Shown one piece after another: positions 1-39,108 of a stretch of 39,108 nt of DNA (its first letter is position 1; each line of letters opens with the position of its first letter). The DNA comes from Candidatus Omnitrophota bacterium (GTDB lineage: Bacteria; Omnitrophota; Gorgyraeia; 2-02-FULL-51-18): assembly GCA_016206805.1 (NCBI GenBank), contig JACQQX010000049.1:1-39108 (forward strand), in the 5' to 3' direction. The translations under genes and the position numbers were made by a program. Under the pieces are notes generated by a model. The model ran no database searches and had not been told where the DNA came from. It saw only the letters and a list, made by a program, of their open reading frames with translations.

Positions 1-1965
1 ACGATGGACTGGATGGCGCAGGAGCAGGAGCGCGGCATCACCATCACCTCCGCCGCCACGACATGCTTCTGGAAGGACCATCGCCTCAACCTGATCGATA
101 CGCCGGGCCACGTGGATTTCACCGTGGAGGTCGAGCGTTCCTTAAAGGTTCTCGACGGCGCGGTTATCGTGTTCTGCGCGGTGGGTGGAGTGGAGCCCCA
201 GTCTGAAACCGTTTGGCGCCAGGCCGACCGTTACAAGGTTCCCCGCGTCTGTTTTGTGAATAAGATGGACCGCATTGGCGCGAATTTCAAAGCGGTGGTT
301 GAGCAGATTCGTGAACGGCTTTGCCCGGCCAGCGCGCCCATTCAGCTGCCGCTGGGAGCCGAAGACAAGTTTATGGGACAGATTGACGTGGTGGAAATGA
401 ACGCCAAGATTTATCACAGTGAGGATCTGGGGAGCCAGTACGATGTGGTTGAGATTCCCCAGGAATATAAAAAAGAAGCCGAAGCCGCCCACACGGAACT
501 GATTGAAAAAGTTTCCGAGTCCGATGACGCCCTGATGGACAAGTTTATCCATAGCCAGAAAATTTCGACCGAAGAATTAAAAGCCGCCATTCGCCGCGTG
601 ACGACAAAAAATATTTTTGTGCCGATCCTCTGCGGCTCCTCTTTTAAGAATAAGGGCGTTCAGCTGATGTTGGACGCGGTTGTGGATTATCTTCCGTCGC
701 CTCTGGATGTCCCGCCGGTACACGGCGTGCACCCGGTTACCAATGAAGACCTTTATCGCAGGCCCGACCCGAAAGAACCTCTGGCGGCGCTGGCTTTTAA
801 AATCGCGACGGACCCTTTTGTCGGAAAACTCACCTTTATCCGCGTTTATTCGGGCACGATCACATCCGGAACCTACGTTTACAACGCCTCCAAGAACGAA
901 AAAGAGCGTGTCGGCAAGCTCGTGCGCATGCATGCCAATAAGCAGGAAATTGTCGATGAAATCCGCGCCGGGGATATCGGCGCCGTCGTCGGTTTAAAGA
1001 AGACCGAAACCGGCGACTCGATTTGTGATGAAAAAAATCCCGCGATTCTTGAGCGCATGCAATTCCCGGATCCTGTCATCGATATGGCCATCGAGCCGGC
1101 GACCAAAGCCGATCAGGAAAAATTGGGCCTGGCGCTGAGCCGTTTGCGGGAAGAAGACCCTACCCTTCGCGTGCATTATGATCAGGAAACGGGCGAAACC
1201 ATTATCAGCGGCATGGGCGAGCTGCATTTGGAAATCATCGTGGACCGCATGAAACGGGAGTTCAAGGTTGAGGCCAATGTCGGCAAGCCGCAAGTCGCTT
1301 TCAAGGAAACGATTACCAAAGAAGTTGAAGTCGTCGGCAAGCATATTCAACAGTCCGGCGGCCGCGGTCAGTATGGCCACGTTGTTTTTGAGATGCGTCC
1401 CAATGAGAAGGGCAAGGGCGTCACGTTTGAAAGCAAGATCGTCGGCGGCGCGATTCCCCGCGAATACATCGCTCCGGTTAAAAATGGCGTGACGGAAGCC
1501 GCGCTTTCCGGAGCGCTTGCCGGTTATCCCGCGACCGATATTCATGTCGATTTGATCGATGGTTCTTTTCACGTGGTGGACTCCTCCGAGCTGGCTTTTA
1601 AGTTGGCGGCCATTTACGCCTTTAAAGATGGAATGCGCCAAGCCGGCGCTATTCTGCTTGAGCCCATCATGGACATCGAAGTGACGACTCCCGAAGAGTT
1701 CATGGGGGATGTCATCGGTGATTTGAGTTCCCGGCGCTGCAAAATCGAGTCCATGACTCAAAAAGGCACCGTGAAAGCGATTCGTGGTTTTGTGCCGCTG
1801 TCGGAAATGTTTGGTTACGCGACGTCCGTTCGCAGTTTGAGCCAGGGCCGCGCGACCTTTGTTATGCAGCCCTCGCATTACGAAGAAGTGCCGAAGATGA
1901 TCGCTGAGAAAATTGTGAAAGCCAGCAACACCCAGGAAGCCATCGCGCAAAGACGAACGAGATAA
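1..1965 (+). CDS. fusA: Elongation factor G, 5' truncated by the window edge
   Basis: Frame open from base 1; [37 protein letters not shown] motifs; N-terminal G1 region missing. Confidence 0.97.
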
Positions 1966-1978
1966 TCAAGGAGCCTTT

Positions 1979-3169
1979 ATGTCCAAAGAAAAATTCGAAC
2001 GCACCAAACCTCACGTGAACGTGGGAACCATCGGCCACGTGGACCATGGCAAAACCACCCTGACAGCGGCCATCACCACGGTCCTGGCCAAAAAAGGCCT
2101 TGCCGAAGCCCGTCCCTTTGACACCATCGATAACGCCCCCGAAGAAAGAGAGCGGGGGATCACCATCGCCGTCTCCCACGTCGAATACCAGACCGAAAAG
2201 CGTCACTACGCCCACGTGGATTGCCCGGGTCACGCCGATTACATCAAAAACATGATTACCGGCGCCGCCCAGATGGACGGGGCGATTCTGGTGGTCTCAG
2301 CCACCGACGGCCCGATGCCTCAAACAAGAGAACATATCCTTTTAGCCCGTCAAGTCGGAGTTCCCGCCATCGTCGTATTCCTCAATAAGTGCGACGCGGT
2401 CGATGATAAAGAGCTCCTGGACCTTGTGGAAGTGGAAGTTAGAGAACTCCTCACCAAGTATCAATTCCCCGGCGATAAAATCCCTGTCATCCGCGGTTCA
2501 GCTCTTGAAGCTTTGAATAACCCCACCGATAACGCCAAGACCCAGTGCATCATGGACCTCATGAAGGCCGTGGATGAGTATGTCCCCACGCCCAAAAGAG
2601 AGACCGAAAAGCCCTTCCTGATGCCGATTGAAGACGTATTCTCCATCACCGGCCGTGGCACCGTCGGCACCGGCCGCATTGAGCGGGGCGCCTGCAAGGT
2701 TGGCGACGAAGTGGAAGTCGTCGGTATCAAAGCCACCAAGAAAACCGTCATCACCGGCATTGAAATGTTCCGAAAGCTTCTGGATGACGGCCAAGCCGGC
2801 GACAACGTCGGTCTTCTCTTAAGAGGTGTTGAAAAGAATGAACTGGAGCGGGGTCAGGTCCTTGCCAAGCCCGGAAGCATCACCCCCCACACCAAGTTCA
2901 AGGGAGAGGTCTATATCTTGACCAAAGAAGAGGGTGGAAGACACACCGCCTTTTTCAATGGCTATAAACCCCAGTTTTATTTTAGAACCACCGACGTTAC
3001 CGGCATCATCCAGCTTCCCAAAGACGTTGAGATGGTCATGCCCGGAGATCAAATCACCGTCACCGCCGAACTCATCACCCCCATCGCCATGGAGAAGGAG
3101 CTTCGCTTCGCCATCCGCGAAGGAGGCCATACGGTGGGCGCGGGTGTGATCTCGGAGATATTGGCATAA
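1979..3169 (+). CDS. tuf: Elongation factor Tu
   Basis: [44 protein letters not shown]-terminal [15 protein letters not shown]. Confidence 0.98.
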
Positions 3170-3171
3170 CC

Positions 3172-3489
3172 ATGGCGACAGCGGCAGGCGCGCAAAAAAT
3201 CAGGATCCGTTTAAAAGCATACGATCACCGCGTGCTGGATCAGTCGGCGCTTGAAATTGTCGATACCGCCAAGAGAACGGGCGCCAAGGTATCGGGCCCT
3301 ATTCCGTTGCCGACGGATTGCGAATTGATCACGGTCAACCGGTCTCCCGTGATCGATAAGAAATCGCGCGAGCAGTTCACCATGAAGACGCATAAGCGGC
3401 TTCTGGACATTTTAAACCCGACCGCCAAGACGATTGACGCGCTTCGCAAGCTCGATCTTCCGGCGGGCGTTGATGTGGAAATCAAATAA
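3172..3489 (+). CDS. rpsJ: 30S ribosomal protein S10
   Basis: [29 protein letters not shown]; operon position. Confidence 0.98.
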
Positions 3490-4211
3490 TGCAGGCCATT
3501 CTCGGTAAAAAAATTGGAATGACGCAGTACATCACCAAGGAAGGCGCTTTGATCGCCGCCACCGCGCTTGAAGCGGGACCTTGCCTGGTGACGGATGTCA
3601 AAAATAACCAAAAGCACGGTTACAAAGCCATGCAAATCGGTTATGGGGACGTTAAGGAAAAAAACGTATCCAAAGCGTATAAGACTCCTTTGCTGAAGAA
3701 AAACCTTCCGATCAAAAGATGGCTGAGGGAAGTGCGCTTGTCACCCGAAGAGAATGCCGAAGTGGGACAGGAAATCAAGGCCGATCTTTTCAAGGCCGGT
3801 GACTTGGTGGACGTGCGGGGCAAGTCCATCGGCAAGGGTTTTGCCGGCGGCATGAAAAGATGGCATTGGCGCGGAGGTCCGGGAAGTCACGGTTCCATGT
3901 TCCATCGCCGTATCGGATCGGTGGGCGCCAGCTCCTTTCCTTCCCGAACATGGCCCGGACATCATATGCCCGGCCATATGGGCGACGCGACGATTACCGC
4001 GCAAAATCTTGAAGTTTTGAAAGTGGATGTGGCCCAAAATTTGATTTTAGTCAAAGGCGCGGTTCCCGGCGGCGACAACGCGCTTCTTTACATTCGCAGG
4101 TCATTGAAACAGCCGGCGGGTCTGAAGCCCAAAGCGGCGCCCAAGGTAAAAGAAAAGAAAGATCCCCTCAAAGCGGCCAAACAAGCGGCCGCCGGCGGTA
4201 AGAAAAAATGA
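3489..4211 (+). CDS. rplC: 50S ribosomal protein L3
   Basis: [41 protein letters not shown]; Lys/Ala-rich C-terminal tail. Confidence 0.97.
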
Positions 4212-4918
4212 AGAAGCCCGCGGCAAAAAAGACAGTGAAGAAGGTCGCCGTAAAACGGGCGCGCAAAACACCTAAAACCAAAGCGGCTGTGAAAGAGTTG
4301 ACGCTTTCCGTGCAAGATCTGAACGGCAAGGCCCATGAAACCATCACACTCGACCCGATTTTTAATGATGGACGCGTGAACACGCATGTGGTTTATCAGG
4401 CTGTTGTGAATTACCAGGCCGGCCAGCGGACCGGAACGGCCTCCACCAAAGACAGAGGCCATGTTCGCGGCGGCGGCAAGAAACCCTGGAAACAAAAGGG
4501 AACCGGCCAGGCCCGACATGGCTCACGGCGATCTCCCATTTGGCGGGGCGGCGGCGTGACATTTGGTCCGATGCCGCGCGACTATTCTTATTCATTGCCG
4601 CATCAAATCAAGCGTCAGGCGGTGGTGGAAGGCCTGAAGGATAAGGTCGCCGGCGGCAAACTGGTTTTGGTTCGCGAGTTAAGTTTTACCGAACCCAAAA
4701 CCCAGCTCATGGCGGAAGTGATCGAAAAGCTAAAGCTCGAGAAGCCATTGTTTCTCGTGGATCAAAAAAATAAGAATGTAGTGCTGGCTTCCCGGAACGT
4801 GCCGGGCGTCACGCTCAAAACGGCTTTGGAAGTCAACGCGCTGGACGTGGTTTCTCACAAAGAGTGCGTGATCACCAAGTCCGCTTATGTGGGTTTAATC
4901 AAGAGACTCAAGTCATGA
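4208..4918 (+). CDS. rplD: 50S ribosomal protein L4 with basic N-terminal extension
   Basis: GGGKKPWKQKGTGQARHGSRRSPIWRGGGVTFGP. Confidence 0.97.
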   Translation: MKKPAAKKTVKKVAVKRARKTPKTKAAVKELTLSVQDLNGKAHETITLDPIFNDGRVNTHVVYQAVVNYQAGQRTGTASTKDRGHVRGGGKKPWKQKGTGQARHGSRRSPIWRGGGVTFGPMPRDYSYSLPHQIKRQAVVEGLKDKVAGGKLVLVRELSFTEPKTQLMAEVIEKLKLEKPLFLVDQKNKNVVLASRNVPGVTLKTALEVNALDVVSHKECVITKSAYVGLIKRLKS

Positions 4919-5193
4919 ACGATTTTCAAATCTTAAAAACATTGCTTCGTACGGAAAAAGGCGTTCAGGCGCTGCCCGACAACAAATACGTATTTTCCGT
5001 CAGCCCGAAGGCCAACAAGATTCAAATCAAAAAAGCCGTGGAGCATATTTACAAGGTCAAAGTGGGCGATGTGAATACGCTGGTGATGTCCGGTAAATGG
5101 AGAAGGGTCCGCCGTGAGGCCGGAAAAACTCCCGACTGGAAAAAAGCTGTCGTAACCCTTAAGGAAGGCCAGAGGATTGATTATGGGCAATAA
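4915..5193 (+). CDS. rplW: 50S ribosomal protein L23
   Basis: [20 protein letters not shown] overlap with rplD; ORF-track start is too far upstream. Confidence 0.93.
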
Positions 5194-6016
5194 ATCATTT
5201 GACGCGCGCACGCCGTCTTTGCGTTGGACCTCGATCTCTGATTTCGCGGAGATTACCCCCAAGCATAAAAAACCGGAAAAGTCGCTCATCGAGCCATTGA
5301 AGCGGTCCGGCGGCCGTAATTCCCATGGCCGCATGACGTCCCGCCGCCGCGGCGGCGGACATAAGAAAAATTATCGCATCATTGATTTCAGGCGGGACAA
5401 GCGGGGCATCGCCGGAAAAGTCATTTCCATCGAATACGATCCCAATCGCACCGCCCGCATCGCGTTAATCGAATATGCCGATAAAGAAAAACGGTATATT
5501 TTGGCTCCGGTGGGACTCACCGTCGGCGCGACGATTACCAGTGGTCCCGGTTTTGAAGCGTTGTTGGGCAACGCGATGCCGCTCAAGGACATGCCGTTGG
5601 GTATTCAAGTGCATAACGTGGAATTGGAAGAGGGGCGCGGCGGAAAAATGGCCCGCAGCGCCGGATCTTATGCCACATTGATGGCCAAAGAGGGGGAGTT
5701 TGCCCATTTGCGCCTGCCTTCGGGCGAAGTGAGACTGGTCCGATCGGTTTGCTATGCCACCGTGGGACAAGTCGGCAATATCGATCATGAAAATCTTTCA
5801 TTGGGCAAGGCGGGCCGCCATCGCTGGATGGGCCGTCGGCCGGCCTCGCGCGCAGTGGCCAAGAATCCTGTCGATCATCCGATGGGCGGCGGTGAAGGCA
5901 AGTCTTCCGGCGGGCGCCACCCGACGTCCAGAAGCGGCCAGCTCGCCAAGGGGCTCAAGACACGCCGCAAGAAGAAGCATAGTTCCAAATACATTGTGAC
6001 AGGGAGACCTCGATAA
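5183..6016 (+). CDS. rplB: 50S ribosomal protein L2
   Basis: [54 protein letters not shown]. Confidence 0.97.
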
Positions 6017-6300
6017 TGGGACGTTCCGTCAGCAAAGGGCCGTTCGTGGACGAGAAACTTTTGAAAAAAGTAACCGCCATGCAAAAGCAAAGGGACCGTA
6101 AGCCCATCAAGACCTGGTCCCGCCGCTCGACCGTGACACCCGATTTTGTGGGTTTGACCATGATGATTCACAATGGAAAAATGTTTATCGCGACCTACAT
6201 CACGGAAAACATGGTGGGGCATAAGCTCGGCGAATTTTCCCCCTCGCGCACTTTCCGCAAACACGGCGGCATCACCAAACAGACAGCGGAGTTGACGTAA
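6016..6300 (+). CDS. rpsS: 30S ribosomal protein S19
   Basis: [37 protein letters not shown]. Confidence 0.98.
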
Positions 6301-6734
6301 TGATTTCGCAGGCATCGGTTAAATTCATTCGCATCGCTCCCCGCAAAGTGCGGTACGTGATCGATTTGATCCGCAAAAAGAGTGTGCGGGAGGCTCAGGC
6401 TATTTTAAGCGGCTCTCCCCGTCGCGCCGGCGGCATTATCAGCAAGCTTTTAAATCAGGCCATCGACGCGGCCGAGAAAAATTCCCGGCGCAATGCCGGC
6501 GAGCTTTATGTTTCCAAGGTCATGGCTGACGGCGGGCCGTCGATGCGCCGTTTCCGGGCCGCCAGCATGGGCCGGGCTTCGTTGATTCATAAAAGAACCA
6601 GCCATATCGTGTTGGAGCTCGATCTTCTGAAGAAGGCCGTCGCCGCGCCGCCCGCGATAACCGCGACAAAGAAAGAGCCAAAAAAGACAGCCGCGGCCGG
6701 CAGTAAGAATAAGAAATTGGTAGGAGCCAAATAA
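6300..6734 (+). CDS. rplV: 50S ribosomal protein L22 with basic C-terminal tail
   Basis: [48 protein letters not shown]. Confidence 0.97.
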
Positions 6735-6735
6735 A

Positions 6736-7417
6736 ATGGGTCAAAAAGTTCATCCCGTCAGTTTGCGCTTGGGCATCACCAAGACCTGGAGTTCCCGCTG
6801 GTATGCCGGGAAAAAGGACTACGCGAAGTACCTGCATGAAGATTTGAAGATGCGCCGCCATGTTCATAAGACATTCCAGCAGGCGGCCATTTCCAGAGTT
6901 GAAATCGAGCGGGCCAGCGACAAGATCCGAGTGCATGTGTTCACGGCGCGTCCGGGCGTGATCATCGGCAGAAAAGGCGCCGACATCGATCGTCTCCGCG
7001 AGGATTTGCAAAAGGTTACCGGCAACAAGGAAGTGGACGTCAAGATTCGCGAGATCAAAAGCCCCGCGATTGACGCCCAGCTGATTTCCGAGAATATCGC
7101 GCTTCAGCTGGAAAAGCGCATCGCTTTCCGCCGCGCGATGAAAAAAGCGATGCAGCAGGCGATGGATAACGGCGCCAAGGGCATCAAAATCCAAACCAAG
7201 GGGCGTTTGGCCGGTTCGGAAATCGCCCGCGCCGAAGGGTATCTGGAGGGAACCGTGCCGCTGCACACTTTGCGCGCGGATATTGATTACGGTTTTTCAG
7301 AGTCCCTGACCACTTACGGCAAGATCGGCGTTAAAGTGATTGTGTATAAAGGCGATATCATCAAAAAGACCAGCGCGGTCGTGGCGGACGCGCCCGTTCC
7401 GGTTCAGGAGACTCCCG

Positions 7418-7434
<17 letters not shown>
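6736..7434 (+). CDS. rpsC: 30S ribosomal protein S3
   Basis: [43 protein letters not shown]. Confidence 0.98.
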
Positions 7435-7830
<396 letters not shown>

Positions 7831-7834
<4 letters not shown>

Positions 7835-8037
7835 GCGTCTTGAAGGCCAAAGATTTGAGAAATCTGAGCGTCAGTGAGCTCGATGAAAAGAAGAAAGCCG
7901 TTGAGAAGGAGCTTTTTGAGCTCCGCCAGAAAAAGGTCACCGGTCAGCTCGACAAGCCTCATCGCTTCAAGCTTTTGCGGCATGAGATTGCGCGACTCAA
8001 CACGGTAAGACAAGAGAAAGCAAAGAAAAATGTCTGA
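7831..8037 (+). CDS. rpmC: 50S ribosomal protein L29
   Basis: [31 protein letters not shown]; position. Confidence 0.95.
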
Positions 8038-8329
8038 GACAGTCCGGGAAAATTTAAGAAAAGAACGCATGGGCGTGGTCACCAGCGACAAGATGCAAAA
8101 AACCATCGTGGTCCAGGTGAAGCGCAAAACCCGGCACCCCTTGTACGGAAAAGTCATTGAAAAGGCCAAAAAATTCAAAGTGCATGATGAGAAAAATGAG
8201 GCCAAGATCGGGGATACGGTCAAAATCACCGAAACCCGCCCTCTGTCCAAAGACAAGCGGTGGCGTTTGGTGGCTGTCGTGAGCCGCGGCCAGGGAAAAA
8301 GCGCGCTTGATTTGAAGGAAACCGTTTAA
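8030..8329 (+). CDS. rpsQ: 30S ribosomal protein S17
   Basis: [29 protein letters not shown]. Confidence 0.96.
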
Positions 8330-8331
8330 CC

Positions 8332-8700
8332 ATGATTCGGATGAGGACCGTGCTTGAAGTAGCGGACAATACCGGCGCCAAGAAAGCCGCCTGTATCGGC
8401 GTGATCGGGCGTTCGGGACGGTTGATCGCCGAAGTCGGTGACATCATCAGCGCCAACGTCAAAGAAGCTTCGCCGGACGCGACGGTCAAGAAGGGCGAAG
8501 TGGTCAAGGGTGTTGTGGTCCGCACGAAGAATAAAATCCGCCGTTCTGACGGCACCTCTTTGAGATTTGACAGCAACGCGCTGGTGATTATCGACACTCA
8601 GCGCAATCCCCGGGGCACGCGTATTTTCGGGCCGGTTCCCAGGGAGCTGCGCGACAAAGGGTTTATGAAGATTATTTCGCTCGCCCCGGAGGTTATTTAA
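8332..8700 (+). CDS. rplN: 50S ribosomal protein L14
   Basis: [50 protein letters not shown]. Confidence 0.98.
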
Positions 8701-8701
8701 A

Positions 8702-9019
8702 GTGAGTTTGAGAATTCGAAGAGGCGACAAAGTGAAGGTTCTTGCCGGGAAAGACAAAGGCAAAACCGGAAAAGTCATCCATGTGTATCCTGAAAAGGGC
8801 AAAGCGCTCGTGGAAGGCGTGAACATGATTAAAAAGCATGCCCGTAAAAGCCAGCAGCATCCCAAGGGCGCTATTTTGTCCCAGGAGTCGTTGATCGCGC
8901 TGGCAAAGCTGAGCCTGGTGGATCCCAATAACGGCAAGGCGACGCGTTTTCGCACATTGGTGGCCAAGGACGGATCGAAGCAGAGAGTGGCGGTGGGAAC
9001 CAAAGCGGTGATCGCATGA
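8702..9019 (+). CDS. rplX: 50S ribosomal protein L24 (GTG start)
   Basis: IRRGDKVKVLAGKDKGKTGKV. Confidence 0.96.
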   Translation: MSLRIRRGDKVKVLAGKDKGKTGKVIHVYPEKGKALVEGVNMIKKHARKSQQHPKGAILSQESLIALAKLSLVDPNNGKATRFRTLVAKDGSKQRVAVGTKAVIA

Positions 9020-9618
9020 CAAAGCCTAAAACGGTTTTTCTTCAGGAGTTCTACCATAAGGAAGCGGTGCCGCAGATGATGAAGAAATTTAAATACAAAA
9101 ACGCGCTCCAAGTGCCGCATTTGGAAAAAATCTCGGTCAATATGGGTGTGGGTAAGGGCGCCGAAGACATCAAAATCGTCGAAACCGCGCAGGCGGAGCT
9201 CAGCCAGATCACCGGCCAGCACGCGGTGATCACCCGCTCCAAAAAGGCCATCTCCAATTTTAAAATCCGCGAGAACGCGCCCGTTGGCTGCCGCGTGACG
9301 CTTCGCCGCCGGACGATGTTCGAGTTTCTTGAGAGGCTGGTGCGTGTGGCGCTTCCCCGCGTGCGTGACTTCCGCGGTGTCAGCCCCAGAGGATTTGACA
9401 AGGCCGGCAACTATAGCTTTGGGATCCAAGAGCAGAATATTTTTCCGGAAATCGAGGCGGACCGCGTGCCCCGCGTGCAGGGGATGGATATCACCATCGT
9501 CATCAAAGGCGCGCGTTCCATTGAGGAGTCCAAAGAGCTTTTGACGCTGATGGGCGTTCCCTTCCGGGTAAAAGTGGAAAAAACAGTAACGGCTTCCGTA
9601 CCAGCGGGACAAGTTTAA
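9016..9618 (+). CDS. rplE: 50S ribosomal protein L5
   Basis: [56 protein letters not shown]. Confidence 0.97.
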
Positions 9619-9631
9619 AAAGGTCAGCGAA

Positions 9632-9817
9632 ATGGCTAAAAAATCATTGATGTTGAAACAACAAAGGCCCCCGAAATTCAAAACGCAGGCGTACAACCGT
9701 TGCATGCAATGCGGAAAAACACGGGGATACTATCGAAGATACAAACTTTGCCGTATCTGCCTCAGGGAATTGGCTTCCAGCGGTCAAATTCCGGGTCTTC
9801 TCAAGGCAAGCTGGTAA
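9632..9817 (+). CDS. rpsN: 30S ribosomal protein S14, short zinc-binding (type Z)
   Basis: 61 aa, [40 protein letters not shown]; CxxC-CxxC. Confidence 0.96.
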
Positions 9818-9836
9818 GAGAGAAAGGTAAAAAGAA

Positions 9837-10235
9837 ATGTCGTTGTCCGATCCTATCGCCGACGCGTTGACGGCCATTCGCAACGCCAGCCGCGCCGGAA
9901 AAGAGCGCGTTGATTTGAAGGCTTCGTCGCTTTTGGCGCAGGTATTGAAAGTATTGAAGCACGAGCGTTTTATTTATGATTATCGCCGCATTGAAGACAA
10001 GAAGCAGGGGATTTTGCGCGTCTACCTGAAGAAAGAAAACGAGACGCTCAGAGCCATCAGCCACATTGTCCGCGTTTCGCGTCCGGGACTGCGCATTTAT
10101 AAGAACAGGCTTGAGATTCCGACGGTGTTGAATGGGTTGGGAGTTTGCGTGTTGTCGACGCCTGAGGGTGTCATGTCCGGCCAGACCGCCAAAAAGAGAA
10201 ACGTCGGCGGTGAAGTTTTATTGAAGGTTTGGTGA
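9837..10235 (+). CDS. rpsH: 30S ribosomal protein S8
   Basis: DPIADALTAIRNA; LNGLGVCVLSTPEGVMSGQTAKKRNVGGEVLLKVW. Confidence 0.97.
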   Translation: MSLSDPIADALTAIRNASRAGKERVDLKASSLLAQVLKVLKHERFIYDYRRIEDKKQGILRVYLKKENETLRAISHIVRVSRPGLRIYKNRLEIPTVLNGLGVCVLSTPEGVMSGQTAKKRNVGGEVLLKVW

Positions 10236-10238
10236 GCG

Positions 10239-10778
10239 ATGTCCCGCGTCGGTAAAAAGGCCATCGAAGTTCCCAAAAACGTTAAAATCGCGGTTGGGTC
10301 CGGAACGGTGAACGTGGAAGGTCCGAAAGGCAAGTTGTCTTTCCGGGTCAGCCCCAGGGTCAAAACCCTTTTGAAAGACGGCGTTTTATCCGTAGAGCCG
10401 GTATCGGAGTTGAAGCAGGATCGCGCGCTTCAGGGAACGACGCGTTCGGTTATTTCCAATATGATCAAAGGCGTCACCGATGGTTTCGCCGAAGAGCTTT
10501 TGATCGAGGGAGTCGGTTTTAAGGCGGTCATGCAGGGCAAGTCCATTAACCTGGCTCTGGGTTTTACGCACCCCGTGGTGCTTCCGGTTCCAGAAGGCCT
10601 TGTGGTGGAGGCCCCGAAGCCTACGCAAATTTTTATCAAGGGTATCGATAAAGTGGAAGTGGGGCGCTTTACCGCCGAGATCCGTAAGATTTATGAGGCC
10701 GAGCCGTACAAAGGCAAGGGTATTCGCTACGCCGGTGAAGTCGTGCGCCGCAAAGCCGGAAAGACGGTGACCAAATAA
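10239..10778 (+). CDS. rplF: 50S ribosomal protein L6
   Basis: MSRVGKKAIEVPKNV; EPYKGKGIRYAGEVVRRKAGKT. Confidence 0.97.
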   Translation: MSRVGKKAIEVPKNVKIAVGSGTVNVEGPKGKLSFRVSPRVKTLLKDGVLSVEPVSELKQDRALQGTTRSVISNMIKGVTDGFAEELLIEGVGFKAVMQGKSINLALGFTHPVVLPVPEGLVVEAPKPTQIFIKGIDKVEVGRFTAEIRKIYEAEPYKGKGIRYAGEVVRRKAGKTVTK

Positions 10779-11152
10779 TGTTAAGAAGAAGCCAAAAAAA
10801 TGATAACCGGCTGATTCGCCATTTTCGCGTGCGCAAAACCGTGATCGGGCATGCCGAGCGGCCCAGACTGTCGCTGGCAGCCACGGCCAAGCACCTGGAA
10901 GCGCAAATCATCGATGACTTTGATCAGAAGACGATGATTGGTTTTTCGACCAAAGCCAAAGAGTTTCAAAAACTTTCCGGTTTGAAGCGGGCCAGCAACG
11001 TGAAAGCGGCTGTGGCTTTCGGAAAATTATTCGCCAAAAAAGCGAAGGAAAAGGGTGTCACCCAAGTGGTGTTTGACCGCGGCGGACGGCTTTACCACGG
11101 CAGAATCAAGGCGTTTGCCGATGCGGCCCGTGAAGGCGGTCTTCAATTTTGA
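10778..11152 (+). CDS. rplR: 50S ribosomal protein L18
   Basis: VIGHAERPRLSLAATAKHLEAQIIDD; VVFDRGGRLYHGRIKAFADAAREGGLQF. Confidence 0.96.
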   Translation: MLRRSQKNDNRLIRHFRVRKTVIGHAERPRLSLAATAKHLEAQIIDDFDQKTMIGFSTKAKEFQKLSGLKRASNVKAAVAFGKLFAKKAKEKGVTQVVFDRGGRLYHGRIKAFADAAREGGLQF

Positions 11153-11167
11153 GAGGAAAAATAACGC

Positions 11168-11785
11168 GTGGAAAATAAAGAATTTAAGGGGAAGACGAAG
11201 GGCAAGCCGGTGGCCAAGTCAGGCGTCGCGGACGTTCCCCTGAATCCGGCCGCGGTGGTGGCGGTGACCGAGGAAGTGATCGCGGAAGTCAAGAAGCCCG
11301 AAACGGAAAGACGGCATCGCCGCGCTCCCCGCCAGGAAAATCAATCTGAATTCGCCGAAAAGGTTGTGGCGGTGAATCGCGTGGCGAAAGTGGTCAAGGG
11401 CGGCAAGCGGTTCTCCTTCAGCGCGCTCGTTGTGCTGGGCGACACCAAGGGCCGAGTCGGATTTGCGATCGGCAAGGCCAATGAAGTGCAGGACGCCATC
11501 AAAAAAGGAATTTTTCAGGCTAAAAAGAGTCTTTTCAAGGTGACGCTCAAGGGAACAACCATTCCTCACGAAGTCACGGGTCATTTTGGCGCGTCGCGGG
11601 TTTTGATGAAGCCGGCCATGCCGGGGACCGGTGTTATTTCCGGCGGCGCGGTTCGTGCCATCTGCGAATCAGCCGGGATCAAGGATATTTTGACCAAATC
11701 GCTGGGTTCGGATAACGCGATCAACGTGGTCCGCGCCACTTGCGACGGTTTGAGACAATTAAAAGGAATTATCGATGCTGCTTAG
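11168..11785 (+). CDS. rpsE: 30S ribosomal protein S5 with N-terminal extension of about 60 aa
   Basis: [38 protein letters not shown]. Confidence 0.96.
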
Positions 11786-12218
11786 TCATTTAAAACCACC
11801 CGCGGGCGCCGTCAAACGCCGCAAGGTTGTCGGCCGCGGCCGCGGCTCCGGACATGGAAAAACCTCCGGCCGAGGCAACAAAGGTCAGAATGCCCGCGCT
11901 TCCGGCGGTGTTCGTCCCGGCTTTGAGGGCGGCCAGATGCCGCTGATTCGCCGCGTGCCCAAGAGAGGCTTTACGGCCACTCCGAAGCCTCAATACGAAA
12001 TCATTTCGCTGGAGCGCTTGAATCACTTTGCCTCCGGCGCCGAAGTGACGCCCGAGATCCTGCAGAAGGCGCGCTTGGTGAGAAAAACCAGTTTGCCGGT
12101 GAAAGTCCTGGGGGATGGAGATTTGAAGCACCCTTTAAAGATCAAAGCGCACGCGTTCTCGGCATCCGCGCTGGAAAAGATTAAAAAGGCCGGCGGGACG
12201 GCGGAGACCCTGAAGTAA
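11775..12218 (+). CDS. rplO: 50S ribosomal protein L15
   Basis: [47 protein letters not shown]. Confidence 0.97.
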
Positions 12219-13583
12219 ATGCTTCAGGCCTTCGTCAATTCGTTCAAGATCCCCGATCTTCGCAAGAAATTACTGATCACGTTCGCCATTATCGCCGTTT
12301 ACCGGTTTGGAACGTATATTCCGACACCGGGCATCGATGGCGCGAAGCTTTCCATGTTCTTTGATAATCTGGCAAGAACCCAGGGCGGCACGCTTTTCGG
12401 GATGATGAATCTTTTCTCGGGCGGCGCTATCCATCGCCTGACGATATTCGCGCTGGGGATCTTGCATTATTTTTCCAGTTCCATTATCATGCAGCTTTTG
12501 ACGGTGGTGGTTCCGGCGCTTGAAAAGCTCGCCAAAGAAGGACAGTCGGGTTACAAAAAGATCAATCAATACACCCGGTATGGCACCATCATTCTTTCGG
12601 TGATTCAGTCCTTTTTTATCGCGCTGTGGCTTGAAAATCCGGCGCGTTTCGGCGGGCTTCAAATCGTCGAGTATCCGGGCTGGCCCTTTCGTCTTTTGAC
12701 GGTTTTGACCTTGACCACGGGTTCGGCTTTTATCATGTGGCTGGGCGAGCAAATCCAGGAAAAGGGCATCGGAAACGGGATGTCGCTGATCGTGGCGGTC
12801 GGCATTCTGTCACGCGTGCCAACGGCTGTTTTTCAAATCATCGCTTTGATGAAGCCGGGCGCCCAAGCCGGCGGGCGTGGGCATATGGATATTTTGACCG
12901 TGGTGTTGATGCTCGGCATCATGATCGCCGCGATTATAGCCACCGTGCTTTTGACGCAGGGGGAGCGCAAAATCCCCGTGCAATACGCCAAGCGCGTCGT
13001 GGGCAGAAAAGTGTTCGGAGGGCAGTCGACCTTTATTCCGTTCAAAGTGAATAACGGCGGCGTGATGCCCATCATTTTTGCGCAGTCCATCGTGTTATTT
13101 CCGGCGACTATCGGGGTTTTTATTCCCAATCCGATGATTCAGCAGGTGGCGGCGGCGTTATCCCACGGCAATACGGGGTACCTCGTCATGATCATGTTTT
13201 TGATTCTCTTTTTCAGTTATTTTTATACGGCGATCGCGTTCAATCCGGTGGATGTGGCCGAAAATATGAAAAAATACGGCGGTTTTATTCCGGGCGTCCG
13301 GCCGGGGCAGTCGACCACGGACTATTTTGATTACATCATTAACCGTATCACATTGCCGGGCGGCGTTTTTCTGGCCGTTATCGCGGTCGCGCCGGATATC
13401 GTCGGCAAGTGGCTCAACATTCCTTATCAAGTCGCTGATTTTTTTGGCGGCACGGCGCTTTTGATCGTGGTCGGCGTGAGCTTGGATACGCTCAAGCAGA
13501 TCGAATCGCAGCTGGTGATGCGCCATTATGAAGGGTTTATGAAGCGCGGCCGGATTCGCGGAAGACAGCAGAGGACGGCTTGA
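12219..13583 (+). CDS. secY: Preprotein translocase subunit SecY
   Basis: Multi-TM; YRFGTYIPTPGID; GEQIQEKGIGNGMSLIV; GFIPGVRPGQST. Confidence 0.97.
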   Translation: MLQAFVNSFKIPDLRKKLLITFAIIAVYRFGTYIPTPGIDGAKLSMFFDNLARTQGGTLFGMMNLFSGGAIHRLTIFALGILHYFSSSIIMQLLTVVVPALEKLAKEGQSGYKKINQYTRYGTIILSVIQSFFIALWLENPARFGGLQIVEYPGWPFRLLTVLTLTTGSAFIMWLGEQIQEKGIGNGMSLIVAVGILSRVPTAVFQIIALMKPGAQAGGRGHMDILTVVLMLGIMIAAIIATVLLTQGERKIPVQYAKRVVGRKVFGGQSTFIPFKVNNGGVMPIIFAQSIVLFPATIGVFIPNPMIQQVAAALSHGNTGYLVMIMFLILFFSYFYTAIAFNPVDVAENMKKYGGFIPGVRPGQSTTDYFDYIINRITLPGGVFLAVIAVAPDIVGKWLNIPYQVADFFGGTALLIVVGVSLDTLKQIESQLVMRHYEGFMKRGRIRGRQQRTA

Positions 13584-14233
13584 GGCTCGTTTTGTTGGGG
13601 CCTCCGGGCGCGGGCAAGGGAACGCACGCGCAGGTTCTTTCAAAAGATTTGTCATTGGCCCATGTGTCTACGGGGGACATGCTCCGGGAAGCTTTGAAAG
13701 CGGCTTCTCCTTTGGGTTTAAAAGCCAAAGCGTATATGGAAAAAGGGCTTTTGGTCCCGGATGATTTGGTGATCGCGCTTGTGAAAGAGCGGCTCTCCAG
13801 GCCCGACGCCAGGAAAGGTTTTATTTTGGACGGCTTTCCCCGCACGCCGGACCAGGCCAAGGCTCTGGACGCGAGCTTGAAAGAGTTGGGGATGCCGCTT
13901 TCGGTTGTTTTTTATTTTAAGACGAGTCTTCCCGTAGTGCTGCGTCGTTTGACGGGCCGCCGGGTATGCGGAAAGTGCGGCAAGAATTATCATACTCAGA
14001 ATTTTAAGCCGAAAACGGATGGGTTTTGCGATGTTTGCGGCGGCAAACTGATTCAAAGGCCGGACGATAGGGAAGAGACGATTAAAAATCGCCTCGAAGT
14101 GTACGACAAAGAAACTTTTCCGCTCATTGATTACTACAAAAAACAGCGGCTCCTGGAGGAGATCCCGGGCGACCTTGAAGTGAAGGAATTGAACTTGGTT
14201 CTGGTCGGCCGCCTGAAAAAATCGTGGAGCTGA
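13580..14233 (+). CDS. adk: Adenylate kinase with Cys4 zinc LID (TTG start overlapping the secY stop)
   Basis: RLVLLGPPGAGKGTHA; GFPRTPDQA; CGKCGKNYHTQ...CDVCGG. Confidence 0.95.
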   Translation: MRLVLLGPPGAGKGTHAQVLSKDLSLAHVSTGDMLREALKAASPLGLKAKAYMEKGLLVPDDLVIALVKERLSRPDARKGFILDGFPRTPDQAKALDASLKELGMPLSVVFYFKTSLPVVLRRLTGRRVCGKCGKNYHTQNFKPKTDGFCDVCGGKLIQRPDDREETIKNRLEVYDKETFPLIDYYKKQRLLEEIPGDLEVKELNLVLVGRLKKSWS

Positions 14234-14964
14234 AGACCGAGGAAGAACTGGCCGTCATGCGGCGCGCCGGACGCGTCGTCGCGGCGCTTCTCAAAGTGAT
14301 GGAGAAAGAAGCCAGGCCCGGTGTGACGACCAAGCGACTGGATGAAATCGCGGAAGCGTTCATTCGGTCGCGAAAGGCCGAGCCGGCGTTCAAAGGTTAT
14401 TACGGTTATCCGGCCAGCATTTGCGCCTCGGTGAATGAAGAGGTTGTGCACGGGATTCCATCCAACCGCGCGCTCAACGACGGCGATATTGTCGGAGTGG
14501 ATGTCGGCGTGAAGCTGGAAGGCTGGTTTTCGGACGCCGCCCGGACTTTCGCGATAGGGAAGGTGGACGAGGAAAGCCGCCGCCTGATCGATGTCACGCG
14601 CGAAGCGATGAATCGCGGGATCGCCGAGGCGGTTGAAGGCAAAAGGCTTTCGGATATTTCGTGGGCCGTTCAGAGCTACGCCGAGGCCAACGGTTTTTCG
14701 GTGGTTCGGCAGTATGTCGGGCATGGCATCGGACGCAATCTTCACGAAGAGCCGCAAGTGCCCAATTACGGCAAACCCAATCAGGGGCCTAAATTGGTGA
14801 CAGGAATGACGCTGGCGATTGAGCCGATGTTGAATGCCGGCGCCTATGAGGTGGAAACATTGAAAGACGGTTGGACAGTGGTGACCAAGGATGGAAAGCG
14901 ATCGGGACATTTTGAGCAGACGATTTTTGTGGGCAACACCAAACCTGAGATTGTGACGGAATAA
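14224..14964 (+). CDS. map: Type I methionine aminopeptidase (GTG start)
   Basis: NEEVVHGIPSNRALNDGDIVGVDVGV; YVGHGIGRNLHEEPQVPNYG; AIEPMLNAG. Confidence 0.96.
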   Translation: MELKTEEELAVMRRAGRVVAALLKVMEKEARPGVTTKRLDEIAEAFIRSRKAEPAFKGYYGYPASICASVNEEVVHGIPSNRALNDGDIVGVDVGVKLEGWFSDAARTFAIGKVDEESRRLIDVTREAMNRGIAEAVEGKRLSDISWAVQSYAEANGFSVVRQYVGHGIGRNLHEEPQVPNYGKPNQGPKLVTGMTLAIEPMLNAGAYEVETLKDGWTVVTKDGKRSGHFEQTIFVGNTKPEIVTE

Positions 14965-14967
14965 AAA

Positions 14968-15186
14968 ATGCCGAAAGAAGAGGCTGTTCAAGTCGAAGGT
15001 GTGGTGGCGGAGGCGCTGCCGAACGCGATGTTTCGCGTGGAGCTGGCCAATCAGCACCGTGTGCTGGCTCATGTATCGGGAAAGATGCGCATGAATTTCA
15101 TCCGCATTCTTCCGGGCGATAAAGTGATGCTTGAGCTGTCGCCCTATGATTTGACCAGAGGTAGAATCATTTACCGGGTGAAATGA
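14968..15186 (+). CDS. infA: Translation initiation factor IF-1
   Basis: [64 protein letters not shown]. Confidence 0.98.
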
Positions 15187-15250
15187 CCCGCTCTAGACGG
15201 GTCATCCTGAGCGAGGTCGCTGTAAGCGGCCGAGTCGAAGGATCAAGTGG
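15184..15250. repeat. Degenerate REP-like palindromic insert between infA and rpmJ
   Basis: TGACCCG-CTCTAGA-CGGGTCA hairpin sharing the infA stop codon, then GTCATCCTGAGCGAGG...CGAGTCGAAGGATCAAG. Confidence 0.65.
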
Positions 15251-15262
15251 AGGTTTGAAAAA

Positions 15263-15376
15263 TTGAAAGTACGTTCCAGCGTAAAAAAAATTTGTGAACA
15301 CTGCAAAATCGTGCGCCGCAAACGCGTCGTGCGCGTTATTTGTTCCAATCCAAAACACAAACAAAGACAAGGATAA
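15263..15376 (+). CDS. rpmJ: 50S ribosomal protein L36, TTG start; absent from the supplied ORF track
   Basis: (M)[36 protein letters not shown], 37 aa; SD GGAGGT at 15249-15254; CxxC...C...H zinc motif; position between infA and rpsM. Confidence 0.95.
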
Positions 15377-15378
15377 GT

Positions 15379-15795
15379 ATGCCGAGAATCGCCGGGGTTG
15401 ATATCCCCAAAGAAAAAAAGATTTATGTTTCGCTGGGTTATCTGTATGGAGTCGGGCAATCGCTCGCTCTCAAGATTTTGAAGCAGGTGGGCATCAATCC
15501 CGATGTCCGCGCCAAAGACCTTACGGAAGACGAGGTGTCCCGCATCGCGAACCTCCTTCAAAAGGAGTACCGCACGGAAGGGGCTTTGAGACGTGAAATC
15601 GGAGTCAATATCAAGCGACTCATGGATATCCAGTCTTATCGCGGTTTTCGGCATAAAAGAGGGCTTCCAGTCCGGGGACAGCGCACCCGCACCAACGCCC
15701 GCACCCGCAAGGGTCCGAGAAAAACAATCGGCGCGCAGAAAAAGAAAGAAGCGGCATCCGCTAAACCCGCTCCGGCGGCCGGACCTAAAAAGTAA
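15379..15795 (+). CDS. rpsM: 30S ribosomal protein S13
   Basis: [52 protein letters not shown]-track start too far upstream. Confidence 0.96.
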
Positions 15796-15804
15796 GGGAG
15801 AAGC

Positions 15805-16197
15805 ATGGCAAAAGCAAAAAAGTTTAAATCCAGAAAAAAAATAATTCGCAGCGTCTCCGAGGGTGTGGCGCATATCTTGGCGACTTTCAACAACACCATT
15901 GTGACCATCACCGATAAAACCGGCAATGTGGTTTCATGGTCCAGCTGCGGATCTTCCGGTTTTTCGGGATCCAAGAAATCAACCCCTTTTGCCGCTCAGA
16001 TCACCGCCGAAGCCGCCGCTAAAAAAGCGATGGAACACGGCATGAAAACGGTTGAAGTTTGCGTGAAGGGCCCCGGATCCGGCCGTGAGTCCGCGATTCG
16101 CGCGCTGCAGGCCGCGGGCCTCACCATCAGTTTAATCAAGGACGTGACGCCGATTCCGCATAATGGCTGCCGTCCGCCGAAGAGAAGGAGAGTTTAA
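15805..16197 (+). CDS. rpsK: 30S ribosomal protein S11
   Basis: [43 protein letters not shown]. Confidence 0.98.
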
Positions 16198-16199
16198 TC

Positions 16200-16823
16200 A
16201 TGGCCCGATACACAGGCCCCGCCTGGCGCCAAAGCCGCCGGGAAAAACTGGACCTATTCCCCAGAAGCTCGGTCGGTTCAAAGTCAAAATTTGCCGAACG
16301 CAGTGAGCTTCCTCCGGGCATGCATGCCCAAACCCGGCAAAAGCAGTCGGATTATGGCGTGCGGTTGCGCGAAAAACAAAAAGTAAAGCGCATTTATGGC
16401 GTGTTGGAGCGGCAATTCCGCAATTATTATGAAAAAGCGAGCAAAGCTAAAGGAGTTACCGGCACGGTGCTGTTGACGATGCTGGAATGCCGTCTGGATA
16501 ACGTCATCTACCGCATGGGTATCGTGAATTCGCGCCGCCAGGGACGTCAATCGGTGTCTCATGGACATGTGAACGTTAATGGCCGGAAAATAGACGTTCC
16601 TTCCTATCAGGTTCAGGTGGGGGATGTCGTTACGATCAATGGGTCGGAGAGCATGCGTGAAAAGTTCAAGGCCGCTTACGAGCAGAATAAGGACATCGAT
16701 AAAGTCAGCTGGCTCGAAGTGGACACGGCACAGTGGCAGGCGAAGGTCGTAAAGCTGCCGCAGCGTTCGGATATTCAAATGCCGATTCAGGAACAACTCA
16801 TCATCGAGCTTTATTCCAAGTAG
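16200..16823 (+). CDS. rpsD: 30S ribosomal protein S4 (Cys-free form)
   Basis: MARYTGPAWRQSRREKLDL; LECRLDNVIYRMG...GRQSVSHGHVNVNG. Confidence 0.97.
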   Translation: MARYTGPAWRQSRREKLDLFPRSSVGSKSKFAERSELPPGMHAQTRQKQSDYGVRLREKQKVKRIYGVLERQFRNYYEKASKAKGVTGTVLLTMLECRLDNVIYRMGIVNSRRQGRQSVSHGHVNVNGRKIDVPSYQVQVGDVVTINGSESMREKFKAAYEQNKDIDKVSWLEVDTAQWQAKVVKLPQRSDIQMPIQEQLIIELYSK

Positions 16824-16835
16824 GAGAGCGAAAAC

Positions 16836-17852
16836 ATGGGCATTGCGTTAAGATCATTTGAAATTCCAAAGAAGTTAGAGTGCGACGAGAGTTCGCTGAC
16901 CGAGTTTTACGGCCGGTTTGTCGCGGAGCCTTTTGAAAGAGGCTATGGCGTCACCATTGGCAACTCGCTGCGTCGCGTGCTGCTGTCGTCGCTTGAAGGA
17001 GCCGCGGTAACGGCGATCAAAATCGAGGGAGTGTCCCACGAGTTTGCCGCGATCCCGGGTGTGGCCGAAGACGTCACCGAAATCGTGTTGAATATCAAGA
17101 ATCTCGTTTTGCGTTCGCATACCCGCACGCCTAAAACCCTGCACATCGAAGTCAACCAGAAGCGGGCGATTACGGCTAAAGATATCGTGACCGATGACAC
17201 GGTCGAGGTGATCAATCCCGACCTGCATATCGCCACACTGACCAAAAACGTGCCGTTTCGCATGGAATTGGAAGTCCAAAAAGGCCGTGGCTACGTCCCG
17301 GCCGACCGGAACAAAAAAGAAGGCCAGGCGATTGGCGTGATCGCGATTGATTCCATCTTTACACCGGTGAAGAAAGTGAATTTCCATGTGGAAGATACCC
17401 GCGTCGGTCAGATGACCGATTACGACAAACTGATCATCGAGGTCTGGACCAACGGCAGTATTTCGCCCAAGGATTCCATTCTTTACGCGTCGAACATCTT
17501 TCAGCGCCACATGGATGTTTTCGTGAATTTTGGCAAGCTTCCCGAGGAAGACATCGCCGGCGAAGTGACGGATGAAAAGGACGAGCAGCTTTACAAGCGC
17601 CTGGCCCAGCCGGTTTCGGAGCTGGAGCTTTCCGTCCGCAGCGCCAATTGCCTCCGTGAAGCGCACATCAAAACCATCGGCGAGTTGGTGAAAAAATCGG
17701 AAATGGAAATGCTGAAGTACCGGAATTTCGGCAAGAAATCCCTGACCGAGATCTCCAACATCCTCAAAGAAATGGGGATTCACTTCGGCATGAATGTGGA
17801 CCTTGAAAAATTGAAAGTTTATACCGGAGATAAGGACGTCAATGAGGCATAA
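16836..17852 (+). CDS. rpoA: RNA polymerase alpha subunit
   Basis: RFVAEPFERGYGVTIGNSLRRVLLSSLEGAAVTAIKI; alpha-CTD LSVRSANCLREAHIKTIGELV. Confidence 0.98.
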   Translation: MGIALRSFEIPKKLECDESSLTEFYGRFVAEPFERGYGVTIGNSLRRVLLSSLEGAAVTAIKIEGVSHEFAAIPGVAEDVTEIVLNIKNLVLRSHTRTPKTLHIEVNQKRAITAKDIVTDDTVEVINPDLHIATLTKNVPFRMELEVQKGRGYVPADRNKKEGQAIGVIAIDSIFTPVKKVNFHVEDTRVGQMTDYDKLIIEVWTNGSISPKDSILYASNIFQRHMDVFVNFGKLPEEDIAGEVTDEKDEQLYKRLAQPVSELELSVRSANCLREAHIKTIGELVKKSEMEMLKYRNFGKKSLTEISNILKEMGIHFGMNVDLEKLKVYTGDKDVNEA

Positions 17853-18393
17853 TCGCCAAACCCACAGGCTCGGCCGCACGAATACCGAGCGCAAAGCGCT
17901 TCTGGAGAACCTCGTTCTGAGCCTGGTGAAACACCAGGCCATCAAAACGACGCTTCAAAAGGCCAAAGCAGCCCAGAGACTGGCCGAGCGCGTCATCACG
18001 CTTGGGAAAACGGATACGCTAGCGGCGCGCCGGCAGGTTTTCTCTTATCTCCAGGATCATCAGGTGACTTCCAAGCTCTTCAAAGAGGTGGCCCCGCGTT
18101 TTAAGAACCGCGCCGGCGGTTATACGCGCATCTTGCGGTTGGACAGAAGAAAAGGGGACGGGGCGGCGCTGGCTCTTTTGGAGCTGACCGAAAAAGAAGT
18201 GATTGTGAAGGCCGCCAAGCCCAAGCGCGGCAAAGTTCAAGAGGAGAAAAGCGAAACGCATGATCATCATGAGCGCCACAAGGGGCATGGTGACGTTCCC
18301 AAGCATGAGCATAAAGCGGACAAGCCCAAACCCGGCAAAGGCGGTTTCTTCAAGGATCTTGGGAAGTTTTTCAAAAATAAGGGCGGTGGCTAA
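17842..18393 (+). CDS. rplQ: 50S ribosomal protein L17 with His/Lys-rich C-terminal extension
   Basis: MRHNRQTHRLGRTNTERKALLENLVLSLVKHQ; tail HDHHERHKGHGDVPKHEHKADK. Confidence 0.96.
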   Translation: MRHNRQTHRLGRTNTERKALLENLVLSLVKHQAIKTTLQKAKAAQRLAERVITLGKTDTLAARRQVFSYLQDHQVTSKLFKEVAPRFKNRAGGYTRILRLDRRKGDGAALALLELTEKEVIVKAAKPKRGKVQEEKSETHDHHERHKGHGDVPKHEHKADKPKPGKGGFFKDLGKFFKNKGGG

Positions 18394-18425
18394 GGCAGTT
18401 CTCTAAGCGCCGTATATTTTTTAAG

Positions 18426-18458
18426 TTGCCTCTTTGATATCAAAGAGGCAATTTTTTT
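18426..18458 (+). terminator. Rho-independent terminator of the ribosomal superoperon
   Basis: Perfect palindrome TTGCCTCTTTGATATCAAAGAGGCAA followed by TTTTTTT. Confidence 0.92.
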
Positions 18459-18466
18459 GTTATAAT
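18458..18466 (+). promoter_or_regulatory. Extended -10 promoter element (TGTTATAAT) for the downstream aminotransferase
   Basis: TGnTATAAT with TATAAT at 18461-18466, only 10 nt before the ATG; no clear -35 at normal spacing. Confidence 0.55.
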
Positions 18467-18476
18467 TCCATTTCCT

Positions 18477-19649
18477 ATGTTTAAAATTGCCCAGCGCATG
18501 AGTGATGTTTCACCTTCCGCGACGCTGAAGCTGACGTCCAAAGCCAAGGCCATGAAAGCCAAGGGTTTGCCGGTGATCAGCTTTGGAGCGGGGGAGCCTG
18601 ATTTTGATACACCGGCGGCGGTGAAAGAGGAGGCGGTCCGCGCGCTTCAAGCCGGTTTTACCAAGTACACGCCGACATCGGGCATTCCGGAGCTGAGGGA
18701 AGCGGTTTGCCGGAAGTTTGAGGAAGACCAGGGCTTGAAATACACGCCGGAGAATGTTGTGATCTCCTGCGGCGCGAAACATTCGATTTATAATTTGATC
18801 CAGGTGCTTTGCGATCCGCAGGATGAAGTGCTTTTTTCATCCCCTTACTGGGTCAGTTATCCGGAAATGGTTTACCTGGCCGGCGGCAAGCCGGTCGCGA
18901 TTGAGACCACCCAAAAAGAAGGTTTCCGGCTTACGGCGGAAAAACTCAAAAGTGTTTTAACGCCGCGCAGCAAAATTTTGATTTTGAACAGCCCTTCCAA
19001 TCCCACCGGCGGGATTCTGGAGGAGAAAGACCTGGCGAGCCTGGCGGAAGTCATTCTGAAGCATAATCTTATTTGCATCAGTGACGAAATTTATGAGTAC
19101 TATATTTATAAGGGGCTGAAGCACAGCTCCATTGCCGCTTTAAGCGACGAACTCAAGAAACGAACGTTTGTGGTGAATGGCACCTCCAAAAGCTATTCGA
19201 TGACGGGTCTGCGCGTCGGGTACCTGGCCGGGGACGCGGAAGTGGTCAAAAAAATCGGGATTTTGCAGGACCATTCCACCTCCAATCCCGTTTCCATCAG
19301 CCAGCGGATGGCGGTGGCGGCTTTAAAACTTCCCAAGAGCTATCGCGCCCAAGTGCGGGAGATTTTTGAAAAAAGAAGCCATTTGATGCAGGGGCTTGTG
19401 GCCAAGGCCAAGGGGTTTGTTCCTTTTGAAGCGCAGGGAGCCTTTTACGTTTTCTGCGATATCGCCAGGACGGGTTTTGATTCGGAGTCGCTTTGCGATC
19501 GTTTGTTGGAAGAAGTGAATGTCGCCGCTATTCCCGGCAAGAGTTTTGGTTCGGATAAGCATGTCCGGTTTAGTTTTGCCTGCGGCGAAAAGGATATCGA
19601 GGAAGGGATTCAACGGGTTATCGGTTGGACCCAGAAGAACGTGAAATGA
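18477..19649 (+). CDS. Pyridoxal-phosphate aspartate aminotransferase (class I, subgroup Ib-like)
   Basis: [38 protein letters not shown]. Confidence 0.93.
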
Positions 19650-20740
19650 AAAAACATAAAGTGACATTGATTCCCGGTGACGGGATCGGGCCGGAAGTTT
19701 CTACGGCGGCGCGCCGCTGCATCGAAGCAACCGGAGTGGCGATTGACTGGGAAGTGGCGCATGCCGGCGCGGATGTAATGGAGAAGATGGGTACGCCGCT
19801 TCCCGATGAGGTGCTGGAATCCATTCGCCGCAATAAAGTGGCGATCAAAGGGCCCATCACCACGCCCGTGGGATCCGGTTTTCGATCGGTGAATGTGGCG
19901 CTTCGCAAAGAGCTGGAACTATACGCGTGTCTCAGGCCGTGCAAACTGTATGACGGCATCAAGAGCCTGCATCCCGGCGTCAACCTCATCATCGTCCGTG
20001 AAAATACCGAAGATTTGTACGCGGGCATTGAGTTTGAGGCGGGCGCCAAGGAAACGACAGCCCTTCTTGAAAAGATCAAGGAGCTCAATCCCAAAGCCAG
20101 GATGAACCCATGCCCCGCGATCAGCATCAAACCGATCTCGGAGTCGGCGACTCGGAAGATCGTGACGTTCGCTTTTGAAACCGCTTTGAAAAACGGCCGC
20201 AAGAAAGTCACGGCGGTGCACAAAGCCAATATCATGAAGTGCACGGACGGACTTTTCCTGCGCGTGGCAAAAGACGTGGCCAAGCAATATGAAGGCCGGA
20301 TTCAATTTGAAGACCGCATTGTCGACAATATGTGCATGCAGCTTGTCCAGCGGCCCAATGATTATGATGTTCTGGTGCTTCCGAATCTTTATGGCGATAT
20401 TATTTCCGATCTTTGCGCGGGGTTGATCGGGGGGTTGGGAATAGCGCCGGGCGCCAATATCGGGGATGAGGCGGCTTTGTTTGAAGCCACGCATGGCAGC
20501 GCGCCCAAGTATAAGGGTTTGAATAAGGCCAATCCCACCGCCATGATTTTGTCGGGTGTTCTCATGCTGAATCATTTGGGCGAAAAAGCCGCCGCCGAAC
20601 GGCTTGAAAAAGCGGTGGCCCATATTTTGAGAGAAGGCCGGTACGTCACCTATGATTTGAAGGCCGACCGCAATGATAAAACCGCGGTGGGCACCAGCCA
20701 AATGGCCGATGCGATTATTAAGGCAATGGGTCAACATTAA
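19646..20740 (+). CDS. NAD-type isocitrate/isopropylmalate dehydrogenase family, probably isocitrate dehydrogenase
   Basis: [58 protein letters not shown] overlap with the upstream gene. Confidence 0.9.
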
Positions 20741-21651
20741 TGCCGCGTTTACTCGAAAGAACGCCGACTGAGAAAAGGCGCCTGCCGGACTGGTTTCGAA
20801 AAGATATCGCTCCGGGCCATGAGGCGGCCAAGACGGATCTTCTTTTGAAAGAGCTGGGGCTGCACACGATTTGTGAAAGCGGACGCTGCCCCAACCGTGA
20901 TGAGTGTTATTCGCAGAAGACCGCGACTTTCATGATCATGGGGGATATTTGCACGCGAAGCTGCCGTTTTTGTTCGGTGAGCACCGGCCGGCCGGGATCG
21001 CTGGAAGCGGATGAGCCGCAGCGGGTCGCTTCGGCGGCGCGGACGCTGGGCCTGGAGCATGTGGTGGTGACGTCTGTCAACCGAGATGATTTGCCGGATG
21101 AGGGCGCGGGGCATTTTGTGAGGGTTATTCAAGAGCTCAAAAAGATCTCGAAGGATATTATTATTGAAATCCTGACGCCTGATTTTAAAAGGACGCAAAG
21201 CCGGGCGGTGAGATTGATATTGGAAGCGGGTCCTGATATTTTTAATCACAATGTGGAAACGGTGCCGCGTTTTTATCGGGACGCCCGGCCGCAAGGGGAT
21301 TATCAACGATCGCTTGAAATATTTCGCGAGATTCGCTCGCGGTCCCAAACGGTGCTCACCAAAAGCGGCTTGATGCTGGGTTTGGGGGAGACCGAAGAGG
21401 AAGTGCTTCAAGTTTTGAAGGATTTGAAAAACGCGGGATGTGAAATGGTGACCTTGGGGCAGTATTTGCAGTCCAGTTCTCTCGGCTTGCCCGTCGCCGA
21501 GTACGTGCGGCCCGAGGTTTTTGCCAATTGGAAAGTCACGGCTCGGAGCCTTGGGTTTTCCTGGGTGGAAAGCGCGCCGTTTGTGAGAAGTTCTTATCAT
21601 GCCAAAGGATCTTTTGAGGAGTTAAAAAAATGCAAGAAGCCAATCGACTAA
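20740..21651 (+). CDS. lipA: Lipoyl synthase (radical SAM)
   Basis: CESGRCPNRDECYSQKTATFMIMGDICTRSCRFCSV (CxxxCxxC plus auxiliary-cluster Cys); NHNVETV; KSGLMLGLGE. Confidence 0.96.
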   Translation: MPRLLERTPTEKRRLPDWFRKDIAPGHEAAKTDLLLKELGLHTICESGRCPNRDECYSQKTATFMIMGDICTRSCRFCSVSTGRPGSLEADEPQRVASAARTLGLEHVVVTSVNRDDLPDEGAGHFVRVIQELKKISKDIIIEILTPDFKRTQSRAVRLILEAGPDIFNHNVETVPRFYRDARPQGDYQRSLEIFREIRSRSQTVLTKSGLMLGLGETEEEVLQVLKDLKNAGCEMVTLGQYLQSSSLGLPVAEYVRPEVFANWKVTARSLGFSWVESAPFVRSSYHAKGSFEELKKCKKPID

Positions 21652-22814
21652 AAAGACTGCCGCTCTATCTTTTCACCATCATTGACGAGCTTAAGCGCCG
21701 AGCCCGGGAGCGCGGCGTGGACGTCATCGACTTCGGGATGGGCAGTCCCGACAAGCCGGCGCCGGCGCATGTGATCGAGAAGCTTTGCCAGGCGGCTCAT
21801 GTCACTGAAAACCACCGCTATTCGCGCGCCGATGGGGATGTGGAAAAGAGGCTTCGCCAGGCCATCGCCAAGTGGTATCACAAGAAATTCAACGTCGTGC
21901 TGGATCCCAACACGGAAGTGCTGCCGTTGATTGGCTCCAAAGAAGGCATCGCGCATTTGTCACTGGCTTATCTCAATAACGACGATATCGCGTTAGTCCC
22001 CAGCCCGGCGTATCCGGTGCACTTTAACGGCGTCATCATGGCCGGCGGTATTTTGGTTAACGTTCCCATGACTCCGGAGAACGGTTTTCTGCCGCAGCTT
22101 GAGAATATTCCCAAAGAAGTGGTGAAGATGGCCAAGCTCATATTCTTGAGCTATCCCCACAATCCAACGGGCGCTGTCTGCGACATAAAGTTTTTCGAGC
22201 ATGTGGTCCAATGGGCCACCGGCAAAGATATTATCGTGGCGCACGACCTGACGTATTCCGATATCGTGTTTGACGGTTACAAGGCTCCGAGCTTTCTTCA
22301 AGTGAAAGGCGCCAGGGAAATCGGTATTGAGTTCCATACCCTTTCCAAGTCCTACAATATGGCGGGGTGGCGCATCGGTTTTGTCGTCGGCAACGCCCAA
22401 ATCTTAAAAACACTTTCCAAGACCAAGAGTTATGTGGACTTCGGTATTTTTCGCGCCGTGCAGGAAGCGGCGACGGCGGCCTTGGAAGGTCCTCAGGATT
22501 TTGTCGATGACATGGTGAAGCTGTACAAGGAACGCCGCGACGCGCTGGTGGACGGCCTCAACTCCATTGGCTGGAAAACCGAAAAGCCCAAGGCGACGTT
22601 TTATGTTTGGACGCGCATTCCGGCCAAATACTCCGCGCTGACGGCGCTGGAATTTGCCACGCTGATGGTGGACGAAATCGGAGTGGCGGTGGCTCCCGGA
22701 ACCGGGTTTGGAGAATACGGCGAAGGGTGGGTGCGTTTCGCGCTGGTGGAACCGACCGACCGCATCAAGATCGCGATCGGAAAAATCAAAAAACTTCTCG
22801 AAGAACAGGCGTAA
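21630..22814 (+). CDS. Class I aminotransferase, LL-diaminopimelate aminotransferase (DapL)- or AlaC-like
   Basis: IDFGMGSPDKPAP; FLSYPHNPTGAVC; TLSKSYNMAGWRIGFVVGN; substrate not resolvable by eye. Confidence 0.85.
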   Translation: MQEANRLKRLPLYLFTIIDELKRRARERGVDVIDFGMGSPDKPAPAHVIEKLCQAAHVTENHRYSRADGDVEKRLRQAIAKWYHKKFNVVLDPNTEVLPLIGSKEGIAHLSLAYLNNDDIALVPSPAYPVHFNGVIMAGGILVNVPMTPENGFLPQLENIPKEVVKMAKLIFLSYPHNPTGAVCDIKFFEHVVQWATGKDIIVAHDLTYSDIVFDGYKAPSFLQVKGAREIGIEFHTLSKSYNMAGWRIGFVVGNAQILKTLSKTKSYVDFGIFRAVQEAATAALEGPQDFVDDMVKLYKERRDALVDGLNSIGWKTEKPKATFYVWTRIPAKYSALTALEFATLMVDEIGVAVAPGTGFGEYGEGWVRFALVEPTDRIKIAIGKIKKLLEEQA

Positions 22815-22818
22815 CAAA

Positions 22819-22956
22819 TTAACAGTCTGCTGAAAAACCCCCCAAGTCGTCATCTCGAAGCCCAGGAGGGGCTGCGAGATCTCGTTTTTCAGATCGAGAT
22901 TTCTCAGTCGCCGAGGCGACTTCGAAATGACACGGGGTTTTTCAGCAAACTGTTAA
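22819..22956. mobile_element. MITE-like 138-bp element with 23-bp terminal inverted repeats and a nested REP-like palindrome
   Basis: TTAACAGTCTGCTGAAAAACCCC at left; GGGGTTTTTCAGCAAACTGTTAA at right (22/23); inner GTCATCTCGAAG (22849-22860) / CTTCGAAATGAC (22920-22931). Confidence 0.75.
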
Positions 22957-22960
22957 CCGT

Positions 22961-22988
22961 TTGGCGCGAGATTAAATACCCGTAGAAT
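22961..22988 (+). promoter_or_regulatory. Candidate sigma70 promoter TTGGCG-16-TAGAAT upstream of the GT28 leader
   Basis: Hexamers read directly at 22961-22966 and 22983-22988. Confidence 0.4.
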
Positions 22989-22994
22989 GGGACC

Positions 22995-23208
22995 TAAGGA
23001 TAGTGTAGGCTCAGCCACGGCGTGGTCGATCTGGTCGATCGGTAGCGGTGACGAAGCCCGTATCATCTATCGGTTGCGTCTTTCGTCTCAGACTTTGACG
23101 CTACCGTTACCGAATACCGATACGGGCTTCGTTACCGCTAGACGCAACCTATGTTCTGCCGGAGCTCACCAGCGATTGAATTCATAAGTGAACGAGGGGG
23201 GATAGCGG
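22995..23208 (+). ncRNA. Candidate structured 5' leader RNA of the GT28 gene
   Basis: 22-bp stem 23043-23064/23119-23140 with one G-U wobble; 9-bp alternative helix 23072-23080/23141-23149; no convincing ORF. Confidence 0.45.
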
Positions 23209-24306
23209 TTGCGCATTCTTCTCATGTATGTGCATGAGTATTCGGGCCATCATCATGCCGCGTTGGCGCTTGAGAAAGCTTTTCGCGCCATTCAGCCGCG
23301 CTCAGAGTGCCTGCTGGTGGACGCGCTGCGCTACACGCATCCGCTGCTGGAAGGGCTCATCCGCCGCACCTATCTTGAAATCATCAAGAAAAGACCCGAA
23401 GTCTGGGAGCATCTTTATGACAATCCCTGGGTGGTTCAAAACACTCAAAAAATGCGGCGGCACATTCATGACTCGGATTCGGGCAAACTTTCAAAACTGC
23501 TTTCAGAATTTAAGCCTGACGCGGTAGTCTGCACTCAGGCTTTTCCCTGCGGAATGGTTGCCGCTTATAAAACCAAGCACGCGGCGGCGTTGCCGTTGTA
23601 TGGCGTGCTCACCGATTATTTTCCTCATTCCTACTGGGTTTTGGACCACGTGACCCATTATTTTGTGCCATGCGAAGAGGCGAAAACCCGGCTTTATGAA
23701 AACGGTATTTTTGAGCGGCGGATATCGGTTTCGGGAATCCCGGTGGAAGGCTTGCGCGACCGTCATTCCCGCCGCGCCCGTTCAGGGACGCCTAAGGTTT
23801 TGGTGATGGGCGGGAGTCAGGGGCTTGGTCCGATTGAAAAAATCGTCATGGCGCTGGACCGAAACAATGAAGCGTTCGATATCATCGTGACGACCGGCAA
23901 AAACCAAAAACTCTTCAAAACCCTTCAAAAATATCATAAAACCGCGCGGAAAAATATTCAGGTTCTTTCTTATGAGTCGAATGTGCCGGAGCTGATGGCG
24001 CAAGCGTCGATTCTAGTGACGAAACCCGGCGGGCTGACGATTACCCAGGCGATGAATGCCGGTTTGCCGATCGTTTTTATTGACCCCATCCCGGGGCAGG
24101 AAGCGCAAAACGCCTCATTTCTTTTAAAGCATAAAGCGGCTCTTGAGGCCAAATCGGTTTCGGAGGTCGCGCTTTTTACGGCACAGCTTCTGCGTTTTCC
24201 GGCCAAGATGGAAGCGATGAAAAAGAGTATGACTCGATTGGCCCGGCCGGACGCTTCCATCCGCATCGCTCGCAGTATTTTGAGCCGGGAGTTTATCGGG
24301 CGATGA
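23209..24306 (+). CDS. GT28 glycosyltransferase, MGDG synthase / processive diacylglycerol glucosyltransferase-like (TTG start)
   Basis: SGHHHAALALEKAF; YGVLTDYFPHSYWV; VLVMGGSQGLG; VTKPGGLTITQAMNAGLPIVFIDPIPGQE; SD GAGGGGG. Confidence 0.85.
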   Translation: MRILLMYVHEYSGHHHAALALEKAFRAIQPRSECLLVDALRYTHPLLEGLIRRTYLEIIKKRPEVWEHLYDNPWVVQNTQKMRRHIHDSDSGKLSKLLSEFKPDAVVCTQAFPCGMVAAYKTKHAAALPLYGVLTDYFPHSYWVLDHVTHYFVPCEEAKTRLYENGIFERRISVSGIPVEGLRDRHSRRARSGTPKVLVMGGSQGLGPIEKIVMALDRNNEAFDIIVTTGKNQKLFKTLQKYHKTARKNIQVLSYESNVPELMAQASILVTKPGGLTITQAMNAGLPIVFIDPIPGQEAQNASFLLKHKAALEAKSVSEVALFTAQLLRFPAKMEAMKKSMTRLARPDASIRIARSILSREFIGR

Positions 24307-25148
24307 GCGTCGTTTATTACGGCTATGTGGCCGTTGATAAGATCTCCCGATTATTGCCCAAAAAAGCCGTTGGGAACGCCGCCTACTTTTTTGGAAAGTT
24401 GTACGCGCGATTTTTTTCCAAAGATATCGGCGCGATAGAGGAAAATTTGAAGGCGGTTTTGCCCGATGGGAACGCGCGCCGCGCTTCGCGGGAACTGGTT
24501 GCCTCGTTTGCCGTTTATTTGGCCGATCTTTTCTACAGTCATCGATTTTCGGCGGACTTCGTCCGGAAAAATGTCACGGTTCGTGGCCGGCAGTATTTGG
24601 ATGAAAGCCTGGCCGGGGGAAAAGGGGTTCTCCTGGTGTCGGCGCATCTGGGGAACTGGGAGCTGGGGGGAGCGGCGCTGGCGAAACTAGGCTATCCGCT
24701 GCATGGCATTGCTTTGAAGCACGCGGATCCGCGGATCGAAGCGCTTTTTGAACAGCGGCGGCGGGAGCATGGGCTGCGGGTGATTCCCTACGGCAGTTCG
24801 CTTCATGAATGTTACCGGGTTCTCAAAAGAAACGGGATTGTGGCTTTAAACGGGGACCGGCTTTTCCATGGGGAAGGCATTCCCGTGCGATTCCTGGGCC
24901 GGCAGGTGTTTTTCCCGAAAGGGTTGTCCAAGTTGAGTCTGGCCACCGGCGCCGCCGTGGTTCCCGCTTTTTTTATCAAATCCGGCCAGGACCGGTATGA
25001 ACTGGATATCCAAAGCCCTATTGCTCCGGCCGAGCCCGAAGCGATGACGCAGGAATTTGCCGGCCGCGTGGAAGCGCAAGTCCGCCGGCATCCGCTGCAG
25101 TGGTTTATTTTTCAAAAATTCTGGGACGCGCCCAAATGGCCGGAATAA
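24303..25148 (+). CDS. LpxL/HtrB-like lysophospholipid or lipid A acyltransferase
   Basis: LLVSAHLGNWELGGAALA (HxxxxE); GIVALNGDRLFHGEGIPVRFLGR. Confidence 0.85.
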   Translation: MSVVYYGYVAVDKISRLLPKKAVGNAAYFFGKLYARFFSKDIGAIEENLKAVLPDGNARRASRELVASFAVYLADLFYSHRFSADFVRKNVTVRGRQYLDESLAGGKGVLLVSAHLGNWELGGAALAKLGYPLHGIALKHADPRIEALFEQRRREHGLRVIPYGSSLHECYRVLKRNGIVALNGDRLFHGEGIPVRFLGRQVFFPKGLSKLSLATGAAVVPAFFIKSGQDRYELDIQSPIAPAEPEAMTQEFAGRVEAQVRRHPLQWFIFQKFWDAPKWPE

Positions 25149-25855
25149 ATAAGAGCGACGTCCTCGTGCTGATTCCCGCGTATAACGAAGCAAAAAATAT
25201 TCGTCGCGTGGTTTCGGCGGTGATGAGCGGGGGTTTTCCGGTTTTGGTGGTCGATGACGCTTCGCAGGATAGAACGTTGGCTGAGATAGCGGGGCTGCCG
25301 ATTCACACGCTTCGTCTCCCCGAAAATAAGGGGAAGGGCGCCGCGCTGAGAGCGGGTTTTGCCTGGTTTCTGGAAAAGCGCTATCAAGCCCTGATCATGA
25401 TGGACGCTGACGGGCAGCATGACCCGGCGGAGCTGGATGTGTTTATGGACGCGCTTCAAAAAGAAAATGGCGCCGTTCTCCTTATCGGTAACCGGATGCA
25501 TAATCCGCTCGAGATGCCGCTCTTGCGGCGTGTCACCAACCGGTTTCTTTCAGGAACACTTTCTTTTTTAGCCCGCCGGAGTGTCCCCGACAGCCAGTGC
25601 GGTTTTCGCGCGCTGACCCGCGCGGCAATCCAGAGGATGAGATTGCAAACCAACCGTTTTGAAATTGAGTCGGAAATGGTTTTGGAGGCCGCGCGCGCGG
25701 GCTGCGTCATCCGTTCGGTGCCGATCCGGTCTGTTTATGAGGGGGCGGCGAGCCAAATCAACCCCTGGAGGGACACGCTGCGATTTTTGCGCTTTCTGGG
25801 AGGGTACTTGGCTCAGCGTGGGCTTGTGTTTTTTCGCTCACAAGGGGAAAAATAA
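25136..25855 (+). CDS. GT2 glycosyltransferase, DPM1/dolichol-phosphate-sugar synthase-like
   Basis: VLVLIPAYNEAKNIRRVV; VVDDASQDRT; MDADGQHDP; start inside the previous gene's 3' end. Confidence 0.85.
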   Translation: MAGINKSDVLVLIPAYNEAKNIRRVVSAVMSGGFPVLVVDDASQDRTLAEIAGLPIHTLRLPENKGKGAALRAGFAWFLEKRYQALIMMDADGQHDPAELDVFMDALQKENGAVLLIGNRMHNPLEMPLLRRVTNRFLSGTLSFLARRSVPDSQCGFRALTRAAIQRMRLQTNRFEIESEMVLEAARAGCVIRSVPIRSVYEGAASQINPWRDTLRFLRFLGGYLAQRGLVFFRSQGEK

Positions 25856-25871
25856 CCACAATATATGGTAT
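25856..25871 (+). promoter_or_regulatory. Candidate NrdR box upstream of nrdBA
   Basis: CCACAATATATGGTAT, 13/16 to ACACWATATATWGTGT, immediately after the preceding stop codon. Confidence 0.5.
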
Positions 25872-25876
25872 TTTTC

Positions 25877-25905
25877 TTGACAGTGGGCGGGAATTGAAAT
25901 AGACT
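25877..25905 (+). promoter_or_regulatory. sigma70 promoter for nrdBA: TTGACA-17-TAGACT
   Basis: Consensus -35 at 25877-25882; -10-like TAGACT at 25900-25905. Confidence 0.7.
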
Positions 25906-25953
25906 GAAAATTGTAACCCAAGTGCGCGACAATTGAGCATAAGGAGAAGGAAA

Positions 25954-26910
25954 ATGGAGCTTTTGCTCGCCGAAAACAAGGATCGTTTTGTCCTTTTTCC
26001 CATCCGCTACGAAGAAGTCTGGAAGATGTACAAGAAAGCCGAAGCCAGTTTCTGGACCGCGGAAGAGATCGATCTTTCCCATGACTACAAAGACTGGGAG
26101 AAGATGACGGACAATGAGCGTTTTTTTATTTCACGGGTGCTCGCGTTTTTTGCGGCGTCCGACGGGATCGTCAACGAGAACCTCGCGGTGAATTTTATGC
26201 GTGAAGTCCAGCTGCCGGAGGCGCGTTGTTTCTATGGTTTCCAAATCATGATGGAAAATATCCACTCAGAGACTTACTCCCTCCTGATCGACACTTACAT
26301 CAAGGACCCGCAGGAAAAACAAAAACTTTTTCAGGCTTATGAAACCGTGCCGTGCGTGAAGAGAAAAGCGGATTGGGCGCTTCGGTGGATCGGGCAGGGA
26401 AGTTTTGCCGAGAGGCTTGTGGCATTCGCGGCGGTGGAGGGGATTTTTTTCTCCGGCAGCTTCTGTTCGATCTTCTGGCTCAAGAAACGCGGGCTCATGC
26501 CGGGCTTGAGTTTCTCGAACGAGCTCATTTCTCGCGACGAAGGGCTGCATTGTGATTTTGCGTGCTTGCTTTACGGCATGATTGAGAATAAACTGTCCGA
26601 AGAAACGATTCACCAGCTCATCGGCAATGCCGTTGAGATCGAAAAAGAGTTTGTGCAGGACGCGCTGCCGGTGAGCCTGATCGGAATGAACGCCAAGCTC
26701 ATGTGCCAATACATCGAGTTTGTCGCGGATCGGCTGATTGTGGCGCTGGGATATCCCAAAAAGTACAACGCGACCAATCCTTTTGATTTTATGGAGCTGA
26801 TTTCACTGCAAGGCAAGACCAATTTCTTCGAAAAGCGCGTGGGCGAGTATCAAAAGGCCGGCGTCATGGCCAAAGAAGCCCATGCTTTCAGTTTAGAAGC
26901 GGACTTTTAA
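25954..26910 (+). CDS. nrdB: Ribonucleotide reductase class I small subunit, eukaryote-like R2
   Basis: [70 protein letters not shown]-terminal FSLEADF; SD AAGGAG. Confidence 0.96.
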
Positions 26911-26928
26911 CCCCCCGAGGGCCAAACG

Positions 26929-29301
26929 ATGTATGTTTTCAAAAGAGACGGACGGCGCGAGTCGGTTAAGTTTGACAAGATCACGGCCAGGATAGAAAGG
27001 CTCTCTTATTCCCTGGACCCGACTCATGTGGATCCGGCGGATGTGGCGAAAAAAGTCATCGAAGGGGTTTATGACGGCGTCACCACTTCAGAACTTGATA
27101 GTCTTGCCGCGGAAATCGCCGCGTCGCTGACCACCAAGCACCCCGATTACGCGCTTTTGGCTTCCCGCATCGCCATTTCCAATCTCCATAAGAACACCAA
27201 AAAGTCTTTTTCCGCCACCATGAAAGACCTTCATGAATACGTCGACGATAAAAGCGGCAAGCGCGCGCCGCTCATCGCCGAAGATGTCCACGAGGTGATC
27301 CAGAAAAACGCCGAGCTTCTGGACTCCACGATTATTTACGATCGCGATTTTGATTATGATTATTTCGCTTTCAAGACTCTGGAGAAATCCTACCTTTTAA
27401 AAATCAACGGCAAGGTGGTGGAGCGGCCGCAGCATATGTTGATGCGCATGGCCGTGGGGGTTCATAAAGAAGACATCGAAGCGGCGATTGAGACGTACAA
27501 TCTGATGTCCGAGCGCTGGTTCACGCATGCCACGCCGACCCTTTTTAATGCCGGCACCCCTAAGCCGCAGCTATCGTCCTGCTTTTTGATCCAAATGAAA
27601 GACGATTCCATCGAAGGCATTTACGATACGCTGAAGACCTGCGCCAAGGTGTCTCAGTCGGCCGGCGGGATAGGCCTCAATATTCACAACATCCGAGCGA
27701 CCGGTTCCTATATCCGCGGCACCAACGGCACTTCCAACGGGATCGTTCCGATGCTTCGCGTGTTCAATGACACCGCCCGTTACGTGGACCAGGGCGGTGG
27801 CAAGCGCAAGGGTTCCTTCGCGATTTACCTGGAGCCCTGGCACGCGGATATTTTCGCGTTCCTGGATCTGAAGAAAAATCACGGCAAGGAAGAGGGGCGC
27901 GCGCGGGATCTTTTTTACGCGCTGTGGCTGCCGGATCTTTTCATGAAGCGCGTGGAAGAAAACGGCAAGTGGTCTTTGTTCTGCCCGAACGAAGCGCCGG
28001 GGCTGGCTGACTCCTGGGGCAAGGATTTTGAAAAACTCTACGAGGGATATGAAAAAGAGGGAAAAGCGCGGCAAACGGTGAAAGCGCAGGAGCTTTGGTT
28101 CGCGATTTTGGAATCGCAAATCGAAACCGGCACGCCTTACCTTTTGTACAAAGACTCGGCCAACGCCAAGTCCAACCAGCAGAACCTGGGCACGATCAAA
28201 AGCTCCAATCTTTGCACGGAAATCATCGAATACACCTCCAAGGACGAAGTGGCGGTGTGCAATCTCGCTTCGATTTCATTGCCCCGTTTTGTGATCGACG
28301 GCAAGTTCGATCATCAGAAGCTTTATGACGTGACGCGAGTCGCCACCAAAAACCTGAACAAAGTAATCGACGTCAATTATTATCCGGTTGAAGAGGCGCG
28401 CCGTTCCAATATGCGCCATCGTCCGATCGGGCTGGGAGTCCAGGGTTTGGCCGATACGTTTATTCTGCTGCGCATGCCTTTTGACTCGGAAGCGGCGCGC
28501 CAGCTGAATAAGGAAATTTTTGAGACCATTTATTTCGCGGCCATGACGGCGTCTAAGGACATCGCCAAAACGGAGGGGCCGTACGAAACGTTCAAAGGTT
28601 CGCCTCTTTCAGCGGGGCTTTTCCAATTTGACCTGTGGGGAACATCGCCTTCCACGCGCTGGGATTGGGAAGGATTGCGGGAAGAGGTGAAAAAATATGG
28701 CGCGCGCAATTCCCTTTTGGTCGCGCCGATGCCCACCGCGTCGACGTCGCAGATTTTGGGCAATAATGAGTGTTTCGAGCCGTACACCTCCAATATTTAC
28801 ACGCGCCGCGTGCTGTCGGGCGAGTTCATCGTCGTGAATAAGTACCTGTTGAAGGATTTGGTGCGGCTTGGGATTTGGAGCCCTAAGCTCAAAGATAAAA
28901 TCGTCACCGATAATGGGTCGATTCAGAATATCGCCGAAATTCCTCAGGACATCAAGGACCTTTATAAAACGGTATGGGAGATCAAGCAGAGAATGCTGAT
29001 CGACATGGCCGCTGAAAGAGGTCCTTTCATCTGTCAATCGCAGTCGCTGAACCTTTTTATGGAAGAGCCGAATTTCGCCAAGCTGACCTCGATGCATTTT
29101 TATTCCTGGAAGAAAGGTTTGAAGACGGGCATGTATTATTTGAGAACCAAGGCCGCCGCCGATGCCATCAAGTTTACAGTGGAAAAACAGGCGGATGTGC
29201 CGCTGGAACCGGTTCTTTCCCAGGACGACAAGGACAAGAAGATGAGCGACATCACTTGTTCGCTGGACAATAAAGACGATTGCATCGCTTGCAGCAGTTA
29301 G
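26929..29301 (+). CDS. nrdA: Ribonucleotide reductase class I large subunit, eukaryote-like R1, with ATP-cone
   Basis: [67 protein letters not shown]-terminal [14 protein letters not shown]. Confidence 0.97.
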
Positions 29302-29937
29302 TTGGCCATGACGGCGAAGGCGCTTATCCCCGCACTGGCGTCCGTCGGCCTTCACGTGGCGGCGGGGGTTTGGGTTTTGGGTGGATTCGGTGATGGGCGT
29401 CAAGACGCGCCTGCCGAGTCCATTTTTATTTCGGAGATAAAACCGTTAGTTGCTGTTACTGAAAAGCGTAGTGAAAACCGGGGTCTGACCCCCGATCGAA
29501 AATTGGCGGACCTTCCCAAGGAATTTCCCCGGGGGGTCAGACCCCAACCTAAGCTTCAGACCAGTCTTCAGGCTCAAGTTGAAAGGGAAATTGCTGAGTT
29601 TTCTCGGTCCGCTAGGGCGGAGGATTTGATGGCGGACCCGGCCAGGCGGGGACCGTTTATTGATTACTTTGCCGTTGTGAAAGAACAGATCAATAAGACG
29701 CTCAAATCCCGTTATTCTCAAGAATCCGGATGGGGCAACCAGGTGTCGCTCAATTTTTCTTTGGATTCGTCCGGACGTCTCGACTGGATCCGCGTGGCTC
29801 ATGAGGATCCAGCGTGGGGCCCGCGTTTCCGTGAGGTCGCCCAAGCTTGTGTGCGCGAGTCTTCGCCGTTTCCGCCGTTTCCCAAAGAGCTTCCATTCGA
29901 CCGCATCGCTTTCAATTTAGCCGTCACCTTCGACTAA
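29302..29937 (+). CDS. TonB family protein (N-terminal TM anchor, TonB C-terminal-like domain); start TTG 29302 or ATG 29308
   Basis: Hydrophobic N-terminus, linker, then VSLNFSLDSSGRLDWIRVAHEDPAWG...SSPFPPFPKELPFDRIAFNLAVTFD. Confidence 0.7.
   Translation: MAMTAKALIPALASVGLHVAAGVWVLGGFGDGRQDAPAESIFISEIKPLVAVTEKRSENRGLTPDRKLADLPKEFPRGVRPQPKLQTSLQAQVEREIAEFSRSARAEDLMADPARRGPFIDYFAVVKEQINKTLKSRYSQESGWGNQVSLNFSLDSSGRLDWIRVAHEDPAWGPRFREVAQACVRESSPFPPFPKELPFDRIAFNLAVTFD
29477..29549. repeat. REP-like paired palindromes inside the TonB-like coding sequence
   Basis: GGGGTCTGACCCC at 29480 and its reverse complement GGGGTCAGACCCC at 29533-29545; each is itself palindromic. Confidence 0.75.
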
Positions 29938-29943
29938 ACGATC

Positions 29944-31803
29944 ATGCCTAAAAAACTTGGCCTCATCCTAGCGGCCGCGTTTTTAATCCGGATCGCCTAT
30001 CTTTTTTTCAGCCAGCAAAGCCCCTTTTATGAGCCGCTTCTTTTGGACCCGGCTTATTATCACGGGTGGGCGATGAAGATCGCGCATGGCCAATGGACGG
30101 CCAAGGATGTTTTCTACGGCCTGCCGCTTTATCCTTATTTTTTAGGAATCATCTATCTTTTGACGGCCCAGTCGCTTCTGGCCGTCAAAATCATTCATAT
30201 CCTGCTGGGCTTGGGAAATATTTTCCTGATTTTTAAGCTGGGTGAAAAGATGGGCAACCCGAAAGTGGGCTTAGTGGCGGCAGGGCTGGCGGCTTTTTAC
30301 GGTCCATTCTTTTTTCATGAAGGGATTTTGATTCCCGAAGCGCTCGGGCTTTTTCTTTACACGCTGGGGTTTTATCTCTGGTGCCGGTTTTGGGATGCGC
30401 CGAGCGTCAAGCGAGGCTTGGGGGTTGGTTTTGTTTTTGGGCTGGCGGCGCTCACCAAAGCCGGTGTGATGCTGTTTTTAGTGATCGCGGTTCTGGCTCT
30501 GGGGTTATCGAAAAAGAAAAAAGCGTCGCTTCTAGCCGTCGTGTTCGCTTTTATGATGACGCTTTTGCCGGTGACGCTGCATAACGTTTTGGTGGGCAAG
30601 GACTGGGTGTGGCTGACGTCCCACTCAGGACTGAATTTCTATATCGGCAATAATCCCGAGTCTGAGGGGGTTTTCAAGTCTCCCGAAGGCGTGGGAACCA
30701 ACGTGCAGGCTTTGAGGGATGACTCGCGGGCGATCGCCGAGCGCGACCAAAGGCGGCCGCTTAAACCCTCGGAGGTGTCCCGTTATTGGTCGCGGCGGGC
30801 ATGGGAGTTTGTCCGGAACAATCCCGCCGATTTTTCGAAACTTTCTTTTAGAAAAATCGTTTTATTTTTTGATGGGCGCGAGATCTCGGATGTGGATGAT
30901 TATCAGTTTGCCGGCCGGTTCAATCCGATGATGCGCTTGCCGTGGCCCAACTTCGCGTGGTTGGCGCCGCTTTTCTTTTTGGGTCTTTTTGTGTCGGTTA
31001 AGCGATTGCGTTATCGTTCCTGGGCCATTTTATGGATCGCGGCTTACATCGCGGGCATCACTTTCTTTTTTGTCAACGCGCGTTACCGCATCCCTATCCT
31101 GGGTTTATTTTTTCCGTTCGCGGCGGTGGGGATTTTGGAAACGATTCAGGTTTTTTCGCAGAAACAATGGAAGCGGCTATTGCTTTTAGCGGGCATTCTG
31201 GCAGCCGCTGTCCTGCTGACTCAGGCCAGGCTCGTGAATACCAATTGGATCCGGGACTACATCAATGCCGGCGATGTTTATATCGAAAAAAATGAGTTTG
31301 AAAAAGCGCGCGGGTATTATGAAGAAGCGCTGAAAGTCGACCCGCGGTCGGCCAGGGCCAATCAAGCCATGGGCGTTGCTTTGACCAAGATGAGCCGCTC
31401 CGATGAGGCGAAGTATTTTTTTGAACAGGCCATTGCCGAGGATCCGCTGGACGGCGTCTCTTACAATAACCTGGGGTTATGGTATGACAACCACGGGGAT
31501 TCCCGCACGGCTGAGCGGTATTTTGTAAGAGCCATAGAGCTCAAGCCGGCTTCTTCCCAGGCGCACAACAATCTCGGCATGGTTTATGGGAAAAGAGGGG
31601 AGTATGAAAAAGCGATGCGCGAGTTTGAGATTTCGCTCGGGCTTAATCCGGATAATCCCCGCGTTTACACCAATATCGGACTGATTCATTATCGCTTGGG
31701 GCGCAGGGAAGAGGCCCGAGCCGCGTGGCGCCGCGCGCTTGAAATCAACCCGGCTTACGCGGACGCCAAACGCGCGCTGGATCTATCCGAACACAGCGTT
31801 TGA
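29944..31803 (+). CDS. Integral-membrane glycosyltransferase (GT39/ArnT-PMT-like) fused to C-terminal TPR repeats
   Basis: Multi-TM N-terminus with NARYRIPILGLFFPFAAVGI; C-terminal TPRs (RARGYYEEALKVDPRSARANQAMG, YNNLGLWYDNHGDSRTAERYFVRAIELKPAS). Confidence 0.8.
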   Translation: MPKKLGLILAAAFLIRIAYLFFSQQSPFYEPLLLDPAYYHGWAMKIAHGQWTAKDVFYGLPLYPYFLGIIYLLTAQSLLAVKIIHILLGLGNIFLIFKLGEKMGNPKVGLVAAGLAAFYGPFFFHEGILIPEALGLFLYTLGFYLWCRFWDAPSVKRGLGVGFVFGLAALTKAGVMLFLVIAVLALGLSKKKKASLLAVVFAFMMTLLPVTLHNVLVGKDWVWLTSHSGLNFYIGNNPESEGVFKSPEGVGTNVQALRDDSRAIAERDQRRPLKPSEVSRYWSRRAWEFVRNNPADFSKLSFRKIVLFFDGREISDVDDYQFAGRFNPMMRLPWPNFAWLAPLFFLGLFVSVKRLRYRSWAILWIAAYIAGITFFFVNARYRIPILGLFFPFAAVGILETIQVFSQKQWKRLLLLAGILAAAVLLTQARLVNTNWIRDYINAGDVYIEKNEFEKARGYYEEALKVDPRSARANQAMGVALTKMSRSDEAKYFFEQAIAEDPLDGVSYNNLGLWYDNHGDSRTAERYFVRAIELKPASSQAHNNLGMVYGKRGEYEKAMREFEISLGLNPDNPRVYTNIGLIHYRLGRREEARAAWRRALEINPAYADAKRALDLSEHSV

Positions 31804-31829
31804 CACCTGGATTCTCAAGCGTCTATAAT
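31800..31829 (+). promoter_or_regulatory. Perfect-consensus sigma70 promoter TTGACA-18-TATAAT for gap
   Basis: TTGACA 31800-31805 overlaps the upstream stop TGA (31801-31803); TATAAT 31824-31829. Confidence 0.85.
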
Positions 31830-31873
31830 ACTCTTTTCTTCAATCCATCAGGCGGCAATTAAGGAGGTTTTCA

Positions 31874-32902
31874 ATGGCAATTCGAGTGGGCATCAATGGT
31901 TTTGGGCGCATTGGGCGCAATGTTTTCAGGGCGGGTTCGGCCAACCGCGAGATTGAGTTTGTGGCCGTCAATGATTTGCCGGTTCCCATGGAATCGCACG
32001 CGTACCTTTTGAAATATGACTCCATTCTAGGCACATTTCCGGGCACCGTTCGCGTCGAAGGCGATGGACTGAACGTGAATGGCAAGGTCCTCAAGATCAT
32101 GAGTTATAAAGACCCGGCCGCGATTCCATGGGCGGATATGGGCGTGGACATCGTGGTGGAATCCACCGGTGTTTTTACGGAGAAGGAAAAAGCCCAGGTT
32201 CATATGACCAGGGGCGGCGCCAAGAAAGTGATCATCTCCGCTCCCGCCAAAGACGAGGACATCACTATCGTTCTCGGCGTTAATCAGGAAAAATACGATC
32301 CGGCCAAGCACCACATCATTTCCAACGCCTCATGCACGACCAATTGCCTAGCCCCGATCGCGAAAGTGCTTTTGGACCGCTTTGGCATCAGGCGGGGTTT
32401 GATGACCACGATTCACTCCTATACCAATGACCAGAAAGTTCTGGATCTCGCGCACAAGGATTTCCGCCGTTCGCGCGCCGCCGCCCTTTCCATGATCCCG
32501 ACTTCGACCGGCGCCGCCAAGGCGATCGGGCTTGTGGTTCCCGAGCTCAAAGGCAAGATGGATGGCGTGGCTATCCGCGTTCCTACGCCGAACGTTTCCG
32601 TGGTGGACTTGGTTTGTGAGCTTGAAAAAGACACGACCAAGGAAGAGATCAACGCGGCTTTCAAGGAATATGCCCAAGGCAAGATGAAGGGAATCCTGGA
32701 ATATTGCGTGGATCCTTTGGTTTCCAAAGACTTCACCAACAACCCCGCTTCATCGATCGTTGATTCCCAGTTGACCAATGTCATCGACAAGCGATTGGCA
32801 AAGGTATTCAGCTGGTATGACAACGAATGGGGTTATTCCAATCGCGTGATCGACCTTTGCGTGTTTGTGGGCAAAAGCCTTCTCGTCGAAGCCCGGCGTT
32901 AA
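31874..32902 (+). CDS. gap: Glyceraldehyde-3-phosphate dehydrogenase
   Basis: [63 protein letters not shown]. Confidence 0.98.
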
Positions 32903-32912
32903 ACGGTAACGC

Positions 32913-34097
32913 ATGAAAAAAACGATCCGGGATTTTGATCTGCGCGGGAAGCGCGTTTTGATTCGCGTGGATTACAACGTTCCTCTGGATAAAAGCCTCA
33001 ATATCACTGACGATGCCCGCATACAGGCGACACTTCCGACGGTTCGTTACGCGTTGGATAAGGGAGCCAAAGTGATCTTAATGAGCCATCTGGGACGTCC
33101 CGACGGCAAGCCGGTTTCTTCCATGAGCCTTTCGCCGGCGGCCAAGCGCCTGGCCGAGCTTTTGAAAACGGAAGTGATTCAGTGCTCGGACTGCGTGGGT
33201 TCGCGGGTGAAAGAGGAGCTTGGCGCTTTAAACGGCGCTGCGTCCGTGGCGCTATTGGAAAACCTGCGCTTTAATCCCGACGAAGAAAAAAACACGCCCG
33301 CTTTCGCCGGGGCGCTTGCCGAAAACGGCGAGATTTATATCAACGACGCGTTTGGTTCCAGTCACCGGGCGCATGCTTCCATCGAAGGCATCACGAAGTT
33401 TCTGCCTTCCGGCGCCGGGTTTCTGCTCGAAAAAGAAATCCAGTATCTGGGAGACGCGATGCAAAGCCCCAAAAAACCTTTTGTGGCTATCCTCGGCGGT
33501 TCCAAGGTTTCCGATAAAATCGGCGTGGTGGAAAATCTCATCGCTAAAGTCGATAAAATCTTGATCGGCGGCGCGATGGCGTATACTTTCTTGAAGGTCA
33601 AGGGCGTGGATATCGGCAACTCCAAAACCGAAAAAGATAAAACGGAGCTGGCCAAAACGATATTGGACAAAGCCGCGCGAAGCCGGGTGGAAATATTGCT
33701 GCCGGAAGACCATGTGTGCGCGCAGAAAGTGGATGAGCAGTCCCCGGTGAAAATCGAAGGACCGTCTATTCCAACCGGATGGTTGGGAGTGGATATCGGC
33801 CCCAAGACTATCGAGTGTTTTAAGCGGGCGCTCAGTGACGCCAAAACGGTTATATGGAACGGTCCGATGGGTATTTTTGAAATGAGGCCCTTTGCCAAGG
33901 GATCCGAAGCGGTGGCGCAAACGCTTGCCGGTTTAAAAGGAGCGGTCACCGTGGTGGGAGGGGGAGATACCGCGGCTTGTGTGGCGGCATTTGGTTTGGC
34001 TGAAAAAATGACGCATGTGTCCACCGGTGGCGGAGCTTCGTTGGAATATCTCGAAGGAAAAGTATTGCCCGGCATCGCGGCATTGGAGGAACAATGA
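32913..34097 (+). CDS. pgk: Phosphoglycerate kinase
   Basis: KRVLIRVDYNVPLD; LMSHLGRPDG; NDAFGSSHRAHAS; VVGGGDTAACV; HVSTGGGASLEYLEG. Confidence 0.98.
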   Translation: MKKTIRDFDLRGKRVLIRVDYNVPLDKSLNITDDARIQATLPTVRYALDKGAKVILMSHLGRPDGKPVSSMSLSPAAKRLAELLKTEVIQCSDCVGSRVKEELGALNGAASVALLENLRFNPDEEKNTPAFAGALAENGEIYINDAFGSSHRAHASIEGITKFLPSGAGFLLEKEIQYLGDAMQSPKKPFVAILGGSKVSDKIGVVENLIAKVDKILIGGAMAYTFLKVKGVDIGNSKTEKDKTELAKTILDKAARSRVEILLPEDHVCAQKVDEQSPVKIEGPSIPTGWLGVDIGPKTIECFKRALSDAKTVIWNGPMGIFEMRPFAKGSEAVAQTLAGLKGAVTVVGGGDTAACVAAFGLAEKMTHVSTGGGASLEYLEGKVLPGIAALEEQ

Positions 34098-34873
34098 GCC
34101 CTTTGCGCAAACCCATTATCGTCGGCAATTGGAAGCTCAATAAAACCATCAAAGAAGCGATAAACCTGGTCACTCAGCTCAAGCGTTTACTCGCGGACAT
34201 GGATGTGGTGGATATGGTGGTCTGCCCGCCTTTTACCGCGATCAGCGACCTTTCGGAAGTTTTGATGGAATCCAACATTCGTTTGGGCGCTCAGGATCTT
34301 TACTGGGAAGAAAAGGGCGCTTTTACCGGAGAAGTATCCGGCAGTCTTTTGAAAGAAGCGGGAGCCGAGTTTGTCGTGATCGGGCACTCCGAGCGCCGGC
34401 AGTTTTTTCATGAAACCAACGAAACGGTGAATAAAAAAACAAAAGCCGCTTTGCGAAACGGGCTTTGCCCGATCACTTGCGTGGGAGAGCTGCTGGCGGA
34501 GAGAGAAAGCGGCAAAACTTTTCAAGTGATTGAAAATCAGCTCAAAGGCTCATTTGCCGGTTTTTCGCCGGCTGAGATGAAACAGGTGATAGTGGCTTAT
34601 GAACCGGTTTGGGCCATTGGAACCGGAAAAGTGGCTAGTCCCGCGCAGGCCCAGGAAGCGCATGCTTTTATTCGGCGCAAGCTCGCCGAAACATTCGGGC
34701 AGGAAACCGCCAATGGTCTTAGGATTCAGTACGGCGGAAGCGTAAAGGCCGACAATATCGCGGATTTGATGCGTGAGGCGGATATCGATGGCGCGCTCGT
34801 GGGCGGCGCCAGCCTTGATGCCCAGTCTTTTGCGGATATCGTCAGAAATGCCGCCCTTGTGGCGGTAAAATAA
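34094..34873 (+). CDS. tpiA: Triosephosphate isomerase
   Basis: PIIVGNWKLNKT; VIGHSERRQFF; AYEPVWAIGTGK; GGSVKADNI. Confidence 0.98.
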   Translation: MSPLRKPIIVGNWKLNKTIKEAINLVTQLKRLLADMDVVDMVVCPPFTAISDLSEVLMESNIRLGAQDLYWEEKGAFTGEVSGSLLKEAGAEFVVIGHSERRQFFHETNETVNKKTKAALRNGLCPITCVGELLAERESGKTFQVIENQLKGSFAGFSPAEMKQVIVAYEPVWAIGTGKVASPAQAQEAHAFIRRKLAETFGQETANGLRIQYGGSVKADNIADLMREADIDGALVGGASLDAQSFADIVRNAALVAVK

Positions 34874-34876
34874 AGT

Positions 34877-34950
34877 GTCATCCCGAGTAAGCGAGCGTTA
34901 GCGAGCGCGTCGAGGGATCAAGTTGATTCCTCGACTTCGCTCGGAATGAC
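34877..34950. repeat. REP-like palindrome between tpiA and secG
   Basis: GTCATCCCGAG...CTCGGAATGAC ends with inner GTCGAGGGATCAA/TTGATTCCTCGAC. Confidence 0.85.
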
Positions 34951-35068
34951 GAACCTTGTTACCGGAATGACGAACCTTATTATCGGAATGACGAACCTTG
35001 TTACCGGAATGACGAACCTTGTTACCGGAATGACGAACCTTGTTATTGGAATGACGAACCTTATTACA
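34943..35068. repeat. 21-bp tandem array, 6 copies, GGAATGACGAACCTTRTTAYN
   Basis: Units start at 34943, 34964, 34985, 35006, 35027 and 35048; first 8 bp identical to the adjacent REP terminus. Confidence 0.97.
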
Positions 35069-35078
35069 GGAGAATAAA

Positions 35079-35471
35079 GTGACTATTGTTTTGATTGTAT
35101 TGCATGTGATCGCGTGTTTGGTGTTGATTTTAGTGGTTCTTTTGCAGGCCGGCCGTGGCGGCGGGCTTTCGGATATGGCGGGTGGCCAGCCCCAAAGTCT
35201 TTTTGGAACACAAACCAATGCTTTTATGACGCGCGCGACCGAGATCTGCGCCGTTGTTTTTATCATCACCTCTCTCTCGCTAGGCATTGTTTCGACGCAG
35301 CGCGGCAAGTCGCTCGTGGAAAAAAGGCGTTTAGCGGAAACGGTGAAGCAAAGCGCGCCGGTTATCCCAGCAGCGCCGGCTTCCACAGAAACTAAGACCC
35401 AAGAATCAACGCCGGCCGAATCAGTATCCACTGAACTGACAACACCGGTTACTGAAGGCGCCAACTCTTAA
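35079..35471 (+). CDS. secG: Preprotein translocase subunit SecG (GTG start)
   Basis: VLIVLHVIACLVLILVVLLQAGRGGGLSDMAGGQPQSLFGTQTN; SD AGGAG at 35068-35072. Confidence 0.93.
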   Translation: MTIVLIVLHVIACLVLILVVLLQAGRGGGLSDMAGGQPQSLFGTQTNAFMTRATEICAVVFIITSLSLGIVSTQRGKSLVEKRRLAETVKQSAPVIPAAPASTETKTQESTPAESVSTELTTPVTEGANS

Positions 35472-37073
35472 TTGTCATTGCGAGGCCCGAAGGGGCGAAG
35501 CAATCTCTGCGCAAAAATCGCTTCGCCGCTATCGCTCCTGGCAATGACGTTTCTTTTTTCTTCCACGCCTTATGCCGATAATTCCGGGGACGCCTTTGTC
35601 ACGGCTTCTATCGCCGAGCCTTCCAGCCTCATTCCCTTATTTGCTTCCGACTCCGCATCCGCGCAGGTTTCGCGTCTGATATTTAACGGCCTTGTCAAAT
35701 ACGACAAAGATTTAAATCTTACCGGAGACTTGGCTGAGCGTTGGGAGGTGGAGGAGGGCGGCTTTTTGATCACCTTTCATTTGAGAAAAAATGTCCATTG
35801 GCAGGATGGACAACCTTTTACATCGGCCGATGTCGCTTTTACCTTCGAAAAACTCAAAGACCCCTCGACACCTACGCCTTATGGCGGTGATTTTGAAAAG
35901 GTGGAGTCTCTTGAAACCCCCGATGCTTATACGGTCAGGGTGCGTTATAGGGAGCCTTTTTCGCCGGGGCTTTCCAGCTGGTCGATGGGTATTTTGCCGA
36001 AACACCTTCCTTTGCGGTCCCGCGCTCCGGTCGGCACGGGCCCTTATATTTTGAAAAAATGGGTTAGCGGGGAGTATTTAGAGCTTCACGCGAATAAAGA
36101 CTATTTTGAGGGGGAACCGTCCATTGCCCGGACGGTTTATCGGGTGATTCCGGATGAGGCAACCGCTTTCTTAGAGCTCCAGGCGGAAAATATCGATTTT
36201 CTCGGGCTTTCGCCCGTCCAATTTAAGCGCCAAACCGACACGCCATTTTTTAAATCCACTTACGTGAAGCACAGCTTTCCCGCTTTTTCATACGGCTATA
36301 TCGGCTACAATTTCGAGAACCCGTTTTTTTCGGATAGGCGGGTGCGTAAGGCTTTGGGCCTGGCTATCCACAAAAAAGAAATTATCGATGTTGTTTTATT
36401 GGGCCGCGGCAAAGTGGCCACCGGGCCCTTTCTCCCGGGAACCTCGGCGTTTAATCCGGCCGTTGAGCCGTCCCCATTTGATCCTGTCCAAGCCCGCGCG
36501 CTTTTAGAAGAGGCGGGTTGGCGTGACACGGATCATGACGGGTTTTTGGACAAAGAGGGAAAGCGTTTTTCTTTTACCCTGCTGACCAATGTCGGCAACA
36601 ATGAAAGAAAAATGGCCTGCGAAATCATTCAGCGCCGGTGGCGGGATGTCGGTATCGATGTCCGGATCCAGGTTTTAGAGTGGAGCACGCTTTTAAAAGA
36701 ATTCATCGATAAAAGGCGCTTTGAGGCGGTGCTATTAGGCTGGCAGCTTTCACCGGATCCGGATCTTTACGCTATTTTCCATTCCCGAAAGACAAAGCCC
36801 GGAGAGTTTAATTTTGTTTCCTATAAAAATGCAGAAGTAGACCGTCTGATTGAAGAGGGGCGGCAGATTTTTCCTGAAGAAGATCGCGCAAAAGTCTATC
36901 ACCGGCTGCATGAAATCCTAAGCGACGAGGAGCCTTACACATTTTTATTTGTACCGGAGGCTCTTTTTGCCATTCATAAGCGTTTTCAGGGAGTAGAGCC
37001 CGGCGTCGCGGGGATAGGGCACAATTTTATCCGTTGGCATGTTCATGAAGATCAAAAAAAATATAAAGTATAA
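35472..37073 (+). CDS. ABC transporter periplasmic solute-binding protein, family 5 (peptide/nickel type); TTG start possible at 35472
   Basis: FVTASIAEPSSLIPLFASDSASAQVSRLIFNGLVKYDKDLNLTGDLAERWEV; HLRKNVHWQDGQPFTSADVAFTF. Confidence 0.93.
   Translation: MSLRGPKGRSNLCAKIASPLSLLAMTFLFSSTPYADNSGDAFVTASIAEPSSLIPLFASDSASAQVSRLIFNGLVKYDKDLNLTGDLAERWEVEEGGFLITFHLRKNVHWQDGQPFTSADVAFTFEKLKDPSTPTPYGGDFEKVESLETPDAYTVRVRYREPFSPGLSSWSMGILPKHLPLRSRAPVGTGPYILKKWVSGEYLELHANKDYFEGEPSIARTVYRVIPDEATAFLELQAENIDFLGLSPVQFKRQTDTPFFKSTYVKHSFPAFSYGYIGYNFENPFFSDRRVRKALGLAIHKKEIIDVVLLGRGKVATGPFLPGTSAFNPAVEPSPFDPVQARALLEEAGWRDTDHDGFLDKEGKRFSFTLLTNVGNNERKMACEIIQRRWRDVGIDVRIQVLEWSTLLKEFIDKRRFEAVLLGWQLSPDPDLYAIFHSRKTKPGEFNFVSYKNAEVDRLIEEGRQIFPEEDRAKVYHRLHEILSDEEPYTFLFVPEALFAIHKRFQGVEPGVAGIGHNFIRWHVHEDQKKYKV
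35474..35549. repeat. REP-like palindrome overlapping the 5' end of the SBP coding sequence
   Basis: GTCATTGCGAGGCCCGAAGGGGCGAAGCAATC...GATTTTTGCGCAG-type interior...CTCCTGGCAATGAC; ends GTCATTGC / GCAATGAC. Confidence 0.85.
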
Positions 37074-37147
37074 GTCATTGCGAGAAGCGAAGCGCCGAAG
37101 CAATCCATGCAGAGATTGCTTCGGCCGCCGAGCGACCTCGCAATGAC
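37074..37147. repeat. REP-like palindrome between the SBP stop codon and the permease start
   Basis: GTCATTGCGAG...GAAGCAATC...GATTGCTTC...CTCGCAATGAC, starting at the base after TAA. Confidence 0.9.
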
Positions 37148-37149
37148 AC

Positions 37150-38139
37150 TTGCTTATGATTAATTATTTTTTAAAACGAACCTTAGGTCTTGTTCCTCTT
37201 TTCTTGGGAATCACATTCATCAGTTTTGTCGTGATTCGCCTGGCGCCGGGCGGCCCCGAAGACGCTTATTCCCAGATGAATCCCAAGATGACGCGTCAGG
37301 CCGGGGAAAAATTGCGGGCGCTGTATGGCCTGGATAAGCCCATTCTCACCCAATATGGAAACTGGTTGCGGCGTGTTTTGCGTTTGGATTTTGGGACGTC
37401 TTTCAAGGACGGGGAGAGCGCTTTCGGTAAAATAGCGCGCGCGATGCCGATAACGCTTTTTTTAAATTTGCTGACGCTCTTGATCATTTTGGCCCTGGGG
37501 GTGCCTTTGGGAGTTTATGGCGCCGTGAGGGAGGGGAGTTTCGGGGATCGTTTGTGGTCGGTGCTGGCCTTTGCCGGTTTTTCATTGCCCACATTTTGGG
37601 TGGCGCTGCTTTTGATATCCCTTTTGGGGGTTCAGTGGCATATTTTGCCGGTCTCAGGTTTGACGTCACTATTTTTTGACGAGATGTCTTTTTTGGAGAA
37701 GGTTTGGGATTTGTCGCGCCATTTAATTTTGCCGGTTTTTCTCTCGGCGCTCACAGGGCTTGCCGGTATCTCGCGTTACGTGCGAAGCCATATGATCCGC
37801 ATCCTCAAGGAAAACTATATTCGCACGGCGCGGGCCAAAGGCTTGCCGGAGCGTGTGGTGATCTGGCGCCATGCCATGCGAAACGCCGCTTTGCCACTGG
37901 TCACTCTTTTGGGGCTTTCGATTCCCGGGCTTTTAGGCGGCAGCGTTATTTTTGAATCCATTTTTTCTATCCCCGGGATGGGGAGGCTTTTTTATAATTC
38001 GGTTTTTGCCCGGGATTATCCGGTGATTATGGGGATTTTGGTGTTTGGGGCTCTCTTAACAATGATGGGCAATCTCCTGGCGGATCTAGCGTATGCCGTT
38101 GTGGATCCCCGCGTTCGGCTGGGAGCCAGGTCCCGATGA
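37150..38139 (+). CDS. Oligopeptide ABC transporter permease, DppB/OppB type (ATG 37156 also possible)
   Basis: VIRLAPGGPEDAYSQ; YIRTARAKGLPERVVIWRHAMRNAALPLVTLLG; FSIPGMGRLFYNSVFARDYPVIMG. Confidence 0.95.
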   Translation: MLMINYFLKRTLGLVPLFLGITFISFVVIRLAPGGPEDAYSQMNPKMTRQAGEKLRALYGLDKPILTQYGNWLRRVLRLDFGTSFKDGESAFGKIARAMPITLFLNLLTLLIILALGVPLGVYGAVREGSFGDRLWSVLAFAGFSLPTFWVALLLISLLGVQWHILPVSGLTSLFFDEMSFLEKVWDLSRHLILPVFLSALTGLAGISRYVRSHMIRILKENYIRTARAKGLPERVVIWRHAMRNAALPLVTLLGLSIPGLLGGSVIFESIFSIPGMGRLFYNSVFARDYPVIMGILVFGALLTMMGNLLADLAYAVVDPRVRLGARSR

Positions 38140-38918
38140 GTAAACTATTACCCCTAGCCTGGTTTATTTTTTTAGGCGGCATCCTTTTGGCCGCGCCGTT
38201 TATGGTGGAGCGGTCTGTTACGATGGATTTTACGCATGTGCTGGAGCCGCCGGCTTGGCCCTATCTTCTGGGAACGGACTCCTTGGGTCGCGATCTTTTA
38301 AGCCGTCTGGTTTGTGGGGCGGGCATTTCGCTGGGTGTCAGTTTTTTGGCGGTTTTTGTATCCATCGTTGTCGGCACATTGTTGGGGGCGCTGGCGGGAT
38401 ACAGAGGGGGTTTGATGGACCGCGCCGTGATGGCGTTTGTGGACCTCTTTCTTTGTTTTCCGGTTTTCTTTCTTATCCTGGCCGTTGTCGCTATTTTGGG
38501 ACCCAGTATCTGGAATATCGCCGTCATCATAGGCCTCACCAGCTGGATGGGGACAGCCAGGCTCGTGAGGGCTGAAGTGCTTTCCCTTCGGGAGCGCGAG
38601 TTTGTTCTGGCGGCCCGGGCTCTGGGCGCGGGACGCAAGCACCTTCTTTTTCAACACCTTATCCCGAACGCGATGGGGCCTGTGTTGGTGAATGCGGTGT
38701 TAGGCATCGCCTCAGCCATCTTGATGGAGGCAGGTTTAAGTTTCCTGGGAATAGGAGTCCAGCCGCCCGCTCCCAGCTGGGGCAATATTTTGACGGATGC
38801 CAAAGCGACGCTGGGAGTTGCCTGGTGGTTGGCGCTTTTTCCGGGGCTTATGATTTTTTTCACCGTGCTTTCGGCCAATTTACTTGGCGAGGAAGCCCAA
38901 AAGAGATATCACCTCTAA
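38136..38918 (+). CDS. Oligopeptide ABC transporter permease, DppC/OppC type
   Basis: LLGTDSLGRDLLSRLVCGAGISLGVSFLAV; EFVLAARALGAGRKHLLFQHLIPNAMGPVLVN; SFLGIGVQPPAPSWGNIL. Confidence 0.95.
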   Translation: MSKLLPLAWFIFLGGILLAAPFMVERSVTMDFTHVLEPPAWPYLLGTDSLGRDLLSRLVCGAGISLGVSFLAVFVSIVVGTLLGALAGYRGGLMDRAVMAFVDLFLCFPVFFLILAVVAILGPSIWNIAVIIGLTSWMGTARLVRAEVLSLREREFVLAARALGAGRKHLLFQHLIPNAMGPVLVNAVLGIASAILMEAGLSFLGIGVQPPAPSWGNILTDAKATLGVAWWLALFPGLMIFFTVLSANLLGEEAQKRYHL

Positions 38919-38981
38919 TGTTATTTCGAGGCCCTTCACTGTCGTTTCGAGGCCCTTCACTGTCGTTTCGAGGCCCTTCAC
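38919..38981. repeat. 21-bp tandem array, 3 copies, TGTYRTTTCGAGGCCCTTCAC
   Basis: Units at 38919, 38940 and 38961, directly followed by a full REP; array starts at the base after the dppC-type stop. Confidence 0.95.
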
Positions 38982-39077
38982 TGTCATTTCGAGGTCGCAG
39001 GCCGAGAAATCCTCTTTTAATGGAAATGGGGCTTTTTTTATGGGATTTCTCGGTCGCCGCGGCGACCTCGAAATGAC
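38982..39077. repeat. REP-like palindrome with perfect 17-bp inverted ends
   Basis: TGTCATTTCGAGGTCGC / GCGACCTCGAAATGACA; inner CCGAGAAATCC / GGATTTCTCGG. Confidence 0.92.
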
Positions 39078-39108
39078 ACATTGTGTGAGCGCTTAAGATG
39101 AGTGAAAT

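Follow-up and report, generated by a model that had tools for sequence, protein, structure and literature searches.

The pyrBI attenuator of E. coli is an intrinsic terminator that lies within a translated leader ORF, and the position of the ribosome can allow read-through (PMC4824070). Terminators located within the first 100 bp of an E. coli coding region are efficient, and ribosomes that finish an upstream gene suppress a terminator situated a few base pairs downstream of its stop codon (PMC4824070). Premature terminators and attenuators at the 5' end, such as riboswitches, T-boxes and similar elements, have been surveyed (PMC2965389). Palindromic DNA can also be a part of coding sequence. 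Rickettsia palindromic elements (RPEs) are mobile palindromes that have inserted into unrelated protein genes without breaking the reading frame (PMC10969869), and REPs within genes are already known (PMC3733652). In-frame palindromic repeats, REPs in genes and terminators in leader peptides have thus all been described, whereas no published case of a conserved terminator that codes for a signal peptide was found in the open-access literature.

The locus described here belongs to a Candidatus Omnitrophota bacterium, in which the gene for a peptide-binding SBP follows secG. The signal-peptide codons of this SBP gene probably serve also as the attenuator hairpin of a transporter operon, and a REP has probably taken over the hairpin in the DNA under study. 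One stretch of DNA appears to stand under two independent codes, an RNA hairpin and an export signal, across an uncultured phylum. As in pyrBI, the terminator is inside an open frame, presumably translated, and in 97 of 100 loci a start codon lies upstream of it. The leader ORF of pyrBI is separate, however, whereas here the frame runs into the SBP without a stop and encodes the regulated protein's own signal peptide; the element is not known to include a sensing step. In the 5' attenuators, too, most of a gene or operon lies behind the terminator, but they precede the first start codon, whereas here the stem and the U-run are themselves codons, and no Rfam family matched in 14 loci. RPEs are similar by layout, since repeats of this genome stand in frame in ORFs that stay open (the SBP gene and loci L035, L048 and L051). 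Unlike RPEs, the REP is about 55-80 bp long, mostly extragenic, and positioned in a signal peptide where relatives carry another palindrome.

The secG-SBP junction

The window is the whole stretch of DNA that was analysed, 39,108 nucleotides of contig JACQQX010000049.1. Its relevant features are listed below. Terminators were scored by the d'Aubenton-Carafa d, which is calibrated on E. coli and is applied here to Omnitrophota hosts.

35079..35471, + strand: secG, the upstream gene; stop TAA at 35469-35471; Pfam PF03840, E=3.5e-19
35472..37073, + strand: peptide-binding SBP gene; TTG opens the frame right behind the secG stop; Pfam SBP_bac_5, E=3.9e-89
35474..35548, + strand: REP palindrome, 75 bp; in-frame translation SLRGPKGRSNLCAKIASPLSLLAM; fold -38.5 kcal/mol
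35550..35564, + strand: native T-run TTTCTTTTTTCTTCC, coding for FLFSS; the REP, the G at 35549 and the T-run form a terminator-like unit, d=16.3
35472..35576, + strand: candidate signal peptide MSLRGPKGRSNLCAKIASPLSLLAMTFLFSSTPYA; cleavage predicted before the Asp at 35577 from hydropathy and charge
35544..35546, + strand: in-frame ATG at the REP end; an unlikely start, without a basic n-region and without a Shine-Dalgarno sequence
37074..37147, + strand: second REP copy, beginning 1 base past the SBP stop and preceding a permease gene
37156..38139, + strand: ABC permease gene (BPD_transp_1), profile match
38136..38918, + strand: second ABC permease gene (BPD_transp_1), profile match

The SBP gene has an uninterrupted frame of 533 aa that extends to 37073, and the Pfam profile SBP_bac_5 is matched with 299.8 bits against a cut-off of 32.4. 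An earlier note on this DNA had placed a REP in the SBP frame with no stop and had put the opening TTG, at 35472, on the base after the secG stop (35469-35471). Both statements are correct: the palindrome occupies 35474-35548 and the frame continues to 37073. The note's description of the SBP as 'lipoprotein-type' does not apply to the window protein, which has no lipobox Cys, although many orthologues do have one. A chimeric assembly at the REP is unlikely because the order of secG and the SBP gene across the REP is the order found in relatives.

The second REP copy (37074-37147) stops roughly 8 nt short of the permease ATG at 37156, leaving no space for a usual Shine-Dalgarno sequence outside the repeat. 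Other repeats are present in the window. A palindromic repeat of another type (GTCATCCCGAG...) lies between tpiA and secG, at 34877-35065, and is followed by several short direct repeats, GGAATGACGAACCTT. An inverted repeat of the GTCATTTCGAGG type is found near the window end, at 38983-39077.

Overlap of terminator and signal-peptide codons in relatives

Orthologues were gathered from searches of 59, 292 and 193 genomes, from named GTDB genomes and from the surrounding stretches. Removal of duplicates left 138 distinct Omnitrophota loci with secG directly upstream. A terminator with d>0 was found in 100 of the 138, and 97 of these terminators lie within the open SBP frame; the loci are related to each other, and the counts are therefore not independent. 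The layout is that of an intrinsic terminator, a stable stem-loop followed by a U-run, and it is present in the window as well (d=16.3). For example, the codons ATG TTA AAA AAA ATA CCG CTT CTT GCG GTA TTT TTT TTG (MLKKIPLLAVFFL) comprise a hairpin and then a T-run. The signal that is typically encoded reads K-K-I-P-L-x-x-A-V-F-F-L.

In 97 of the 100 loci the SBP frame runs uninterrupted through the hairpin and has an in-frame start codon ahead of it, whereas the two remaining frames are open in 38 and 18. Only 8 loci offer a plausible start for a signal peptide on the downstream side of the hairpin. It is therefore unlikely that the hairpin lies in a UTR ahead of the true start. Only GTG or TTG, and no ATG, is available upstream in 21 of the 97 loci, and a clear Shine-Dalgarno sequence is present in only 38.

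The main evidence for selection on the nucleotides themselves comes from a null model, in which synonymous codons were resampled from each gene's own usage in 60 rounds. The resampled sets had in-frame terminators (d>0) in 6.2 loci on average and in 12 at most, compared to 97 of 138 observed. With d>20 there were 68 loci observed and 1.1 resampled. The T-run also goes beyond the synonymous expectation (nT of 5.09 versus 3.62, with 3.83 as the maximum of the means), and so does the A-run upstream of the stem. These tests rule out the hairpin as a by-product of hydrophobic codons. In the same stretches, in-frame overlap occurs in 6 of 713 other same-strand gene pairs, compared to 48 of 73 secG-SBP pairs.

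The stem covaries. In two groups of sequences, both picked for scoring as hairpins, 4 of 8 and 6 of 8 pairs have changed on both sides. The covariation score was matched by none of 500 shuffles and falls sharply in slid controls. Several of the compensatory pairs are non-synonymous in both arms, as where S/P faces I/V. Because the sequences were chosen as hairpins, covariation is treated as supporting evidence next to the synonymous test.

The trait is spread over many families and also occurs in another class of the phylum (genomes G293, G297, G298, G302 and G304). The hairpin is missing from L002 and L004, the two nearest relatives of the window gene, and from whole families (f9, 0 of 14 loci; f18, f43 and f45), so it is dispensable. 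None of the 15 secG-linked orthologues from other phyla has an in-frame terminator.

The hairpin might belong to secG as its own terminator, the SBP start having been pushed over it by gene packing, with no regulatory role. The hairpin sits at a median of 36 nt past the secG stop, and SBP starts frequently overlap or adjoin that stop, as would be expected if this were so. However, when a membrane transporter comes after secG, strong terminators are mostly absent (L265, L267, L272 and L274 have none, and L263 has a weak one with d=7). Among loci in which a divergent SBP follows secG, some (L271, L268 and L279) show the overlap again. In this small sample, the distribution points to a terminator that is tied to the SBP side. 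Furthermore, strong terminators appear scarce elsewhere in the same stretches, those of loci L156-L255, where 31 were found outside the SBP site and 47 at it. A terminator of secG alone is thus somewhat unlikely.

A REP at the start of the SBP gene

The palindrome in the window is a different one. The 1.39-Mb genome contains about 20 distinct copies of the REP, GTCATTGCGAGG...GGCAATGAC (35474-35548), from 43 blast hits over the two strands, and the REP pattern occurs 6 times in the window versus 0.28 expected. The REP and the T-run folded together reach -40.2 kcal/mol with d=16.3, so that the window retains the same compound structure as its relatives. The copy at the SBP start has diverged, being about 81-83% like the REP reference copy. 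Its insertion is therefore probably not fresh, yet the gene is still open.

Six of the 20 copies examined start 0-3 nt from an ORF stop, as called automatically, in addition to the secG case. This suggests that stop codons are a preferred target site of the REP, a preference that would place it exactly at the secG/SBP junction. REPs that start 0-1 nt past an ORF stop were seen in the window genome (G000) at L033, L034, L036, L039, L041 and L044. The REP resembles REP/BIME sequences with RAYT in being a short multi-copy palindrome, commonly beside stop codons, in a genome with RAYT-like transposases (four Y1_Tnp matches above the cut-off). It differs from them in that it is longer than the 20-40 bp of such REPs, is read as protein and has no terminal GTAG tag. 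GTAG was considered as a class marker and was not found at the REP ends, which read GTCATTGC. The ends were also checked against the RPE-type CGTC tag; in 8 of 13 copies, GTCATTGC has a C in front of it at one end or at both.

The candidate signal peptide of the window is a hybrid. The REP contributes the start context, the basic n-region and one half of the h-region, whereas the hydrophobic end and cleavage region, FLFSSTPYA (from TTTCTTTTTTCTTCC...), is outside the REP and native. It aligns with FLFSAPVFA of the sister gene L002 (genome G006), which is 71% identical to the window gene and groups with it at a support of 98. Both segments derive from a T-rich run, and the run at 35550..35564 has its homolog in L002, where the signal region is MRVRNRAFFLFLFLFSAPVFAS and contains no repeat. 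The proposal in the note that the signal was built from the REP is thus right for the n-region and half of the h-region, but not for the end. The comparison of orthologues that the note had asked for revealed no unrelated native signal upstream; the sister gene has a homologous signal peptide without the REP.

From the start at 35472, the candidate has an n-region charge of +4, an h-region KD of 2.02, Ala at -1 and Pro at -3; among 713 other N-termini, 160 pass the same crude test of charge and hydropathy. As had been described, the REP end contains an in-frame ATG (35544). A start at this ATG would have no basic n-region and a KD of 0.65, and it is dismissed on account of this charge and hydropathy.

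An alternative is that the REP broke the 5' end of the SBP gene, resulting in poor export or degeneration, and that the in-frame reading is luck. The h-region KD of 2.02 is at the 3rd percentile, in the lowest 3% of the orthologues, Pro is at -3, and the TTG start has no clear Shine-Dalgarno sequence, so a partial loss of export may occur. Openness alone is weak evidence, because 37 of 40 REP copies or orientations would stay open in the SBP frame. Nevertheless, the 533-codon frame is intact and conserved, the downstream permeases are intact, and the gene has remained open around a REP copy that is probably not fresh. In the SBP frame the REP family reads as a basic segment (SLRGAKRRSNL) and then a hydrophobic one (DCFATLAMT). 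When joined to the native tail, 10 of the 40 arrangements give a signal-like N-terminus, which indicates that the family is well suited to this position. Breakage of the gene is therefore unlikely.

Of the two outcomes considered in the note, a domesticated or a destroyed signal, domestication fits better, with some loss of export possible: the gene is open, the candidate from 35472 has a basic n-region, an h-region and a native end, and the signals of relatives are also palindrome-coded. Because relatives have a palindrome in the same codons, a palindrome-coded signal is normal for this SBP gene and not an accident. The note recognized the REP-coded signal and missed this wider pattern of terminator hairpins. 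The REP-containing signal peptide may support export. The REP may have replaced a hairpin, or it may have entered a gene that had already lost its hairpin, as L002 and L004 did.

Possible attenuation of the transporter operon

The first SBP codons would perform two jobs, as a Sec signal peptide in the protein and as an intrinsic terminator in the RNA. The 5' arm with its A-rich lead would give the basic n-region, and the 3' arm with the U-run the hydrophobic core. RNA polymerase leaving secG would stop at the hairpin in a fraction of rounds, and this partial termination would produce pgk-tpiA-secG in excess over the transporter. Ribosomes that are ending secG or starting the SBP may mask the hairpin and let the polymerase pass. 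In the window, a mobile REP, positioned two bases past the secG stop and before the native T-run, would supply the hairpin along with the n-region and part of the h-region. With a terminator among the first codons of a gene that begins near an upstream stop codon, the layout resembles systems in which the position of the ribosome sets read-through.

The trp and his leader-peptide attenuators employ an alternative antiterminator pairing, whereas here the complement of either arm occurs in the upstream 120 nt at chance level. Any regulation would then depend on nothing but the position of the ribosome; otherwise the element would be a fixed leak. An Rfam search with 14 loci gave no family match, and a known riboswitch or leader was set aside for these loci.

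Maintenance of the hairpin for a role in translation or mRNA stability instead of termination, by which it would tune SBP initiation or cap and stabilize the secG mRNA and the T-run would be only a run of hydrophobic codons, is improbable. In favour of such a role, the nearest start is most often 13 nt from the hairpin (19 loci), REPs have been considered as RNA elements that act post-transcriptionally (PMC3733652) and antiterminator pairing was not found in the upstream 120 nt. Against it, the T-run exceeds the synonymous prediction directly at the stem base, and a stem with a T-run is the layout of an intrinsic terminator, which a purely translational hairpin does not need.

If the hairpin is an attenuator, transcription of the transporter operon could be set throughout the phylum by ribosome engagement with export-signal codons that are at the same time the terminator. 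This extension is possible, but we hold it only tentatively. The same tentative reading regards palindromes as a natural source of signal peptides, because an A- or purine-rich 5' arm would read as basic and its reverse complement as hydrophobic; this property of the arms would have enabled the REP to replace the hairpin. It suggests a simple route from a terminator or a mobile palindrome to a secretion signal. The locus also offers a conserved natural case for studying ribosome-polymerase coupling in termination at a gene start. Of the 31 strong terminators outside the SBP site, 3 read as signal peptides, compared to 0.35 in shuffles; although the sample is small, this is suggestive of terminators in general being readable in this way.

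Palindromes of other kinds were observed in frame in SBP genes. In L017 and L168 a different palindrome separates the signal peptide from the mature protein, and further copies of it occur in their genomes; other palindromes occupy this position in L016, L140, L176 and L213. An in-frame insert with two small palindromes, WYGISKTEIPTTxNRLKSYRKAIFL, is common to the signal-peptide regions of L151 and L157, from two genomes. In L127, from another Omnitrophota genome, an in-frame half-REP (MIKKIPLLAVFFLLVSLRGSEATEAISKPAYGD) is located right behind the terminator-type signal peptide of the SBP gene. L032 was rejected as a second REP-coded signal, since its REP is in frame but a native ATG-Lys signal comes after it. 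In the window genome, L035, L048 and L051 are large ORFs with several in-frame palindromic repeats (for example, SLRGAAGAEAIS and SRAQSRDQADSS) that are reminiscent of the Rickettsia RPEs.
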